Assembly (NCBI GenBank): GCA_019638675.1
Contig: JAHBTE010000001.1
Span: forward strand, 1,954,605 to 2,018,604
Length of the DNA: 64,000 nucleotides
DNA from: Fimbriimonadaceae bacterium
Lineage (GTDB): Bacteria; Armatimonadota; Fimbriimonadia; Fimbriimonadales; Fimbriimonadaceae
Reading direction: 5' to 3'
Positions 1-64,000 of the stretch are shown one piece after another (within the stretch, counting starts at the first letter, position 1; each line of letters begins with the position of its first letter). Made by a program: the position numbers and the translations under genes. The notes under the pieces are model-generated. The model searched no databases. It saw nothing but the letters and a program-made list of their open reading frames with translations, and had not been told where the DNA came from.

Positions 1-475
1 TCGCGATGGAGCCACTCTTATCTTCTCGATAGATTTCTTGAGCGAGTTCCAATATCCCTTGGACGAGCCCGCGATTTTGGGTTTCATTGCTTTTGCGGCT
101 CTTGGATTGGCATTCTGCTTCGTACGCTTCCCATAACTGTGTCCCGTCTGGTTGCTCAAGCAGTTCTTGTATCGACTGGGTTTCGAGCACTTGATTCAGC
201 GCTTTGAGAGCGGTTCGGCTACATTCGTCGCGATCTTTTCCTCGCCGAGCGAAGCCGTAGTAACCCAAAAACACCTGAAGGGAAGATAGTGGATTGTCTA
301 ACTCGGTTTGCCATTCCTCTAAAGTCGCTAATTCCTTTTTTGTCGCTTTCTGAAGTTGCGGAATCAAAAAGTTCGAAACATATTTATCGCAATACTGACC
401 GGCAATCAGTTGATAGAGTTGTATAGCCTTGGAGTCGAGAGGAGGGATGTCTCGGTTTTGCGATGCTGGTTCCAT
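1..475 (-). CDS. Hypothetical protein, N-terminal part (runs off window)
   Basis: An open frame of 158 codons runs on the minus strand from an ATG at 475 to the left edge of the window without a stop, so only the N-terminus is present. The visible part is rich in Gln, Glu and Lys, mostly helical in character, and has neither a signal peptide nor a membrane segment, so a cytoplasmic location is likely. I recognise no family or motif. No clear Shine-Dalgarno precedes the ATG, and the terminator at 487-518 separates it from the caspase-like gene upstream, so it is probably transcribed on its own. The frame was read directly from the sequence and contains no interruption. Confidence 0.6.
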   Translation of the reverse strand, partial: MEPASQNRDIPPLDSKAIQLYQLIAGQYCDKYVSNFLIPQLQKATKKELATLEEWQTELDNPLSSLQVFLGYYGFARRGKDRDECSRTALKALNQVLETQSIQELLEQPDGTQLWEAYEAECQSKSRKSNETQNRGLVQGILELAQEIYREDKSGSIA

Positions 476-486
476 TTTCAAAAGTG

Positions 487-518
487 AAAGGCCCTGAGTG
501 ATTGAACTCAGAGCCTTT
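487..518 (-). terminator. Intrinsic terminator after the caspase-like gene
   Basis: The two arms (AAAGGC-C-CTGAGT and ACTCAG-A-GCCTTT) pair except for one mismatch around a short loop. On the minus strand the stem is followed by a T-containing stretch. It lies 12 bases beyond the stop codon of the gene at 530-1894, in the right place to end that transcript. Confidence 0.6.
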
Positions 519-529
519 GTGATGAGATT

Positions 530-1894
530 TTAGAACCGGCTGTCTCGTGCCATGTTTGTGAGAACAGGCAAAGTTGGAGTTTGAACCGAACCACCGATGC
601 TTGCGGAATCCGAACCGCGTCGCATCGTGTAGAAAACATTCCAACAGAAGTCGGAGATGGGAACCTCGTTGGTAAAGAACGATTGCAAGGTCTTGGTAAA
701 TGCGTAGGTGTAAAGCCCGATTTGCTTGCCACCAGTAACGATGCTGGTGATTTGACCGCCAGGGATGGTTGCGTAAGCTTCGCTGACTGTACCGCGCATC
801 AGGCGTTCCTGACCAAAATAGTTTCCGCCTTCCATAGTGCGGTTAGATTGGGTGAACATATAGATGCTTGCACCTTTATCACTTAAAGGTCGTAGGATGT
901 CCATCTTCTCTACCATCTTGGAAGTGTCGGTATGGAATTCAGCATCAACGCCTGCAAGATAATCTCGTCCACCTAGGTGGGCGGTTACTCCAGTGAAGTA
1001 GATCACCACGGTTGCGTCGTTGGGAATAGATTCTGCGAGTGCTTTTGCCGCACTCCGAATTTGGTTAGCTGTGACATCAATTAAGGTGACCACTTTTTCA
1101 GCTTCGTAGCCGCCGAATTGCGTGAGGGCGCCTCGAACCGCTTCAGCGTCACTACCTGCAAAAGGAATTGCGGCATCTTTATCAGCCGATTTTGAGTTAC
1201 CAATGATCAGCGCATATTTCGTTTCGACCGTAGTAACCGGTCCTTCACCAAAGATTCCTTCTAAGTTGGTGTGTTCACCAGCTTTGACCTTAATGATTTG
1301 GCCTTTCGTGTCGCCAGCCGCTGTTCCACCAGGTGCATTTACATTTGAACCACCAGTGTTGCGTTGTCCGCCAGTGCTAGCTCCAGTTGCCTGATCTTCT
1401 GGCTGAACAAAAGAGGCATCCACCTTCCAGTTTGGAGTTAGACCTTTTAGGGCCGCTTTCGCATCTTTGTCTCCCTGGAGGTCGTACACTTTACCGAGAG
1501 ACTTGAGCAGTTCGGGGCTGATTTGATTCTTATCTTGAATCAAAGACTGCATTTCGTTTGCTGCGAGGGAGAGATACTGACTCTTTTCCTCTTCGGTTGC
1601 TGCGTTCTTGCCCATTTGATACGCTGCGTAAGCAGCAGCGAAGTTGGGAGAATACAAAGAGCCGTTTCGCCAGTACCGAGGTTCTGTGATTGGCCCCGGC
1701 AACCGGGTTGAAGTATTGGAATCATCAGCACGCGAAGCCAAAGCGGCTACGAAAGAATCACGAGCAACGCTCCACTCGCCATTTCTGGCTGCTTTCAAGC
1801 CGTTTTCGTAATCGGACTGCCAGTCAGCAAATGCGGCAATCGCCACGACTGCCGCTCCAAGCACGAAAAAGAATTTGAATGATTGTTTACCCAT
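530..1894 (-). CDS. Membrane-anchored caspase-like (peptidase C14 fold) protein, apparently catalytically dead
   Basis: This 454-residue protein starts with a hydrophobic anchor or signal segment (residues 7-23). A helical, TPR-like region follows (about 24-155), then a Gly/Thr/Asn-rich linker (165-200) and a caspase-type domain (about 226-425). The domain shows the first strand YALIIGNS (227-234), the acidic helix after it, and the second core strand ending VVIYF (296-300). In active members that strand runs into Gly-His and a later strand carries Asp-x-Cys. Here the Gly-His position reads GVTAH and the Cys position reads TQS (348-350). The only Cys is 417, elsewhere in the domain. I infer a pseudo-enzyme acting as a binding or scaffold module outside the cytoplasm. 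It follows the outer-membrane barrel gene by 11 bases, suggesting cotranscription. Fold assignment is moderate; loss of the dyad is read directly. Confidence 0.7.
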   Translation of the reverse strand: MGKQSFKFFFVLGAAVVAIAAFADWQSDYENGLKAARNGEWSVARDSFVAALASRADDSNTSTRLPGPITEPRYWRNGSLYSPNFAAAYAAYQMGKNAATEEEKSQYLSLAANEMQSLIQDKNQISPELLKSLGKVYDLQGDKDAKAALKGLTPNWKVDASFVQPEDQATGASTGGQRNTGGSNVNAPGGTAAGDTKGQIIKVKAGEHTNLEGIFGEGPVTTVETKYALIIGNSKSADKDAAIPFAGSDAEAVRGALTQFGGYEAEKVVTLIDVTANQIRSAAKALAESIPNDATVVIYFTGVTAHLGGRDYLAGVDAEFHTDTSKMVEKMDILRPLSDKGASIYMFTQSNRTMEGGNYFGQERLMRGTVSEAYATIPGGQITSIVTGGKQIGLYTYAFTKTLQSFFTNEVPISDFCWNVFYTMRRGSDSASIGGSVQTPTLPVLTNMARDSRF

Positions 1895-1905
1895 GAGTTT
1901 CGTTC

Positions 1906-3036
1906 TTAGTTCCCCGGTTTGAACGTGATGCCCAGCCCAATATCCATCTTGCCGGATTCAAATGCTCTGGCAAAGTTGAGGTCGATAGAGTATGGCTTAC
2001 CTATGGGGCGATACCCCAGGCCGAACGTAAGTGCGTCTCGGCTATCAAAGCCATTACCACCAGATGGAAGGATGCTCAGACCAAGACGTACTGGAATACG
2101 GGCATTGTAGCGATGCATGTTGTATTCAAAGCCAAAACCGTAGGTTGCGTAGTTTTTGCGCGAGAACAAGAGATCCTCGTCGCCGCCAAAATAGTAGTCA
2201 ATTTGCGCTAGCCATACAAGGAAATCTTCGCCTCGAGAGAACCTATTGAGTTGGCCACCAATACCGAAAGAAGCTTTACCAGGAATCTTATCGTAGATAC
2301 CGCTAGTTTCCGTGTTTCCGTTGAGATCAATTGGAGTGCGGACAGAAATTCCCCAAGCTGTGCCATTATCAGCACCCATGTAACCTTGAACACCAGCGAC
2401 AAGTCCGATTCCGATGCCGTTATCTGAGGCAGAAATGTTGCTTGAGCCAACCTGAGTATTACCGTCGAATAACAGATAGGATTGGGAATACTTGACGTAT
2501 TGGTTGGCAACAACCAAACCGATTCCGACATTCAATCCACCTTGCTGTCGACCAAAGGAAAGGGTGAAGAAATCGGTTTGCGCCCGCATGTTTTCTTCAA
2601 GGTTTCGAACAGAAAGAGTGTTGTTAGGAAGGTTGTTACCAGTGGTGACTGCGTCCATGTGACCACCGATGGTATAGCTCACGCCAAGCGTTCCACCAGC
2701 AAAGGGGGTTGCGTATCCGACATGACTAAGGGCAATGCGCCCGGAAGCTTCATCAGTGCTGTTCGTTCGATCATTAAAGTTACCGCTTGCTAAAGTCGTG
2801 CTTTTTGGCAAATTGCGGAACGAAATTGAAGCTGTTGGTTCACTGATGAACGCAAGTCCAGCTGGATTATCCAATGCAGATTGAGTTGTACTATCGGTTG
2901 CGCGGCTTGCACCACCGACGCCCATAGCTCTTCCGCCAGCATCTAAAGCATTCAAAAGATCGGGGACTTGTGCCGACGCGATGCTCGGCACTACGAATGT
3001 TAGGAGGATCAGCCCTATATGCTTCCTTGCGTTCAT
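1906..3036 (-). CDS. Outer-membrane beta-barrel protein (FadL/PorV-like)
   Basis: The 376-residue product has a signal peptide (1-22, cleaved after ASA). It then shows the N-terminal signature of PorV/UPF0164/FadL-like barrels: a glycine-rich GxRAMGxGGA stretch near residues 35-44, followed by an NPAGLA motif near 57-62. The rest is alternating amphipathic strands with turns rich in Asn, Gly and Asp, ending in a strand near the C-terminus, as expected of an outer-membrane barrel. The start is supported by AGGA about 9 bases before the ATG. It lies between an Ig-like secreted protein and the caspase-like protein on the same strand, so an envelope function is likely. The cargo, whether hydrophobic solutes or exported proteins, cannot be told from sequence. 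Confidence 0.72.
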   Translation of the reverse strand: MNARKHIGLILLTFVVPSIASAQVPDLLNALDAGGRAMGVGGASRATDSTTQSALDNPAGLAFISEPTASISFRNLPKSTTLASGNFNDRTNSTDEASGRIALSHVGYATPFAGGTLGVSYTIGGHMDAVTTGNNLPNNTLSVRNLEENMRAQTDFFTLSFGRQQGGLNVGIGLVVANQYVKYSQSYLLFDGNTQVGSSNISASDNGIGIGLVAGVQGYMGADNGTAWGISVRTPIDLNGNTETSGIYDKIPGKASFGIGGQLNRFSRGEDFLVWLAQIDYYFGGDEDLLFSRKNYATYGFGFEYNMHRYNARIPVRLGLSILPSGGNGFDSRDALTFGLGYRPIGKPYSIDLNFARAFESGKMDIGLGITFKPGN

Positions 3037-3077
3037 GTTGTTATTCCTGATTTTTTACCCGTTTTTAATTGTGAATG

Positions 3078-4187
3078 CTAGTTGTGGCGGTTGTTACCCC
3101 GGTTTCCGCGACCATTTCGCAAAAATGATTGCGTCGTGTCGCGAACGGTTTGGCTCACATAATCCGCACCATGGAGAGGCCCCTGGTTCCGATTGCTGGA
3201 AATTCCCCGACCGCCTTGCGTGATTCTCACTGTTTGATCTGCTGCCAAGTTGCCAGCTTTGTCAGTTGCGATGACTACGATATCAAAGACTGCTGGTAGC
3301 CGGGAAAGGTCTCGAATTCGTCCAGACCAAGTTACTGATGTGCCGTTAGCATTGACAGATCGTCGCGCTACTCGAGTGATGAAGTTTCCACCAGTGTCTC
3401 GAATCAGAACGTCAATGGTTCGTGCATCAAGGGAACCGTTAAATTGATCTTGGACTTGCACGACTACCGGAATTTGCCCGTTTCCAAATACTGGTTCGGT
3501 TGAAGTTGGAGCAAGTACGTTTGAAGTGGGAGGGGTTCTATCAACCGTGACGCTAATGGATTGATTTGCTGTATTACCCGCAAGGTCTTCAGAAGATAAT
3601 GCGATGGTTTTGGTTCCGTCTGTTGCTTCAAGTGAAGAATCCCAAATAACCATCAGGTTATTTGTATTCCCCGTATTATTTGGAATATCTGAGCCGTTGA
3701 CTTGAACTCGCCATTCCTTCATGTTGTCTTCAAGAAAATCAGCGGTTACGATAACTGATCCACGAACAAATCCTGCATTAATAGGATTGAACTGTAAGAA
3801 TTTAGGGTCTTTAACGTCAACGGTTACGTTTAGAGGTGCCAGCACGTTATATACTCCGCCCGGTTCAGTTGGTGTAACTTGCAACGTGTAGGCACCGTTG
3901 GCTAAGCCTTCACTTAAATTGAAGTTAATGGTTCCGTTTATTTTCCCGTCAGCGTTAGGTGTGAACTGCTTCGTGGTGGAGATAGAAACCGTTGGGTCGG
4001 CAACCTGGGTTAGTTTTACAAGAATGGTAACCTGGGCCGAAGCATTGTTGATGTTAAACGTGATGGTGTTTGATTTTCCAAGAAAATCACCGTCGTTGGG
4101 GGCGGCTAAAGTAATGGTGCCTGCAAACGCGCTCGCGCACACTAGCGCGAATAGGCATGAAATGGATGCTCTTTTAAGGCTCCTCAT
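3078..4187 (-). CDS. Secreted Ig-like/bacterial adhesion-type repeat protein
   Basis: A signal peptide (about 1-22, ending AFA) leads into beta-rich segments that look like three successive Ig-like domains of about 100 residues. Typical linker phrases are visible, such as TVDRTPPTS near 215-223 and ATDKAGN near 310-316, the kind seen in large surface proteins. The C-terminal 40 residues are basic and rich in Asn, Arg and Gly, a low-complexity tail that may interact with wall or surface polymers. The ATG overlaps the stop of the HAD gene upstream in an ATGA, so translation is probably coupled. No catalytic motif is visible, so a structural or adhesive role is inferred. Confidence 0.65.
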   Translation of the reverse strand: MRSLKRASISCLFALVCASAFAGTITLAAPNDGDFLGKSNTITFNINNASAQVTILVKLTQVADPTVSISTTKQFTPNADGKINGTINFNLSEGLANGAYTLQVTPTEPGGVYNVLAPLNVTVDVKDPKFLQFNPINAGFVRGSVIVTADFLEDNMKEWRVQVNGSDIPNNTGNTNNLMVIWDSSLEATDGTKTIALSSEDLAGNTANQSISVTVDRTPPTSNVLAPTSTEPVFGNGQIPVVVQVQDQFNGSLDARTIDVLIRDTGGNFITRVARRSVNANGTSVTWSGRIRDLSRLPAVFDIVVIATDKAGNLAADQTVRITQGGRGISSNRNQGPLHGADYVSQTVRDTTQSFLRNGRGNRGNNRHN

Positions 4188-4999
4188 TCGTTTATTATAC
4201 CTGTCAAATTCAGCTTTAGTACGTCTGCCGCGAACTTAGCAAACCCGCCTTCATCGTTTGATTCATACATTTTTTGAGTGATCGCTTTGATTTCAGGAGC
4301 GGCGTTGGAAACACATGCCGAAAATCCTGCCCACTTCAGCATTTCTAAGTCATTTGTCCAGTCGCCAATGGCGGCAACTTCGGAGGCGTCTATGCCCAGA
4401 GATTCTGCTAATTTTGCTAAGCCAATCCCTTTGTTTATTCCAATCGGCAGAAACTCAAGATAGTCTGGCTCTGAGATCACGATTGCGATATCTGTTCCGG
4501 CTAACATTTTCTTTGCCGCTTCGGTGTGATGAATAATTCGTTCTGGGTGATCAACAAACAGTAACTTCGTGGCCGAAAGAGAATTGAGTTCTGCCAGGCT
4601 TTGAATTGTTGGGAAGCAGCCAGTTCTTAACCTATAGAGGTCAGCAAACTCGCCGTCTTGGCTGAAAAATATTTCGTCTCCAGAATAAAGGTTGACATGG
4701 ATTGAGTGAGTTTGAGCATATTGGATGAGCTGGGTAACAATCTGTTCAGGCAAAGCATGATTTGCGATCGTTGTTCCTGTGTGGTCGATAACAAACGCTC
4801 CGTTACTGCTCACCGTTGGCCCTTTAACACCTAGTTCAAGCCAAAACGGTTCGATAGTCGAAATCCCTCTGCCACTTGCCAAGCAAAAAGTGATCCCTGC
4901 TTCAAGCAGTTGATGAACCATTTCAACATTTTTGGGCAGGAGCTTCCTATCACTCGTCAAAAATGTTCCATCCATATCAGTTGCAACTAGGCGAATCAC
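4184..4999 (-). CDS. HAD superfamily Cof-type phosphatase
   Basis: The 271-residue protein has the Cof/HAD-IIB layout. The nucleophile motif DMDGT is at residues 8-12, a Ser in an SGRG motif at 42-45, a lysine in NKGIGL near 189-194, and the acidic motif GDWTND near 213-218, which holds Mg. The cap domain lies between motifs II and III. Such enzymes dephosphorylate sugar phosphates, nucleotides or cofactor precursors; the substrate cannot be predicted. The start is a GTG at 4999. The gene ends in an ATGA overlap with the Ig-like protein gene, an unusual pairing of a cytoplasmic phosphatase with a secreted protein. Confidence 0.85.
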   Translation of the reverse strand: MIRLVATDMDGTFLTSDRKLLPKNVEMVHQLLEAGITFCLASGRGISTIEPFWLELGVKGPTVSSNGAFVIDHTGTTIANHALPEQIVTQLIQYAQTHSIHVNLYSGDEIFFSQDGEFADLYRLRTGCFPTIQSLAELNSLSATKLLFVDHPERIIHHTEAAKKMLAGTDIAIVISEPDYLEFLPIGINKGIGLAKLAESLGIDASEVAAIGDWTNDLEMLKWAGFSACVSNAAPEIKAITQKMYESNDEGGFAKFAADVLKLNLTGIINE

Positions 5000-5206
5000 G
5001 GCATATGGATACCGAATAATCCTTGATCGACATAGGGATTGTTTGGGATATTAGGCGCACATACCGAAGATATTGCGATTGCACTAGCTTTAGCCTTGAA
5101 TGGGCTAAACAAATCAAATCTTGCGGTGTTTACGATTGTTTCTGCAACTATCCTATAAGAATCTCAAGAATCTTCCGAGGATAGGAAAGGTTCAGGAACC
5201 ATCACA

Positions 5207-6076
5207 ATGGCTTTACGTGCAGAAAACTTACTCCTTCGACGCTATGTCGAAAAGGCAATGGTCGATCTTCCGGCTTTGCCGACTGTGGTTATGCAGGTTG
5301 TCCAAGCAACCGAAAGCGATGTCTCCACGACTAGTGAAATCGAGGGAATGCTGGTTGCCGATGCGGCGATCACAACCAAACTCCTGAAAGTTGTGAACTC
5401 GGCATATTTTGGTTTGCCACGTCAGATTGTCAACGTCAACCAAACAATTGCCATTTTAGGGATGCACCAGGTTCGGAACTTGGTTATGAGCATCGGCGTA
5501 CTGAACGCGCTCAGCTCGCCTAGCCCACGTATTGTTGAAGTTCAAAAAGCGTTCTGGCAACAAAGTTTTGCCGCTGCCACTTGCGCCGAAACTATCGCCA
5601 AGTCCAAAGGAATGTCCAAAAAAGATGTCGAGCTCGTATTTATCGGCGGTTTGCTCCACGACGTAGGACGACTCTTCCTCTTTACTCTTTTTAATCTGCC
5701 TTATCAAGAAGTTCTCAAGGAATCTGCACTCCGGAACGAACCACTTGAATCTGTAGAAGAACGAATTCTCGGAGTCACTCACGCTCAACTCGGAGGAATT
5801 CTCGGTGAAAAATGGAATTTCCCTGAAGAATTAATTCTGATGATTCAGAACCACGACAAGATTCCTGTGGGTGGAGCGACTGATCACGTTTATTGCACCC
5901 ACATTGCCGATGTCGTCGCGAATCAGTTATCGACCCCAGACATTGTTGGAACCGCGAATGATATTGATCCTAAAGCGAAGTTGTGGCTTGGATATTCCGA
6001 TGAACAATGGCTGGAACTCAAAGCCAAAACTGCTGACCAAGTTGAACTTGCAAAAGAGATGCTTGGCGTGATGTAA
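5207..6076 (+). CDS. HDOD domain protein
   Basis: The 289-residue protein is essentially one HDOD domain (about 20-215) with a short C-terminal extension. The leading LPALP motif (21-25), the NSAYFG stretch (64-69) and the degenerate HD motif GGLLHDVGR (147-155) are typical. HDOD proteins are output or adaptor modules in signalling, often linked to cyclic-di-GMP, motility or DNA uptake. No receiver, EAL or GGDEF domain is attached. An AGGA lies 8-10 bases before the ATG. It directly precedes fliD in the same direction with an 83-base gap, so a motility link is plausible but inferred. Confidence 0.85.
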   Translation: MALRAENLLLRRYVEKAMVDLPALPTVVMQVVQATESDVSTTSEIEGMLVADAAITTKLLKVVNSAYFGLPRQIVNVNQTIAILGMHQVRNLVMSIGVLNALSSPSPRIVEVQKAFWQQSFAAATCAETIAKSKGMSKKDVELVFIGGLLHDVGRLFLFTLFNLPYQEVLKESALRNEPLESVEERILGVTHAQLGGILGEKWNFPEELILMIQNHDKIPVGGATDHVYCTHIADVVANQLSTPDIVGTANDIDPKAKLWLGYSDEQWLELKAKTADQVELAKEMLGVM

Positions 6077-6108
6077 GGCAACCAAAGTAAGAATTACAGG
6101 ATGAAGCG

Positions 6109-6142
6109 AGAGTTGCTAACCAAAAATTAGGTGAGCAACTCT
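6109..6142 (+). repeat. Inverted repeat in the HDOD-fliD gap
   Basis: AGAGTTGCT at 6109-6117 and AGCAACTCT at 6134-6142 form a perfect 9-base inverted repeat with a 16-base spacer just before the fliD ribosome binding site. No T-run follows, so it is not a classic terminator. It may be an mRNA stability element or a regulator site. Confidence 0.35.
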
Positions 6143-6159
6143 TAAAACTTGGAGGAACT

Positions 6160-8394
6160 ATGAGCATTAACGGACCACAATCAGGAATTCGATTTTCTGG
6201 ACTCTCATCGGGTCTGGATGTTGAGAGCATTGTGACCCAGCTGATGTCGCTGGAGCGATTCCCGATCCAGCGAGTGCAGGCTCAACAGGCTCAACTCCAA
6301 GCTAAGCAAACAATTTTCGCTCAGTTCCGAAGCAGCCTTCTTACCTTGAATTCAGCCGCAACTGCGCTGAACTCAGTTGCAACCTACAAACCAAACAAAG
6401 CTTCAGTAGCTGATACAAGTATCGCAACCGTTTCTGCTACTGATGCCGCAGTTCCCGGTACTTACGCAATCAACGTCACTCAGCTCGCTAAAGCGCACAA
6501 AATTACAAGCTCGGCACAAACTGATGCAACTTCCTCGCTTGGGATGAGCGGATCGTTTCTAGTCAACGGAAAGCTTGTGAGCATTAACGCTGACGATACA
6601 CTTCAGGGCATTGCGGGCAAGATCAACGGAGTAGGGGCTAATGTCGCCGCAACTGTGATCAACGGCGGCACCAATCAGGCTTATCTTGTTGTCGGTTCGA
6701 CGGAAACTGGGGTTGAAAGCACAATCAAAATCGCTGACGTCAGCGGAGGCTTAGCGAGCAGTTTGGGCTTAATTAACGGGACTTCGTCAGTCGTCTCCCA
6801 GACTGGTTCGGTAGCAAAATCAAGTGGATTTGGAAGCGATACGAGTTCGCTTCAAACGCTTTTGGGGTTTGCGAATTCTGGAACGTTCACGTTAGGTTCT
6901 GATATGATTTCGTTCGATACAAGCGTTGATTCGTTACAGGATATTGCTAGTCGGATCACCGCTACGGGAAATCACACGGCGACGGTTGTTTCTGAAAAAG
7001 TGAACGGCGTCGATACTTTCCGTCTTTCTATTGATTCCGCTGCTTGGCCGAGCACCTATGACGATACAAATGGATTTCTTAGCCAAATCGGCGTAGTTCA
7101 GCGAGGATTTGCCAATCAAGTCGTGAGCGCGCAAGATGCAGCCGCAACCATTGACGGCATCGCCGTGACTTCCAAAACAAATCGCCTACTTACTGCGGTT
7201 GGCGGAATGACGATTGACCTCGTGAAAGAAGGGAACACAACCGTCACCGTTACGCGTGATACGACCGCAATCAAGGACAAGATTAAGGCGTTTCAAAGTG
7301 CTTATAACTCGGTGATTGGGTTCATTCGCGACAACTCTCAGTTTGATAGTGAAACGTTCCAAACCGGAACCCTTTTTGGCGACCAAACCGCAAGCCAAGT
7401 CGAAAACACACTAAACAATATGTTGTTTAACAGTGTAGGAACTGGCTCGCTTAAGAATTTGGCGGAAATTGGCTTTAGCCTGGACGATCAAGGCAAGTTA
7501 GAACTCGACGAATCAAAGCTCGATACCATCATCGGCACCAAACTCGACGACTTGAAGAAACTGATGATGGCAACTGGGTCTAGCACGAACACAGAAATCA
7601 ACTATGTGAGCAGCAGCAACAAAACGGTTGCTTCTGGCCCAACAGGTTACTCACTGAACATCACACAGATTGCAACCAAGACTTCGATGCTTGCGAATAA
7701 TGCCTTTTCATCTCCGGCAACTGGTGCTGAAGTTTTAACTTTTGGCGGAGCACTGTTCGGTAACAGTTCAATTGATCTCACCGTGAATGCTGGCACAACT
7801 TTAAGCACACTGATTTCGCAGATCAACTCAGATAGCCGCCTCAAAGATTTAATCACCGCTTCCGATGAAGGTGGAGTTCTTAAAATCGAAAGTAAGCGGT
7901 ACGGAACAGCTGGGCGATTTACTTTGACCAGCAACTTGAACGCTGCGGGTGATAACTCAGGCATCGGCAGCACAGGAGGAATTCTCACCGACGGGATGGA
8001 CGTTGCGGGGACAATCAATGGAGAAGAAGCCACCGGGAACGGTCAGTATCTTCTCGGAAAGAACGGCAACCCAAAAACTGAAGGTTTGCAGATTCAATAC
8101 ACAGGCACTACGCTTGGAGCCGTTGGAAGCATTATTTTTAATCAAGGAACTGCATCTGGAATCGGGTTCCGGGTTAATTCCTTTACCGATTCAGTGAACG
8201 GTCTGCTTTCAGCAGTTGACCAAACCCTTACGGCACAGGTTGAAGACATGACTGAGCGCATTGCCCGAATGACTGAAAACCTCACGCTTAGAGAATCCAC
8301 TTTGCGATTGAAATTTGCAGCGATGGAATCGGCTATCGGTCGTTTGAACCAACAAGGTTCTCAACTCGGCGCGATCATCAGCTCTCAAGGCTAA
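6160..8394 (+). CDS. fliD: Flagellar filament capping protein FliD
   Basis: FliD caps the growing flagellar filament and helps flagellin fold at its tip. The N-terminus (FSGLSSGLDVESIVTQLM, residues 11-28) is the conserved FliD_N signature, and the C-terminal coiled helix (about 690-740, with MTERIARMTENL) is FliD_C. The ATG has a strong GGAGG 5 bases upstream. At 744 residues it is much longer than common FliD proteins (about 450-500). The extra length is middle domains containing at least two further segments resembling the N-terminal domain pattern (about 225-290 and 485-590). No other flagellar gene lies in the window. The stop codon interlocks with that of the convergent ABC permease gene. 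Confidence 0.93.
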   Translation: MSINGPQSGIRFSGLSSGLDVESIVTQLMSLERFPIQRVQAQQAQLQAKQTIFAQFRSSLLTLNSAATALNSVATYKPNKASVADTSIATVSATDAAVPGTYAINVTQLAKAHKITSSAQTDATSSLGMSGSFLVNGKLVSINADDTLQGIAGKINGVGANVAATVINGGTNQAYLVVGSTETGVESTIKIADVSGGLASSLGLINGTSSVVSQTGSVAKSSGFGSDTSSLQTLLGFANSGTFTLGSDMISFDTSVDSLQDIASRITATGNHTATVVSEKVNGVDTFRLSIDSAAWPSTYDDTNGFLSQIGVVQRGFANQVVSAQDAAATIDGIAVTSKTNRLLTAVGGMTIDLVKEGNTTVTVTRDTTAIKDKIKAFQSAYNSVIGFIRDNSQFDSETFQTGTLFGDQTASQVENTLNNMLFNSVGTGSLKNLAEIGFSLDDQGKLELDESKLDTIIGTKLDDLKKLMMATGSSTNTEINYVSSSNKTVASGPTGYSLNITQIATKTSMLANNAFSSPATGAEVLTFGGALFGNSSIDLTVNAGTTLSTLISQINSDSRLKDLITASDEGGVLKIESKRYGTAGRFTLTSNLNAAGDNSGIGSTGGILTDGMDVAGTINGEEATGNGQYLLGKNGNPKTEGLQIQYTGTTLGAVGSIIFNQGTASGIGFRVNSFTDSVNGLLSAVDQTLTAQVEDMTERIARMTENLTLRESTLRLKFAAMESAIGRLNQQGSQLGAIISSQG

Positions 8395-9587
8395 ACGCGC
8401 AATACGATTTCTTCTCGGCGGAAAAGCTGAATTGACAGCCTGAGAAAAATTGCGGCAAATGCGAAGTTCTCAAGCAGGGCTGGGCCAAGAAATGCGTAGT
8501 GGCCTTCACCAGAAATCAAACTCTTGAGCAGTACTGCCGTATTTAAGATTGGCGTCCATTGAACCCAAAGTGCTCGTTCCATTCCTGTGAATCCGATGAT
8601 CTGGCTAAAGATTGCCGGAAGGATGATGACGAAACTCAAGAGCCCAAGATAAGTCTGCGCTTCGCGGATGTTTCGGCTGTAAGCGCAGATCGAAACCAGC
8701 ATCGTGGCAAAAAAACTGACCAAGCTGATGAGCAGAATTAGAGCCGCGAGCACATCAATAAACTGAACTGAAAGTCCGCTCGGGAAAAGTGTTTTGGTCA
8801 TCGGTAAGTTGAGTTTTGCTACGGCGAAGACGGCGACCAAAGTCGTCAAACTGCTTACAAAACAAACGACCATTAGTGAAAATATTTTTCCAAGCGCTAC
8901 CGCCGCCCGGCGCACAGGACTAACGAGCAGCGTTTCCATTGTGCCTCGTTCTTTTTCCCCCGCAACAAGGTCGGAAACAATGCTCATTCCGCCGTAAAAC
9001 GCCCAGAGAATGATGAGGTAGGGAAGAAGCGAGACGATATCCGAGCCTGCAAGTCCTTTCTCTTTGGAAATATTTTCTATATCCAATTTTATTGGCTCTG
9101 CGAAATCTTGTGCGATTCCATTTTTATCCAAAATGAATTTGACAGCCTCTTGGTTTCGAATAGCAACAACCTTCTCCAATAGGCTCACTGCAATCTTAGA
9201 AAGCATGTCATCGGAAGAGAAGGCGATTTTTGCTCGAGCGGAAGCTTGAGAAAGCGTTTCGTCGGTGACTCGCGTTTGATCGTAGACAGCTTGGACTTCC
9301 TTTTCACGGAGGAGTTTGAGCCCGTCTTCCCAAGTCGCAACGGGAGTTGTATTAAAGTCTTGCTCAATGCCGGGCAAATCGGTAGATTGTTTTTCTCCTG
9401 CGCCGACAACCGCGATCTCAATCGCCTTTTTCTCGACCACAGATTGTTGGATAACACCCATGATCATCACAAATATGGCGATAATGAATACGGGCATCAC
9501 GATGCTTGCTTGCAATACTCGGCGATCACGGGCAAGCTCACGTATTTCTTTCAAGAAAACTTGCTTCACTCCGTAGCCGATCTTCAT
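8391..9587 (-). CDS. ABC-2 type exporter permease (NatB-like)
   Basis: The 398-residue membrane protein has one N-terminal segment (about 27-47) and a large extracytoplasmic loop (about 50-185). Five to six membrane segments follow in the C-terminal half, around the ABC-2 signature EKERGTMETLL near residues 212-222. This is the NatB/ABC-2 layout. It probably forms the transmembrane half of an exporter with the ATPase encoded immediately upstream, with which it overlaps by ATGA. NatAB pairs export sodium in Bacillus, but related pairs move other substrates, so the cargo is open. Confidence 0.85.
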   Translation of the reverse strand: MKIGYGVKQVFLKEIRELARDRRVLQASIVMPVFIIAIFVMIMGVIQQSVVEKKAIEIAVVGAGEKQSTDLPGIEQDFNTTPVATWEDGLKLLREKEVQAVYDQTRVTDETLSQASARAKIAFSSDDMLSKIAVSLLEKVVAIRNQEAVKFILDKNGIAQDFAEPIKLDIENISKEKGLAGSDIVSLLPYLIILWAFYGGMSIVSDLVAGEKERGTMETLLVSPVRRAAVALGKIFSLMVVCFVSSLTTLVAVFAVAKLNLPMTKTLFPSGLSVQFIDVLAALILLISLVSFFATMLVSICAYSRNIREAQTYLGLLSFVIILPAIFSQIIGFTGMERALWVQWTPILNTAVLLKSLISGEGHYAFLGPALLENFAFAAIFLRLSIQLFRREEIVLRV

Positions 9588-10333
9588 GCGCTGATCTCTT
9601 CCTGAGGCTGAATCAGGTTCAAAAACGTTTGCTCAGCATTACTTGATCCAGTCTTTACCTTGAGTTCTTCTAGCGTTCCAAAACCTTTTACTTGCCCTTG
9701 ATGCATCACGGTGATACGGTCGCAAAGCCGTTCGACTTCGCTCATGATGTGAGTGCTGAACACAACGGTTTTGCCTTGATCACGAGCGGCTTCAATGAAC
9801 TCCAAAACAGTCTGGGCGGCAAGGATATCGAGGCCGGCTGTAGGTTCATCCATAAACAAAACTGGCGGATCGTGGATGATTGTGCGGGCGATAGAGACTC
9901 GCTGTTTTTGACCAGTGGAAAGCCGGTCACAAAGTTGGTTTGCGAACTCTGTGGCCTCAGTTCTCTCAAGCGCGTCTTTAACTCGCTTTTTCAGTTCGGC
10001 ACCGCTGAAGCCGTATAAGCTCCCAAAGTAACCCAGCATCTCACGCGCGGTTAAGCGACCGTAAAGCGCGGTGGATGTGCTGAGAAATCCAATAGATCGC
10101 CGAACTTCCGGGCCATTGGTGAGAACATCAAAACCGTTGACCGAAGCCGTGCCTCCAGTTGGTCGAATGATCGTGCTGAGAACCCTCAGCAGAGTGGTTT
10201 TTCCCGCACCATTGACTCCAAGTAATCCATGAATCTCGCCTGGGTGAGCCGTGAAATCAACTCGGTCAACCGCTAAAATGCGGTTCTTTTTCGCGTCGAT
10301 AAACTCTTTGCTGACTCCCGAAGCAATGACCAT
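9584..10333 (-). CDS. ABC transporter ATP-binding protein (NatA-like)
   Basis: The 249-residue ATPase has all nucleotide-binding motifs: Walker A GVNGAGKT (39-46), a signature LSTGQ (139-143; Thr replaces the usual Gly), Walker B VLFMDEP (159-165) with its catalytic Glu, and the H-loop STHIM soon after. It is the energising partner of the ABC-2 permease whose start codon overlaps its stop by 4 bases. TerC lies 3 bases upstream, so the three genes form one operon, TerC-NatA-NatB. A role in ion or envelope homeostasis is inferred from that grouping. Confidence 0.9.
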   Translation of the reverse strand: MVIASGVSKEFIDAKKNRILAVDRVDFTAHPGEIHGLLGVNGAGKTTLLRVLSTIIRPTGGTASVNGFDVLTNGPEVRRSIGFLSTSTALYGRLTAREMLGYFGSLYGFSGAELKKRVKDALERTEATEFANQLCDRLSTGQKQRVSIARTIIHDPPVLFMDEPTAGLDILAAQTVLEFIEAARDQGKTVVFSTHIMSEVERLCDRITVMHQGQVKGFGTLEELKVKTGSSNAEQTFLNLIQPQEEISA

Positions 10334-10336
10334 AAC

Positions 10337-11107
10337 TTATTGCTCTTCTTTGCTGTCTGAAATTGTTGGGCCGTGAAGCTTTACTGGAGTTCCATGCCCG
10401 ATTTTGATATTGAGGAGCTGAACAGCGGTTGCAAACGCCATCGCAAAGTATGTGTAGCCTTTTTCAATTTCTACGTGCATGCTTTCGGCAACCAAGTTGA
10501 CGCCAATCAAGATTAAGAATGACAAAGCAAGAATTTTGATTGAAGGATGCTTTTCAACGAAGTCGCCAATGGCGTTCGCAAATGTCATCATCACACCTAC
10601 TGCGATAATCACCGCGGCCACCATGACTTCAATATGCTTTGCCATTCCAACAGCAGTGATCACACTATCTAAGCTAAAAACTATGTCCAGAATCATAATC
10701 TGGACGATGACGCTACTAAATGAAGCGGCTTTGTAATTCTTCTGCTTTTCCTCGTGCCCCTCAACTTTTTCATAGATTTCATGAGCTGACTTCCAGATCA
10801 GGAATAAACCTCCAAGCATGAGAATCAGGTTCTTGCCTGTGGCTTCAAATTTGCCGATGATCAGTTCCTGGCCTCCAATTTCGATTGGATGCACAAGCTT
10901 CATCACCCACCCCAAACTCAGCAATAACAGAATTCGGGTGACGAGTGCGGCGGCAAGTCCAAGTTGCCTGGCTCTTTTTCTATCGGCTTCTGGCAACTTG
11001 CCGCTGAGAATACTGATGAAGATGATGTTATCAATACCAAGAACGATTTCTAGAACCGTTAAGGTAAGTAGCGCAATCCACGCATCTGGTTGGGAAAGCA
11101 GTTCCAT
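10337..11107 (-). CDS. TerC family integral membrane protein
   Basis: The 256-residue protein has about seven membrane segments and the paired acidic motifs of the TerC/Alx/YkoY family: ExVLGIDN at 20-27 and DIVFSLDS near 141-148. These place Asp and Asn or Ser inside the membrane, as expected for divalent metal transport. Characterised relatives export manganese or other metals, and some sit under the yybP-ykoY riboswitch. I looked for that riboswitch and the short leader does not contain it. AAGG lies about 9 bases before the ATG. The gene leads the TerC-NatA-NatB operon and is divergent from the GH109-type gene. Confidence 0.85.
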   Translation of the reverse strand: MELLSQPDAWIALLTLTVLEIVLGIDNIIFISILSGKLPEADRKRARQLGLAAALVTRILLLLSLGWVMKLVHPIEIGGQELIIGKFEATGKNLILMLGGLFLIWKSAHEIYEKVEGHEEKQKNYKAASFSSVIVQIMILDIVFSLDSVITAVGMAKHIEVMVAAVIIAVGVMMTFANAIGDFVEKHPSIKILALSFLILIGVNLVAESMHVEIEKGYTYFAMAFATAVQLLNIKIGHGTPVKLHGPTISDSKEEQ

Positions 11108-11213
11108 TGAGCAACCTTAAAGACGGCAAATAACCGAACATCGGTTGCGAAAATTCGCGGAGACCTACGAATTTTCCTTGCTTGTTGGGCAGGTGTATAG
11201 CCAGAATGATTTT

Positions 11214-12572
11214 GTGAGACGGCGAGACTTCTTAAAAGGCGCAAGTGCAGCGGGATTAATGGCGGCGGGAGGAAGACTGTTATCTTCTCCGGTAACCCAG
11301 TCAAAACGCAAATCAGTAGCGGGCTTGGTAACCCCAAAACTTGATAAAGTTCGCGTCGGATTCATGGGAGTTGGCGCACGTGGAAGTGGTCATGTTGAGC
11401 AGATGCTTGCGATCCAAGGGGTTGAAGTTAAGGCCATTTGCGACCTCTACCAAGACTGGGCCGAGAATTCAGCTAAGAAGGTCGTGGAGGCGGGCCAGCC
11501 GGCTCCAACTTTATATGTAGGCGATCCGTACGGCTACAAGAAAATGAATGATCGCGATGACATTGACATCGTGATCATTGCGACTCCTTGGGAATGGCAT
11601 ACGCCGATGGCGGTTGATGCCATGCGGAAAGGCAAACACGCATTTATCGAAGTGCCCGCCGCCCTCACCATTGATGAGGCCTGGGAGCTAGTTGATACCG
11701 CCGAAGCAACCCAACGCCACTGCATGATGATGGAGAACGTCAACTATGGCCGAGAAGAGTTGATGGTTCTGAACATGGTTCGGCAAGGTGCTCTTGGCGA
11801 ACTTTTGCACGGGGAAGCCGCTTACATTCATGATCTTCGCGGTCAAATGCACGAAGAAAAACGAGGCACGGGAAGCTGGCGAACGGTTCATTACATGACG
11901 CGAAACGGAAACTTGTATCCCACGCACGGACTAGGGCCAGTCGCTCAATACATGAATATCAATCGAGGGGATCGCTTCGACTTTATGAGTTCGGTGAGCA
12001 GTAATAGCCGCGTTCGGGCTGAGTACGCCGAAGCCAATTTCCCTGAAGGACACAAGTGGCGTAAAGGGAAGTTTGTGTGTGGTGACATTAACACTTCTAT
12101 CATCCGCACTGTGATGGGCAAAACAATCATGGTTCAGTGGGATGAACAGTTGCCACGCCCCTACACGCGGCACAATTTGATTCAAGGTACTAAAGGCTGT
12201 TGGAGTGGATTCCCTGGGAAAACCGCCATTGAAGGTCTGACCAAAAACACCGATTCATGGGTGCAAGGAGCAGATCTCGCAGAGATTTACAAAAAGTTTG
12301 AACATCCCATGTTCGTCAAGCAAGGTGAACTCGCAACTAAAATGGGCGGTCACGGAGGAATGGACTTCCTGATGCTCTGGCGGATTATCTACTGCCTCCG
12401 CAACGGAGAACCGATGGATCAAGACGTGTACGACGCGGCGGCTTGGAGCGCAGTCACTCCGCTCAGCGAACTGAGTGTCGCGAACCGTGGTCGAAGTGTG
12501 GATTTCCCGGACTTCACTCGTGGGGAATGGAAGACAATGAAACCTTTGGGAATCGTTGATCCGGTGATTTAA
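11214..12572 (+). CDS. Tat-exported Gfo/Idh/MocA oxidoreductase, GH109-type glycosidase
   Basis: The sequence strongly resembles GH109 enzymes, which hydrolyse alpha-N-acetylgalactosamine and related residues by an NAD-dependent redox mechanism. A twin-arginine signal (RRRDFLKGA) is followed by a hydrophobic stretch. Then come a Rossmann motif (GVGARGSGH), ATPWEWHTPM, a catalytic-region block around MMMENVNYGR, and NLYPTHGLGPVAQYMNINRG, all characteristic of GH109. The frame is open from a TTG at 11145. TTG 11178 and GTG 11193 are other possible starts. I chose GTG 11214 because it places the twin arginines at the very N-terminus, but no ribosome binding site decides the matter. The product should act folded in the periplasm or at the cell surface. 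Confidence 0.85.
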   Translation: MRRRDFLKGASAAGLMAAGGRLLSSPVTQSKRKSVAGLVTPKLDKVRVGFMGVGARGSGHVEQMLAIQGVEVKAICDLYQDWAENSAKKVVEAGQPAPTLYVGDPYGYKKMNDRDDIDIVIIATPWEWHTPMAVDAMRKGKHAFIEVPAALTIDEAWELVDTAEATQRHCMMMENVNYGREELMVLNMVRQGALGELLHGEAAYIHDLRGQMHEEKRGTGSWRTVHYMTRNGNLYPTHGLGPVAQYMNINRGDRFDFMSSVSSNSRVRAEYAEANFPEGHKWRKGKFVCGDINTSIIRTVMGKTIMVQWDEQLPRPYTRHNLIQGTKGCWSGFPGKTAIEGLTKNTDSWVQGADLAEIYKKFEHPMFVKQGELATKMGGHGGMDFLMLWRIIYCLRNGEPMDQDVYDAAAWSAVTPLSELSVANRGRSVDFPDFTRGEWKTMKPLGIVDPVI

Positions 12573-12648
12573 AGTTCAGCAAATATAGATTCCGTAAAGC
12601 TTTCGGTTCAAACGTGATTGGGCAAAATTGCCGTTCGTCTGAACCTTT

Positions 12649-13101
12649 ATGTTGCGTGGTTTATTAAAAGCTCGATTCGTGGTGGCAGTCCTGCTGATCG
12701 CTATCCTTGTCACCGGTTGCGGAGGTGGCGGCGGATTCATCTCCGGTGTTGAAGGCGTTTGGAGTGGCCCATTCCAGGTGTATAACCCTGGTGGAGGCGT
12801 TGAGAGTAGCGGAACAATGACGCTCGACATTGACAGTTTTGGCGGCGTTTTCGTAACTCTGCAGAGGACGGACAGTAATCCTCAAACTCAGTTCATTAAC
12901 AATGGAAGCCTGAGCAATAATCGTGAACTCAGGTTTGTTTGGCATTGGAACGACACCAACGACCGAGAAAGCAAGGGGTTTATCCGTCGGAACGGTAACT
13001 TCCTCCAACCTGATTCTGGCGATAACCGAATTCAAGTTACGTTCGCCGGCGGTGGAATCGGTGGCATGGAATTCGTGTTAACGAGACAAGGCACGTTGTA
13101 A
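12649..13101 (+). CDS. Small lipoprotein of unknown function
   Basis: The 150-residue product has a basic N-terminus, a hydrophobic core and a lipobox ending LVTGC, with the acylated Cys at 24. A run of five glycines follows, a common flexible linker after lipidation. The mature part is about 120 residues of predicted beta structure with no motif I recognise. The +2 residue after Cys is Gly, not Asp, so outer-membrane delivery is possible. It stands alone, 76 bases after the GH109-type gene and 54 bases before the ankyrin gene. Confidence 0.65.
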   Translation: MLRGLLKARFVVAVLLIAILVTGCGGGGGFISGVEGVWSGPFQVYNPGGGVESSGTMTLDIDSFGGVFVTLQRTDSNPQTQFINNGSLSNNRELRFVWHWNDTNDRESKGFIRRNGNFLQPDSGDNRIQVTFAGGGIGGMEFVLTRQGTL

Positions 13102-13124
13102 ACGTTATCCAAGTTCGGTAGTAT
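13096..13124 (+). promoter_or_regulatory. Predicted promoter of the ankyrin gene
   Basis: TTGTAA (13096-13101) and TAGTAT (13119-13124) are separated by exactly 17 bases. Each matches the sigma-70 consensus at four of six positions. The -35 box overlaps the stop codon of the lipoprotein gene. Transcription would begin about 25 bases before the ankyrin gene ATG. Confidence 0.45.
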
Positions 13125-13155
13125 GGACACAGTTTCGATTTGAAGAAGTGTCCCA

Positions 13156-14562
13156 ATGAAAACTTGGATTTATATTGGTGTTGCGGCAGTGATCATCCTA
13201 TCAGCCATTGCGGCGCGTATGATTCTCTTACCCAACGAAGATGGCGGCAATCTCAATGATGATATTGCTACTTTGCCTTTAGCGACTCAAGATGGACTTG
13301 GATTACGGGAAGTTTCCGAGTCCAACAATGATGGGAGTGTGCGACATATATACATTGGTGACAAGATTCCTGATTCAGAGCTTGTTGACTTGAGCCCAGA
13401 AGAAGAAGCTAGAGTTCATTGGTTGCGCGTGGATACCAGAACGGACTACGCTAGTTCTGAAAATGTGATCTGGACGCACACTTCAATGTTTGAAAACATC
13501 AATCCATTTGCTATTGCTGAAATTGAAGTGAATATGAAAATCAAAACCCCAGGGGTAAAAACTTATCAAACAACAATTCACTACACCCGGTTTTACAATG
13601 GCACTATCCCCACTATGGGAGAGCTTTACCCTTTTGAAACTTGCAATTTCAGCAACCCGGCGAAGGTTATCTATCCACTTCGTTTTTGGCGAACCGATAC
13701 AGAATCTGAATGGAATATAACCAGAGTGAGAAGATACAAGAAGCCATATCCGCAAAATACGATTCTTGGTGTCGCAAGTCTTCTTTTTTCTTCTGAGAAT
13801 CAGGAAGAAGCCATTGCAGTGTTAGAGAAAAATCCTGAGCTGGTTAAGCTAAAGGATAAGGACTCCGGGGTCAATACAACTCTTCTAGCTTTTTGGCTTG
13901 GCAACGAGAAAGTTATTAAGTACGTTTTATCTCATGGCGGAGATATTAAATCTGTAGATAGAACTGGAGCAGGTGTGCTGCACTATGCGGCCCGGGGACT
14001 TGATTATCCCGCTCTTAATATTGCTCTTGCAGCAGGGATTGATCCGAACGCTAAATCTTTGATAGATTGGACGCCGCTCCATTATGCGGCCAGGGCAGGT
14101 ATGCATTACCACATTCCAAAATTGATTGCAAAAGGAGCAGATCCAAATGCTCTTACTAATAATGGTGATAGTCCGGGGCAATTTGCAACCCTCATTTATA
14201 ACTCTCATGTTATGGAAGCACTAATTAAAAATGGAGCATCCAAAGAGTACACGACAAGAGGCGGATACACTTACTTGTCTCAATCGTTGAGGAACGTTGA
14301 GTTCTTGGAGAAACTCGTGAATCTTGGTCTTTCTATGGAATTTAAGAGTCCGATGACTGGTGAAACTGCGCTTCTTAGTGCCGCTCATTATGGAGACAAG
14401 ACTGCAGCCGAGTGGCTCTTAAAACACGGAGCAGACGAAAAAGCTGTAGATAGGAATGGCAAAGATATTTTCGAGCTTTCAAAGGAATCAAATACGTTGA
14501 AAACAGATCGATTCTTTAGAGAAATGTACGACCGAGTCAAAGCAGAAATGGCTCGTAAGTGA
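13156..14562 (+). CDS. Membrane-anchored ankyrin repeat protein
   Basis: The 468-residue protein starts with one membrane segment (about 4-21). A unique beta-rich region follows (about 40-195), then ankyrin repeats from about 205 to 455. Repeat hallmarks are visible: GAGVLHYAA, TPLHYAA, IAKGADPNA and LLKHGAD. With one N-terminal anchor and few positive charges after it, the repeats probably face the periplasm, which is less common than cytoplasmic ankyrins. Ankyrin arrays bind proteins; the partner is unknown. It has its own predicted promoter and ends 8 bases short of a convergent gene. Confidence 0.75.
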   Translation: MKTWIYIGVAAVIILSAIAARMILLPNEDGGNLNDDIATLPLATQDGLGLREVSESNNDGSVRHIYIGDKIPDSELVDLSPEEEARVHWLRVDTRTDYASSENVIWTHTSMFENINPFAIAEIEVNMKIKTPGVKTYQTTIHYTRFYNGTIPTMGELYPFETCNFSNPAKVIYPLRFWRTDTESEWNITRVRRYKKPYPQNTILGVASLLFSSENQEEAIAVLEKNPELVKLKDKDSGVNTTLLAFWLGNEKVIKYVLSHGGDIKSVDRTGAGVLHYAARGLDYPALNIALAAGIDPNAKSLIDWTPLHYAARAGMHYHIPKLIAKGADPNALTNNGDSPGQFATLIYNSHVMEALIKNGASKEYTTRGGYTYLSQSLRNVEFLEKLVNLGLSMEFKSPMTGETALLSAAHYGDKTAAEWLLKHGADEKAVDRNGKDIFELSKESNTLKTDRFFREMYDRVKAEMARK

Positions 14563-14569
14563 TCAGCGT

Positions 14570-15652
14570 TTAACCGATTTCAAAGTCACTTAATCCAGTC
14601 GGCATTGGTGCTGGCTGGATTCCGCTATTCAGAACAATCGCCTTTCCAGACTCCGCCGCCTCATGGGCGGCATGCATAACCTCAAGAATATGACGAGCAA
14701 GTGCCCCACTTGATCGATGACCGCGATTGGACAAAACCCCTTGTGCCATATCGGCTAACCCGAGTCCACGTGAGTTTTCTGCGTTCGGAAACTGCAAAGG
14801 AACCTCCTCCCAAGCCGAACCTTTTCCGCGCATGATTTGCCCGCCAAATCCATTTGGATCGGGGCAGGTGAGAGTAGCTTCAGTTCCGTAAACTTGAATA
14901 TGCGGAAGCGAATGGGCTTGCACGTCGAAGCTAGTGATGAGTGTTCCTACAACCCCGTTTTCCATTTCGAGCAAACATTGAACGTGGGTTGGGATGTGGA
15001 CTTTGGCGAACTCGCCAGCATGCGGTTGAGAAGTCACGAGCCGCTGATCAAAAGCTTTGCTGGTGGTTCCACTCACTCGCTTGACAGGGCCAAAAAGGTG
15101 AACCAAGGCTGTGAGGTAGTACGGCCCCATATCGAACATTGGGCCACCGCCAACTTCGTAATAGAAAAATGGATTTGGATGCCAGCTTTCGTGCCCGGGG
15201 CAGAGCATGAACGCCGTAAACGAAGTTGGCTTGCCGATGCCACCTTCATCAATGACTTTGCGGACGGTTTGGTATCCAGCGCCAAGGAATGTATCGGGAG
15301 CGCACCCGACTCGGACGCCATTAGAATCTGCAAGTTGCAGTAGTTCAGAGCCTTCTTGTTTGGATATTGTCAGGGGCTTTTCGTTGTAGACGTGCTTTCC
15401 GGCGGAGATAGCCGCCTTTGCCACCGAATAATGCGATTCAGGCGTAGTGAGGTTCAGCACAATGTCTACGCCACTATTGATCAGTTCATCCACTGAGCAA
15501 GCAGTTACTCCGTGCTTAACCGCCGTTTTTGCGGCTCGCTCCATATCTAAGTCGGCGCAAGCGAGGATCTCAATCGGGGACATTTGTTTTGCGTTGTCAA
15601 AATAGATGCCGCTGATGTTTCCGCAACCCACGACACCAACTTTAAGCGCCAA
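14570..15652 (-). CDS. Gfo/Idh/MocA family oxidoreductase
   Basis: The 360-residue protein opens with a Rossmann NAD(P)-binding motif (VGVVGCGNIS). The family's EKP motif follows (YNEKPLT near 95-101), then a C-terminal substrate domain with GGGPMFDMGPYY. Such enzymes oxidise or reduce sugars and inositols. The longer upstream reading (to 15886) is an extension through the ThuA gene. The real start is the TTG at 15652, which has GGAG 9 bases upstream and begins just before the Rossmann strand. It overlaps the ThuA gene by 11 bases, so the two are translationally coupled and probably act on the same sugar. Confidence 0.87.
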   Translation of the reverse strand: MALKVGVVGCGNISGIYFDNAKQMSPIEILACADLDMERAAKTAVKHGVTACSVDELINSGVDIVLNLTTPESHYSVAKAAISAGKHVYNEKPLTISKQEGSELLQLADSNGVRVGCAPDTFLGAGYQTVRKVIDEGGIGKPTSFTAFMLCPGHESWHPNPFFYYEVGGGPMFDMGPYYLTALVHLFGPVKRVSGTTSKAFDQRLVTSQPHAGEFAKVHIPTHVQCLLEMENGVVGTLITSFDVQAHSLPHIQVYGTEATLTCPDPNGFGGQIMRGKGSAWEEVPLQFPNAENSRGLGLADMAQGVLSNRGHRSSGALARHILEVMHAAHEAAESGKAIVLNSGIQPAPMPTGLSDFEIG

Positions 15653-16313
15653 TGTAGATATCTCCAAACTTTGCGCCTTGAACGACTGAATTCTTATTGG
15701 CGGCCCACAAGATTCCGCGGGCAATAAATTCGAGAACGGTTGGAATGCTGACGACTTCAGGTGAGTGCCCAAGGGAGCAGTAATACACACGTCCGTCGCC
15801 CCAGTTTTTTGTCCAGGCGACTGGCATGACTGTATTTTCGAAATCCTCGAATACGGTGGTAGCAAGCACTTTGATGGCTGGATCAAGGTGCATGTAGTAA
15901 CTTTCGGTTACCGCTTCAAAATCTTGGAATCCCTGAGTGAGTGGATGACCCTTGACGAACTCAACTTGAAAGTGTCTTTCGCCCCCGCCAGGATGTTCGA
16001 CAAACTGCCCGCCGCACATAAATTGATAGTGGGTGTATGACCGGAAAGCGTCCCCCATGCCACCGTGGATGCCCGCTACTCCGATTCCTTGCTCCACAGC
16101 TTGAAGCAACGGCTCGATTTGGACTGGCTCGACTTCGCCCATTGTCCAGTTCGGAATAACGACATCAAACTCCGCAGATTGTTGGAAGGCATCTAAATCT
16201 TGTGAATTTTCGACGGTTATTCCAAGTGATTCAAGTCTATTGGTTAGGATTTCCGCAACTTCAAACGGTTTGTGTCCATCCCATCCGCCACTCACGATCA
16301 ATGCTTTGGCCAT
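15642..16313 (-). CDS. ThuA-like domain protein (trehalose utilisation family)
   Basis: The 223-residue protein has the ThuA type of glutamine-amidotransferase-like fold. An initial strand ends in SGGWDGH (8-14), followed by GIHGG in the middle and the FVEHPGG segment typical of the family. ThuA proteins accompany sugar dehydrogenases of the Gfo/Idh family, as here, where the downstream gene overlaps by 11 bases. The start is taken at ATG 16313. The longer form (to 16379) would add a basic stretch not present in the family and would overlap the kinase gene. The substrate is unknown; a 3-keto-sugar pathway is a reasonable guess. Confidence 0.85.
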   Translation of the reverse strand: MAKALIVSGGWDGHKPFEVAEILTNRLESLGITVENSQDLDAFQQSAEFDVVIPNWTMGEVEPVQIEPLLQAVEQGIGVAGIHGGMGDAFRSYTHYQFMCGGQFVEHPGGGERHFQVEFVKGHPLTQGFQDFEAVTESYYMHLDPAIKVLATTVFEDFENTVMPVAWTKNWGDGRVYYCSLGHSPEVVSIPTVLEFIARGILWAANKNSVVQGAKFGDIYIGA

Positions 16314-16342
16314 CGCTTCATTATGGCGATTTTTGAACGTAA

Positions 16343-17926
16343 TTATTCTGCCGCTTGCCGGGTGAAAATCACTTCGCAAACCGTCCAGCCGATCCGGTTT
16401 TCGATCTTAAAGGTGCCGCCTAGTGCCCCGCTGAGCGAACGAATGATTTGCAAGCCGAGCTGACCCGAAGTTTGAGGGTCGAAGTCATCTTTCAGGGGGT
16501 CGCCATCATTGCTCACCCATAAGCCGATTTCGCCATCATTGTCTTCTACTGTAATGTGGATCTCGCCTTCTCGTGAGTTGGCGAAGCCGTGCTCCACCGC
16601 GTTCTGGATCATCTCGTTGAGAATCAGCGCAACCTGGGTGGCTTGGTTCATATTGAGGTGAACTTCATCGCCCCGCACGCTGAACTTGATGCTCTTATCG
16701 GGCAAAATAAACGACTGCTGTTGGTGGTTGCAGAGCATCTCCGCAATGTGTCGGATGCTCACGTGGTCGAGGTCGTCGCGAGAAAGAAGTTCGTGCACCG
16801 AAGCTATCGCCTGGATACGGGCAAGAGAATCAGTAAGTGCATCTTCCAGTGTTTTGTAATGCGATTGCCGCATTTGCAATCGGAGAAGCGACGCCACCTG
16901 TTGCAGGTTATTCTTAACCCGGTGATGCATCTCTTGCATCAGCGTATGGCGAACTTGCAAACGGGAGTGCTCGATGGTCACTGCAGTTTGTTGCGCAAGA
17001 GTCATGAGAACCGAGATTTCGTCGTCGGTGAACTGACGAGTCTCGCCGGTATAACAACTCATCACTCCCACTGGTCGATCCTGCACAATAAGTGGGATGC
17101 AGATCATGCTTCGCAGACCTTGCTCTTCTGCCAAATCGTGTCCAATGTAGTCTTCGTCGTTGAGAACGTCTAGCGTGAAAACCGGTGCACCAGATTGAAT
17201 TGCTTTGCCGGCAATGCTTTCCCCAAGCTTGATTGCTCGCTTACGCTGATATGCTTTGTTCGTGGCTTGGGTAGCACGAAGTATCAGTTCCTGTCGCTCA
17301 TGGTCGAGCAATCGCACTGTGACAACACGGTAGTTAAACCGTTGCGCAGTGATGTTCACCAGCAATTGAAGAACTTCCTCCAGGTACGGGTTTGTGGATA
17401 CGGTTCTTGCGACTTCGCTGAGAATATCTAGCTTGCTTTCGTGAGAGCCAGTTGATAATCCGACTTTGAAAGCCTCAAACATCTGAAAAACTTGCGTGAC
17501 TTCCCGAAGAATTCTGTCGATTTCGTCGGCGAGGAGTGGTGCCCAAGCGACTTCTCGTCGCAGGTACACCACTCCAGATAGAGATTCGGAAACGTGGTAG
17601 GGAATTGCGATGGCTGATCGAAATCGCTCGTCGTCTAAATCTTCCACCGGACGATTGCGCGAGTCGGTGGCAAGCTCGTCGCTTACTTGGATTAGTTCTT
17701 GAGAGGTATATGCTGCGCCAACCAGGCCAACCCCTTTAGCAAGACGGAGCCGTTCGATCAGTTCCGGGCTTCGGGAACTGCTTGTAAGGATTAGTGAGCC
17801 GCCGCTAGCCGCCGTAAGAATATCAACGGCATCTGCTTCAAAAAGGGCCTGAAAATGGCTACCGATAGCCTGGAATCGCTCTTTCTCCGAATTGTGGTCA
17901 CGCCAAGCGGTTAAGAGAGATTCCAC
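16343..17926 (-). CDS. Soluble GAF-domain sensor histidine kinase (HisKA_2 type)
   Basis: The 527-residue kinase has two GAF domains (about 15-150 and 170-320). Next comes a HisKA_2 phosphoacceptor helix with MHHRVKNNLQQ (333-343), then an HATPase domain with the N-box LNEMIQNAVEHG (436-447), NDGDP (473-477) and GQLGLQIIRSL (488-498). There is no membrane segment, so it senses a cytoplasmic ligand or redox state through the GAF domains. HisKA_2 kinases usually phosphorylate stand-alone receivers in stress and light responses. No response regulator is encoded in the window, so this is an orphan kinase. It lies 10 bases after the M16 peptidase gene in the nusA-led run. Confidence 0.9.
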   Translation of the reverse strand: MESLLTAWRDHNSEKERFQAIGSHFQALFEADAVDILTAASGGSLILTSSSRSPELIERLRLAKGVGLVGAAYTSQELIQVSDELATDSRNRPVEDLDDERFRSAIAIPYHVSESLSGVVYLRREVAWAPLLADEIDRILREVTQVFQMFEAFKVGLSTGSHESKLDILSEVARTVSTNPYLEEVLQLLVNITAQRFNYRVVTVRLLDHERQELILRATQATNKAYQRKRAIKLGESIAGKAIQSGAPVFTLDVLNDEDYIGHDLAEEQGLRSMICIPLIVQDRPVGVMSCYTGETRQFTDDEISVLMTLAQQTAVTIEHSRLQVRHTLMQEMHHRVKNNLQQVASLLRLQMRQSHYKTLEDALTDSLARIQAIASVHELLSRDDLDHVSIRHIAEMLCNHQQQSFILPDKSIKFSVRGDEVHLNMNQATQVALILNEMIQNAVEHGFANSREGEIHITVEDNDGEIGLWVSNDGDPLKDDFDPQTSGQLGLQIIRSLSGALGGTFKIENRIGWTVCEVIFTRQAAE

Positions 17927-17936
17927 AAGGCATCAC

Positions 17937-19172
17937 CTATTTGGGGGCTGGCCCAATCACTGTGGTTCGCATGCTGGAAGGCGAGAAGAGTTTGTGTGAA
18001 AGTTCTTGCACTTGCTGAGCGGTGACAGCGTTGATTTTGGCGACAGTTTCTTCCACCGGGATTTGCCGACCGTAAACAATTTCATTCTTGGCCATTCGCA
18101 TCATACGGGCGTTGGTGCTTTCCAATCCTAACACGATGTTTCCGGCGATTTGTTGCTTGACTTTCGCAATCTCAGCATCAGTTGGGCCATCGTAAACCAT
18201 CTTGTCTAACTCGGCGCGAACGACGGTTTGAACTTCATCCCACTTCTCAGCGCTGGTTCCTCCATAGATCGTGAAGGCGCCGCCTGAGTTGTAGCTCATC
18301 ATATAGCTACCGACTGCGTAGACCAAACCCCGTTTTTCACGTACTTCTTGGAATAATCGGCTACTCATTCCTCCGCCGAGAACGCCATCCAAAACAATCA
18401 GACGGTAGAAATCTTGGTCGTCGTGGTAGCTTGCACCAGATGTTCCGATGCAGAAATGAACTTGCTCAACCTCTTTCGCGACATAGTTCAGCCCAGGCTG
18501 AGGGGTTGGTCGTTCCAGTTCCGTAGACTTTTCACCCGATTCAAACCCGCTTAGGTAATCGGTTGACCACTGGACGAATTCATCATGGTCAACTTTGCCG
18601 GTTGCACTCACGACCAGATTGTTAGCTTTGTAGCGGCGATCGATGTACGAAGTCAGGTCATCGCGACCAAAACTTGAAACCGATTCGCTCGTGCCGATGA
18701 TAGAAAGACCAAGTTTATGGTTGGGCCACAGGCCTTGCAGATGAAGATCATGGACCTGGTCGCCTGGCTCATCCTCGCCGCGCTTGATTTCTTCGAGAAC
18801 AACGCCTTTTTCTCGCTCCAATTCTTCGGGGTCAAGCAGAGAATTGGCGAGCATATCGCTCAGAACTTCAAACCCGTTCCCGGCATCTTCAGCCAGTGTT
18901 CGACAGTAGTAGCAAGTGCGCTCTTTGTCGGTGAAGGCATTGAGCATTCCGCCTCGTCCTTCGATTTCTTCGGCGATTTGCTGGCTGTTCCGCTTCGCTG
19001 TACCTTTAAACAGCATGTGTTCAATAAAGTGCGTGATGCCAGCTTCGGCTTCAGTTTCGTGGGAAGAGCCAGTCGTGCACCAGATGCCGATTGCCGCACT
19101 GCCGACATGGGGAAGGTGCTCGGTGAGAACCCGAACTCCGTTCGGCAAAGTCGTCTTTTTAATGCTGTCCAT
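17937..19172 (-). CDS. M16 family zinc metallopeptidase
   Basis: The 411-residue protein carries the inverted zinc motif HFIEH (48-52). The third ligand is in VLEEI, with Glu128 at the usual distance of about 75 residues. Length and layout match single M16B subunits (processing-peptidase-like) with two M16 half-domains; the C-terminal half contains the GGGMSSRLFQEVREKRGL block. No signal peptide is present, so it probably acts in the cytoplasm on peptides. It is 8 bases downstream of the FAH gene in the same operon. Confidence 0.92.
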   Translation of the reverse strand: MDSIKKTTLPNGVRVLTEHLPHVGSAAIGIWCTTGSSHETEAEAGITHFIEHMLFKGTAKRNSQQIAEEIEGRGGMLNAFTDKERTCYYCRTLAEDAGNGFEVLSDMLANSLLDPEELEREKGVVLEEIKRGEDEPGDQVHDLHLQGLWPNHKLGLSIIGTSESVSSFGRDDLTSYIDRRYKANNLVVSATGKVDHDEFVQWSTDYLSGFESGEKSTELERPTPQPGLNYVAKEVEQVHFCIGTSGASYHDDQDFYRLIVLDGVLGGGMSSRLFQEVREKRGLVYAVGSYMMSYNSGGAFTIYGGTSAEKWDEVQTVVRAELDKMVYDGPTDAEIAKVKQQIAGNIVLGLESTNARMMRMAKNEIVYGRQIPVEETVAKINAVTAQQVQELSHKLFSPSSMRTTVIGPAPK

Positions 19173-19180
19173 GTTTATTG

Positions 19181-19969
19181 TTAGCCAATGCGGCTGTTAA
19201 TTGCGCCTAGCCCTTCTATCACTACGCGCACTTTGTCGCCAGGGAGCAGAGTTCTGCCTAATTCGCTCGATTCAAGATCAGGAATAGGTAGGGAAGGCCA
19301 GGCTACGACTTCACCAACCGCCATCGGTGACCGCACGCTTGCCCGTCGAAGCAAATCGTAGAACTCCACGTCGAATGCAAAATTTCGATTTTCGGCAATT
19401 GTGATCCCGTTGATGTAGATGCTGTAAATCCACTGGAACCCAGACTTGGTTTCGCGAATGAGATAATCGCCTAGTTCCTCCGGAGTCACAACGAACGGCG
19501 AAAGCAAAGCACCAATATCGTGTGATTCCGTCCAGATCGCTGGGTTTTTATCCGCCGATTCTTGAAGCGTGTTATCGACAAAACAAAGCATGAACGTGTA
19601 TCCAAGAAGATATCGCTCTGCTTCCTGTGGCTCAATCATCTGATCGCCGTCTTGGAGGACGCCTGCGACTCGAAGTTCAATGCCGAGCTCTTCCACCTGG
19701 GGCGGGAATCCCAAAGTTTCATCCGTCCCTTTCAACTGGTTCGGATTCATGAAGATGTAGCTAAGGATGTATTCGCCGGGCAGGGATTCGAACTGTTCAA
19801 ACAACCGAACTGCGGGAGGTCGCCCGATAGGAGCCATGAACCGCACGTTGGCCGGATCGTGAATTGCTACCGGAGCGTTGCCGTCGGTTTCGTAGATTTT
19901 GCCTTCGTGAAAGACGCCGGTTCGTGGTTCGCCGGGTCGGTTTGCGAGATCAAAGCGGCAGAGCTTCAA
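19181..19969 (-). CDS. Fumarylacetoacetate hydrolase family protein
   Basis: The 262-residue protein fits the FAH fold. A short N-terminal domain is followed by a mixed-beta-roll core with a conserved acidic cluster (VEELGIELRVAGVL near 91-104), a lysine-containing helix, and a C-terminal LLPGDKVRVVIEGLGAI strand that is a family hallmark. Members cleave C-C bonds in beta-diketo acids or tautomerise/decarboxylate oxaloacetate. The start is a TTG at 19969 with GAGG about 12 bases upstream. It follows infB by 18 bases, an unusual neighbour for a catabolic enzyme. Confidence 0.82.
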   Translation of the reverse strand: MKLCRFDLANRPGEPRTGVFHEGKIYETDGNAPVAIHDPANVRFMAPIGRPPAVRLFEQFESLPGEYILSYIFMNPNQLKGTDETLGFPPQVEELGIELRVAGVLQDGDQMIEPQEAERYLLGYTFMLCFVDNTLQESADKNPAIWTESHDIGALLSPFVVTPEELGDYLIRETKSGFQWIYSIYINGITIAENRNFAFDVEFYDLLRRASVRSPMAVGEVVAWPSLPIPDLESSELGRTLLPGDKVRVVIEGLGAINSRIG

Positions 19970-19987
19970 GAGTTCGTAATCCTCGGA

Positions 19988-21931
19988 TTAGTCAATCTGC
20001 ACCATATCGTAGGCTTCAACCACATCGCCCTCTTTGAAGTCATCCCAACCGTTGAACCGCAGACCGCAATCTTGACCAGCAAACATCTCGCGGACGTCTT
20101 GCTTGACATTGCGGAGCGATTCGATCGTGCCTTCAAATACAAGCTCGGTGCCACGGGTAACACGAACCTTGTCGTTGCGGAGAACCTTTCCATCGGTGAC
20201 GTGGCTTCCCGCAACCTTTCCAGCTTTGGTGAGCTTGAAGACAGCGCGGATTTCCACGGTTCCGTGGTACTCCTCTTCGAACTTCGGTTCAAGCATTCCT
20301 TTAACCGCCGCTTCGATATCTTCGATCAGTTCGTAGATGATGGTGTAGGTGCGGATTTCAACTTTCTGCCGTTCGGCTTCAGATTTCGCCTTGTTTTCCG
20401 GCTTGACGTTGAATCCAACGCAGATCGCATCGGCGGTGCTAGCGAGCAGGATGTCGCTTTCGGTAATTGTGCCAACGCCGGAGTGAAGAATGCGAACCTT
20501 GACTTCGTCGTTTTCAATTTTTTCAACGAGCCCACGAACCGCTTCAACCGAACCTTGAACGTCGGCTTTGATAATGAGGTTGAGGTCTTTGACATCTGAA
20601 GATTCAAGATGCTTGCGCAGGTCGCGAAGCGACATCTTCTTTTTCGGGCCAGTCTGCAGTTTTGCTCGTTCTGCGTCTTCACGCTTTCCGGCGACTTCAC
20701 GGGCTTCTCGTTCATCGGCGGCAAAATCAACTCGTTCACCGGCGCCGGGAACGTCGTTAAGGCCAAGAATTTCGACTGGCTGGCTCGGGCCAGCGGTGGT
20801 GACTTTGTTTCCGGCAAAGTCGGACATCGCCTTGATCTTGCCGTAGGTGCGACCAACGATCACAACATCGCCGATTTTGAGGGTTCCTTCTTCAACCAGA
20901 ACCGTGGCTACCGGGCCACGTCCTTTTTCGAGCTGAGCTTCGATTACAACACCTTGGAACGTGCCTTTCGGATCGGCCTTGAGTTCCATGATGTCGGCTT
21001 GAAGCAAAATCATTTCGAGAAGGTGGGGAACACCTTCGCCTGTGTGAGCCGAAACGGGGACACAGATAATGTCGCCGCCGTACGATTCCGGTACGAGTTC
21101 GTAGTTCGGCAAAGCCTGAAGAACCTTATCTACGTTCGCTGAGGGCTTATCAATCTTGTTAATCGCAACAATAATTGGAACTTCTGCGTTTTTGACGTGG
21201 CTGATCGCCTCTTGGGTTTGCGGCATGATGCCGTCGTCAGCGGCAACCACAAGAATTGCGATGTCGGTGACCTGAGCTCCTCGGGCGCGCATAGCGGTAA
21301 ATGCTGCGTGGCCTGGAGTATCGAGGAAAGTAATGACTCCTTCGGGAAGGTCAACTTGGTATGCCCCGATGTGTTGGGTGATTCCACCGTGCTCGCCGCT
21401 GACAACTGTGGTTTTTCGGATGTAGTCGAGAAGGCTGGTTTTGCCGTGGTCAACGTGACCAAGAATTGTAACGACGGGTGGTCTTTTGATTGCACCGGTT
21501 ACTGGCCCGGAAGGTTTTGCTGATGCTTTTGGTTTGCTAGCGGCAGGATCGGCCCACTTTACGGTTTTGCCAAACTCAGCACAAACTTTTTCGGTCAAGT
21601 CATCTGGCAAGGTGGTGGTGAGTGTCACCATGGCTTTGAACTTCTTGATCAAAGCCATTTGAACTTCTTTGTCTGGAACTCCCAGCGCGGATGCTACATC
21701 GCGTGGAGTTCGCCCTGGCGCAAGAGTGACGGTGTCGCCGCCTCCATCTGATGTTGCGAGGTGTTCTTTGAGAAGATCGCGCGTGTCATCGTCGGCCTCG
21801 AAGGAGCCATTGACTACTTCGATTCCATATTCCGCGAGTACAGAGAGCACCTCAGCGGGGGTGACTCCACATTGTTTCGCGAATTCGTTGACATTGATCT
21901 GCATTAGTTGTGAATTTACCTGTGTTGGCAT
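19988..21931 (-). CDS. infB: Translation initiation factor IF-2
   Basis: IF-2 is the GTPase that delivers initiator tRNA to the small ribosomal subunit. The G1 motif GHVDHGKT is at 158-165, switch II DTPGH at 204-208, and NKID follows near 258. The C-terminal domains that bind fMet-tRNA are present. At 647 residues it is a short version with a reduced N-terminal region. The N-terminal IF2N domain is recognisable from the second Met (residue 10, position 21904), where [13 protein letters not shown] aligns with other IF-2 starts. That Met may be the true start and would remove the 16-base overlap with ylxR. Confidence 0.96.
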
Positions 21932-22176
21932 AAAGCGGTTTGGACGACCTGCGAAAGGGCGTTAGTTGTGATTTGTTTTTTCATGACTCGGCTGGCAGAG
22001 CGCGAGTCGGCACGATTAAGACAGTCTTCGGTGGGGCAGATGTAGAAGCTGCGACCCGTTTTGGTTTTGGTAGCAATTTTGAGTTCGCCTCGCTCATCCA
22101 CCTGAAAGCGGAGAAGTGAGGCTTGGGGGAATTTAGCCCGGCAAGCGATGCAAGTTCTTACCGGGCTTGCGATCAG
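21916..22176 (-). CDS. ylxR: YlxR family RNA-binding protein, apparently with a non-standard start codon
   Basis: The frame encodes the YlxR (DUF448) family: RTCIACRAKFP near the N-terminus, then a basic stretch ending GRSFYICPTEDCLNRA. Between the nusA stop codon region and the RTCIACR motif this frame holds no ATG, GTG or TTG. The only near-cognate choice is CTG at 22176, which overlaps the nusA stop as CTGA and is preceded by a purine-rich AAGGCGG; an ATC follows it. Starting at the first GTG (22101) would remove the conserved Cys-containing N-terminal third. I therefore place the start at CTG 22176 (86 residues), coupled to nusA. In Bacillus YlxR sits between nusA and infB and has been linked to transcription regulation. 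Confidence 0.75.
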   Translation of the reverse strand: MIASPVRTCIACRAKFPQASLLRFQVDERGELKIATKTKTGRSFYICPTEDCLNRADSRSASRVMKKQITTNALSQVVQTALCQHR

Positions 22177-23219
22177 CTTTGACCGCCTTTTTCTTGTTCA
22201 GCTTGTTCTTCGCTGCGAATGTCGATTTTCCATTCGGTAAGCCGAGCCGCCAGTCGAACGTTCTGTCCGCCGCGACCGATTGCCAAACTGAGCTGTGAAT
22301 CTGGAACCACAACGTACGCTGACTTTTCTTCTTCGTTCATTGTAATCGTATTCACCTTAGCTGGGCTGAGGGCGTTGATGATGAATGTCTTCACATCTTC
22401 GCTGTAAGGCACTACGTCAATCTTTTCTGGCCGTAGCTCGTCCATCAGCACTTGGATTCTTGAACCTCGTTGACCAACACAAGCGCCGACTGCATCAATG
22501 CGCTCATCGTGGCTTTCAACCGCGATTTTGCTTCGTTGTCCAGGCTCACGGGCGATGGACTTGATTTCGACTAATCCTTCTGCGATTTCCGGAACTTCTT
22601 GCTCCAAGAGTTTTCGGAGAAGGTTCGGGTGGCTGCGGCTCGCTACAACCTGGAATCCACGGCGGTCTTCGTCAATCTTGAGAACCAAAACGCGCATCCG
22701 TTCTTGAGGGCGGTAGTCGTCGGTGCCGACTTGCTCGCGCTTAGGCAACACGATTTCGTGTCGGTTTACATTCAGCAAGACGTTTCCTTCTTCTCGCCGA
22801 GCTACGATTCCGCTGACTACATCGCCAACCATGTCGCTGAATTGATCGTGGAGTTTTCGGAGTTCAGCTTCACGAAACTTTTGTTGAAGAACCTGCTTGA
22901 ATGTTTGGGCAGCGATTCGTCCAAACGTGTTGGGATCAACTTCAACCGCGATAAAATCACCGATTTGTGCTTCTGGCTGACGCTTTTGAGCGGCCTGTAC
23001 ACTAATCTGCATACTTGGCTCAAGAACTTCGCCAACGACTTCCTTTTCGATAACCGCTCCGCTCGCAACAGATTTATCTAGGCGGAGAGTGACCTCGCCC
23101 TGAACCGCTTTATATTTTTTGTAAGCGACGGCCAAAGCCTCTTCGAGCTCAATTTTGAGTTCGTCTAAGGAAAGTTCTCTTTCCTGGGCGATAACTTTTA
23201 GCTGGTCCAGAATGTCCAT
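22173..23219 (-). CDS. nusA: Transcription termination/antitermination factor NusA
   Basis: The 348-residue protein has the NusA domain order: an RNA-polymerase-binding N-terminal domain (1-125), S1 (about 130-200), KH1 (about 200-275) and KH2 (about 280-345, with AIGRGGQNVRLA). It lacks the acidic C-terminal repeats of proteobacterial NusA, like Gram-positive and Thermus forms. AAGGAG precedes the ATG by about 10 bases. It heads the nusA-ylxR-infB run. The usual upstream gene rimP is absent; a DUF192 gene lies there instead. Confidence 0.96.
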   Translation of the reverse strand: MDILDQLKVIAQERELSLDELKIELEEALAVAYKKYKAVQGEVTLRLDKSVASGAVIEKEVVGEVLEPSMQISVQAAQKRQPEAQIGDFIAVEVDPNTFGRIAAQTFKQVLQQKFREAELRKLHDQFSDMVGDVVSGIVARREEGNVLLNVNRHEIVLPKREQVGTDDYRPQERMRVLVLKIDEDRRGFQVVASRSHPNLLRKLLEQEVPEIAEGLVEIKSIAREPGQRSKIAVESHDERIDAVGACVGQRGSRIQVLMDELRPEKIDVVPYSEDVKTFIINALSPAKVNTITMNEEEKSAYVVVPDSQLSLAIGRGGQNVRLAARLTEWKIDIRSEEQAEQEKGGQS

Positions 23220-23266
23220 TTCTCGCTTTCTCCTTACTCCGGGTAGGTGCTTCGCGTAACAAAAAA

Positions 23267-23285
23267 GGCGGCCCGTGCGGCCACC
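23267..23285 (-). terminator. Terminator-like hairpin between DUF192 and nusA
   Basis: On the minus strand GGTGGCC and GGCCGCC pair around a 5-base loop and are followed by six T residues (23261-23266). It either ends the DUF192 transcript or, because a promoter-like box lies upstream of it, acts as an attenuator in the nusA leader. Confidence 0.7.
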
Positions 23286-23321
23286 CCCTGTGTATGGAGC
23301 CCTGCCTGGTTGTGATACTTA

Positions 23322-23330
23322 ATTATATCA
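23322..23330 (-). promoter_or_regulatory. Extended -10 promoter upstream of nusA
   Basis: The minus strand reads TGATATAAT, a perfect extended -10 element (TGnTATAAT), about 103 bases before the nusA ATG. No good -35 box is visible, as is common with extended -10 promoters. The element lies inside an inverted repeat (23305-23340; CCTGG..GTGATA..TATCAC..CCAGG), so a repressor or RNA structure may also act here. The terminator-like hairpin at 23267-23285 is downstream of the expected transcription start. Confidence 0.5.
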
Positions 23331-23354
23331 CGTTCCCAGGCAGAGTAATAGACC

Positions 23355-23855
23355 TTAATCCTTTGCTTTTACTCGGCTAGAGATTGCAACAAAATCACCA
23401 GCTCTAACACCTAACTTCTTGAACAGTCCAGCCTTGAATTCGATTGCATATTTAGCGTTTCCGTAAGAACTGTAATCCGTAGTTTCATCAAGTGCTTTCA
23501 TTGTGTAAGTGCGGACAATTCGACCTGTAGAATCAACATAAGCGATATCAAGAGGGACGAGTGTATTTCGCATCCAGAACCGCAGTTCACGAGCGGAAGA
23601 AAACACAAACACCATCGCCTGTTTTTCAGTGAAGTCTTTGTCTTCGAGGAACATCATTCCTTCGGCTCTTTTTGTATCGGTATCCATCACCCAAGCTTTG
23701 AGCTCATGCTTGTCTTTTAGCACGATGGTTGTGGTTTCCAAATCTTTAAGCTGATAAAGCCGCTTGTCATTGTGGCGAAGCGGAGCGACATCGGGGTCTT
23801 GCTGTGTTTGCGCTGGCAAGATGGAAATAGCGAGCAAAAGGGATGTGAGCATCAT
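23355..23855 (-). CDS. DUF192 family exported protein
   Basis: The 166-residue protein has a short signal peptide (about 1-17) and the DUF192 core. AEGMMFLEDKDF is the conserved ERxxGLMFR-like block, and FWMRNTLVPLDIAYVDSTG is the diagnostic central motif. The family is small, secreted or periplasmic, sometimes Ni- or metal-associated, and without an agreed biochemical role. No partner gene is evident: leuD upstream is 49 bases away and a terminator-like hairpin follows. Confidence 0.85.
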   Translation of the reverse strand: MMLTSLLLAISILPAQTQQDPDVAPLRHNDKRLYQLKDLETTTIVLKDKHELKAWVMDTDTKRAEGMMFLEDKDFTEKQAMVFVFSSARELRFWMRNTLVPLDIAYVDSTGRIVRTYTMKALDETTDYSSYGNAKYAIEFKAGLFKKLGVRAGDFVAISSRVKAKD

Positions 23856-23904
23856 GATGATCCTGCGACTTAATTAGTTTAGACGCTTTTGGCAGTAGGA
23901 AGTT

Positions 23905-24501
23905 TTACTGAGATGGGGCAAAGCTGTTCCAAGACTTCTCAAATTCAGCAATCTCCGTATCGTAAACAAGGGTTGTGCCGACCAAATCTAATCCTTGCAG
24001 AAGTTGGTTTTTGGTTGCGGCGTTGATTTCAAACGGCATTTCTTCGCCATTAGCAATCACTTTTTGATTAGGGAGATCAATTGTAATAATTGCCCCTTGT
24101 CCGAGAGCCGTGATTTTGTTGTGTGATTCAGCGGGGAGTTCAACCAGAAGCAATCCACAGTTTGCGGAGTTTTGCCGGAAAATATCGCTGTACCCGGGAG
24201 AATCCGGATCAACCCTTGCTATGACCGCCATAAATCCTGCTTGCTGGATTGCCCAAACCGCGTGCTCGCGCGATGAACCGCATCCAAAGTTTGTTCCAGT
24301 CACCAGGATTGATGCGCCCTCAGCTTCAGCCTGGTCAAGAGGGAAGCATGACTCCTGTTTGCGGACGTCAGCAAAAAGGAGTTCGCCATAACCCGATTTT
24401 GTGACCATGGTTAAGAATCTGGCGGGGATGATTCGATCTGTATCCACGTGGTCTTGAGGATAGATTGCGATTTTGCCGCTTGCAACGGTGAATCCGGGCA
24501 T
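23905..24501 (-). CDS. leuD: 3-isopropylmalate dehydratase small subunit
   Basis: LeuD pairs with LeuC to isomerise 2-isopropylmalate to 3-isopropylmalate in leucine synthesis. Motifs present are DHVDTDRIIPARFL (17-30), the substrate-binding GTNFGCGSSREHAVWA (69-84), and the YSDIFRQNSANCGLL block. The length of 198 residues is normal for the family, including archaeal-type small subunits. No leuC, leuA or leuB is in the window. A TAATCT box lies 5 bases before the ATG and just after a terminator, so it is probably transcribed alone, perhaps as a leaderless mRNA. Confidence 0.93.
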   Translation of the reverse strand: MPGFTVASGKIAIYPQDHVDTDRIIPARFLTMVTKSGYGELLFADVRKQESCFPLDQAEAEGASILVTGTNFGCGSSREHAVWAIQQAGFMAVIARVDPDSPGYSDIFRQNSANCGLLLVELPAESHNKITALGQGAIITIDLPNQKVIANGEEMPFEINAATKNQLLQGLDLVGTTLVYDTEIAEFEKSWNSFAPSQ

Positions 24502-24506
24502 GAATT

Positions 24507-24512
24507 AGATTA
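24507..24512 (-). promoter_or_regulatory. -10 box of leuD, near-leaderless
   Basis: The minus strand shows TAATCT 5 bases before the leuD ATG. Because a terminator ends the upstream operon at 24534, leuD needs its own promoter, and this is the only -10-like box in the short gap. Confidence 0.4.
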
Positions 24513-24533
24513 TGAACAGTTTCGGCATAAAAA

Positions 24534-24561
24534 ACCCCCTGAGAGTGCCGCCCTCAGGGGT
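24534..24561 (-). terminator. Intrinsic terminator after sepF
   Basis: CCCCTGAG (24536-24543) and CTCAGGGG (24553-24560) form a perfect 8-base stem. On the minus strand it is followed by six T residues. It ends the yggS-sepF transcript before leuD. Confidence 0.85.
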
Positions 24562-24628
24562 AATTTTGGTTCCCATTTGCTTTCGCTGTTTACGCTTTAG
24601 TTAGAAATTGATTGTGGGAATTTGTGGA

Positions 24629-25030
24629 TTAGTTACGACCAGCGACCATTCGCTGACTTGCCGGAGCAACTTCTACATGCGCAGAAGCAGGTGCGAGAAG
24701 GTAAACGCCGTCACCGAGTTCTTCCCAACTGCCTTCGGCGTTGTAGTTCACGCCGCACATAAAGTCTTTGATCTTTTCTCGAAGGTCTTGCGGGCAAGCG
24801 GAGATGTTTAGAACTTGTTGCTCGCCTCGCTTGAGGCCATCAGCAGCAGCAACCGCATCTTGGAATGAAACAACTTGGCGTCGAACTGTAACGTGGTAAC
24901 GGTGCACAGTGTGCACTTTGAGGTTGGTTCGAGTGGGGACGTGGTCTGTGTCCATTTCTTCCACGTCTTCGCGTACGAAAAATTCGCGAATGCGACCAAA
25001 GAGGCCGGTTTGTTCCAGAGTTTCTTCCAT
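24629..25030 (-). CDS. sepF: Cell division protein SepF
   Basis: SepF binds FtsZ and tethers it to the membrane. The 133-residue protein has an amphipathic N-terminus (GLFGRIREFFV, 9-19) likely to insert into the membrane. A short acidic linker follows, then the SepF core (about 50-120), with VSFQDAVAAADGLKRGEQQVLNI in short order and GDGVYLLAP near the end. SepF is typical of Firmicutes, Actinobacteria, Cyanobacteria and some diderm Terrabacteria. It is 27 bases after yggS, the same order as in Gram-positive division clusters. Confidence 0.9.
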   Translation of the reverse strand: MEETLEQTGLFGRIREFFVREDVEEMDTDHVPTRTNLKVHTVHRYHVTVRRQVVSFQDAVAAADGLKRGEQQVLNISACPQDLREKIKDFMCGVNYNAEGSWEELGDGVYLLAPASAHVEVAPASQRMVAGRN

Positions 25031-25057
25031 GATTCCTGATATCCCTTCCGTAGGAGT

Positions 25058-25708
25058 TCAGCGTTCACCAAAGATTGCCGATCCGACTCTGATGTGAGTG
25101 GCTCCTTCCTGGAGCGCAACTTCAAAGTCGTGACTCATTCCCATACTGAGCGATTTTCCGCCGATTTCTCGGTTGAGATTTGCCAGTTGCCGGAAAATGG
25201 GTCGGCTTTCTTCAGGATCGTCGACTGTTGGCCCAATGGTCATCAATCCACTAAACTGAACTTTTGATGACTTTAGAACATGTGAAAGGACCGTGTCAAG
25301 GTTTTCTGGAAAAATTCCTGATTTTTGTTGTTCTCGGGCGATATTGACTTGGATGAATCCTTCAAAGGTCCGGTCCACTTTATTGAATTCTGCGATTTGC
25401 CGTTCGTTCTCGATCGTGTGGATGACGTCGGCCAGAAGAGCGATATTTTTAGCCTTGTTTGATTGGACCTTTCCAATAAAGTGCCAAATTATATCGCTAG
25501 GTAACTTGTGGACCTTTGTCTGTAATTCCTGAAGATAGCTCTCCCCAAAGTGTCTTTGCCCCGCCTCGTACGCTTCGAGGATCGTGTTAATTGATTGTCT
25601 CTTGGATACTGCGACAAGGGTTACTTCACTAGCGTTACGGTTTGCCGATTCACAGGCAGATTCAATCTTGCGGCATGTGTCGGCCAACTGATCAGCTATG
25701 CGCCCCAT
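25058..25708 (-). CDS. YggS-type PLP homeostasis protein
   Basis: The 216-residue protein matches YggS/PROSC (COG0325). The PLP-binding lysine is in VAVSK (Lys36), followed by FGESYLQEL, WHFIGKVQSNK and SMGMSHDFEVALQEGATHIRVG. The family binds PLP without known catalysis and keeps vitamin B6 pools in balance. The sepF gene follows directly, as in YlmE-SepF operons of Firmicutes. Confidence 0.93.
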   Translation of the reverse strand: MGRIADQLADTCRKIESACESANRNASEVTLVAVSKRQSINTILEAYEAGQRHFGESYLQELQTKVHKLPSDIIWHFIGKVQSNKAKNIALLADVIHTIENERQIAEFNKVDRTFEGFIQVNIAREQQKSGIFPENLDTVLSHVLKSSKVQFSGLMTIGPTVDDPEESRPIFRQLANLNREIGGKSLSMGMSHDFEVALQEGATHIRVGSAIFGER

Positions 25709-25750
25709 GTCCCTAGTTTAGGGTGACAGCACAATCTAGCCCGGGACAGA

Positions 25751-25756
25751 TAGAAT
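25751..25756 (+). promoter_or_regulatory. -10 box of trpE, leaderless arrangement
   Basis: TAGAAT ends 7 bases before the trpE ATG, so transcription should start at or next to the A of ATG. No Shine-Dalgarno is present in the remaining 7 bases, consistent with a leaderless mRNA. No good -35 box is visible. Confidence 0.45.
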
Positions 25757-25763
25757 AGACACG

Positions 25764-27200
25764 ATGGCTGAAAGTGGTGTGGATAAGACGACGCGAAGAC
25801 CGGTATTTCATCGGCTCCTTGCCGATTTAGAAACTCCCCTGAGCGCTTATTGGAAGCTTGCCCACGATGAACCGAACAGTTTTCTGCTCGAAAGTGTGAG
25901 TGGAGGCGAGCAAGTAGCGAGGTATAGCATGATCGGCGTTCGCCCGCGCGGCGTCTTGACGGCGGTTGGGAATCAATCTTCGCTCGACGGAAAACCGCTT
26001 TCAAGCGGCACCGACCCTTTAGCCGAATTGAGAAAACTACTTCCACAGATTGATCCGGAGTTTGATGTATCGGGCCTTCCAAAGTATCTTGGTGGCGCGG
26101 TCGGGATGATTGGCTACGACTACGTTCGGCAGATTGAAGACATTCCGGCTACAAACCCAGATGAACTTGGCCTACCTGATGTGGCTATGATGATCTGCGA
26201 CTCGGTGGTCGTTTTTGATCATGCTCGCGCAGAAATTCTCATCATCGCATTAGCCGAGCCAACCGATGAGGGACAACAACAGGCGGAAGCGGAGATCAAT
26301 CGAATTGAATCCCGCCTGAGAATGCCCCTTCCCCCAATGCCAAGCGGAAACTACGAGTCACACCCGGTGAAATCAAACATGGAGCCGGGGCAGTTTGAAG
26401 GAATTGTCGAACGTGTTCGAGAATATATTGCGGCTGGTGACTGCATTCAAGTCGTTGCCTCCCAGAGGTTCTCGCAAAAAGTTGATGCTCATCCAGTTAC
26501 GGTTTATCGCGCGTTGAGAGGGCTAAACCCCTCGCCGTATATGTTCCTTTTGAGATTTGAAGGGTTCGACATAGTGGGGGCGTCGCCAGAACTGCTCGTT
26601 GGATTAGAAGGTAGGGAAGCGATGGTCAAACCGATCGCTGGCACCAGGCCACGCGGAGCAAATCACTTAGAAGACGAGATTCTTGCTAAAGAGCTTCTTG
26701 CCGACCAAAAGGAGCGAGCCGAACACATCATGCTCGTGGATTTGGGGCGAAATGATATTGGCCGCGTGGCATCTCCAGGAACTGTGAAGGTCGAAAAACT
26801 CATGCAGATCGAAATGTATTCCCACGTGATGCACATCGTGAGCGACGTTGTGGGTGAACTCAGACCAGAACTTGATGGAATTGACCTCATCCGAGCTACT
26901 TTTCCGGCGGGAACTCTCAGTGGTGCCCAAAAGGTTCGGGCGATGGAGATCATCGAAGAATTAGAAAACACGAAACGCGGGCTATACGGCGGAGCAGTTG
27001 GAACGATATCAGCTAACGGCGATGTGAACTTGGCAATTGCGATCCGCACGATTTTGATGAAGGATGGCATGGCGCACGTCCAGGCAGGAGCCGGGTTAGT
27101 TTACGATTCTGTGCCAGCCACTGAAAACGAAGAGTGTCATAACAAAGCAAGAGCGGCACTTCTGGCAATAGAAAAGGCACAGTTAGGTATTGGCTTTTAG
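25764..27200 (+). CDS. trpE: Anthranilate synthase component I
   Basis: TrpE converts chorismate to anthranilate using ammonia from its glutaminase partner TrpG. The 478-residue protein has the regulatory N-terminal lobe (with LLESVSGGE near 39-47) and the chorismate-binding core. Core motifs are IAGTRPRG, the HIMLVDLGRNDIGR block and GAVGTISANGD near the end. No trpG is adjacent and trpA is 17 kb away, so tryptophan genes are dispersed. A TAGAAT box 7 bases upstream suggests a leaderless mRNA. No leader peptide or attenuator is visible. Confidence 0.95.
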   Translation: MAESGVDKTTRRPVFHRLLADLETPLSAYWKLAHDEPNSFLLESVSGGEQVARYSMIGVRPRGVLTAVGNQSSLDGKPLSSGTDPLAELRKLLPQIDPEFDVSGLPKYLGGAVGMIGYDYVRQIEDIPATNPDELGLPDVAMMICDSVVVFDHARAEILIIALAEPTDEGQQQAEAEINRIESRLRMPLPPMPSGNYESHPVKSNMEPGQFEGIVERVREYIAAGDCIQVVASQRFSQKVDAHPVTVYRALRGLNPSPYMFLLRFEGFDIVGASPELLVGLEGREAMVKPIAGTRPRGANHLEDEILAKELLADQKERAEHIMLVDLGRNDIGRVASPGTVKVEKLMQIEMYSHVMHIVSDVVGELRPELDGIDLIRATFPAGTLSGAQKVRAMEIIEELENTKRGLYGGAVGTISANGDVNLAIAIRTILMKDGMAHVQAGAGLVYDSVPATENEECHNKARAALLAIEKAQLGIGF

Positions 27201-27202
27201 CG

Positions 27203-27775
27203 TCAGTCAGGCAATTCTCGCCCGTAGCCGTCGGTCTTAACCCCGCCAGCAAGAATATAAATTCCATCAACCCAAGACCACAGAATTCCGACCCCGCACA
27301 TAGCCGTCATAAACTGTAGGATCCCGTGTGCTACGTAACCTAAATAGAACCTGCCAAAGCCAGGAATAACGTTCAAAAATCCTGCCGCGAGCCGGTTTTT
27401 ATCGCTTTTAGGCAACGCCAAAGGCGACATCATCCATTGATGAGTTCCGTAGGGAGAGTGCGCCACAGGGTTGGCTGGTACGAGCGGTTGCGTATGCCCA
27501 TAAGCATCCATATAAGTGGGAGTTGCGGGAGTCACTCTTGGCGGGTTAGAAGCAGAAGGCGGTGGCGGAGGCTGATTTTGAGATTGAATGAAATGCGAAG
27601 AGAGTTCTACTACAAGGTCAGCCGTTTGCCAGTCTGGCATTCCTGGCTTCCAAACATAGGTTTCTTTACTAATCACGCCGTCGGCGGTTAGTTCATTCAT
27701 ATTTGCCAGGGTGAGCGGTCCAAGTTGACCGTAATGCCCGACGTAATACCATTCTGCTGAGTCTGGGTTGCTCAT
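27203..27775 (-). CDS. GYF_2 and TM2 domain membrane protein
   Basis: The 190-residue protein has an N-terminal GYF_2-type domain (about 8-60; WYYVG..GQLGPLT and VWKPGMPDWQ). A Pro/Thr-rich linker follows, then a C-terminal TM2 domain (about 125-185; LAAGFLNVIPGFGRFYLG, then two membrane helices with a DGI turn). The combination suggests a membrane protein that presents a peptide-binding module in the cytoplasm. The frame extends to a TTG at 27784; the ATG at 27775 is the likelier start. It converges on trpE with two bases between the stops. Confidence 0.8.
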   Translation of the reverse strand: MSNPDSAEWYYVGHYGQLGPLTLANMNELTADGVISKETYVWKPGMPDWQTADLVVELSSHFIQSQNQPPPPPSASNPPRVTPATPTYMDAYGHTQPLVPANPVAHSPYGTHQWMMSPLALPKSDKNRLAAGFLNVIPGFGRFYLGYVAHGILQFMTAMCGVGILWSWVDGIYILAGGVKTDGYGRELPD

Positions 27776-27916
27776 GCGTTGCAAATGCCCGTTGCGTGAA
27801 TAGACATGAGTTTGACGGTATTGGTTGCGTTTTTTGCCCTGATTTTTGATTCCCGGGCCAAAAGGGTAGTTTGGTCACGCTGGAAAGTTCTTACTGGCTG
27901 GTAGCCTCGTGGGAAT

Positions 27917-29458
27917 ATGTCGGTACGAGTTCGATTTGCCCCTTCGCCCACCGGGCTTTTGCACGTGGGTGCTTTGCGAACAGTGGTGTTCAACGATCTG
28001 TTTGCGCGCGGGCATCAGGGCGATTTGCTCCTGCGGATTGAAGACACGGATCGAACCCGATACAACGCAGATTCTGAAAAGGAATTCATTGATAGCTTGA
28101 AATGGGTTGGAATCGAATTCGATGAAGGCCCGCATGTTGGCGGATCGCACGCTCCTTACCGACAAAGTGAGCGCAAGGAAGCAGGAATCTACCAAAAGTA
28201 TGCCGATCAGTTGCTAGCGGAAGGTAAAGCGTACCGAGCATTTGAAACCGCTGAAGAACTCGACCAAATGCGCGAGTTTCAGCGCATTAATAAAATGGCT
28301 ACGGGCTACTTTGGTGGCGACTGGCGCGATGCTTCAGCCGAGAAGACTGAAGCTGCCCTCGCCGAAGGAAAGCCGTTTGTTGTGCGGCTCAAAATTCCCC
28401 ATGGAGTTAAGATCAAAGGCGTTGACTCTGTTCGCGGGAACCTAGAATGGGATGGCGAAACCGTTGACGATCCCGTATTGATTAAGGCCGATGGAATGCC
28501 CACATATCACTTTGCGGCGATGGTTGACGACCACCTGATGGGGATTACTCACGTATTCCGAGGTGAAGAATGGATCGCCAGTTATCCGAAGCATATCGTG
28601 CTGTTTGAAGCGTTTGGCTGGACTCCGCCCGTGTTCGTTCACTGCCCGGTCATTGTTGGAACAGATGGCAAAAAGCTGAGTAAACGGCACGGCGCGACCA
28701 GAGTACTGGATTACGCCGCGCAAGGATATCTGCCTCAGCCGCTCAAGAACTTTGTAGCCCTCATCGGTTGGAGCCCGGGGGATGAACGCGAAGTCATGAA
28801 CGATGCGGACATGGCAAACGCCTTTAATTTGAAGGGAATTCAGCCAAGCCCTGGTCGGTTCGATATGGAGAAGCTCGACTGGATGAACGGGCTGGCGATA
28901 CGAGCGATGAGCATTGAAGAACTGGAAAGTGCGCTCAAACAATTTATTGCCGACCCCTGGACAGTTGAGTATTGGACTACGGTTGAAGAACCCCCGGCAG
29001 GTAAGAACCCGAAAGCGATTTTGAAAGGGCTCAAATTGCTTGAATCAGCATTTGAATCTCAGCCGGAATTTGTTCGGCAAGTGCTTCCGTTAGAACAACA
29101 GCGGGTCAACACATTAGCTGATTTTGGGACAGCCTGCGAGTTCTTTTTACTGGATGAAGTTGAATTCGATTCTGCGGCAGTGGCAAAGGCGTTTGCCGGG
29201 GAGCATGTCAAAAAGCTTCTCGGCGATATGGCGTACCAAGTGTCGGGTCAAAACGCGATGACTCCCGCCGAATGTGAGGCTATGGTCAAAGATTGGGCAT
29301 CAGCAAATGGATTTGAAAAAATCGGGCCAGTGATCATGCCGATCCGAGTTGCAATGACCGGGCAACTTTCCGGGCCAGGATTGTTTGATTTGATGTCGGT
29401 GCTCGGCCCACAACGCGTCAAAGCGCGGTTTGAGCGGGCCTTGGAGCAAATCGGTTGA
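27917..29458 (+). CDS. gltX: Glutamyl-tRNA synthetase
   Basis: GltX charges tRNA-Glu, and in many bacteria tRNA-Gln. The class I signatures are clear: RFAPSPTGLLHVG (6-18, HIGH-equivalent) and KLSKRHG (253-259, KMSKS-equivalent). At 513 residues it is of ordinary length, with an alpha-helical anticodon domain at the end. Its TGA stop overlaps the TTG start of hisD by four bases, so hisD translation is coupled to it. Confidence 0.96.
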   Translation: MSVRVRFAPSPTGLLHVGALRTVVFNDLFARGHQGDLLLRIEDTDRTRYNADSEKEFIDSLKWVGIEFDEGPHVGGSHAPYRQSERKEAGIYQKYADQLLAEGKAYRAFETAEELDQMREFQRINKMATGYFGGDWRDASAEKTEAALAEGKPFVVRLKIPHGVKIKGVDSVRGNLEWDGETVDDPVLIKADGMPTYHFAAMVDDHLMGITHVFRGEEWIASYPKHIVLFEAFGWTPPVFVHCPVIVGTDGKKLSKRHGATRVLDYAAQGYLPQPLKNFVALIGWSPGDEREVMNDADMANAFNLKGIQPSPGRFDMEKLDWMNGLAIRAMSIEELESALKQFIADPWTVEYWTTVEEPPAGKNPKAILKGLKLLESAFESQPEFVRQVLPLEQQRVNTLADFGTACEFFLLDEVEFDSAAVAKAFAGEHVKKLLGDMAYQVSGQNAMTPAECEAMVKDWASANGFEKIGPVIMPIRVAMTGQLSGPGLFDLMSVLGPQRVKARFERALEQIG

Positions 29459-30777
29459 GCCTGCTTCCGGTCTTCGGTTTTGGCGACGAGCGGCTCAGTC
29501 GTTGGATGAACCGCCGACCAAAATACGACTCTCAGTTAGTGAGTACGGTTGCCTCAATCATTGCTGAGGTCGAACGAGAAGGGCTTGAGGCGGTCGCCCG
29601 ACAAACTCGGCGGTTTGATGCGCCAGAACTGAATTCAGTAATCGTCACTGAGGAAGAACTGAACTCGGCGAGTATCGCCCCCCAGTTTTTTGAAGCAATC
29701 CAAACTTCGATTGAGCGAGTCCGGGATTTTCACGAAGTACAGCTTTCCACTCTAACAGAAGGCTGGGATGAACTTGATCTCGGTTGGGGATGGCGCATGG
29801 ATGCCATTGAGGATGCAGAAGACACCGGCTACGAAGGCCAGCGGATGTTGCCGCTCAGTTCAGTTGGGGTCTACGTTCCTGGTGGAAAAGGCACTTATCC
29901 GAGCAGCGTGATCATGAATGTTTTGCCAGCCAAAGTAGCAGGTGTTGAACGTGTGATTGTCGCAACCCCACCGCGCGCTGATGGCACGATTGATCCAGCG
30001 GTATTGGTGGCTTGCCGAGAACTAGAAGTTGATCTGGTTATCAAGGCAGGCGGGGCTTCAGCCGTCGCAGTTATGGCTCTAGGCTGTTCCGAGTTTACGC
30101 GGGTAGATAAAGTTGTTGGCCCAGGAAACAGCTATGTCAACGAAGCCAAACGCCAACTGTGGGGAAGTGTTGGATTGGATTCCTACGCTGGCCCGAGCGA
30201 AGTCGCGGTTTACGCAGACGGCGCTTGCTCTCCGGAAGCTTCGGCGGTTGATTTACTCACGCAGGTTGAACATGCAGAAGATAACGTTGGAGTTTTGATC
30301 TGCCGTGGCCAACACGTTGCGGATTCAGTTTTGGCTGCGGTTGAGCAACTTTTGAATGAGGCGGAGCGCGAGCAAATTATGCGCTCGGCTCTGCGCGATC
30401 ATGGAGTGTGTGTAGTTGTAGAATCTGGTGAGCAAGCGATTGAAATGATCAACGCTTTTGCGCCGGAACACCTTTCTATTCACTGTGCGGATGCTGGCAA
30501 GGTCGCGCAAGGCGTGGTGAATTGCGGATGTATTCTCATCGGGCCGAACACTCCGCAAAGCGCGGGCGATTTTGTCAGTGGCCCTTCGCACACTCTGCCG
30601 ACGGCTGGTTCCGGTCGGTTTGGTTCCCCGGTGAACGTGATGGACTTCCTGAAAGTGCAGTCAGTTTCTATGCTGACGCAATCGGATTTAGCAGAACTCA
30701 GTCCGGTCATTGAGCGGTTTGGTGAAATGGAAGGATTTCCAATTCACGGTCGGGGCGGCACAATTCGGCTCGAGTAG
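29455..30777 (+). CDS. hisD: Histidinol dehydrogenase
   Basis: HisD carries out the last two oxidations of histidine synthesis with NAD and Zn. Motifs include VGVYVPGGKGTYPSSV, the GPGNSYVNEAKR block, the SYAGPSEVAVYAD segment, and the catalytic FAPEHLSIH near 338-346. Its TTG start overlaps the gltX stop, and no other his gene is adjacent. A perfect hairpin terminator follows 54 bases after the stop. Confidence 0.95.
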   Translation: MSLLPVFGFGDERLSRWMNRRPKYDSQLVSTVASIIAEVEREGLEAVARQTRRFDAPELNSVIVTEEELNSASIAPQFFEAIQTSIERVRDFHEVQLSTLTEGWDELDLGWGWRMDAIEDAEDTGYEGQRMLPLSSVGVYVPGGKGTYPSSVIMNVLPAKVAGVERVIVATPPRADGTIDPAVLVACRELEVDLVIKAGGASAVAVMALGCSEFTRVDKVVGPGNSYVNEAKRQLWGSVGLDSYAGPSEVAVYADGACSPEASAVDLLTQVEHAEDNVGVLICRGQHVADSVLAAVEQLLNEAEREQIMRSALRDHGVCVVVESGEQAIEMINAFAPEHLSIHCADAGKVAQGVVNCGCILIGPNTPQSAGDFVSGPSHTLPTAGSGRFGSPVNVMDFLKVQSVSMLTQSDLAELSPVIERFGEMEGFPIHGRGGTIRLE

Positions 30778-30830
30778 GAAAGAAGGGCGAGGTGGCTACA
30801 CTGGTTGCACCCGTGGCACACTCTATAACA

Positions 30831-30861
30831 AAAAATCCCGAAGCAATGCTTCGGGATTTTT
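30831..30861. terminator. Bidirectional terminator between hisD and the rpoD-fragment
   Basis: The sequence is a perfect inverted repeat (AAAAATCCCGAAGC and GCTTCGGGATTTTT) around a 3-base loop, with a T-run on both strands. It ends hisD from the left and the rpoD-side transcripts from the right. Confidence 0.9.
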
Positions 30862-30879
30862 AGCGTTTAGGTGACTAAC

Positions 30880-30960
30880 TTAGTTCGGGCTTGGGGTGAT
30901 AGTAAACCCTTGCGATGCGAGTTCTTGACCGATATGGCGAAGCTTATTCATAGTTTGGAG
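30880..30960 (-). pseudogene. Duplicated 3' end of the rpoD gene
   Basis: These 81 bases match the last 81 bases of rpoD (31643-31723) at 72 positions. The frame is kept and the encoded tail ([14 protein letters not shown] and onwards) is identical from that lysine to the stop codon. Most third-base differences are synonymous and the stop is TAA instead of TAG. Two upstream codons differ (Asn for Lys, Gln-Thr for Arg-Ala). The fragment begins where the small membrane protein gene ends; an ATG in it overlaps that gene's TGA, giving a possible 22-codon ORF. It probably has no sigma function. Confidence 0.85.
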
Positions 30961-31520
30961 GTATTTACCGGATTTACGATGGGAGGGGCTTGAACGTGGG
31001 CCTCCATTGAATCTAGTCGTGTCAGCGAAATTCCGTTCATAGCCGGGTGGATTACTATGTTTTTTGGCGCGGTTAATGCAAACTCATCTATGAACTTTCT
31101 GACCGTAGATGCCATGAAAACTGTAGGGCAGAAAACTAACCCATCCTTCGTGTACAAGACTAATTTCCAGTAGATGAAAGACGGTTGGGTCGCTATTCCA
31201 ATAACTTGATCAAGTGGAATGGATTTATATTTATAAACAGCGTATCGAACCATAAATTCTTCGAGCGCACTATCATATTGGAAAATGACTCTCCGCAAAT
31301 TATGCTGCAGAGCTTGGAGTAATAAAAACAGCATCAATAGGCTGGAAAAGATGCTTCCAATATTGTTTAAAACCCCATATAGAAAGCAGACAACGGTGAT
31401 GGCGATGGTTATAGCTAGTACAACGATAGGCCTTCTCCGCTCAAAATCCCTGGCTACTATTCGGAGGGAAGGCGGTTTGTTTTCCACCTTGTACCAATCA
31501 AAACTCATACGTGCATGCAT
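30948..31520 (-). CDS. Membrane protein with a PH-like domain, lying between rpoD 3'-end copies
   Basis: The 190-residue protein has two closely spaced membrane helices (about 30-50 and 53-73). A beta-rich domain follows, resembling bacterial PH domains (SIPLDQVIGIATQ, a hydrophobic strand YWKLVLYTKDGL, and a final helix TVRKFIDEFAL). A C-terminal tail of about 35 residues follows. The last codons and the TGA lie inside the duplicated rpoD fragment. The codon use and wording look slightly more AT-rich than neighbours. It lies between the rpoD terminator and the rpoD fragment, so it appears to be a later arrival. No function can be given. Confidence 0.6.
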   Translation of the reverse strand: MHARMSFDWYKVENKPPSLRIVARDFERRRPIVVLAITIAITVVCFLYGVLNNIGSIFSSLLMLFLLLQALQHNLRRVIFQYDSALEEFMVRYAVYKYKSIPLDQVIGIATQPSFIYWKLVLYTKDGLVFCPTVFMASTVRKFIDEFALTAPKNIVIHPAMNGISLTRLDSMEAHVQAPPIVNPVNTSKL

Positions 31521-31593
31521 TATACGGGCCGAAAGGTGCTAATGCTCGATGGGATTCGGAGAAGTTTAAACCTAAATAGATCATGAGAGAAAG

Positions 31594-31625
31594 AAAAATC
31601 CCCTTGGCAAAGCCAGGGGGATTTT
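31594..31625 (-). terminator. Intrinsic terminator after rpoD
   Basis: AAATCCCC and GGGGATTT, extended by TTGGC/GCCA pairing, form a long stem. A T-run follows on the minus strand, 18 bases beyond the rpoD stop. Its outer sequence resembles the terminator at 30831-30861. Confidence 0.85.
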
Positions 31626-31642
31626 ATTGGCTAGTCCTGAAA

Positions 31643-31723
31643 CTAGTTCGGGCTTGGAGTGATCGTGAACCCTTGCGATGCGAGTTCTTGACCGATGTGG
31701 CGAAGCTTTTTCATCGCTCGGAG
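31643..31723 (-). repeat. Second copy of the rpoD 3' direct repeat
   Basis: This is the functional gene-end copy of the 81-base direct repeat (other copy 30880-30960, same orientation, 763 bases apart, about 89% identical). Together the two copies bracket one small gene and a terminator. Confidence 0.85.
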
Positions 31724-32785
31724 TTCGATCTGTCGAACTCGTTCGCGGGTGACGTTGAGTGCGCTACCAACTTCTTCCAAAGTACGGCTGCGGCCATCGT
31801 CAAGTCCAAATCGGAGTCGAACAACGTCTCGTTCGCGGCTGGTGAGCCGACCAAGAATGCCGTCAATCTCTTCGCGTCGGATGAGGTTGGTGGTCACATC
31901 TTGCGGAGTCGGCATACCCGTGCTTGGGATGAAGTCTCCAATTGAACTGTTGTCCTTTTCACCAACCGGAGTTTCCAGCGAGAGTGGTTCAACCGCGACG
32001 CGCATCATTTCTTGAACGCGGTCTGCGGCCATACCGACTCGCTCAGCAACTTCTTCCGGAGTTGGTTCGCGGTGCAATTCCTGTTGCAGGCTGTTCGCTG
32101 TTTTCATCACCTTGTTAATGAGTTCAGCAACGTAAACCGGGATTCGCACGGTGCGGCCTTGGTTGATGATCGCCCGAGCAATCGCCCGTCGAATCCACCA
32201 GGTTGCGTAGGTGCTGAACCGGAAACCTTTTCGCCAGTCAAACTTTTCAACTGCGCGGATCAAACCGAGGTTGCCTTCCTGGATGAGGTCAGCGAGGGGA
32301 ATACCGCGAGCGTTGTACTTTTTCGCAATCGAAACAACCAATCGCAAGTTACTCTCGATGAGTTGCTGCTTTGCCTTGGTACCCGTCTTCATAACGTCTT
32401 TGCGTTCGAAGTCGGTAAATTCGTGATCTTTTGGAAGGTTGAGAAGTTCGGCGACGCGGCTCCACTTATCTTGCTCAGCGAGATCTTTAGCTTGAACTTT
32501 CTTAGCCAGGTCTTCTTCTTGACCAGGGGTTAAGAGGTGAGCGCGGCGAGTTTGCCGCATCCACATTTCAAGTTCTTCACCTTCATCTCGCTGCGTAGTA
32601 GAGCCAGAATCATCCTCTTCCTCTTCTTCTTCCACCTCCAGCAAATCATCTTCTACCGGCTCAGCATCATCAATCATGTGCTTGCTGGTATCAATGTAGG
32701 CATGGCGGCTGTGCGTACGCACAGTAATCGCTTTGCCTCGTTTTACTTGGGTGGGCATCTTATCTTCCACTAAATTCACACTCAA
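31643..32785 (-). CDS. rpoD: RNA polymerase primary sigma factor (RpoD/SigA type)
   Basis: The 380-residue factor has an acidic N-terminal run (about 43-60), region 1.2 (about 67-100) and region 2 with [33 protein letters not shown] and WWIRRAI in succession (about 145-215). Region 3 follows, then region 4 with [15 protein letters not shown] and the helix-turn-helix [20 protein letters not shown] (about 310-365). This is the primary-sigma layout without a long region 1.1. It should direct housekeeping transcription. A second in-frame ATG at codon 10 is an alternative start. The last 81 bases are duplicated downstream. Confidence 0.95.
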
Positions 32786-32899
32786 CTGCTTTTCCTTTTA
32801 GAGACGCACAAACCGAGATCAAACGATTCTTTTGCATTCTGCTTCTTTCGTTGATCCACGCTCAATCAATCGCTCGATGAGAACCTTATTGTCCTCATT

Positions 32900-32928
32900 A
32901 ACTTAACAGAGGACGGGTGCCGTGTCAA
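32900..32928 (-). promoter_or_regulatory. Predicted rpoD promoter
   Basis: On the minus strand a perfect -35 box TTGACA (32928-32923) is followed, after 17 bases, by TAAGTT (32905-32900). The leader to the rpoD ATG would be about 108 bases. The rest of the 264-base gap (32786-33049) shows no gene, tRNA or other structure that I can support. Confidence 0.55.
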
Positions 32929-33049
32929 GGGGGTTCGGGCGAAAAATCTCAGTGGGTCGGTTCGCAATGAATGTCCCACACAAGTCGTGCCAAGTTCTCT
33001 GACGTAAGCGACTTCATTTAAGTTGCATGGGTCCTGAGGTTGCTTGAGT

Positions 33050-34099
33050 TCAATTCCGGAGCGAACTAGTAGCACTTTTGAGTTGAGTAGCGAGTTCAAA
33101 TGCGGAGTCTCTGGTGTTATAGTACGCAAAACTTGCGCGAATGGTGGCAAGTGCCTCTGCATCCGTTTTGCCCAGGGCTTTTAGAACCGGGCTGGGTTTA
33201 GTGGATTGGCTGCTGCAAGCGGCACCTGAAGAAATCGCAAACCCGATGCGATCCATATCAATGACCAACGCTTGTGCGACTAGCCCAGGGATCGTGATGC
33301 TGAGGATGAATGGCGACTGCACAGGCGCATCGTTGAATGCAATGTGGCTCACAGAGCGAAGTTCCTCCGCGATGATGTGGCGAAGCTCAGTTGCATTATC
33401 GAGATTGGCTTGTTGATTTTGCACTGCAATCTCAAGTGCCTTGGCCATTCCGACAATTCCTGGCACGTTGAGTGTGCCAGATCTTCGACCTTGCTCTTGG
33501 CCGCCTCCGACTTGGTGTGCGTTGGATTCATCCAGGTCGTTCGGGTCTTTGATAAAAAGGCCGCCAACTCCCATCGGCCCATGAAATTTATGAGCAGAAA
33601 ACGCAGCCGCTTCCGTATCTTCAAGATTGAAGGGAAGTTTCCCAGCGGTCTGCGTTATGTCTGAGTACCAAGTCGCGTTGCTTGTGAGGATTGCTCCCGT
33701 TTCGTTACAACAAGCGGTGACAACTTGCTTGTGCGCAGATGAACTAAGAGAGAATCCCATATTGGGAATAAGTTCAAATCCATGCTGTTTTGCCGGAACT
33801 GCAATCGCCGAATGCTCAAAAGGAGAAACTGCTGTATCTTTCGGCGATAGAAGGCTGAGCAGTGTGTTGCAACTTTCGGTTGCTCCGCTTGTGAAAATAA
33901 TCTGGCTCGGGTCTTCGGCTTGCAGAAGTTCGGCAATCTTTGCTCTCGCTTGCTCAACCGCATCCTTTGCTCGAGAACCCCAGCTATGCAATGAATGAGG
34001 ATTCCCGAACCACTCGCCCATCCAAGGGAGCATGGCTTCTTTAACTAAAGGATGAAGGGCGGTAGTCGCCGCATTATCAAAGTAGTTTTCAAGCTTCAT
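33050..34099 (-). CDS. Cysteine desulfurase (NifS/IscS-like)
   Basis: The 349-residue class V aminotransferase removes sulfur from cysteine for Fe-S clusters or tRNA thiolation. It shows YFDNAATT (6-13), a His stacking on PLP in FEHSA (His96), the PLP lysine in SAHKFHG (Lys171), RRSGTLNVPG (205-214) and the persulfide Cys in SSGAACSSQ (Cys295). The Cys loop is short, as in NifS-type group I enzymes. No scaffold protein (IscU/SufU) is adjacent. It overlaps the small membrane protein gene upstream by 11 bases. Confidence 0.9.
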   Translation of the reverse strand: MKLENYFDNAATTALHPLVKEAMLPWMGEWFGNPHSLHSWGSRAKDAVEQARAKIAELLQAEDPSQIIFTSGATESCNTLLSLLSPKDTAVSPFEHSAIAVPAKQHGFELIPNMGFSLSSSAHKQVVTACCNETGAILTSNATWYSDITQTAGKLPFNLEDTEAAAFSAHKFHGPMGVGGLFIKDPNDLDESNAHQVGGGQEQGRRSGTLNVPGIVGMAKALEIAVQNQQANLDNATELRHIIAEELRSVSHIAFNDAPVQSPFILSITIPGLVAQALVIDMDRIGFAISSGAACSSQSTKPSPVLKALGKTDAEALATIRASFAYYNTRDSAFELATQLKSATSSLRN

Positions 34100-34322
34100 C
34101 CGAATGTGTCCCTTGCATGATTCTACGATCTATGTAGAAGTAAAGAACCATAAACGCCACGAAAAAGAACAGGCTCGGCAGAATCGGATACCGAGGGAAG
34201 ATGTGGTAGTACCACACCATTTTTTGAAGAAGAACCGCGAGGAGAATCCCGATTGCTACGCTAATCGTGGTGCGGATCAAGCGGTTCAGCCGTTGCACTT
34301 GGGAAGTTTCTGGTTCCGGCAT
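34089..34322 (-). CDS. Small two-helix membrane protein
   Basis: The 77-residue product has a polar N-terminus and two membrane segments (about 18-37 and 45-64), ending in a short charged tail. The ATG at 34322 has a good GAGG just upstream. The longer frame to 34349 would start inside a terminator hairpin and is rejected. Its end overlaps the cysteine desulfurase start by 11 bases, so the two are translationally coupled. No family is recognised. Confidence 0.6.
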   Translation of the reverse strand: MPEPETSQVQRLNRLIRTTISVAIGILLAVLLQKMVWYYHIFPRYPILPSLFFFVAFMVLYFYIDRRIMQGTHSDEA

Positions 34323-34338
34323 TACCTCACCCCTTAAT

Positions 34339-34364
34339 CCCCTCTCCATTGAAACGGAGAGGGG
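34339..34364 (-). terminator. Intrinsic terminator after sucD
   Basis: CCCCTCTCC and GGAGAGGGG pair perfectly over 9 bases with an 8-base loop, 10 bases past the sucD stop. The T-run on the minus strand is weak (ATTAAGG), so termination may be partial. Confidence 0.6.
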
Positions 34365-34373
34365 AAGTTAAAT

Positions 34374-35258
34374 CTATACGCCAGCGGCGACGAGAGATTC
34401 TTTCACCATTTCGGCGATTTGTGCCGTGGTGTCGGCCACCTTTGCACCAGCATCCATGAGTGAATCTACTTTAGATTGTGGAGTACCTAATCCGCCGCTG
34501 ATGATCGCACCTGCGTGGCCCATTCGCTTCCCTGGAGGTGCAGTTCGCCCAGAGATAAATGCGACTACTGGCTTGGTCATGTGTTCTTTAATGTAGGCCG
34601 CACCGGCTTCTTCATCGGTTCCGCCAATTTCACCGATCATAACGACTGCCTTGGTTTCTGGATCGTTTTCAAACATCTCCAAGGTGTCAATAAACCTTGT
34701 GCCGATCACTGGGTCGCCACCAATGCCGACACAGGTGGTTTGTCCGAGGTCAGCGCGGGTGAGTTCCCAAGCGACTTCGTAGGTCAAGGTGCCGGAGCGG
34801 CTGACCATTCCGATCGGCCCTTTTTTAAAGATGTGACCGGGCATGATGCCCATCTTGCATTCCTCAGGAGTGATGATGCCCGCGCAGTTGCCGCCCAAAA
34901 GTCGGGAAGTTCCGTTCGTTTTAAGCTTATTGACAACGTGAGTCATGTCGGCGACGGGAACGCCTTCGGTGATCAAAGTGATGAATGGGATGCCTGCGTC
35001 TTCGGCTTCTAAGACGGAGTCAGCGGCAAATGGAGCGGGGACAAAAATCAAACAAGCATCTGCGCCGGTTTTGGCAACGGCTTCGTGCATCGTATCAAAA
35101 ACGGGAAGTCCAAGATGTTGCTGACCGCCTTTGCCTGGGGTCACACCGCCGACTACCTGAGTGCCGTACTTGAGCATTTGCTCTGCATGAAAACTGCCTT
35201 CTTTTCCGGTCATTCCGGCGACGACGACTTTTGTGTTTTTATTGACCAGTACGGACAT
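34374..35258 (-). CDS. sucD: Succinyl-CoA synthetase alpha subunit
   Basis: SucD is the phosphohistidine subunit that links CoA and succinate to NTP synthesis in the TCA cycle. The 294-residue protein has the CoA-binding Rossmann start ([10 protein letters not shown], 15-24), GGNCAG near 122-127, SRSGTLTYE (153-161), and the active-site His in [11 protein letters not shown] (His248). AGGAAG precedes the ATG by about 5 bases. The beta subunit gene sucC, normally adjacent, is not in the window. Confidence 0.95.
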
Positions 35259-35339
35259 TGAATCTTCCTAACCTCGGAGAATACCGAACCCGGCGTTGAA
35301 TCCCGGGCCACTTTAATAAGACAAAGATTTGTAAAAAAT

Positions 35340-35361
35340 CCCTCCCCAATTCTGGGGAGGA
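35340..35361 (-). terminator. Intrinsic terminator after the cyclophilin gene
   Basis: CCTCCCC (35341-35347) and GGGGAGG (35354-35360) form a 7-base stem. On the minus strand it is followed by a run of six T. It lies 32 bases beyond the cyclophilin stop codon. Confidence 0.8.
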
Positions 35362-35392
35362 GAGTAAGTTAGGCACATTACTACGACAATAC

Positions 35393-35929
35393 TTACTTCA
35401 TCCGAGCGGAGCGAATAAGATCGCCGCGCTGGCATTTTTCGATGACATCCCAGCCACTGGAGATTTTTCCGAACGCTACGTATTTGCCATCCAGACGCTT
35501 GTTGTCGGCTAGGTTGATAAAAAAGTGACTGCTACCGCTGTTATCACCCGGAGATTCAAGAGCGATTCCGAGAGTGCCTTTTAAGTGGCTGAGCGGAGAT
35601 TTTTCGAACGGGATGGTTGGCCCAAACGCTTCTTCGCCTAATCCTTCGGTTCCGCCGTGCTCACCCGGTTTGACTCGAGCTTCGCTCGGCAACACGGCTT
35701 TTGAAGTTGGGTCGCCCGTTTGCAGGACAAATCCGTTGACTTTGCGGTGGAACAGCATGCCGTCGTAAACTTTTTGCTCAATCAGCCACTGAAAATGCTT
35801 ACAGGTCAGCGGGGCAGATTGCCGATCAAGTTCGATAGTGAATGAGCCCCGACCATCGACAACGAATTCAACATGGTTCAATTCTTGAGTTGGGATCAGT
35901 AGAGCGGCGGCAAGGCAAGCTGAGAGCAT
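35393..35929 (-). CDS. Cyclophilin-type peptidyl-prolyl isomerase, exported
   Basis: The 178-residue protein has a short hydrophobic N-terminus (1-14), likely a signal peptide, and a cyclophilin domain. Conserved parts are the YDGMLFHRKVNGFVLQTGDP stretch (about 55-74), the SSHFFINL strand and the final VAFGKI...WDVIEKC. It should speed prolyl isomerisation of periplasmic or surface proteins. The TAGACT box 6 bases before the ATG suggests a leaderless mRNA. Confidence 0.88.
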   Translation of the reverse strand: MLSACLAAALLIPTQELNHVEFVVDGRGSFTIELDRQSAPLTCKHFQWLIEQKVYDGMLFHRKVNGFVLQTGDPTSKAVLPSEARVKPGEHGGTEGLGEEAFGPTIPFEKSPLSHLKGTLGIALESPGDNSGSSHFFINLADNKRLDGKYVAFGKISSGWDVIEKCQRGDLIRSARMK

Positions 35930-35935
35930 ATAAAT

Positions 35936-35941
35936 AGTCTA
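35936..35941 (-). promoter_or_regulatory. -10 box of the cyclophilin gene, leaderless arrangement
   Basis: The minus strand shows TAGACT followed by 6 bases and the ATG at 35929. No Shine-Dalgarno fits in the gap. Confidence 0.4.
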
Positions 35942-35971
35942 CTAGAGAACTAACGAAAAGTCACCCGCTGA

Positions 35972-36127
35972 TTAAGCGAGTTGACCTTCGAGAAGTTCGA
36001 GCTTTTGATCAATGTTGTCGGCGAGAGCATGTGCATCTTGGCTTTGTTCAATCACCCGATCGATGACTTTGGAAAGAACAAAACCGATGGCGACGCCGAC
36101 GGCGAGAAATGCGAGATTTTTGCCCAC
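35972..36127 (-). CDS. 51-residue single-span membrane protein
   Basis: An uninterrupted frame runs from GTG 36127 to TAA 35972. It encodes a hydrophobic segment (about 5-19, FLAVGVAIGFVLSKV) followed by a charged, heptad-like helix (about 24-50). This is a coherent small inner-membrane protein pattern, and it fills an otherwise empty gap on the strand of its neighbours. The ribosome binding site is weak. An inverted repeat (36131-36150) directly upstream may be regulatory or may terminate the gene before it. Confidence 0.5.
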   Translation of the reverse strand: MGKNLAFLAVGVAIGFVLSKVIDRVIEQSQDAHALADNIDQKLELLEGQLA

Positions 36128-36130
36128 GAG

Positions 36131-36150
36131 CTGAGTTTACTTGAACTCAG
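36131..36150. repeat. Inverted repeat upstream of the 51-residue gene
   Basis: CTGAGTT (36131-36137) and AACTCAG (36144-36150) are perfect inverted arms with a 6-base spacer, 36 bases past the stop of the 36186-36830 gene. No T-run follows. The same arm wording occurs in the terminator at 487-518. Confidence 0.45.
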
Positions 36151-36185
36151 GCTTGAGAATTGCAACGCTAAGCCGAGATTTGGGT

Positions 36186-36830
36186 CTAGATGACTCGAAG
36201 CGGCTCAGGGCTGTGAAAATACGAATTATCGTAAAACGGCAATCCAAGGATGCTGGCCCACCGCGCCCCGTCGTGGGCGATTCGACCAGCTTTCGCGTTG
36301 AGGTTCATTCCGGTGGAGAGCACATGGCGCTCGGTTCCAATAATGAGCAAAGGTTCTTTGTTATGCTTCCAATGGAGTACAAGTCGGTAGACCACCATCT
36401 GACCGCCTAGTGTGGGTGTGGGGTCTTGCTCGGCGAGAAGAACAATTGCGTCCAGTTCGGCTAGCGAACCCTTGATGATTCGTTTGAATAATCCTTGCCC
36501 TTCACGTCGGGCATAAGATTTCGCTCGTGTATCGCAAGTCATACGCTCGCTACTCAGTTGCCCCCATAGCCCAGAAAAGAAGACAAGCGGGCCAGTCCAT
36601 ACGAGAACGGATGGGCCAAGAATAAGGATGCTGAGGCCAAAAAACGAACCGAAAAACGCGATGACCCCAAAAGCCAAGCAGGCGTTAGTGAGGGTGTCGT
36701 ACCAAGCAGGCGGAGCAAAGATCAATCTGGTTTCGCGCCAGATACGCCCAGCGAGAGGAGTTTCCAGTCCGCCTTTATTGCGAGAGCGAATCAGTTGCGG
36801 GCGTTCTGGGGTTGGTCGCTCCGGGTACAT
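36186..36830 (-). CDS. Membrane protein of unknown function, two helices
   Basis: The 214-residue protein has a basic, proline-containing N-terminus and two adjacent membrane helices (about 47-70 and 73-92). A C-terminal cytoplasmic-looking domain (about 95-214) contains a strand pattern (GGQMVVYRLVLHWK, EPLLIIGTERHVL). No family is recognised. A TACACT box 5 bases before the ATG overlaps the -10 box of the divergent gene at 36854. Confidence 0.6.
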   Translation of the reverse strand: MYPERPTPERPQLIRSRNKGGLETPLAGRIWRETRLIFAPPAWYDTLTNACLAFGVIAFFGSFFGLSILILGPSVLVWTGPLVFFSGLWGQLSSERMTCDTRAKSYARREGQGLFKRIIKGSLAELDAIVLLAEQDPTPTLGGQMVVYRLVLHWKHNKEPLLIIGTERHVLSTGMNLNAKAGRIAHDGARWASILGLPFYDNSYFHSPEPLRVI

Positions 36831-36835
36831 GGCTT

Positions 36836-36845
36836 AGTGTATCGT
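36836..36845. promoter_or_regulatory. Overlapping divergent -10 boxes
   Basis: TACACT on the minus strand (36841-36836) and TATCGT on the plus strand (36840-36845) share two bases. Each lies 5-8 bases before the start codon of its gene, in a gap of only 23 bases. Both transcripts would be leaderless or nearly so, and polymerase could not bind both at once. Confidence 0.4.
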
Positions 36846-36853
36846 AGACCATC

Positions 36854-37261
36854 ATGACGGAAGATCGCGACCCTTATGTGTTGTATCGCAAATGGTTTTA
36901 TGCGGCGGCAATCTACAACGTAGTTTGGGGCGGGCTGGTTTCGATCTTTCCGGGGCAATATTTTGATCTTATTGGAATGGAGCGTCCCACTTTTCTGCCG
37001 ATTTGGTCGGGCGTGGGAATGATGGTTATGGTTTATGGACTCGGTTACTATTACATCGCCCGCGATCCGGAGCGGTACGGAAACTTCGTATGGATTGGGC
37101 TCCTGGGCAAAACTCTTGGCCCGGTTGGCGGGGGATTGGCGATTCTACAAGGGCAGCTACCGCTGGCTTTTGCTTGGACATTTGTGATGAACGACCTGAT
37201 TTGGTGGCCAGTGTTTTGGAGCTTTGCGTTAAAGTTTGCTCGTAATCCGCTTTTGAGGTAG
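36854..37261 (+). CDS. Four-helix membrane protein of unknown function
   Basis: The 135-residue protein is almost entirely hydrophobic with about four membrane helices (15-35, 48-68, 76-97, 104-125) and short polar turns. Aromatic residues and Gly are frequent. It resembles small uncharacterised integral membrane proteins but has no motif I can name. It is 33 bases upstream of the DinB-like gene. Confidence 0.6.
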   Translation: MTEDRDPYVLYRKWFYAAAIYNVVWGGLVSIFPGQYFDLIGMERPTFLPIWSGVGMMVMVYGLGYYYIARDPERYGNFVWIGLLGKTLGPVGGGLAILQGQLPLAFAWTFVMNDLIWWPVFWSFALKFARNPLLR

Positions 37262-37282
37262 CAATCAGGTAGTAGACTGGTG

Positions 37283-37288
37283 TATCTT
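37283..37288 (+). promoter_or_regulatory. -10 box of the DinB-like gene, leaderless arrangement
   Basis: TATCTT is followed by 6 bases and the ATG at 37295. No Shine-Dalgarno is possible in the remaining space. Confidence 0.4.
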
Positions 37289-37294
37289 TAGCTT

Positions 37295-37792
37295 ATGGCA
37301 GATTGGGACGTGATGATTAAAGCTTGGGACGAATACTTCTGGGAGTATTCGCTGGCACTTAAAGACCTCGATGACGATAAGGTTTGGGTGCGACCTCATC
37401 CGGCCTTGTTGAGCATAGGTGAACTAACTGGGCATGTCGCGTATGGAGAAGCAGTTCGGTTTCTTGGCGACAAAGAGCGGCCTGATGTTGAGAAAATGTC
37501 TATTCAAAGCCCGCTGATAGATGAGCGCTTTAGGTATTACCTCTCGCAGAAAGATGCGCCAGTCGCTTTAGATATGAGTGCCGAGGAACTGGCTAGTGAA
37601 CTTGCCCGAGTTCATGAGGCGTGCAAACAAGCATTTTTGAACCTCAATCCGGATTACGACGACAAATTGCCAGGTTTTGAAGGTTGGACTTGGCGTTCAA
37701 CGCTGGTTTATCACATGTTCCACGTTTCTTATCACGCAGGGCAGGCGTATTCGGTTCGTCATTTGCTCGGCGATACTCCGGAAGATAACTAG
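37295..37792 (+). CDS. DinB/YfiT-like four-helix protein
   Basis: The 165-residue protein fits the DinB fold, a four-helix bundle with a three-His metal site. Helix 2 carries IGELTGHVAYGE (His at 47), and the last helix contains YHMFHVSYHAGQ, with His residues spaced as in metal-binding members. The family includes thiol transferases and many proteins of unknown role. It is separated by 144 bases from dnaE, with no evidence of co-regulation. Confidence 0.75.
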   Translation: MADWDVMIKAWDEYFWEYSLALKDLDDDKVWVRPHPALLSIGELTGHVAYGEAVRFLGDKERPDVEKMSIQSPLIDERFRYYLSQKDAPVALDMSAEELASELARVHEACKQAFLNLNPDYDDKLPGFEGWTWRSTLVYHMFHVSYHAGQAYSVRHLLGDTPEDN

Positions 37793-37936
37793 GGTTTTGT
37801 TCAATTCTTCAAAGCTACGTTAGAGTTAGGGGAATACAAGTGGAAAAGCCCGTGGAATTGCGAGCATCGGGTGACATACTCACTTCGTCCCTTTCTTTGC
37901 CGATTTGCGTCCTGCAATTGGTGATTCACGCCCTTC

Positions 37937-40900
37937 ATGTGCCAACAGCCTTTCGTCCATCTCCATAACCACACTGAGTATTCGCTGCTTGACGGCGCAA
38001 CTCGGATTAAGGATATGGTCAAGCGGGCGAAAGAAAACGACATGCCCGCTCTGGCGATCACTGACCACGGGGTCATGTTTGGGTGCATGGAGTTCTACTT
38101 CGAGTGCAAAAAGCAGGGCGTCAAGCCGATCATCGGCATGGAAGCTTATGTCGCGCCTGGCGGACGGCTGAACCGCCAGCGTGGCGAAGAAAAAGATAGC
38201 TTCCACCTCCTCCTCCTCGCCAAGAACATTGAGGGTTATCGTAATTTGTGCAAACTGCACACAACTGCCGCACTGGAAGGATTTTATTACCGGCCCCGTA
38301 TAGACCACGAGGTTCTGGCTCAACACGCGAAAGGGCTGATTTCTTCAACAACCTGCCTAGGGAGCGAGGTCAACCAAGCGTTGCTGAATAACGACTATGA
38401 CCGGGCACTCAAAATCGCCGGGTTCTATCGCGATTTGTTTGACGCGGACAGCTACTTTGTAGAACTCCAAGACCACGGTTTGCCCGAGCAGAAGCTCTGC
38501 AATGAAGGGCTCCTCAAAATTGCCAAAGACTTGAAGTTACCGCTCGTTTGTACGAACGACGCGCACTACCTTTGCCGCGAAGATGCTGACCCGCACGATG
38601 TGTTGCTTTGCATCGGGACAGGCAGCCTTCGGGAAGACAATAAGCGGTTCAAGTTTACTGGGGAAGAGTTCTATGTGAAAACGCCAGAGGAAATGGCGAA
38701 GCTGTTCCCTCAGCTTCCCGAGGCGATGGAGAACAGTCTCATGTTCGCGGATATGTGCGACTTGGAACTCGGCTCCGCGACCGCATTGATGCCAGAACCC
38801 GATCTGGAACCTGGTCACACGCCGATGAGCTATCTGCGACATCTGGCGGAAAAAGGATTGAAGGATCGAGTCAGCAATCCAGACGACAGCTACTACGAAC
38901 GCCTGAACTATGAACTGGGTGTCATCGAACAAACAGGCTACGAAACCTACTTTTTGCTTGTGAAGGAATTTGCCCAATTCACCCGGAGCCAAGACATCAT
39001 GTTCGGGGTGCGGGGTTCGGCGGCTGGTTCGCTAGTGAGCTATACGGTCGGGATCACTGATGTTGACCCTGTCTACTACGACCTCACATTTGAGCGGTTT
39101 TTGAACCCAGAACGGGTTTCTATGCCCGATGTTGACATGGACTTTGAAGACGCCCGCCGGGACGAAGTCATTCGTTGGGTTACGGAGAAGTACGGTCAGG
39201 AACGGGTAGCGCAGATCATCACGTTTGGAACGCTTGGCCCGAAGGCGGCCATTCGTGATGCCGCGCGAGTGATGGGATTTATGCCGTTTGAAGCAGATCG
39301 CGTTGCTAAAACCATCCCCACCGGGCCAGGATGGAGCATCGATCGGGCGCACAAAGAAGTCGCCGAATTCAAAGAACTGTACGGCTACGACCCTAAAGTC
39401 AAGCAGTTGGTTGATACCGCTCACCGCATTGAAGGGTTGGCTCGGCACGCTGGGGTTCACGCCGCAGGGGTTGTGATTTCGCAAGAGCCGCTGAGTGATT
39501 ACGTTCCGCTTTATCGGGGTAGTGACGGTCAGGCCGTTACAGCCTACGAAATGGGCATTCTGGAGAAAATTGGCTTGCTCAAAATGGACTTTTTGGGTCT
39601 AAGCAACCTCACGGTGATGGCCCGGGCAATTGAAAACATTCGCGAGAGCCACAAACACCTTCCTGAGGACGAACTGAACCTGAACCATCCGATTTTGGCG
39701 GGAGGGCATCGTGCGATTCCGTTTGACGACCAGAAAACTTACGACATGCTCAGCCGGGGTGAAACGGTGGGTGTGTTCCAACTTGAATCTGGCGGGATGC
39801 GCCGCAACATCATTGAGCTCAAACCCCAGAGCGTGCAAGAACTCGCGGCTATGGTCGCGCTCTATCGGCCTGGACCGATGGAGCACATTCCAAGGTTTGT
39901 TTCCAACAAGTTCGGCAAGACTCCAATTGAACTGGTCGAAGAACGGATGCGTCCGTTGCTCGAAGAAACTTACGGGATCATCGTTTACCAAGACCAAGTT
40001 CTCAAGCTGGTTCAAGCACTGGCAGGATTTAGTCTTGGAAAAGCGGACATTCTGCGCCGCGCGATGGGTAAGAAAGACAAAGACATCATGGACGCCATGC
40101 GCAGCGAGTTCATGGCTGGCTGCAAAGAAAATGATGTCGAGGAATCAGCCGCGGGCAAAGTGTGGGATTTGCTGCTGCCATTCGCTGGCTACGCGTTCAA
40201 CAAGGCACACGCAGTTTGTTATGCGATCCTGGCTTACCAAACCGCGTATCTCAAGGCAAATTACCCGGTCGAATATCTGGCTGGTTTGCTAGCCGTGTTC
40301 CGTGAGCGAGAAGATAAAGTCACCACCTTCATCGAAGAGTGCCGCCGAAGCAAGATTCCCGTCCTTCCGCCCGATGTCAATCGTTCGATGCTTGACTTCA
40401 CAATCGAAGAACACGAGGTCGGTAAAGGTAAGAAAAAACAGAAAACTCAAGCAATCCGATTTGGACTCGGCGCGATCAAAGGTGTGGGTGAAGGGCTAGT
40501 CCGCAAGATCGTTGAAGAACGAAATAATGAGCCATTTGAACATTTGTTCAACTTCTGTGACCGATTGCGTCAAGCGGGCCTGAACAAAGGTTCATTAGAA
40601 GGTCTCATCCGGGCAGGTGCGCTAGATAGCATTGACAAGAACCGCTTTAAGCTTCTCAACGCCGCCGAAGGGGCATTGATATTCGCTGATAACGCTAATC
40701 GCCAGCGGATCGTAGGGCAGGATTCTTTGTTTGGCGATTCGGATGAATTAGAACTACAGTTGCCGACTTTGCCGGATGTTCCGGCTCCTGAGCGGGGCGA
40801 CATTCTCAAGATGGAGAAGGAAACGATGGGGATCTACATCTCAGATCACCCTCTTCGCGGTTATGAGTTCACCCTAAAGCAATCGGGGACTCACACTTGC

Positions 40901-41518
40901 GCGCAGGTGCTTGAACTTGAGCAACCTCAGAAAGTAACTGTGGCGGGGGTTCTTAGCCAAGTCAGCATCAAGCCAAGCCAACGGACGGGCAGTTTGGTCG
41001 CGAGGCTTGCGATTGAAGATTTCACTGGTCAGGTCGGATGCTTTGCATTTGGAGACACGGTCAGCAAGTTCCAGCACGTGATTGAGAAAGACAAGGTTGT
41101 TTCCATTACAGGGCGGATTAAATTCGACGACCGCCCGCAGGCAACCGAGAGAATTCCAGAAATTCAGGTTTATGAGGTTTCCGAACTAGCCGCGCCAGTT
41201 GCTGTGGAGATGGATGATTCAGTCGCTGGGCGAATCATGCTCAGAATCAAAAGCGCGAAGGAAGCGCAATTGCTTCGGGTTCGTGACATTGTCGAAAGCA
41301 ATCCGGGTGACTGGGAAGTGCTATTACAGTTTGTGCAAGCGACAGATTCCACTCCGGTCGTTTTGCTTAACCGAGTTCAAGGTACGGACGAAGTGATCAG
41401 GCAATTCAGGAGAGCCTTGGATGATGCCGATATAGAAACAGTAAGCACAGAAGGCTACTCCGCTCCCGAAGTGTCGGAAGACCTGGCAGAGGGACAGAAA
41501 GAAGCTCTGGTGCGTTAA
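37937..41518 (+). CDS. dnaE: DNA polymerase III alpha subunit
   Basis: DnaE is the replicative polymerase. The 1193-residue protein has the PHP domain (from HLHNHTEYSLLDGA, 8-21), and the polymerase core with GVRGSAAGS and PDVDMDF (397-403). Asp398, Asp400 and Asp551 (in KMDFLGLSN) form the catalytic triad. Further on are the finger and beta-binding regions and an OB-fold near 1000-1080 (QKVTVAGVLS). The PHP residues for metal binding look intact. There is no PolC-type exonuclease, so this is the DnaE1 form. The exported coiled-coil gene follows. Confidence 0.97.
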   Translation: MCQQPFVHLHNHTEYSLLDGATRIKDMVKRAKENDMPALAITDHGVMFGCMEFYFECKKQGVKPIIGMEAYVAPGGRLNRQRGEEKDSFHLLLLAKNIEGYRNLCKLHTTAALEGFYYRPRIDHEVLAQHAKGLISSTTCLGSEVNQALLNNDYDRALKIAGFYRDLFDADSYFVELQDHGLPEQKLCNEGLLKIAKDLKLPLVCTNDAHYLCREDADPHDVLLCIGTGSLREDNKRFKFTGEEFYVKTPEEMAKLFPQLPEAMENSLMFADMCDLELGSATALMPEPDLEPGHTPMSYLRHLAEKGLKDRVSNPDDSYYERLNYELGVIEQTGYETYFLLVKEFAQFTRSQDIMFGVRGSAAGSLVSYTVGITDVDPVYYDLTFERFLNPERVSMPDVDMDFEDARRDEVIRWVTEKYGQERVAQIITFGTLGPKAAIRDAARVMGFMPFEADRVAKTIPTGPGWSIDRAHKEVAEFKELYGYDPKVKQLVDTAHRIEGLARHAGVHAAGVVISQEPLSDYVPLYRGSDGQAVTAYEMGILEKIGLLKMDFLGLSNLTVMARAIENIRESHKHLPEDELNLNHPILAGGHRAIPFDDQKTYDMLSRGETVGVFQLESGGMRRNIIELKPQSVQELAAMVALYRPGPMEHIPRFVSNKFGKTPIELVEERMRPLLEETYGIIVYQDQVLKLVQALAGFSLGKADILRRAMGKKDKDIMDAMRSEFMAGCKENDVEESAAGKVWDLLLPFAGYAFNKAHAVCYAILAYQTAYLKANYPVEYLAGLLAVFREREDKVTTFIEECRRSKIPVLPPDVNRSMLDFTIEEHEVGKGKKKQKTQAIRFGLGAIKGVGEGLVRKIVEERNNEPFEHLFNFCDRLRQAGLNKGSLEGLIRAGALDSIDKNRFKLLNAAEGALIFADNANRQRIVGQDSLFGDSDELELQLPTLPDVPAPERGDILKMEKETMGIYISDHPLRGYEFTLKQSGTHTCAQVLELEQPQKVTVAGVLSQVSIKPSQRTGSLVARLAIEDFTGQVGCFAFGDTVSKFQHVIEKDKVVSITGRIKFDDRPQATERIPEIQVYEVSELAAPVAVEMDDSVAGRIMLRIKSAKEAQLLRVRDIVESNPGDWEVLLQFVQATDSTPVVLLNRVQGTDEVIRQFRRALDDADIETVSTEGYSAPEVSEDLAEGQKEALVR

Positions 41519-41546
41519 GATGATTGGATTCGTCAAGAGAAGAGAA

Positions 41547-42266
41547 ATGAAGAAGTTACTGGCAACCGGATTAGTTTTAGGAATGGCACTTGCCAGCAAC
41601 GTAGTGTTTGCGCAAAGTTTTGAAGAGCAAGTTTCTGACATGGGATTATTGCAGAGCAAAGAGGTTCAAACTGAACTTGGGTTTACTGAAGAGCTCCGCG
41701 CTAAGTTAAATGTTCATGCCGATGATTTTAACAAGAAGGCGAATAAGCTCCAAGAGGAGTATCGCAAGAAGGCCGAAGGCAAAAACCCACCTCCTCCAGC
41801 TCCAGTTGCTGAGTTAGCAAAGCTAGAAGTCGAATTGAAAAAGAAAGTTATGAAAGAACTTTCGGCGGCTCAGCTGAAGCGATTGAGCGAGCTAACCTTG
41901 CAAACTGCTGGGTACGCGGCGATGCTGGATGAAACCGTTGCCAATAAGATTGGACTTTCTAAAACCCAACTAGAAAAACTGCGAAACGCTTTTAAGGAAA
42001 ATGCTCAAGAAGCTCAGCGTTTACAAGAAGGCGCAATGAAGCCGATCTACGATAAATACGGCAAAGAAAAGCCAGCAGATGAAGCAGCGGCTAAAGCACT
42101 TCAAGAAAAAGTTCAGAAGGAAGTGCAGGCGGCAAACGAAAAGATTCAGCCTCAAATGAAAGCCTTGCAAGAAAAGTTCTTAAAGACCTTGAAACTTACG
42201 GTTAAGGCAATTCAATTCAACAAATTTGAGGCCCTGCAAGGAAAACCGTTCAGACCATCTCATTAA
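41547..42266 (+). CDS. Exported coiled-coil protein of unknown function
   Basis: The 239-residue product starts at ATG 41547, where a purine-rich AGAAGAGA lies just upstream, and has a clear signal peptide (MKKLLATG...ASNVVFA, about 1-22). The longer frame from 41520 is unlikely. The mature part is highly charged, rich in Lys, Glu, Ala and Gln, and predicted helical throughout with a PPPPAP break near 75. It resembles Spy/LTxxQ-type periplasmic helical proteins only in general character. It begins 28 bases after dnaE. Confidence 0.65.
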   Translation: MKKLLATGLVLGMALASNVVFAQSFEEQVSDMGLLQSKEVQTELGFTEELRAKLNVHADDFNKKANKLQEEYRKKAEGKNPPPPAPVAELAKLEVELKKKVMKELSAAQLKRLSELTLQTAGYAAMLDETVANKIGLSKTQLEKLRNAFKENAQEAQRLQEGAMKPIYDKYGKEKPADEAAAKALQEKVQKEVQAANEKIQPQMKALQEKFLKTLKLTVKAIQFNKFEALQGKPFRPSH

Positions 42267-42907
42267 TTCGGGTGGGTTTGCTCGCGGTAAAGCCAGTAGC
42301 TGTACGGCACTGGGATCAACACTGCGGTAATTACTATCGCCATCACCAGTAAAGGCGATGTTCCTACCAGTGTGAGGCCGATACCTGCAAAGGCAGTGTA
42401 GGTCATTAGCTTTGCCGCAAGACGATGAGTGCGCTCCCAGACAACTGGGGATTCCAGTGTCCATGGCGTGCGGATTCCAACAAAGTAGTTGGGAGTCACC
42501 TTGCCCATTAGATTTCCAAGAAATGCGAACAAGCCACATACGGCAATAGTTATGTACATGCTAATGTTCACTTGGCCCTTAGAGGCGTTGAGCATGGCAA
42601 ATTGGATAAGAAGCATAAAAGCCAAAACCGCATAAACGATCGAATCGTAGGTGGGGCGGAATTCTTCAATAGACTTTGTTTTTGGGCTCAGATGAGGCAA
42701 CGCGGCAAACAGCGCCGTGAGTCCGCACATCACCCAAATCATGAGCCATGCTCCGGATTCTTTTGCTTCGTACCGGTCGGCCACCCCTGCGGCACTAAAA
42801 TGAACGGGTATCTCGGCCGGCAAGGTAGGGAAGACCATTACTGTGTAGATAGCGGTTGCCGCGATTATAGCGGCGCAGTTCAGGATAAAAATCCAGGACT
42901 TGCTCAT
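42263..42907 (-). CDS. SdpI family integral membrane protein
   Basis: The 214-residue protein has about six membrane helices. An N-terminal DUF1648 segment (MVFPTLPAEIPVHFSAAGVADRY in order) and a C-terminal SdpI domain (MGKVTPNYFVGIRTPWTL, then WERTHRLAAKL) identify the family. In Bacillus SdpI confers immunity to the SdpC toxin and sequesters the repressor SdpR. Here an ArsR/SdpR-like gene overlaps it by 4 bases upstream, so the pair is conserved, but no SdpC-like toxin gene is in the window. Confidence 0.88.
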   Translation of the reverse strand: MSKSWIFILNCAAIIAATAIYTVMVFPTLPAEIPVHFSAAGVADRYEAKESGAWLMIWVMCGLTALFAALPHLSPKTKSIEEFRPTYDSIVYAVLAFMLLIQFAMLNASKGQVNISMYITIAVCGLFAFLGNLMGKVTPNYFVGIRTPWTLESPVVWERTHRLAAKLMTYTAFAGIGLTLVGTSPLLVMAIVITAVLIPVPYSYWLYREQTHPN

Positions 42908-43188
42908 CGTTGAACCTCGGGATTTGGGACGGTCGAATCGGTGAGTGACATAAGCGATGCAACGACATCCTGCACTAGGGTTGTATTGAGGCTGTAAATT
43001 AGTTGTTGACCCTCTCTACGAACCCTAACTAGATCAGCCTTTTTGAGATAGTTCAGGTGATGGCTGAGGGTTGGAGCAGTAAATTCAAATTTCTCTGCGA
43101 TCATGCCAACATTCATCTCCCCTTTTTGAAGGAGTCTGAGTATTTGCCGCCGACTCGGATCGGCAAGAGCTTTGAACGCTTCAGTCAC
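42904..43188 (-). CDS. ArsR/SdpR-like transcriptional repressor
   Basis: The 94-residue protein is a single winged helix-turn-helix of the ArsR family: KALADPSRRQILRLL (6-20), then the recognition helix around TAPTLSHHLNYLKKADLV (36-53) and a wing with RREGQQLIYSLN. No metal-binding Cys is present, as in SdpR-type members. The start is GTG 43188. It is translationally coupled to SdpI (ATGA overlap), and an imperfect palindrome at 43195-43210 is a likely operator for self-repression. Confidence 0.88.
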   Translation of the reverse strand: MTEAFKALADPSRRQILRLLQKGEMNVGMIAEKFEFTAPTLSHHLNYLKKADLVRVRREGQQLIYSLNTTLVQDVVASLMSLTDSTVPNPEVQR

Positions 43189-43194
43189 GCTTAA

Positions 43195-43210
43195 TTAGAC
43201 GTTCATCTAA
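43195..43210. promoter_or_regulatory. Candidate operator of the SdpR-like repressor
   Basis: TTAGACG and CATCTAA flank a two-base centre, forming a palindrome with one mismatch per arm. It lies 6 bases before the GTG of the repressor gene, where a ribosome binding site would otherwise be. Confidence 0.4.
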
Positions 43211-43246
43211 GCATCTAGGTTGCGTGGTCATTCGTCAAGAAAGCTG

Positions 43247-43921
43247 ATGCTTCAATTCGTACTTGCGCTTGCCATCTCACAAAATCCAGAAATTAAGGTT
43301 GATCCCGCCGAAACGCATGGCAAAACACCAGAGCAGATCGTAGCGATGGGTTACGAGAAATGGTACGAATTCTATATAGAGAAAGAGCAGAACGAAAGCA
43401 CAATGGCAATCAATTTCGCCAATATGCTTTACGGCAATTCGCTCTATATCGTCAATACTAATCGGCTTAAGGCAGTTGAACCAAAGCGCCGCCAAATGAT
43501 TGCCGATATTAGAGAATCCCTGGTTCAGTTCAGAGGTTCTTGTATTGAAATTGGGTTCACCCGGAGCGGCGGTGGCACTCTTTGGTCAATCATTCATTCC
43601 GCAACTCGCTCTGAATCAGAAGGATTAGTCGCAGATTTGATTGCCGGTAGCCAGAAAGGTGAACGAGCAACCCAAGCCACAGTCTGGGCGAAGCTCAACG
43701 AAGTTGCGCAAAAAATCGAACGTGAAAAAGATGATCTGGAAGAAGGGCGTCAGTACAGCAATCGCGGATATGCGGAGGCGATGAAGTACCACGCTGAGGC
43801 GGTCGCTCATTGGACAAACGCTTTGCCGAAGATCGCAAAGTTTCCTAAAGTTGCCGAACGTGAACGGATTATGAATTTCTACTTAGAAGGGGCTGAAATC
43901 GCCTGGCAAGCTGATATGTAA
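43247..43921 (+). CDS. Hypothetical exported protein
   Basis: The 224-residue product from ATG 43247 starts with a short hydrophobic stretch (MLQFVLALAIS), perhaps a signal peptide, followed by a soluble, mostly helical protein rich in charged residues. A frame from TTG 43220 would add nine residues. I see no family motif. It is divergent from the SdpR-like gene and 47 bases upstream of trpA. Confidence 0.55.
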   Translation: MLQFVLALAISQNPEIKVDPAETHGKTPEQIVAMGYEKWYEFYIEKEQNESTMAINFANMLYGNSLYIVNTNRLKAVEPKRRQMIADIRESLVQFRGSCIEIGFTRSGGGTLWSIIHSATRSESEGLVADLIAGSQKGERATQATVWAKLNEVAQKIEREKDDLEEGRQYSNRGYAEAMKYHAEAVAHWTNALPKIAKFPKVAERERIMNFYLEGAEIAWQADM

Positions 43922-43968
43922 TGTCTGTACGGCTTGGGCTGTTGTTGGTGCCCAGGTAACTTAGTCGA

Positions 43969-44757
43969 GTGAATCTATCGGCGAAGTTCAGCGCATTGCA
44001 AGCTCGGGGTGAGAAAGCACTCGTCCTTTTTATCACTGCTGGCGATCCGAGCTTGGAAGCTTTGCCTGAAATCGCTGAGGCCTTACAAGAAGCTGGCGCA
44101 GATATTTTAGAAATCGGTCTTCCTTTCACCGACCCAATCGCCGACGGCCCAGTGATTCAAGCGAGCAGTCAGCGAGCGTTGGACCGAGGAGTCCGACCTC
44201 GCCATGTTCTGGCAAAAATGGCGGAATGCCAATTTGAAGTGCCAGTTGTTTTGATGGGTTATTACAATCCGGCATTGCGGTGGGGTTTGTCGGAGTTTGC
44301 TGCTCAGTGCAAATCCGCCGGAGCGAGCGGAACAATCATGTGCGATGTCATCCCAGAAGAGGCTGGGGATTGGATTTCAGCATCTAAACAGGCAGGGCTA
44401 GATACAGTTTTTCTTGCCGCACCAACTTCAACTCCAGAGCGGCAAAAAGTGGTCTGCGAATCTAGTAGTGGATTTGTCTATGCAGTTTCAAGAACTGGAG
44501 TCACAGGCGCGGGAGAATCAGCCGCCGCTTCTAGCGAGGAGCTAGTTTCCCAACTGAGGCAATACACGTCCACTCCAATTTGTGTGGGATTTGGTATCTC
44601 ACAGCCTGATCAGGTTAGAGGAGTCTGTCAGTACGCAGACGGGGCTATTATCGGCTCCTGGCTGGTGAACGAGATTGCGAATCATTGGGATGACTCCTCC
44701 GCTCGCAAAACGTTGCTGAATCGGGTGCGTGAGCTTAAAAGCGCAACCAAGTCGTAA
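43969..44757 (+). CDS. trpA: Tryptophan synthase alpha chain
   Basis: TrpA cleaves indole-glycerol phosphate and passes indole to TrpB. The 262-residue TIM barrel has the catalytic Glu in LEIGLPFTDP (47-56) and Asp in DPIADGP, plus CDVIPEEA and the phosphate-binding GFGISQPDQV. The start is GTG 43969. The partner trpB is not in the window. A HisC-like aminotransferase gene follows by 8 bases. Confidence 0.94.
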   Translation: MNLSAKFSALQARGEKALVLFITAGDPSLEALPEIAEALQEAGADILEIGLPFTDPIADGPVIQASSQRALDRGVRPRHVLAKMAECQFEVPVVLMGYYNPALRWGLSEFAAQCKSAGASGTIMCDVIPEEAGDWISASKQAGLDTVFLAAPTSTPERQKVVCESSSGFVYAVSRTGVTGAGESAAASSEELVSQLRQYTSTPICVGFGISQPDQVRGVCQYADGAIIGSWLVNEIANHWDDSSARKTLLNRVRELKSATKS

Positions 44758-44765
44758 ACAACAAT

Positions 44766-45866
44766 ATGCGTTCGAAGAAAGCTGTCCACGGTGGGGATTT
44801 TTTTAATGCGATTGGAGAGGATTTTGCTTCTATCGACCTACATCAAGATGTGATTTCGGCGGATGTTTTGGATGCGTGGTATCCGCCTGCTCCAGGTGTG
44901 ATCACCAAAATTCGCGAAAACTTAGAGTGGCTGATCACAACCAGTCCGCCAGCGCATAGCGAAGGTCTAAGAGAAACACTAGCGGAGAAGCGTGGAATAG
45001 CTAAGGAAAATATTCTGCTTGGATCTGGTACTTCGAGTCTCATGTTCCTAGCATTGCCGAAGCTACTTAGTCTCGAAGATGAGGTTTTGATTCTTGACCC
45101 GAGTTATGGCGAATATGTTCATATCGCCGAAAACGTTATTGGATGCAAAGTCACTCGATTTGAATTGCCACTAGAAAGTTTTGAACTCGATCCGGAAGAG
45201 CTGACGAGAGTGGTGACAGGCAAGAAACTGGCGATTCTTGTGAATCCTAATTCGCCGACTGGCCGAGCTGCTTCGCGAAAAGAATTGCAAAACGTGATTC
45301 AATCTCATTCTGAAACGACTTTCTGGGTGGATGAAACTTATATTGATTTCTACAGTAACGCAAGCGGCGAATCGCAAAGTGTAGAACCGCTTATTTTGGA
45401 ACTGCCGAATCTAATCGTAAGCAAGTCCATGAGCAAATACTATGCGCTCAGCGGACTCCGGCTTGGTTATCTAGTTGCCTCCAAAGAACAGGTAAGTGAA
45501 TGGGAACTTTTTTCGCCACCATGGGCGGTTGGAATGATGGCTCAGATCGCCGGTATTGAAGCCCTCAAAGACGAACAGCATTATTGGGAGCGATCTCGCG
45601 AAACTGCCGGTTTACGGAACCGCATGGCAAGGCAGTTAGAAGAACTTGGCTTAGAGGTTTTTCCAAGCGTTACAAACTTTCTCCTCTGCCGACTTCCGGT
45701 AAAACGTGCGCAGGAACTATGTGATTTCGCCGCAGAGAGAAATATCTATCTTAGAAATTGCGATTCGCTGAGCCCGAGGTTCAAAAATGATACGGTTCGC
45801 ATTGCAGTGAAGAATGCAGATGCGAACCGTTTGATTGTTTCCGCTATTGCGGATTTCTTAGCTTAA
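44766..45866 (+). CDS. PLP-dependent aminotransferase class I/II (HisC/CobD-like)
   Basis: The 366-residue enzyme has a type I fold. It shows the cofactor-loop GSGTSSLMFLAL (about 81-92), NPNSPTG (163-169), the DETYIDF motif and the PLP lysine in SKSMSKYYALSGLRLGYL (220-237). This motif pattern groups with histidinol-phosphate aminotransferase and threonine-phosphate decarboxylase. It lies next to trpA, and hisD is elsewhere, so an amino-acid role is likely, but HisC and CobD cannot be separated from sequence alone. Its stop interlocks with the convergent gene. Confidence 0.83.
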   Translation: MRSKKAVHGGDFFNAIGEDFASIDLHQDVISADVLDAWYPPAPGVITKIRENLEWLITTSPPAHSEGLRETLAEKRGIAKENILLGSGTSSLMFLALPKLLSLEDEVLILDPSYGEYVHIAENVIGCKVTRFELPLESFELDPEELTRVVTGKKLAILVNPNSPTGRAASRKELQNVIQSHSETTFWVDETYIDFYSNASGESQSVEPLILELPNLIVSKSMSKYYALSGLRLGYLVASKEQVSEWELFSPPWAVGMMAQIAGIEALKDEQHYWERSRETAGLRNRMARQLEELGLEVFPSVTNFLLCRLPVKRAQELCDFAAERNIYLRNCDSLSPRFKNDTVRIAVKNADANRLIVSAIADFLA

Positions 45867-47056
45867 GCTTTTTCAGCAAGAAGTTTTTCGACTTCAGCTC
45901 GGAAAGCTTTGAAGCTTTCTGGGCTGTAGCCAACATGGAACTCATGAACAACGCCTTTTCGGTCAATCAATACCGCGGTTGGGATTCCTGAAACGCCGTA
46001 ATTAGTGAACGAATTGTTGTTATCGTAGATCACCGGCCAGTTGATTTTGAACTCTTCGACAAAGCCTTTCATACGAGCAAACTCGTCGTCTTGTGAAAGG
46101 TTCTTTTCTGCATTGTAATAGCCGTAATAGCGCGTTACGCCGACGATTTCAAAGCCTTTGCTTTTGAGCTCATCGTACATCTTGCGCATATCTGGGAAAG
46201 CAGCTTTGCAGGGGCCACACCAGTGAGCAAAAAAGTCGATCATAACTACTTTGCCTTTTAGCGCGGCAAGGCTTGTGTATTCGCCATATCCGCGTGAGCT
46301 TTCAATCGGGGCAGGAGCCATGCCGACCATCGTGATGCGGGTTTTAGTATTGTTTAGGATGCGCATAGATGCTGCTTCAATCCGTGTATCGGCCAAACCT
46401 GCCTCAAGTGTTTTAGATGCCACATCCTTTTGGCCAGCATCGACAAACATTTCCGCTTTGGTTTCGTAATAGGAGGCTAGGAGTGTAGAAAGGGTCTTCT
46501 TTTCAGCATCGCTGGTTGCATCGGGCAACTTGGCGATAATTCCGTCAAGAAGCTCAACCCCTGCATTAACCCCTTTACTTTCTGCAACCGCAGGAGCAAA
46601 TACATTTGCCGCGTAGCTCATCATCAAACTTGCGTTTGCAATGGTCTGTGGTTTCATGTTGCTTACGGTAGCTGCACCGTCTTCCATCTTGCCCATTTGG
46701 TAGAAAGTGGACATGCACATAGCTTCAGCATTGAATTTCTCTGCATCTGAAGGCATTGACTTCATGAACATATCGCACAGTGGCTTGATGTCTTCATACT
46801 TGCCAGCCAGGCTGAACAACTGCATCCAAGAATAGCCTTGTTTGGGTTCAATTGAGCCAGGCGTGACGCCGTCAATTGCGGCTAAAGCTCGCTTTTTGAT
46901 CTCAGCGTTGATCGCAGCTGAATTCGCGGTTACTTTTGCTTCTCGTGCAGCTGCAAGTTCACCAGCTCGATAGTCATTAATTTCTTTGAGGGCGATATCT
47001 GGATCCGCGGCGCCGGTAAACCCGAGCATCACTGCCAGCAGTAGGTTTGTAACCAT
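45863..47056 (-). CDS. TlpA-like thioredoxin-fold lipid/periplasmic protein
   Basis: The 397-residue protein has a signal peptide (about 1-16) and a long helical, TPR-like middle (about 30-240). A C-terminal TlpA/AhpC-type thioredoxin domain (about 255-395) carries an active-site WCGPC (279-283) and a cis-Pro in SGIPTA. It probably reduces or reshuffles disulfides in periplasmic proteins or cytochrome c. The N-terminal helical part is an accessory domain. Its promoter-like TATTAT box lies 8 bases before the ATG, right after the rpsD terminator. Confidence 0.85.
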   Translation of the reverse strand: MVTNLLLAVMLGFTGAADPDIALKEINDYRAGELAAAREAKVTANSAAINAEIKKRALAAIDGVTPGSIEPKQGYSWMQLFSLAGKYEDIKPLCDMFMKSMPSDAEKFNAEAMCMSTFYQMGKMEDGAATVSNMKPQTIANASLMMSYAANVFAPAVAESKGVNAGVELLDGIIAKLPDATSDAEKKTLSTLLASYYETKAEMFVDAGQKDVASKTLEAGLADTRIEAASMRILNNTKTRITMVGMAPAPIESSRGYGEYTSLAALKGKVVMIDFFAHWCGPCKAAFPDMRKMYDELKSKGFEIVGVTRYYGYYNAEKNLSQDDEFARMKGFVEEFKINWPVIYDNNNSFTNYGVSGIPTAVLIDRKGVVHEFHVGYSPESFKAFRAEVEKLLAEKA

Positions 47057-47064
47057 AACTTTAT

Positions 47065-47070
47065 ATAATA
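47065..47070 (-). promoter_or_regulatory. -10 box of the TlpA-like gene
   Basis: The minus strand reads TATTAT 8 bases before the ATG at 47056. The rpsD terminator lies directly upstream, so a promoter is required in these few bases. Confidence 0.4.
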
Positions 47071-47073
47071 CTA

Positions 47074-47103
47074 AAAGCTGGTAGTAAGTTCACTACCAGC
47101 TTT
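47074..47103 (-). terminator. Intrinsic terminator after rpsD
   Basis: AAAGCTGGTAGT and ACTACCAGCTTT are perfect 12-base arms around a 6-base loop, 27 bases after the rpsD stop. A T-rich stretch follows on the minus strand. Confidence 0.85.
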
Positions 47104-47129
47104 AATTTTGGTGAATATTCGCGAACGAA

Positions 47130-47738
47130 TTAACGTGCGTAAAATTCGACGACTTGCTGTTCTTGGAAGAATTCAGGGAAGTCTTCTCGTTCTGGCAAGG
47201 CGATGATTTTTCCGCTCATTCCAGCAATATCTGGTTCGATGTAAACAGGAACCGGGTTGCCTTCGTAGTGGTTTGCTCGAGCGATTTTCTTGCTTGCTTC
47301 GCGATCTCGAACTGAGATCACATCTCCGACTCGGCAGGTGTAGCTTGGGATGTCAACGAGCTTGCCATTCACAAAAATATGCTGGTGGCTGACCATTTGT
47401 CGAGCTTGGAAAATGGTTTTTGCGTAGCCAAGTCGGTAAACCTGGGTTTGCAGTCGCATTTCCAGCAATCGCAAGAAGTTCAAACCGTTGTTACCATGCA
47501 TGGTTCGAGCTTTTTCAAAGGTGTTTCGAAATTGCTTTTCGAGCATGCCGTAGTAGCGGCGGATGACTTGTTTAGCCAAAAGCTGTTCGCCGTATTCGGA
47601 CATGCGGCCGTCTCGTCGGTTCGGGCCATGTTGTCCTGGTGGGTACGGTCGTTTGGTGCTGGGGCATTTTGCATTTCCCCAGATGTTAAAGCCGACTTTG
47701 CGGCAGATATCTGTTTTTCTTCCTCGGTATGTCGCCAT
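47130..47738 (-). CDS. rpsD: 30S ribosomal protein S4
   Basis: S4 is a primary assembly protein of the small ribosomal subunit. The 202-residue product begins MATYRGRK and keeps the RPYPPGQHG motif (30-38) and an S4 RNA-binding domain (about 92-155). Two Cys (12 and 25) remain of the N-terminal zinc site found in some S4 proteins. The longer frame to 47876 is an extension through the leader. The gene stands alone with its own terminator, not in the usual alpha operon with rpsK, rpsM and rpoA. Confidence 0.96.
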   Translation of the reverse strand: MATYRGRKTDICRKVGFNIWGNAKCPSTKRPYPPGQHGPNRRDGRMSEYGEQLLAKQVIRRYYGMLEKQFRNTFEKARTMHGNNGLNFLRLLEMRLQTQVYRLGYAKTIFQARQMVSHQHIFVNGKLVDIPSYTCRVGDVISVRDREASKKIARANHYEGNPVPVYIEPDIAGMSGKIIALPEREDFPEFFQEQQVVEFYAR

Positions 47739-47982
47739 GCTGTTGTTTCTTAGCCTTTTCCTGTAGGTTTCACCCTGGATAGTTATCCGGGCGGGCGGAA
47801 CTGCTATATTGGCGCATTTGAGCTTGTTATAGGTGGGCCTCAAGCAAAAATAGGAAGATAACCCTAAGGAATGCAAGTAACGATACCGTTATCATAACAG
47901 GAAGTTGCGATGAAAACAACAATGAATTGAGTGAGCGCAACTTCATTCTAAACCCACAATTCAACTGAAGTCCGTATTTGAC
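47739..47982. other. Intergenic leader region of rpsD and the PilZ gene
   Basis: This 244-base divergent gap holds no convincing gene on either strand. It should contain the rpsD promoter and leader and the PilZ gene promoter. I could not identify a promoter, an S4-binding pseudoknot or a riboswitch with confidence. Confidence 0.4.
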
Positions 47983-48579
47983 ATGAAAATGCTTGAATTT
48001 CTTACCGACCAATTGCTCCGCGTAGTCCGTATGCGTGACTCTGTGGTTTTCGTTGGGAAAGCTGTCACGGTTGACGGTCAAAAGGTTCGTGTTGCATTTT
48101 ATGGCAGCACCAATTTGCAAGTCGGTGATGAGATCAAGTTCTCTACGGGTGGAGATAGAGGCTTTGCAAATTTATTTGGCGCAGTGATCGGACTAGAAGG
48201 GAATGAAGCCGATCTTTGGATTTCGGTTGATGAAGTCGTTCCTGGACTTGACCGAGCGCCTAGAACAGTCGCCCCTGGCACAACTGCCATATTAGTATCT
48301 GGCGATCAAGAATTAAACGCCTCGGTTTGCGATCTTTCTGCATCTGGAATGAGGGTGAGAACCTTGGGAGTTATCGCGGTTGGCGAAATGGTGGATGTTC
48401 ACATCAATAGCCTTAGAAGTGCGATTTCACTCCAATGCCGTATTGCTCGAGTTGTACAAAGTGAGCGATCAGATGCTTCCGAACTTGGAATTCAGATCGT
48501 AGGCGCTGATAATCTCAACTGCGCTCGATACAACCACTTCGTCGAATCTCTGCTGAGAAAAGCTACACAAGCAGCCTAG
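47983..48579 (+). CDS. PilZ domain protein
   Basis: The 198-residue protein has an N-terminal beta-rich region (about 15-85) and a C-terminal PilZ domain (about 88-195). The domain starts with a basic RAPR segment (91-94), resembling the RxxxR c-di-GMP switch, and continues with LSASGMRVRT and ELGIQIVG. Some switch residues differ from the RxxxR consensus, so c-di-GMP binding is possible but not assured. It may be linked to motility or surface functions. Its neighbours, rpsD and a small membrane protein, give no clue. Confidence 0.75.
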   Translation: MKMLEFLTDQLLRVVRMRDSVVFVGKAVTVDGQKVRVAFYGSTNLQVGDEIKFSTGGDRGFANLFGAVIGLEGNEADLWISVDEVVPGLDRAPRTVAPGTTAILVSGDQELNASVCDLSASGMRVRTLGVIAVGEMVDVHINSLRSAISLQCRIARVVQSERSDASELGIQIVGADNLNCARYNHFVESLLRKATQAA

Positions 48580-48580
48580 G

Positions 48581-48871
48581 TTAGTTCCGCGCGATTGAAA
48601 TAAACAGAATCGCGAGAACAAAAAAGAAGCCGAGCCTAACCATTCTTATTTGGTTGAACATTATTTTTCGATCTTTGCCCCGAGTGCTGAAAAAGGCGAG
48701 AAAAGCTCCTGGGAGGTAGATCATAGAACCAACGAATACTGGCCACGGTAGTTCGCCCGGTCGGACGATTGCTGGCACTAAGCTTAAAAGAGCAACCGCG
48801 AGCCCAGCAACGCAAAGACCGAATCCAATTTTAGGGGCGAGACCAGTGGGCACGGTTCCATTGTGAAGCAC
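48581..48871 (-). CDS. Small three-helix membrane protein
   Basis: The real coding part of a longer open frame is the C-terminal 96 residues, with about three membrane helices (about 15-35, 38-56 and 75-92) joined by short basic turns. I place the start at GTG 48871 (or GTG 48853). The upstream part of the frame is antisense to rsmG and lacks protein character. It converges with the PilZ gene and diverges from rsmG with only 22 bases between start codons. The family is unknown. Confidence 0.5.
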   Translation of the reverse strand: MLHNGTVPTGLAPKIGFGLCVAGLAVALLSLVPAIVRPGELPWPVFVGSMIYLPGAFLAFFSTRGKDRKIMFNQIRMVRLGFFFVLAILFISIARN

Positions 48872-48893
48872 AGGTAGATTGTGCGTTAGAGAT

Positions 48894-49577
48894 ATGGACC
48901 TCCGGCCCGTGTGGGAACAGCTAGCCATGCTTGATATTGAAGCAAGCGAGGAAATGAAGTCCGAACTGCTAACTTTTCTAGATGATTTGTATTTGGTGAA
49001 CGAGCACACTAACCTTACGCGGGTTGCAAAAGAAGATGCTCCGATTAGGCATATAGTCGACTCCTTGCTTGTTTTGTCTTTTATTCCAAAAGGTTCTCGG
49101 ATCCTGGATATCGGGTGTGGCCCAGGATTTCCAAGCTGGGTGATTGCTTGGGCGAGGTCAGATTGCAACGTTGTAGCGATGGATACAACTTTGAAAATGC
49201 AAAGATTTTTGGGCAATCATTTGCGACCTAATCTTCTGCAGCGAACCCAAAGAGCGGAAGAGGATATTTGGCGAGAATCATTCGATGTTGCTACAGGCAG
49301 GGCGTTGGCGCCGTTCGGAATTCAAGCTGAACTTTCTGCCGCGTGGCTGAAACTCGGAGGCCTTTTCGTTCCGTTTCGCACGGAATCAGAACGCAGTCTC
49401 GTGGAATCCGCCAATATAGGCATGCTTGGTTTTAAGCTAAGAGAATTGCATGAAGTTCCCACCCGAGATGGGCAAAGCATGAGACTGTTTCCGGTCTACG
49501 AAAAGATCAAGCCAACTCCGCCCGAATATCCTCGGACTTGGGCGAAAATCAAAGCAAAGCCGCTGGCTACTTCTTAG
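48894..49577 (+). CDS. rsmG: 16S rRNA (guanine527-N7)-methyltransferase RsmG
   Basis: RsmG methylates G527 in the 530 loop of 16S rRNA using SAM; its loss gives streptomycin resistance in many bacteria. The 227-residue protein shows HIVDSLLV (near 53-60), the SAM motif LDIGCGPGFPS (70-80) and GRALAPF, and ends with the family tail YPRTWAKIKAKPL. I use ATG 48894; TTG 48879 gives 5 extra residues. No gidA/mnmG or parA neighbour is present. Confidence 0.92.
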   Translation: MDLRPVWEQLAMLDIEASEEMKSELLTFLDDLYLVNEHTNLTRVAKEDAPIRHIVDSLLVLSFIPKGSRILDIGCGPGFPSWVIAWARSDCNVVAMDTTLKMQRFLGNHLRPNLLQRTQRAEEDIWRESFDVATGRALAPFGIQAELSAAWLKLGGLFVPFRTESERSLVESANIGMLGFKLRELHEVPTRDGQSMRLFPVYEKIKPTPPEYPRTWAKIKAKPLATS

Positions 49578-50205
49578 CGAGTAATTCTCGGTATAGGGTT
49601 CGGGCTGGCTCGTAATCAGCATCAATCAGCAATGCTCTCAGGCATTCATCTTTTGCAAGCTGAATTTCGTTATTTTGATAAGCAACTTGAGCGATCACCG
49701 TGTGACCAATTGCCGATTCATCGTTGATACTCAAAGACTTTTCAGCGGCGGCTCTGGCTTCGTTGAATTCGCCGCTCGCTAAGTGAAGTTGTGCTAGCTC
49801 AAGCAAAAGGTCTGCGCGAACTAATTTGTCTTGTTCTTCGTTAGTAGGCAGTGCCTTTGCCATACCATCCAAGAAAGCCATTTTTGCTTCACCGTCTCGA
49901 TCAAGGGCTCGCAATACTTTGCCTTTCAGGCTGTATGAATTAATCGTGATCGGATCAAACCGAATCATTTCATCAATCAATGGCAAAGCGGTTTCAAGGT
50001 CAGCTTTTTCCTTATTGTTGATCTCTTGGCCCGCCAAATATTTCTGAATCGGGTTCATCGCAAGATTTTGAACACGTTCATTTGTTTCGTTGAACTGATC
50101 AACGGTGTAGATGAAATTCGGTTCCATGCCGCTGCAGCCGGCAAGGATTGCAGCAACAAAAACCGACTTAATTAGCCACGATATTGACGAGTTTGCCCGG
50201 AACAA
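49567..50205 (-). CDS. TPR lipoprotein
   Basis: The 212-residue lipoprotein begins with a signal sequence ending in the lipobox ILAGC (Cys near 25), followed by a helical TPR array (about 60-210). I place the start at TTG 50205, inside the leuS 3' end: it has AGGAAGG 6 bases upstream, and no ATG precedes the lipobox in the right frame. The TPRs probably mediate protein contacts at the cell envelope. Overlap with leuS (38 bases) suggests coupled translation, though the functions appear unrelated. The 3' end overlaps the end of rsmG by 11 bases. Confidence 0.75.
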   Translation of the reverse strand: MFRANSSISWLIKSVFVAAILAGCSGMEPNFIYTVDQFNETNERVQNLAMNPIQKYLAGQEINNKEKADLETALPLIDEMIRFDPITINSYSLKGKVLRALDRDGEAKMAFLDGMAKALPTNEEQDKLVRADLLLELAQLHLASGEFNEARAAAEKSLSINDESAIGHTVIAQVAYQNNEIQLAKDECLRALLIDADYEPARTLYRELLAKK

Positions 50206-52870
50206 CAATGACCTTCCTGATGATTTTTCCATCGATAAACGACTGTGCCTTTTCACTTGCAAGCGCCTGAGCTTCCACATCTTCGTTAGAGCTGCCGGCT
50301 GCCATCTGCAGGGTATCTCGCAGTTTGCCGTTGACTTGAATTGCAATCGTAATTGTGTCTTCGGCGGCGAGATCCGCATTGAATTTTGGCCAATCCAATT
50401 GATAGACGAAACCTGGCTCCTCAAGAGACTGCCAAATTTCATCCGCACTGTGCGGAGCCGCGGGGCTCAGGCATTTGATTAAGCTTTCTAACGCTTCACT
50501 AAGGGCAAGTCGTTCGGATTCCGTAGGATTTGGCACTTGCTTGAGAATGTCTGTGATAGTATTAACAAATGTCATCGCCGATGAAATGTAAGTGTTGAAC
50601 GCAAACCGATCAATATCCTCAGTGGCTTTGCGAATGAATTGATGCGTAGCACGGCGGATTTCTTTAGATTTTCCATCCGCCGGTTCGTGTTCGATACTGA
50701 GTTTCCAGGCGTCATTCCACTTAGGCGCGATTTCGCTGGCAAGTCGGAACACACGGCTGAGAAACCGAGAGGCACCCTGCATGCCTTCGTTGTTCCAGTT
50801 CACACTTTGTTCGAAGGGAGCAACGAACAGTTCGTAAATCCGCAGGGCGTCCGCGCCGTAGTTAGCGACGGCTTCATCAGGGGTGACGACATTCCCTTTG
50901 GATTTGGACATACGCACCCATCGCCAAGTGACTTCATCTTCGGGAAGCTGAGCGGCTTCTTCAAAACTGAGAAGGATGCCTTCTTCGCCTACACCCAAAA
51001 CCTCATCATCCTTGGGTTGGCGGTAAGGAGTTTGGCCAAGCACTTGGCCTTGGTTCATCAGGCGCTGGAACGGTTCTTTGACTTTGACTAGCCCTGCATC
51101 GAACAACACTTTAGTCCAGAACCGGGCGTAAAGCAAATGCATGACCGCATGCTCGGCTCCGCCGACATAGCAATCGACGGGCATCCAGTAGTCGGCTTTT
51201 TCTTGATTCCAAGGCTGGCTTTCGTTATGAGGATCGGCAAACCGCAGGAAGTACCAACTCGAACAGGCAAAGCCGCCGAGCGTATCGGTTTCTCGCCGTC
51301 CAAGCGTGCCATCCTGGGTGGTGACGTTCAGGAATTCTGGAATCCGGCTGAGCGGGGAACTGCCGTCATCCGATGGCTCGTAGTTGTCAACTTCGGGAAG
51401 TTCGACCGGGAGCAGATCGTCAGTTACGAGTTCGGCGTTGCCATCTTTATCGTAAACAACTGGAATGGGGCATCCCCAATAGCGTTGGCGGGAAATGAGC
51501 CAGTCGCGGAGTTTGTAGTTGACCTTCTGTTCGCCGATTCCAAGGGCCACGATCCATTCGGTCATTTTCGCTGAGCCTTCTTCAAAGCTCATACCGCTGT
51601 ATTCTCCAGAATTGACCAGCGTTCCATCTTTGGTTGTGAAAACTTCAGGGAACGCTTTTGGGTCGCTCAGATAAGTCGCCTCGTCGGTATTGTTTGCCTT
51701 GAGGAACAATGCGTCTGGGCGGTAAATGGGAACAACGTCCAAGCCAAACTGGACCGCGAAATCAAAGTCGCGCTGATCGTGAGCAGGAACCGCCATGATT
51801 GCGCCTGTTCCATAGCCCATCATCACGTAATCTGCAATGAATATCGGCACTCGTTTGCCATTCGCCGGGTTGACGGCAAACGCGCCCGTGTTAACGCCCG
51901 TTTTTTCGCGGTTATCTGCTTGGCGATCCATTTCGCTTAGCGTTTTTGCCTTTGCTTGGTACGCTTCAATTTCCGCGACTCGATCATCGTCAACGCGTTT
52001 TTTAATGGTTGCGACAAGAGGGTGCTCCGGCGCCAGGACGCAGAACGTCATCCCGAAAATCGTATCAATCCGAGTGGTGAACACCTTGAACCGAGGGTCA
52101 GATTGATCGGCAACAACGACTAAGTCGTCTGGGTGTCCTTCCTTAAGTTCGGAATCGAACACCACGCGCATTGTAAATTCAACGCCTTCCGATCGACCAA
52201 TCCAGTTGCGTTGCTGGTTCTTAATCCCCTCTGGCCAATCCACATTATCCAAATCGTCGATTAGGCGTTGAGCGTAGTCGGTGATCTTAAAAAACCACTG
52301 AGGAATGGCACGCTTTTCAACCAGAGTGCCGCATCGTTCGCACAGCCCGCCAACGACTTCCTCGTTAGCCAACGCAGTTTTATCCTTGGGGCACCAGTTG
52401 ACTTCCGCGTTTGAGCGATATGCAAGGCCCCGCTCGTAAAGAAGCTTGAAAATCCACTGAGTCCACTTGTAGTATTCGGGGTCGCTGGATTTGAAGCTAC
52501 GTGACCAGTCGTAGCTAATGCCGATGAGTTCCATCTGCCGTTGATAGGTAGCGGCATATTGGTCAATCATTGGCCCAGGGTGAGATTTACGTTTGATTGC
52601 CTCGTTTTCGGCGGGAAGGCCAAAAGCATCGAATCCCATCGGATGCAGAACGTTGTATCCCTGCATGTACTTTGCACGGCAGATCACATCAGTGGGGATG
52701 TAGTTTCGGCAGTGTCCAACGCTGAGACCCGCTCCGCTCGGATAAGGGAAGAAATCGAGTCCGTAAAACTTTTCGCGGGTAGGGTCTTCGCGAGTGACAA
52801 AGAGGTCGTGTTCTAGCCAGCGGTTTCGCCAAGTTTGTTCAAAGGCGCTGGGCTCGTAACGATCTCTCAT
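50168..52870 (-). CDS. leuS: Leucyl-tRNA synthetase
   Basis: LeuS attaches leucine to tRNA-Leu and edits mischarged residues. The 900-residue class Ia enzyme has the HIGH-equivalent (YPSGAGLSVGH near 46-56) and the KMSKS motif (MSKSKGNVVTPDE). The CP1 editing domain lies between them with threonine-rich and Asp motifs (FTTRIDTIFG), followed by the anticodon domain. I place the start at ATG 52870, where the family N-terminus begins; a GTG at 52891 would add seven residues. It lies 39 bases after the STN-domain gene. Confidence 0.95.
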   Translation of the reverse strand: MRDRYEPSAFEQTWRNRWLEHDLFVTREDPTREKFYGLDFFPYPSGAGLSVGHCRNYIPTDVICRAKYMQGYNVLHPMGFDAFGLPAENEAIKRKSHPGPMIDQYAATYQRQMELIGISYDWSRSFKSSDPEYYKWTQWIFKLLYERGLAYRSNAEVNWCPKDKTALANEEVVGGLCERCGTLVEKRAIPQWFFKITDYAQRLIDDLDNVDWPEGIKNQQRNWIGRSEGVEFTMRVVFDSELKEGHPDDLVVVADQSDPRFKVFTTRIDTIFGMTFCVLAPEHPLVATIKKRVDDDRVAEIEAYQAKAKTLSEMDRQADNREKTGVNTGAFAVNPANGKRVPIFIADYVMMGYGTGAIMAVPAHDQRDFDFAVQFGLDVVPIYRPDALFLKANNTDEATYLSDPKAFPEVFTTKDGTLVNSGEYSGMSFEEGSAKMTEWIVALGIGEQKVNYKLRDWLISRQRYWGCPIPVVYDKDGNAELVTDDLLPVELPEVDNYEPSDDGSSPLSRIPEFLNVTTQDGTLGRRETDTLGGFACSSWYFLRFADPHNESQPWNQEKADYWMPVDCYVGGAEHAVMHLLYARFWTKVLFDAGLVKVKEPFQRLMNQGQVLGQTPYRQPKDDEVLGVGEEGILLSFEEAAQLPEDEVTWRWVRMSKSKGNVVTPDEAVANYGADALRIYELFVAPFEQSVNWNNEGMQGASRFLSRVFRLASEIAPKWNDAWKLSIEHEPADGKSKEIRRATHQFIRKATEDIDRFAFNTYISSAMTFVNTITDILKQVPNPTESERLALSEALESLIKCLSPAAPHSADEIWQSLEEPGFVYQLDWPKFNADLAAEDTITIAIQVNGKLRDTLQMAAGSSNEDVEAQALASEKAQSFIDGKIIRKVIVVPGKLVNIVAN

Positions 52871-52909
52871 GGAGGCTATTTTAGCCCCCACGAAAGCGTT
52901 GTTTAGGGT

Positions 52910-54946
52910 TTACGGCTGAGGGGGAGGCGTTCTATCGTTTCTCCGGTTCGCTTGCTCCGCCATTCGAGTTGCAGATTGTTCTACTCGGGAAAGCAGATCT
53001 GCTGGTAGCTTGTTGTACGGCACAAAGGTAGTAGCCGGGATCACTCCGGTAACTGTCCGAGTCAACGTTGTGTTATCTGCATAACGAATTTCGAACTGGT
53101 AATAAACTCTTCGGGTCACACCAAATTCGTTAGTAGATTGTCCAAGTAGGCCAGCTTTTGTTCGGACATTGCTTGAAAGCTGAGCGGCTCTCATCCCGGC
53201 AAGATCACCTTCTGAAAGAACCATTTGAATTGAGCGATCCAATGATCTTCCAACGATGACTGTGGTTGAGCCTTGCGTAACGGTGATGTTTCCGTTTGCT
53301 GGCAAACCATTAGCTAAAAATTCAGTGCGTTCTCGCGACGTCTGATTGTCAAATCCACCGCCTCGTTGCTGAACCAGCATTTCTTCTGCCGCAAGCTTTA
53401 ACTCAATCGTCGCATTTCCAGATATGTTGGCAATAAGGGGTAGATCGTCTAAAGCAATTCGGCCGCCCGGACGGTTGCCAGACCTGCGTTCAGGTCCGCT
53501 CGTTGAGTTGAAAATCACGTAATTCAACCAACCAGAATTCAACACAGAAATCGGAAGCGTTAAACTGCCGGAGTTGGTTAGTCGCGGCTTGAGTGTGTTG
53601 TAAAGCTCTAATGCTTCCAGCGATGAGTATTGGAAAGTGCCCAGTTCTGCGGCGAATGCTTGATTAAAAACCCGTCCACCGATCTGCATTTCCCATCCCT
53701 TTTTGCCAAAGAAGTTGTTTGCATAGGGTGCATAAGCAGCCTTGTCAGAAAGATTAAGAACTCCATGTTTATCATATGTTTGAGCGAGTTTTGCTAGTTG
53801 CCCACGGTTTCGACGAGTCGCCCAAGTGAGATGCGTAAGCTGAGGCTTAATCGTGACCCAATTACCGTCAGCTTTTGCTTGCAACATTGATCCCGCTGAT
53901 CCGAGGCTGCTAAATCCATGTAGGTTCATGCCAGAAGCAATAGACTCCATTTCTTCATCTGGAATGCAGGCTACGAAATTCACGCTTTCAGGTGCCCCAG
54001 CGATCATTGCTGGCCCGATTGCAAATGCTACGGGCTCATGCTCATCGGGATTGAGAATCATTTCTCGCAATTCAGAGGCGTATGGAGAGTTCTTGTCCGC
54101 ATTGGCAGAAAATGCTGCAAGTCGTTTTTTAAGGTCGGAATTCTCGGCAATTTTCCAACTAGAAAAGTTTGCCGAAACACTTACTGCAGGATGTGAAGTG
54201 AATATCGTAGAGCGGCTTACCGAAATACGTTCTTGACCGGTTGCCGTTAATCCCACCAACTCAAACCGGTAAACATCAAATGCAAATCTTTGAACAACCA
54301 TGAAAACTTTAGTAATTGGCTGCTTAAGACTATCAAGTACGGATTGTGTTCGTTCGTCCGTTCTTCGTCCCGCAATACGTTTATTAAATTCATCAATCTG
54401 CTGTTGCTGAATCGCTTTTGCTCCTGCTAGAGCAGTGTTGTAGCTTGAACCAGGGAAATTAATTTGATAACGCGTTGGTATTGTTGAAAAAACGAGTCGC
54501 CCGCCTATATCCATATTCGAAATAGAGCTGGCAGGCATTGAGGTAATGACATTGAAAAGTGAATCGGCCGAATAATCCGCCTTAATGAGCCCATTTGGAA
54601 CATTATCTGAAATCATAGATTGAGAATAGTTAGCGTATTCCTGGCGGGCAAGCAGTGTGATTTCGTTTGTTTTATCAAGCCGAAAACCTTCATCGGTTTT
54701 GATCCAGGCAAGGCCAGTTGCATCGGCAACGCGCTGAAGCAAGTCGAATTTTTCAACGCCTTTGGCTCTGACGATCACAACTTCGTTTACTACTTGCGGG
54801 GCGACGGTGAGGTTAAGTTCTGTAGCCGCCGCAAGTTCGGGAATAACTTTCCCGAGAGTTGCTCCGCTGGTCTGATAGTCCAAGGCAAAGGCTTGACTGA
54901 TCACGGCAACCAATGCCGAGACGCAAAGTGCCCGAAACTGTTTCAT
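52910..54946 (-). CDS. Exported STN-domain protein of unknown function
   Basis: The 678-residue protein has a signal peptide (about 1-21) and an N-terminal STN-like (secretin/TonB short N-terminal) domain (about 22-95; TLGKVIPELAAATELNLTV and VADATGLAWIKTDEGF). The next 500 residues are beta-rich without a secretin or TonB barrel that I can recognise, and the tail is proline-rich (RTPPPQP). STN domains bind partners in the periplasm, so it may be an accessory or processing protein. It precedes leuS by 39 bases. Family and function are unknown. Confidence 0.6.
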   Translation of the reverse strand: MKQFRALCVSALVAVISQAFALDYQTSGATLGKVIPELAAATELNLTVAPQVVNEVVIVRAKGVEKFDLLQRVADATGLAWIKTDEGFRLDKTNEITLLARQEYANYSQSMISDNVPNGLIKADYSADSLFNVITSMPASSISNMDIGGRLVFSTIPTRYQINFPGSSYNTALAGAKAIQQQQIDEFNKRIAGRRTDERTQSVLDSLKQPITKVFMVVQRFAFDVYRFELVGLTATGQERISVSRSTIFTSHPAVSVSANFSSWKIAENSDLKKRLAAFSANADKNSPYASELREMILNPDEHEPVAFAIGPAMIAGAPESVNFVACIPDEEMESIASGMNLHGFSSLGSAGSMLQAKADGNWVTIKPQLTHLTWATRRNRGQLAKLAQTYDKHGVLNLSDKAAYAPYANNFFGKKGWEMQIGGRVFNQAFAAELGTFQYSSLEALELYNTLKPRLTNSGSLTLPISVLNSGWLNYVIFNSTSGPERRSGNRPGGRIALDDLPLIANISGNATIELKLAAEEMLVQQRGGGFDNQTSRERTEFLANGLPANGNITVTQGSTTVIVGRSLDRSIQMVLSEGDLAGMRAAQLSSNVRTKAGLLGQSTNEFGVTRRVYYQFEIRYADNTTLTRTVTGVIPATTFVPYNKLPADLLSRVEQSATRMAEQANRRNDRTPPPQP

Positions 54947-55008
54947 AAATGCAGTGACGAGTGAAGTGAGTGGAAGTTTAGTTATTTCTGGTTCGGTAAC
55001 ATCACACC

Positions 55009-55917
55009 ATGAATATGGTGGCGGAAGGCAAGGAACGGCTTGACCATTTTTTAAGTCGCCACTTCCCCGGGCATAGCCGGTCGAAGATTTCTAAACACAT
55101 CGAATCGGGGGCAGTTTTGGTGAACGGCGAAGTCATCACGAAATCCGGTTTTCAGTTAAAAGATGGCAACGAAGTTTCGACCGAGGAGATTTTAGAAACT
55201 GCTCCACACGCACTTCAACCGGTTACGATGGATTTGGATATTAGGTATGAGGACGAAGAACTCCTTGTTGTAAACAAGCCTCGCGGACTCGCCGTTCATC
55301 CCGCAAATACCTTGACTGGAACTACGTTGGTTCACGGGTTGCTGGCTCGTTCGCACGGATTGAGTGATGTTGCGGGTGACTTCCGACCGGGTATTGTCCA
55401 TCGCCTTGATAAAGAAACAACAGGTTTGATCATCGTGGCAAAAACGGATGCCGCTCACGCTGGACTCAGCGCGCAGATTCAAGCACGAACTGTTCAACGA
55501 AGGTACGTAGCGGTGATCAATGGCAGTTTGCCTGATCCTCGATTCACCATTGATGCGCCACTTGGTCGGCATCCCCGCAATCCATTGATGCGAGCCGTGG
55601 TGAGTGATGGAAAGAGTGCGCGGACGCATATTCAGTCCCTAAGGCAGATGAACGAAGGTTTGATGGTGGCTTGCCGATTGGAAACCGGGCGAACCCATCA
55701 GATCCGGGTTCACTTAGCCCACTTTGGATGGCCTGTGCTAGGCGATGATTTGTATGCGCCAGAGAAATTCAAATCAGGGCCGATGCAACTTCATGCGGCG
55801 TCGCTCAAATTTTCACACCCGAGTAATGGCAAGGAAATTTCATTGTTCTGCCAGCCTCCCGATGATTTCTACGGTCATGATTTGGTGACGGAAAGCGAGG
55901 TGAACCATTGGGAATAG
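55009..55917 (+). CDS. RluD-type 23S rRNA pseudouridine synthase
   Basis: The 302-residue enzyme has an N-terminal S4 domain (about 8-60; RLDHFLSRHFPGHSRSKISKHIESG in order) and the RluA/RluD catalytic domain. The nucleophilic Asp is in HRLDKETTGL (Asp134), and the C-terminal LETGRTHQIRVHLAH motif is present. It converts uridines to pseudouridine, most likely in 23S rRNA helix 69, if the closest role is RluD. The assignment within the family is tentative. The TTG start of radC lies in its last codons, so the two are coupled. Confidence 0.92.
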   Translation: MNMVAEGKERLDHFLSRHFPGHSRSKISKHIESGAVLVNGEVITKSGFQLKDGNEVSTEEILETAPHALQPVTMDLDIRYEDEELLVVNKPRGLAVHPANTLTGTTLVHGLLARSHGLSDVAGDFRPGIVHRLDKETTGLIIVAKTDAAHAGLSAQIQARTVQRRYVAVINGSLPDPRFTIDAPLGRHPRNPLMRAVVSDGKSARTHIQSLRQMNEGLMVACRLETGRTHQIRVHLAHFGWPVLGDDLYAPEKFKSGPMQLHAASLKFSHPSNGKEISLFCQPPDDFYGHDLVTESEVNHWE

Positions 55918-56567
55918 AGCACGCGGAAGCACTTGTCCGAGTGCAGCAGCTTGGATTGCAAAGCGTGCCGATCCACGATCTGCTTGCTATCATGCTGAGC
56001 CGAGAGGAATCGGATGTTGAGCGTAACGAATCTGCGGCACTTGATCTCGTGAAGCGGCATCCTGGTGCCCGGATTTTAGATATCGGGCAACATGAACTGC
56101 AAAATAAGGCGGGGTTAGAACCGTTTGAGGGGCTTAGAGTTCTTGCGGCGATTGAACTTGGTCGGCGAGTTGCGGCGAACAAGGCAAACCTCGTTACGAA
56201 AATCGATGGTGTAGACGATGCTTTTGAGTTATTCGCATGGATTGGCAACGAAGATCAAGAGCACTTTTGCGCCGCCTTTTTGAATTCAAAAGGTGAGGTA
56301 CTTTCAACCCAGGTCATTCATATTGGAACTCTCAATATGTCTGTCGTTGGGGCAAGAGAAGTGTTCCGGGAAGCGGTTAGAGAAAACGCGGCAAGCGTGA
56401 TTGTTGCCCACAATCATCCGAGCGGCGACCCGACTCCTTCTCCCGAAGATATTGCGATTACCCGAAAGCTTATTGAAGTCGGCGAATTACTCGATGTAAA
56501 AGTTTTAGATCACGTAATTATTGGCAGCAAGGGAAATGTAAGTTTAATGAGAGAAGGGCAAATCTGA
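55908..56567 (+). CDS. RadC/JAB1 domain protein
   Basis: The 219-residue protein is RadC-like (UPF0758). An N-terminal helix-hairpin-helix-like region (about 20-95) precedes a JAMM/JAB metalloprotease-like domain with AHNHPSGDPTPSPED (167-181), which carries the His-His-Asp metal ligands. The start is TTG 55908, with GAGG 7 bases upstream, and it overlaps rluD by 10 bases. RadC was long tied to repair; its true activity is unsettled. The rluD-radC pairing is the only context clue. Confidence 0.9.
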   Translation: MGIEHAEALVRVQQLGLQSVPIHDLLAIMLSREESDVERNESAALDLVKRHPGARILDIGQHELQNKAGLEPFEGLRVLAAIELGRRVAANKANLVTKIDGVDDAFELFAWIGNEDQEHFCAAFLNSKGEVLSTQVIHIGTLNMSVVGAREVFREAVRENAASVIVAHNHPSGDPTPSPEDIAITRKLIEVGELLDVKVLDHVIIGSKGNVSLMREGQI

Positions 56568-56593
56568 ATTAGCATTTGCCCTTCTCAGTTGAA

Positions 56594-56977
56594 TTATTGT
56601 AGTTCTGCGGCTGGCTCGTGAAGAGCAAAAACTGCGCCGGTGTTATCCGCGAGAATAGTGATCTTGCCGACTCCAGGGATGTCCATCGGGCCGTGCATGA
56701 CGTTTCCGCCCGCCGCATTCACCTTTTCCAGCGATGCCGCCATGTCAGGTGTATGGAAGTAGATCAGCCAGTGTGGAGGAACCCCTTCCATCTCTGGCGA
56801 AGAAGTATTCATCACGCCGCAGTGAGCGGGTTTATCGCCGTTCGCCATCATGGGATACATAAAGTCGCCCATATCCATTTCGGTAGTTGACCAGCCAAAT
56901 ACTTTGGCATAAAAATCTTTTGCTGAGTTTGGATTCGGTGAATAAAGTTCGAACCAAGTTGTTACATTGTTGTCCAT
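56594..56977 (-). CDS. VOC (glyoxalase/bleomycin-resistance-like) superfamily protein
   Basis: The 127-residue protein is a single VOC module with a WFELYSPNPNSAKDFYAKVFGW start (about 8-29), a HWLIYFHTPDM strand and the closing ITILADNTGAVFALHEP motif. This is the CFP-30/AraC-associated type of paired beta-alpha-beta units. Members often bind metal and act on small organic compounds. Neither metal ligands nor substrate can be assigned with confidence. It stands alone between radC and the ribokinase. Confidence 0.85.
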   Translation of the reverse strand: MDNNVTTWFELYSPNPNSAKDFYAKVFGWSTTEMDMGDFMYPMMANGDKPAHCGVMNTSSPEMEGVPPHWLIYFHTPDMAASLEKVNAAGGNVMHGPMDIPGVGKITILADNTGAVFALHEPAAELQ

Positions 56978-57061
56978 GCGAAAATCGTTCCTTGAGTTAG
57001 CAAAATTGCTTGCTACTGGCTTATTGTATTGAGAATTTGCGAACCAAGTTCCCAGATTTTA

Positions 57062-57967
57062 TTAATCTTGACCTTCGGCTAAGAATCTGCGGGTTTCTCC
57101 GTCGGTTGGAATACTTGGCACAGCACCAGGACGAGTTACGCTAAGCGAAGCGGCGGCAACACTATATTCTATTGCGCTGGGGAAGTCATCCCCTTGAGCG
57201 AGTCGGGCAATAAGGCAACCATTGAACACATCTCCCGCTCCAGTCGTATCGACCGCACGAACCAACGGAGCGGGGAAGAAACCGGATTCTGAATTCGATT
57301 TCCAATAAACCCCTCGATCTCCTAGTGTCAGCAAAACGTTTTGTGCGCCTCTTGCAAGCAGGTAATCACAGGCATCGCTCATTGAGTTTTCGTCTACGGG
57401 AAGGATTCCAGTCAGTGCCTTTGCTTCAGTTTCATTCGGCGTGATGGCAAAACATTTAGAAATCAATTCGTCTGATATTTCTGAGTAGGGAGCTGGGTTC
57501 AAAATGAACTTAGCTTTGTGGCTAGTCGCTTGAACAACCGCGAGCGGAACTTCCAGCTGGCACAGAATATAGTCGTCGGGGTTGATGTTGGCATCTTCAA
57601 TTTGAGCCACTGACATATCCATATTTGCCCCAACGTAGACCGAAATTTGGTTCAATCCGTTTGGCTGAACGCTGATCGCCGCCTGTCCAGTTGGGGAAGT
57701 CTTTGACTGCCTCATTCCACTTACATCAATGCCTTCCTCTTTCATCAGGGCAGTGAATTCATCACCTGCTTCATCTTCGCCCACACATCCCAGCGCAAAG
57801 GTTGTGGCACCGCTCCGAGCGCAGGCAATGGCCTGATTTGTCCCTTTGCCGCCAAAGAATTTTTCAATTGAGCTGACTAAAACACTTTCGCCAGGTTGGG
57901 GCAATCGCGGCACTTTGTAAACGTTATCCAGTACCGAACTTGTGATCACCCAGCAACGAGCAGACAT
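57062..57967 (-). CDS. Ribokinase-like PfkB family carbohydrate kinase
   Basis: The 301-residue kinase has both PfkB signatures: FGGKGTNQAIACARSG (38-53) and DTTGAGDVFNG (240-250), with catalytic Asp246. It also has NPAPYSEIS and ITPNETEA typical of ribokinase, so ribose is the leading substrate. No rbs transport gene is adjacent. A TAAAGT box 7 bases before the ATG suggests a leaderless mRNA. It is divergent from the symporter gene. Confidence 0.9.
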   Translation of the reverse strand: MSARCWVITSSVLDNVYKVPRLPQPGESVLVSSIEKFFGGKGTNQAIACARSGATTFALGCVGEDEAGDEFTALMKEEGIDVSGMRQSKTSPTGQAAISVQPNGLNQISVYVGANMDMSVAQIEDANINPDDYILCQLEVPLAVVQATSHKAKFILNPAPYSEISDELISKCFAITPNETEAKALTGILPVDENSMSDACDYLLARGAQNVLLTLGDRGVYWKSNSESGFFPAPLVRAVDTTGAGDVFNGCLIARLAQGDDFPSAIEYSVAAASLSVTRPGAVPSIPTDGETRRFLAEGQD

Positions 57968-57974
57968 AAGCGTT

Positions 57975-57980
57975 ACTTTA
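57975..57980 (-). promoter_or_regulatory. -10 box of the ribokinase gene, leaderless arrangement
   Basis: The minus strand reads TAAAGT followed by 7 bases and the ATG at 57967. There is no Shine-Dalgarno between them. Confidence 0.4.
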
Positions 57981-58023
57981 TCTGATTTGCTATGCGGCGG
58001 CGATGCGGGGCATACTGGTCGCT

Positions 58024-59373
58024 ATGTCAGAAAAAGGCAAGGGCATGGCCTTACACAACAAAATCCTCGTCGGATTGTTTTTGGGAGCAATCGCAGGATT
58101 AGCCGCAAACATCATCGGCCCATCAGCAGGTTGGCAGAATTTGGTCAACGGCACGCCGGGTTGGATTCAAACCCCGCTCACCTGGATGTATGTGAATCTG
58201 ATTCCATTTGTTGGCGATGCTTTTTTGGCAATGATCTACATGATCGTTGTGCCTTTGCTGTTTTCTGCGCTGATTCTTGGTGTTTCTGAATTAGGAGATG
58301 TTGCCAAGGTTGGGCGCATTGGGGTTCGGTCGTTGCTTCTGACTTTGCTGTTTAGCGGAATCGCGGTTGTGATTGCGTTTGCTCTAGTAAATGCGGTTAA
58401 GCCGGGAACATTTATATCGCAGGAAAGCCGCGAAGTGCTTTACGAACAGTACGCCACAAAAGGCACAGAAAAGCAGGCAGCCGCAGACGTAAAAATTCCT
58501 GATCCTCCAGCGGGTGGAATCATTCCTAAAAACCCCTTACTTGAGGCGACTCGCGCACTCAGCGGGGGAATCATGCCGTTTATGTTCTTCGCCCTGCTTT
58601 TTGGGCTAGCGATGTGCAAGAGCGATACCGAAAAGGTCGCACCCGTTAAGCAGTTCTTTGACGGGATATTTGAAATCAGCCAGAAAGTCATTGATATAGC
58701 GATGCTCCTGGCTCCGTATGCCGTATTTGCGCTGATCTTCCAGACTGCGGCGGGCTTGGGAATTGAAATATTCAAAACACTTGGTGCTTACGCAATCGTT
58801 GTTCTGGTCGGCCTTGCAATACACATGTTTGTGGTTTACAGCATTTTGGTCAAGGTAATTGCAAAGCGAAATCCGCTGACTTTCTTCCGGAATATTCGTT
58901 CGGTTATGCTCACGGCTTTTGCAACAAGCTCCAGCAACGCAACTTTGCCGATTGCTCTCAAATCTGCCGAAGAAGACCTCGGGTTACCCAAGGAAATCAG
59001 CAGTTTTGTGCTTACCGTAGGTGCAACCGCTAACCAAAATGGAACCGCGCTCTTTGAAGGAATCACCTTAATCTTCTTCTGCCAGCTATTTGGTATTCCT
59101 CTCGACGCAAGTCAGCAGTTTATGCTTCTGATGCTCTCTATCCTCGCGGGAATTGGAACGGCTGGGGTTCCGGGTGGTTCTTGGCCGGTCATCGGTTCGA
59201 TCTTAACGACGATGAAAGTTCCCGCTGGAGCTATCGGAATCGCCTTCGGGGTTGACCGAATCTTGGATATGAGCCGCACCGTCCTCAACGTAACGGGCGA
59301 CATCGCAATTGCGGCTTGCGTTGCCGAGTGGGAAGGCCAGAGCGTGGAGATTCCCGACGAGGTACTTGCATAG
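58024..59373 (+). CDS. DAACS family dicarboxylate/amino acid:cation symporter
   Basis: The 449-residue transporter has the GltP/GltPh layout with eight helices and two re-entrant loops. Motifs include SSSNATLPIA (first hairpin), TVGATANQNGTALFEG and the NVTGD segment near the end, where conserved Asp and Asn bind substrate and Na. It should import glutamate, aspartate or C4-dicarboxylates with H or Na. A periplasmic loop of about 40 residues between helices 3 and 4 is larger than usual. I use ATG 58024; ATG 58003 is upstream in frame. Confidence 0.92.
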   Translation: MSEKGKGMALHNKILVGLFLGAIAGLAANIIGPSAGWQNLVNGTPGWIQTPLTWMYVNLIPFVGDAFLAMIYMIVVPLLFSALILGVSELGDVAKVGRIGVRSLLLTLLFSGIAVVIAFALVNAVKPGTFISQESREVLYEQYATKGTEKQAAADVKIPDPPAGGIIPKNPLLEATRALSGGIMPFMFFALLFGLAMCKSDTEKVAPVKQFFDGIFEISQKVIDIAMLLAPYAVFALIFQTAAGLGIEIFKTLGAYAIVVLVGLAIHMFVVYSILVKVIAKRNPLTFFRNIRSVMLTAFATSSSNATLPIALKSAEEDLGLPKEISSFVLTVGATANQNGTALFEGITLIFFCQLFGIPLDASQQFMLLMLSILAGIGTAGVPGGSWPVIGSILTTMKVPAGAIGIAFGVDRILDMSRTVLNVTGDIAIAACVAEWEGQSVEIPDEVLA

Positions 59374-59433
59374 TCCCAATTTAGACTCCCTGTAACCGTA
59401 ACGCAGACCGTCATCAACCGTCAGTTGTGTAAG

Positions 59434-60078
59434 ATGGTCACGAGGATAGCCTTGAAATTCGATCAATCGCCGTTGAGCGAAAAATCGAACGCCATACCAG
59501 CGGGTTTAGTGGCAGATTCGGATGAAGCTTTGGTGCATCAAGCGCGCCAGGGTGATTTCTCCGCATTTGAACGGCTTTTTGAACGGCACCGCAACCTCGT
59601 ATACCGTTTTGCTTACCAAATGGCTCCTCGGCGGGATGATGCCGAAGATATTGTTCAGGAAGTATTTGTGAAGGCTTATCAGAATCTGGGTCGCTACCGA
59701 GACGAAGCGAAATTCACAACTTGGCTCCTCAGAATCACGGCTAACCTAGGAACGGATAAAGCTCGAATGTCCACGCGCCGGACAAACCTTGAGCAAAAAG
59801 AAGCGATGGGTGCTCTGAGTTGGATGACGGTTGGTACGTCAACCGAAGATCCAGTAGAGAACCTAGAACAAGAGCGCAGAAGAGAATTACTCCGCAAGGC
59901 GATTGCCGCTTTGCCAGAACATCACCGAAATGCGATAGTTTTTCGTGACATTGAGGAGATGGATTACGACGATATTGCCGAATATTTCAAATGTTCGGTA
60001 GGTGGCGCGAAGCTCCGAGTTCTACGGGCTCGAAGAGCATTGCGCGACCGACTTGCACCTCTCATGGAGGGCGAATAA
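59434..60078 (+). CDS. ECF-type RNA polymerase sigma factor
   Basis: The 214-residue factor has sigma-2 (about 40-110; FSAFERLFERHRNLVYRFAY, then DAEDIVQEVFVKAYQNL and KFTTWLLRITANL) and sigma-4 (about 150-205; ALPEHHRNAIVFRDIEEMDYDDIAEYF). There are no regions 1 or 3. It should recruit polymerase to stress promoters in response to the envelope signal held by the next gene, which starts four bases later. TTG 59425 and ATG 59434 are both in frame; I chose the ATG. Confidence 0.92.
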   Translation: MVTRIALKFDQSPLSEKSNAIPAGLVADSDEALVHQARQGDFSAFERLFERHRNLVYRFAYQMAPRRDDAEDIVQEVFVKAYQNLGRYRDEAKFTTWLLRITANLGTDKARMSTRRTNLEQKEAMGALSWMTVGTSTEDPVENLEQERRRELLRKAIAALPEHHRNAIVFRDIEEMDYDDIAEYFKCSVGGAKLRVLRARRALRDRLAPLMEGE

Positions 60079-60081
60079 GAA

Positions 60082-60939
60082 ATGAACCAAGATCATTTGA
60101 ATGATGAACAGATGGACAGCCTGATGCGCCAAATTTTTGGTGAGTCAGAAGCTGGCGATCTTGCGATGCTGGAAGGAGTCTCCCCAGCGGCTTTAGAACA
60201 AGAGAGAATTGTTCTGAACAATTTGCGCTCGGAACTTCGAGGGCTGAAGGAAGTTCCCGAATGCCAGCTTTCAACCGAGCACCTCCGCAACGCGATCTTA
60301 AACGAAGGTTCGGGCAGTAAGCGAACCGCGCCTTTGACTTCGTTCTGGAAGTTCGCGGTGCCAGTAGCCGCTTGTGCGGCAATCGCAAGCTGGATGATGT
60401 TTGGGCCGAAGACGATGACCCAAACTGGTCAACCATCAAGCGGCAATATCGCCAAGAATTCTGATCACGTGGCTCAACCGAGTTTGGACAGGGCTCCGAG
60501 TACGGCTGAAATTTCAAGAGATACGCAAGAGCCTGCAGTTTCAAATGAGGAAGTTACTCCTCCGGTGGTACAGGATGAGCCAGAACCACAAACCAAGCAA
60601 CCAGTTAAGAGCAATCGGCGACCTCGTGGAAACAGCGGTCGGCTGGCAAGCAACACCAGTACCCCGGTGGTCAACCTGCAAGATCTCGCATCAAGTGCAG
60701 TAGGAGCGATTACCATGGGATTTGGTGGTGCAGGCAATGCCGCAATGAAAGCGGCTCCGAGTAGCGATAACGTCAGCGATTCTGCTAACCGAGCAATTGA
60801 ATCTTTTGCTGGTTCAGAACGAGAAACAGCCCCTGCCGACAGCAATAAAGTCGTGCTAGTCGGTGGTGGTTCACAGTTTGATGCCCGGGCAAATTCAGCG
60901 ATGGAGGTTGACAAGCGCGATGTCGTTTTTGGCGGCTAG
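60082..60939 (+). CDS. Anti-sigma factor with single membrane helix
   Basis: The 285-residue protein has an N-terminal cytoplasmic region (about 1-85) with a helical zinc-free anti-sigma-like pattern (QMDSLMRQIFGES, then SAALEQ-type helix and ELRGLKEVPECQLS). A membrane helix follows (about 88-107), then a long low-complexity periplasmic region rich in Ser, Asn, Pro and Gln. The position directly after the ECF sigma gene is the main support. No ZAS motif (HxxxCxxC) is visible. The final codons overlap the start of the HtrA-like gene by 20 bases. Confidence 0.75.
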   Translation: MNQDHLNDEQMDSLMRQIFGESEAGDLAMLEGVSPAALEQERIVLNNLRSELRGLKEVPECQLSTEHLRNAILNEGSGSKRTAPLTSFWKFAVPVAACAAIASWMMFGPKTMTQTGQPSSGNIAKNSDHVAQPSLDRAPSTAEISRDTQEPAVSNEEVTPPVVQDEPEPQTKQPVKSNRRPRGNSGRLASNTSTPVVNLQDLASSAVGAITMGFGGAGNAAMKAAPSSDNVSDSANRAIESFAGSERETAPADSNKVVLVGGGSQFDARANSAMEVDKRDVVFGG

Positions 60940-61927
60940 CCTTGCAGTTGCCATAACACAGTTCGATGAACCGCAAGAGCGGTTCATCGATACCCCCATT
61001 CGCGCCGTCAACTCGTATCAATCTGCGGCTTGGAATTCTATTGTTGATGCAGTCGCTGTACTGCCTGATTCTCACGGAAAGCCGTTTGGTCTCGCAGTCA
61101 TGATTGATGACAAAGGCCACTTCGTAGCCCACGTTTCGAGCCTTGTTGAAGAACCAATCACGGCAAAAATGAGCGGCGGGCTCGATGTTCGCCTTGGTCG
61201 TATTGGATTTGATAAGGAAACTCAACTGGTATTGCTCGGTGCCCAAAATTGGGTGACCGGTAAACGCCAAGCTGTACGAGTCGCGCCAGAAGTGAAGAAG
61301 GGTGAGCTAATGGTTGCCACCGTCAATGGCCCAGTTCGTGGTCAGCTGACCAGCGATTCGCGGCCAGGAATTTTCTTGCCTAGCTTAAGATTCGTCCCGC
61401 TTGCTGAAATCCAGCTTGAATCTAAAGATTTTCCCGTCGGCGGAGGAGTTGTGTTCGATAACTCCGGAAGCTTGGTTGGCATCCTTGGTGCCATCTTGAA
61501 TCCGATGTATCCAGAGACCGCCATGGCTACTCAGAGCGTACGAAACGACCCGAAGCAGTTTGGCCCTGCTGGTTTAACTGTCGCCTACGCGCTTGGCCCC
61601 AAGATTCTCAACCGGATTGTAAAAGGTTTCAGAACAGAAAGTCATAAGGTCGAACACCCAAGCGTTGGAATCTTTTTCCGCGAAGGCGATGGCCCAGGCC
61701 AGATTATCGTAGATGAGATTACAAAGGGAAGTCCATGTGATCTCGCTGGCGTGAAGGCGGGCGATCAAATCATGTCGGCGAACGGCGTTCCGATGGGCAA
61801 CGTTATTGATCTCGCCGCAATGCTGTTTGAGCTAGAACCAGGTTCCGACCTGACACTCAAGCTGTACCGCAACGGTGAGCAGTTTGAAGCCAAGATGAAA
61901 GTCGGCGTGCAAAAGAACCTGAGCTAA
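60920..61927 (+). CDS. HtrA/DegP-like pseudoprotease with PDZ domain
   Basis: The 335-residue product from ATG 60920 has a possible signal peptide (1-12), a chymotrypsin-type double beta-barrel (about 30-240) and one PDZ domain (about 246-330). Conserved HtrA landmarks can be followed, but with catalytic losses. The His region reads VAHVSSLV (His71 kept). The Asp region reads GFDKETQLVLL, with Gln102 where the catalytic Asp should be. The Ser region reads PVGGGVV (172-178) instead of GNSGG. The PDZ domain has an intact core (DLAGVKAGDQIMSANGV). It is therefore probably a sensor or adaptor, not a protease. It overlaps the anti-sigma gene by 20 bases. Confidence 0.8.
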   Translation: MSFLAASLAVAITQFDEPQERFIDTPIRAVNSYQSAAWNSIVDAVAVLPDSHGKPFGLAVMIDDKGHFVAHVSSLVEEPITAKMSGGLDVRLGRIGFDKETQLVLLGAQNWVTGKRQAVRVAPEVKKGELMVATVNGPVRGQLTSDSRPGIFLPSLRFVPLAEIQLESKDFPVGGGVVFDNSGSLVGILGAILNPMYPETAMATQSVRNDPKQFGPAGLTVAYALGPKILNRIVKGFRTESHKVEHPSVGIFFREGDGPGQIIVDEITKGSPCDLAGVKAGDQIMSANGVPMGNVIDLAAMLFELEPGSDLTLKLYRNGEQFEAKMKVGVQKNLS

Positions 61928-63648
61928 GAGCCCAGTCGCAGATCTTTCACAATCAGTTTAAGTTGAGGCCGGTTGTTGAACCGGTCTTCTTCTATTGTGT
62001 AGACCAAATCTATCTCTGATTGGAGTGGCAACTCCGCGACTTGCTCTCCGATGCCAAACGCCATGGCTTGCCGTTGACCAGCATCGGTTTCTAGAGTTAA
62101 ACGAGCATGGATCGGATTTCTGGTAGGCGTGCAAGCGGCTAGCCGAACACCCGTTGAAACAAAAATCGGCTCCGGGTTTGCTTCGCCGAACGGCTCCAAA
62201 GTCGCCAGGTGCTGAGCTAGTTCAAGTGATGAATCTGCGAGGTCAAGTTCTTGGTCAATGTTGAGGGTTGGCAGGAAGTCTTCGGGTTTTAGCCTTTCAG
62301 AAGCAAAGACGTCCATTGACTGTGCAAACTCCTCAAGATTTACGACATCTAAGGAAACGCCCGCCGCCGCCGCATGACCACCACCTTTAATGAGTAGCGA
62401 ACGGTTTGCTTCGATTGCTTCAAACAGATTAAACGCAGGGAGTGATCGGGCTGAGCCAGAAGCAACATCGCCATGGATTCCGAGTACAAAAGCGGGGCGA
62501 CGGAATTTTTCGACCACTTTGCCCGCTACGATTCCAACGAGGCCCTTCTGCCAGTTTTCTCCGGCGACGACAATCGCAGATTTTTGATCAAGGCCATCTG
62601 CCAATATTTTCGCGAACGTCTCTTCCATGAGTGCATCTTGGAGTTCGCGCCGCTCCGTATTTTTTTGATTCAAAAAGTTGGCGAGTTCGTACGATTCTCT
62701 TGCGTCATCGGTCGTCAATAGTCGGAAAGCCACGTCGGCATCGTCAATCCTTCCCACTGCGTTGATCCGCGGGCCGAGTTGGAATCCAATGTGGCGGGTT
62801 GTGAGTTTGGCAGTTGGATCGGCTAAGTTGCTGACTGTGAGGAGTGCTTGCACTCCGTGCTTTTGGCTTGCTTTGAGGGCTGTCAAGCCATGCCGCGCTA
62901 TTATGCGGTTGTTGTCGCGCAAAGGCATCACGTCGGCGACTGTTCCCATTACGGCAAGGTCAAGAAAATGCCGATAAAAGACTTCCGGCTTGATGCCAAG
63001 TTCAGGCGCAAGTCCGGCGCAGAATAGGAATGCAATCCCTGCGCCGCTCATTTCGCTGGCTGGTCCGTCGTAATCCCGCCGCTTAGGGTTGACTACAGCT
63101 TCTGCCATGGGCAGAGTCTCCGGCGATTCGTGGTGGTCTGTCACGACCACTTTCATTCCTAGCTCGTATGCGGCTTCCAGTTGTTTATGACTGCTTGTGC
63201 CGCAGTCACAAGTCAATATAAGTTTCGCCCCCGATGCGTGGGCTCGCCGGATCGTATCAATATGGATGCCGTACCCTTCGTTTTCTCTGTGCGGAACATG
63301 ACCTTCTACTTCAAAGCCAGTCTTAGCAAGGAATCGGTAGAGAATCGCCGCGCTGGTAACGCCATCTACATCGTAGTCTCCGTGAATGTAGATTTTTTCG
63401 CTCCGTTCTTTAGCTCCTAGAATCGCTGCTTTGGCTTTTTCAAAGTCGGGTAACTCTTCTGGACGGCTGAATTGCGAAAGCGAAGGATTCAGAAATGTAT
63501 TTGCTTCGCTTGGGTCGGAATAGCCTCGCTGAACAAGTAATTTCGCGACAACCGGATGAAGGTTTAGCTCTGCAACTAGTTTCTGCGCCGCAAGCTCATC
63601 AGTTGGGCGCAAGTTCCAAATAGTGGGGTAGTCAGTTGCAAGAGCCAT
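61924..63648 (-). CDS. recJ: Single-stranded-DNA-specific exonuclease RecJ
   Basis: RecJ degrades 5' single-stranded ends in recombination and mismatch repair. The 574-residue protein has the DHH family motifs: DYDVDG (91-96), a CDCGTS motif and DHH (171-173), then the DHHA1 domain with GGGHAAAAGV near 430, and a C-terminal OB-fold. The Mg/Mn-binding Asp and His residues look intact. It is a single gene that converges with the HtrA-like gene, sharing an interlocked stop. Confidence 0.95.
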   Translation of the reverse strand: MALATDYPTIWNLRPTDELAAQKLVAELNLHPVVAKLLVQRGYSDPSEANTFLNPSLSQFSRPEELPDFEKAKAAILGAKERSEKIYIHGDYDVDGVTSAAILYRFLAKTGFEVEGHVPHRENEGYGIHIDTIRRAHASGAKLILTCDCGTSSHKQLEAAYELGMKVVVTDHHESPETLPMAEAVVNPKRRDYDGPASEMSGAGIAFLFCAGLAPELGIKPEVFYRHFLDLAVMGTVADVMPLRDNNRIIARHGLTALKASQKHGVQALLTVSNLADPTAKLTTRHIGFQLGPRINAVGRIDDADVAFRLLTTDDARESYELANFLNQKNTERRELQDALMEETFAKILADGLDQKSAIVVAGENWQKGLVGIVAGKVVEKFRRPAFVLGIHGDVASGSARSLPAFNLFEAIEANRSLLIKGGGHAAAAGVSLDVVNLEEFAQSMDVFASERLKPEDFLPTLNIDQELDLADSSLELAQHLATLEPFGEANPEPIFVSTGVRLAACTPTRNPIHARLTLETDAGQRQAMAFGIGEQVAELPLQSEIDLVYTIEEDRFNNRPQLKLIVKDLRLGS

Positions 63649-63709
63649 TGGCTAAGTATGGACGTGAAGTGAGTTGAGGGAGTCTCGCGAACTCCCCAAA
63701 CTTTTCCAA

Positions 63710-64000
63710 TCAGCTCACGTCGGCAAAAACCGTGCGGAGTTCTTCGGCTCGTGCGGTTGGAACCATTGCAACAACCATATCGCCTGGTTGGAATTCTGTG
63801 TCTCCATTCACTTGCTGGCCAGTTCCGCCTCGGAAGATGTAAACGATGAACGAGCCTTGCGGGAGAGTGATATCACGCACAGCTTGACCGATCAATGGTG
63901 ACTTTTCGCTGAGAAGGCTTTCGACGACTTCCACATGACCACGGTGAAGGTGACCGATTGGAATAAGTTCATCGCTGGCGATTTGCTGGTCAATCAGGCT
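63710..64000 (-). CDS. TrkA-like potassium channel regulator, C-terminal part (runs off window)
   Basis: The frame is open from the right window edge to a stop at 63710. The visible 96 residues form an RCK_C/TrkA_C domain with a core SPLIGQAVRDITLPQGSF and a closing GDMVVAMVP strand, as in TrkA and KtrA proteins that gate K uptake with bound nucleotide. The upstream NAD-binding domain must lie beyond the window. A GTG at 63934 lies in the frame but is internal, because the preceding codons also belong to the domain. Confidence 0.7.
   Translation of the reverse strand, partial: SLIDQQIASDELIPIGHLHRGHVEVVESLLSEKSPLIGQAVRDITLPQGSFIVYIFRGGTGQQVNGDTEFQPGDMVVAMVPTARAEELRTVFADVS

Follow-up and report, generated by a model that had tools for sequence, protein, structure and literature searches.

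A catalytically dead HtrA-fold protein encoded with an ECF sigma factor and its anti-sigma factor in Armatimonadota, a candidate receptor for the anti-sigma tail

Introduction

The best-known bacterial envelope-stress cascade is that of Escherichia coli, in which the ECF sigma factor RpoE, its anti-sigma factor RseA and RseB work with DegS and RseP; the corresponding Pseudomonas aeruginosa proteins are AlgU, MucA and MucB, with AlgW and MucP. DegS and AlgW recognise C-termini through their PDZ domains, and RseB and MucB, periplasmic shields encoded in the sigma operons, block site-1 cleavage of the anti-sigma factors (PMC8103513, PMC8545111). In Mycobacterium tuberculosis, sigE is linked to rseA-htrA-tatB; there, Rv1223 is described as an essential serine protease, and RseA is removed by PknB/ClpC1P2 (PMC10027907). 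MamO, a magnetosome HtrA-type pseudoprotease that acts in biomineralisation and metal binding, keeps the catalytic His and Asp (PMC4794232). Here, we describe a computational analysis of an Armatimonadota locus in which an HtrA-fold protein is encoded directly behind an ECF sigma factor and its anti-sigma factor.

Results

An overlapping three-gene operon

The window, a 64,000-nt stretch of a Fimbriimonadaceae genome (Armatimonadota; contig JAHBTE010000001.1), contains at positions 59434–61927 three genes on the same strand. Their products are, in this order, a sigma factor of the ECF type, an anti-sigma factor that is predicted to cross the membrane once and an HtrA-fold protein that carries a single PDZ domain. 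The anti-sigma gene starts 3 nt past the sigma stop codon, and its end overlaps the start of the third gene by 20 nt in the +1 frame (60920–60939, plus strand); in 49 of 64 non-redundant family loci the ATG likewise lies at −20, counted from the last base of the anti-sigma stop codon. From this overlap, coupled translation of the anti-sigma factor and the HtrA-fold protein is suggested. An earlier note on this DNA had described the three genes as tightly spaced or overlapping and had assigned them to an ECF sigma factor, a single-helix membrane protein placed as an anti-sigma factor and an HtrA fold with a PDZ domain; the spacing is as it said, and the domain and fold searches below bear out the assignments, that of the anti-sigma factor as a candidate. 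The trio is flanked by a dicarboxylate symporter gene before it and a convergent recJ gene after it, and the end of the minus-strand recJ falls within the final four bases of the third gene (61924–61927). The locus is nearly identical to that of MAG ACE_ARM8 (CP075366.1).

An ECF sigma factor with a conserved upstream promoter motif

The first gene (59434–60078, plus strand) encodes 214 residues from its ATG, an alternative TTG start at 59425 being possible. The protein consists of Sigma70 regions 2 and 4 only (Pfam Sigma70_r2, 1e-18; r4_2, 4e-12) and scores above the cut-off of the ECF superfamily (TIGR02937, 104.7 vs 42.9 bits), and its nearest solved structures in sequence are RpoE, AlgU/SigH and SigW. 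A predicted promoter, GTAAC-N16-CGTC (59398–59422, plus strand; −35 at 59398–59402, −10 at 59419–59422), ends 11 nt before the ATG. The pattern GWAAC-N16-CGTC lies upstream of the sigma gene in 63 of 72 family loci, with a spacing of exactly 16 nt and at a near-constant distance, compared with a background in which a looser pattern occurs in about 7.6% of random 260-nt stretches; several of the exceptions have CGTT in place of CGTC. The sigma factor is thus predicted to be autoregulated from an AAC/CGT-type promoter.

A regulon search of the window genome yielded 8 motif sites, four of them 5–22 nt before a start codon (the sigma gene itself and three genes for apparently secreted proteins), vs 32 matches to a reversed control pattern, and no target was conserved across genomes; we claim no regulon. 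The three secreted candidates (at L224, L225 and L228), of which one is a DUF2330 protein and another is Gly-rich, are possible sigma targets; with a motif so close to the start codon, their messages would be near-leaderless.

A zinc-less anti-sigma factor with a conserved C-terminal tail

The second gene (60082–60939, plus strand) encodes a putative class I-like anti-sigma factor without the zinc motif, recognised by its position, a cytoplasmic helical domain, one transmembrane segment and a disordered, Pro-rich outer part. In the structural model, three N-terminal helices are joined through a linker to a fourth, a layout that resembles the three-helix bundle, linker and additional helix of class I anti-sigma domains (PMC7406223); in the fold search, the cytoplasmic domains of MucA and RskA gave weak matches (Z about 4). 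A Pfam search found no recognisable ASD or zinc-finger domain in the window protein, which is not decisive, since many class I anti-sigma factors lack the zinc motif (PMC7406223). The orthologue from family f13 matches zf-HC2 above the cut-off (3e-8), and with the sub-threshold scores of the f2 and f4 orthologues this ties the zinc-less window protein to anti-sigma factors via its relatives. The single transmembrane segment (60346–60402, plus strand) corresponds to a hydropathy peak at residues 89–109 and a model helix at 86–107. In an alignment of 64 family members, the most conserved motif, VPExQLSxERLRxAIL, spans the linker and helix 4 (60253–60300, plus strand).

Conservation also returns at the very end of the protein. 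While the majority residue per column accounts for about 20% in the outer linker of the family alignment, it accounts for 34–66% in the last ~30 residues (60847–60936, plus strand; VVLV...A.EV...VVFGG-COOH), where a hydrophobic strand is followed by TGA..A.EV and a C-terminal VVxGG (..TGA..A.EV...VVxGG-COOH). Of the 57 tails that carry the A.E motif, 47 have Glu at position −12 from the end. Modelled alone, the tail is a predicted beta hairpin of modest confidence (strands 256–264 and 271–277, pLDDT about 60–78). Its ending differs by family: -VVxGG in f1 and f2, -CSF or -GSF in f3, -VE in f19 and -SAY in f13.

Because the start of the downstream gene shares its bases with the last six tail codons, which are thereby partly constrained, we considered whether tail conservation is a by-product of a Shine-Dalgarno sequence or of the gene overlap. 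Neither explanation holds for the TGA..A.EV block, since it is not part of the overlap and every synonymous codon occurs in it; the Glu, Val, Ala and Gly codons of the tail vary freely, which argues that the tail is selected at the protein level. For the last six residues an overlap effect is only partly ruled out: of the 15 loci that lack the ATG at −20, 12 nevertheless have a hydrophobic residue followed by Gly-Gly at the C-terminus.

An HtrA fold without a catalytic triad

The third gene (60920–61927, plus strand; ATG at 60920) encodes 335 residues, with a protease-like region at about 32–240 and a PDZ domain at about 247–333 (Pfam PDZ_2, 5e-12), the order of a trypsin-like fold followed by PDZ that is found in HtrA/DegS (S1C) proteins. 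In a fold search, residues 31–335 of the AlphaFold2 model (pLDDT 87.5) aligned with HtrA proteases at Z scores of 25.9 (Rv0983), about 24 (DegQ and DegP) and 23.8 (DegS), too high for a chance resemblance. The Do-family model TIGR02037 stayed under its cut-off (44.7 vs 416.2 bits) and matched the PDZ part only.

When the window protein is aligned by profile with DegQ/DegP and with active HtrAs from its own genome, all three positions of the His-Asp-Ser triad prove to be lost: Ser73 (61136–61138) stands at the His position, Gln102 (61223–61225) at the Asp position and Val173-Gly174 (61436–61441; all plus strand) at the Ser position, where the alignments differ by one residue. The placement of Ser73 agrees with the model boundaries (strand E67-71, then a short helix at 72–74). 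The earlier note had reported Asp and Ser as lost, which is correct but incomplete; its implicit reading of a retained catalytic His can be ruled out, as the catalytic His position is two residues beyond His71. Whether the protein is always catalytically dead in relatives had been proposed as a check, and an intact triad was found in none of the 68 family copies aligned, in which position 73 is never His. Conservation of the fold across long branches rules out recent pseudogene decay. Judged by these alignments, the lost triad means that the window protein cannot carry out standard-mechanism site-1 cleavage of the anti-sigma factor.

Conservation and co-loss of the trio

Among 85 Fimbriimonadaceae genomes, the pseudoprotease is present in 76 and the sigma factor in 76; both occur in 74 and neither in 7 (Fisher p = 2.5e-7), and the 4 mismatches all lie at contig ends. 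The order sigma, anti-sigma, pseudoprotease is constant in every readable family locus (72). The two other checks proposed beforehand, for the same gene order in relatives and for HtrA-like copies without the sigma/anti-sigma pair, thus came out in favour of a fixed unit, and conservation in the 85 related genomes rules out chance or misannotation. Two of the 7 genomes with neither gene, G060 and G061, are near-complete (97%) at 1.5 Mb and are without all three genes, as expected of a unit lost whole.

Beyond this family, a sigma factor is paired with an incomplete-triad HtrA in at least six more families of Armatimonadota, the full trio in f2, f3, f4, f13 and f19, and the sigma/HtrA combination in f33. 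In other families the His position is mostly Glu or Asp; f2 and f33 retain the catalytic Asp, and f13, f19 and f33 the catalytic Ser. As the broad pseudo-HtrA profile also catches active HtrAs, prevalence outside the order is judged on inspected loci only. In a tree whose deepest fork is weakly supported and whose long branches are flagged, the linked sigma factors of f1–f4, f13 and f19 cluster away from the sigma factor beside an active HtrA. A further sigma-linked HtrA, in genome G227 (L264:1320-2877), has Asn in place of His, keeps Asp and Ser and carries an extra C-terminal domain.

Other proteases and a parallel operon in the genome

The window genome also encodes active HtrAs, an M50 site-2 protease (PF02163 match in a 574-aa frame, G000:C1:1739982-1741520) and at least seven S41 proteases; any of these enzymes could cut the anti-sigma factor. 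A second, paralogous ECF operon (L219:3508-7095; G000:C1:1045007-1048594) encodes a sigma factor, a zf-HC2 anti-sigma factor, a MucB/RseB-like protein (weak match) and an active HtrA, and a Fur-like gene on the opposite strand adjoins its end. It shares the sigma/anti-sigma/HtrA layout with the trio; unlike the trio, it has an intact His-Asp-Ser triad, two PDZ domains, a zinc-finger anti-sigma factor and a sigma factor of a different clade.

Discussion

A tail that is conserved at the end of a linker free to vary calls for a partner, and the nearest candidate is the PDZ-bearing pseudoprotease, which is probably co-translated with the tail and is always present with it. Shielding by RseB/MucB and the reading of C-termini by the DegS and AlgW PDZ domains make such a receptor or shield plausible. 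We therefore suggest that the dead HtrA is a periplasmic receptor, made together with the anti-sigma factor, that would hold the anti-sigma tail and gate cleavage by another protease; taken as a whole, this explanation has in our judgement about an even chance of being right. In it, an autoregulated ECF sigma factor would be tethered to the membrane by its anti-sigma factor, and co-translation would supply the non-cutting HtrA-fold protein in stoichiometric amounts. The conserved tail would be held in its groove or by its PDZ domain, probably with a protective, RseB-like effect. A ligand or a misfolded envelope protein might then compete for the tail site and alter the complex, whereupon an active HtrA or an S41 protease would make the site-1 cut and the M50 protease the site-2 cut.

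The change of the tail from family to family accompanies a change of the partner, as expected for a receptor; such matching would also arise from operon linkage and vertical descent alone. To our knowledge, PDZ domains do not typically bind a C-terminal Gly-Gly, and the tail could bind something other than the pseudoprotease. The earlier note saw only two ways for the signal to pass, through binding or through a different protease. With a triad that is never intact in the family and a trio that is linked in every readable locus, and with other proteases in the genome, this is a reasonable reading, and the note's interpretation is borne out in part. We advance more tentatively, as somewhat doubtful, a wider proposal. 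ECF switches whose site-1 protease has turned receptor would form a class that spans the phylum, and in them a dead HtrA-PDZ protein from an overlapping gene would hold or release the anti-sigma factor's own C-terminal ligand and so set sigma activity without cutting.

The pseudoprotease might instead promote cleavage, by presenting the anti-sigma factor to an active HtrA or by entering a mixed trimer with one. HtrA proteins form trimers, and MamO promotes MamE-dependent proteolysis (PMC4794232). In four f3 loci (L197:354-5888, L186:3311-9345, L196 and L183), moreover, a second sigma module follows the dead module at a distance of one gene, and in three of these loci (all but L183) the active HtrA of the second module can be seen; the window genome carries this active module elsewhere, as the L219 operon. 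In the window genome, however, the active HtrAs are unlinked to the trio operon, and we regard such an adaptor as unlikely. An equally unlikely reading places the third protein outside signal transmission, as a sigma target or an envelope chaperone that is merely co-expressed with the switch; complete co-presence and co-loss, the gene overlap and a conserved anti-sigma tail in need of a partner all speak against it.

The conserved hydrophobic C-terminus of the anti-sigma factor, together with the seven or more S41 enzymes of the genome, would also fit a degron for a C-terminal protease that the pseudoprotease masks, although none of the S41 genes is linked to the operon; we consider this slightly less probable again, and it is largely a sub-case of the receptor model. 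That the third protein still cuts through non-canonical residues, for instance His71 and another nucleophile, is highly improbable. In its favour, His71 is common in the family (45 of 68 copies); against it, many members lack His71, the Asp and Ser positions are occupied by Gln and Val/Gly, and other families have Glu or Asp at the His position.

Our preferred reading, the dead HtrA as receptor, joins elements that are already known singly, the gene order from M. tuberculosis and dead HtrA-fold proteins from MamO. In the literature searched, which mostly left subscription journals aside, we found no description of a dead HtrA that controls or partners an anti-sigma factor. The locus shares with M. 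tuberculosis the order sigma, anti-sigma, HtrA-fold protein, and differs in that its triad is gone, whereas Rv1223 is described as a serine protease. Like MamO, the window protein has a protease domain that presumably no longer cuts and, if we are right, a new role; unlike MamO, which has no sigma link, it has lost all three catalytic residues.

The locus also resembles the RpoE and AlgU systems, with which it shares an RpoE/AlgU-type ECF sigma factor, a membrane anti-sigma factor, a predicted periplasmic HtrA-fold PDZ protein and a site-2 protease in the genome. Of the RseA-DegS-RseP cascade, the M50 step has a candidate counterpart, while site-1 cleavage by the HtrA protein would be lost with the triad. 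Unlike in those systems, the HtrA-fold protein is encoded in the operon and is catalytically dead, the anti-sigma factor has a conserved C-terminal tail, and the operon is without an RseB-like gene. The tail offers a specific, testable ligand, and the parallel active-HtrA operon of the same genome allows sensing and cutting to be compared side by side. If the receptor model is true, there is a counterpart to the RpoE-type cascade whose protease serves only as a sensor.
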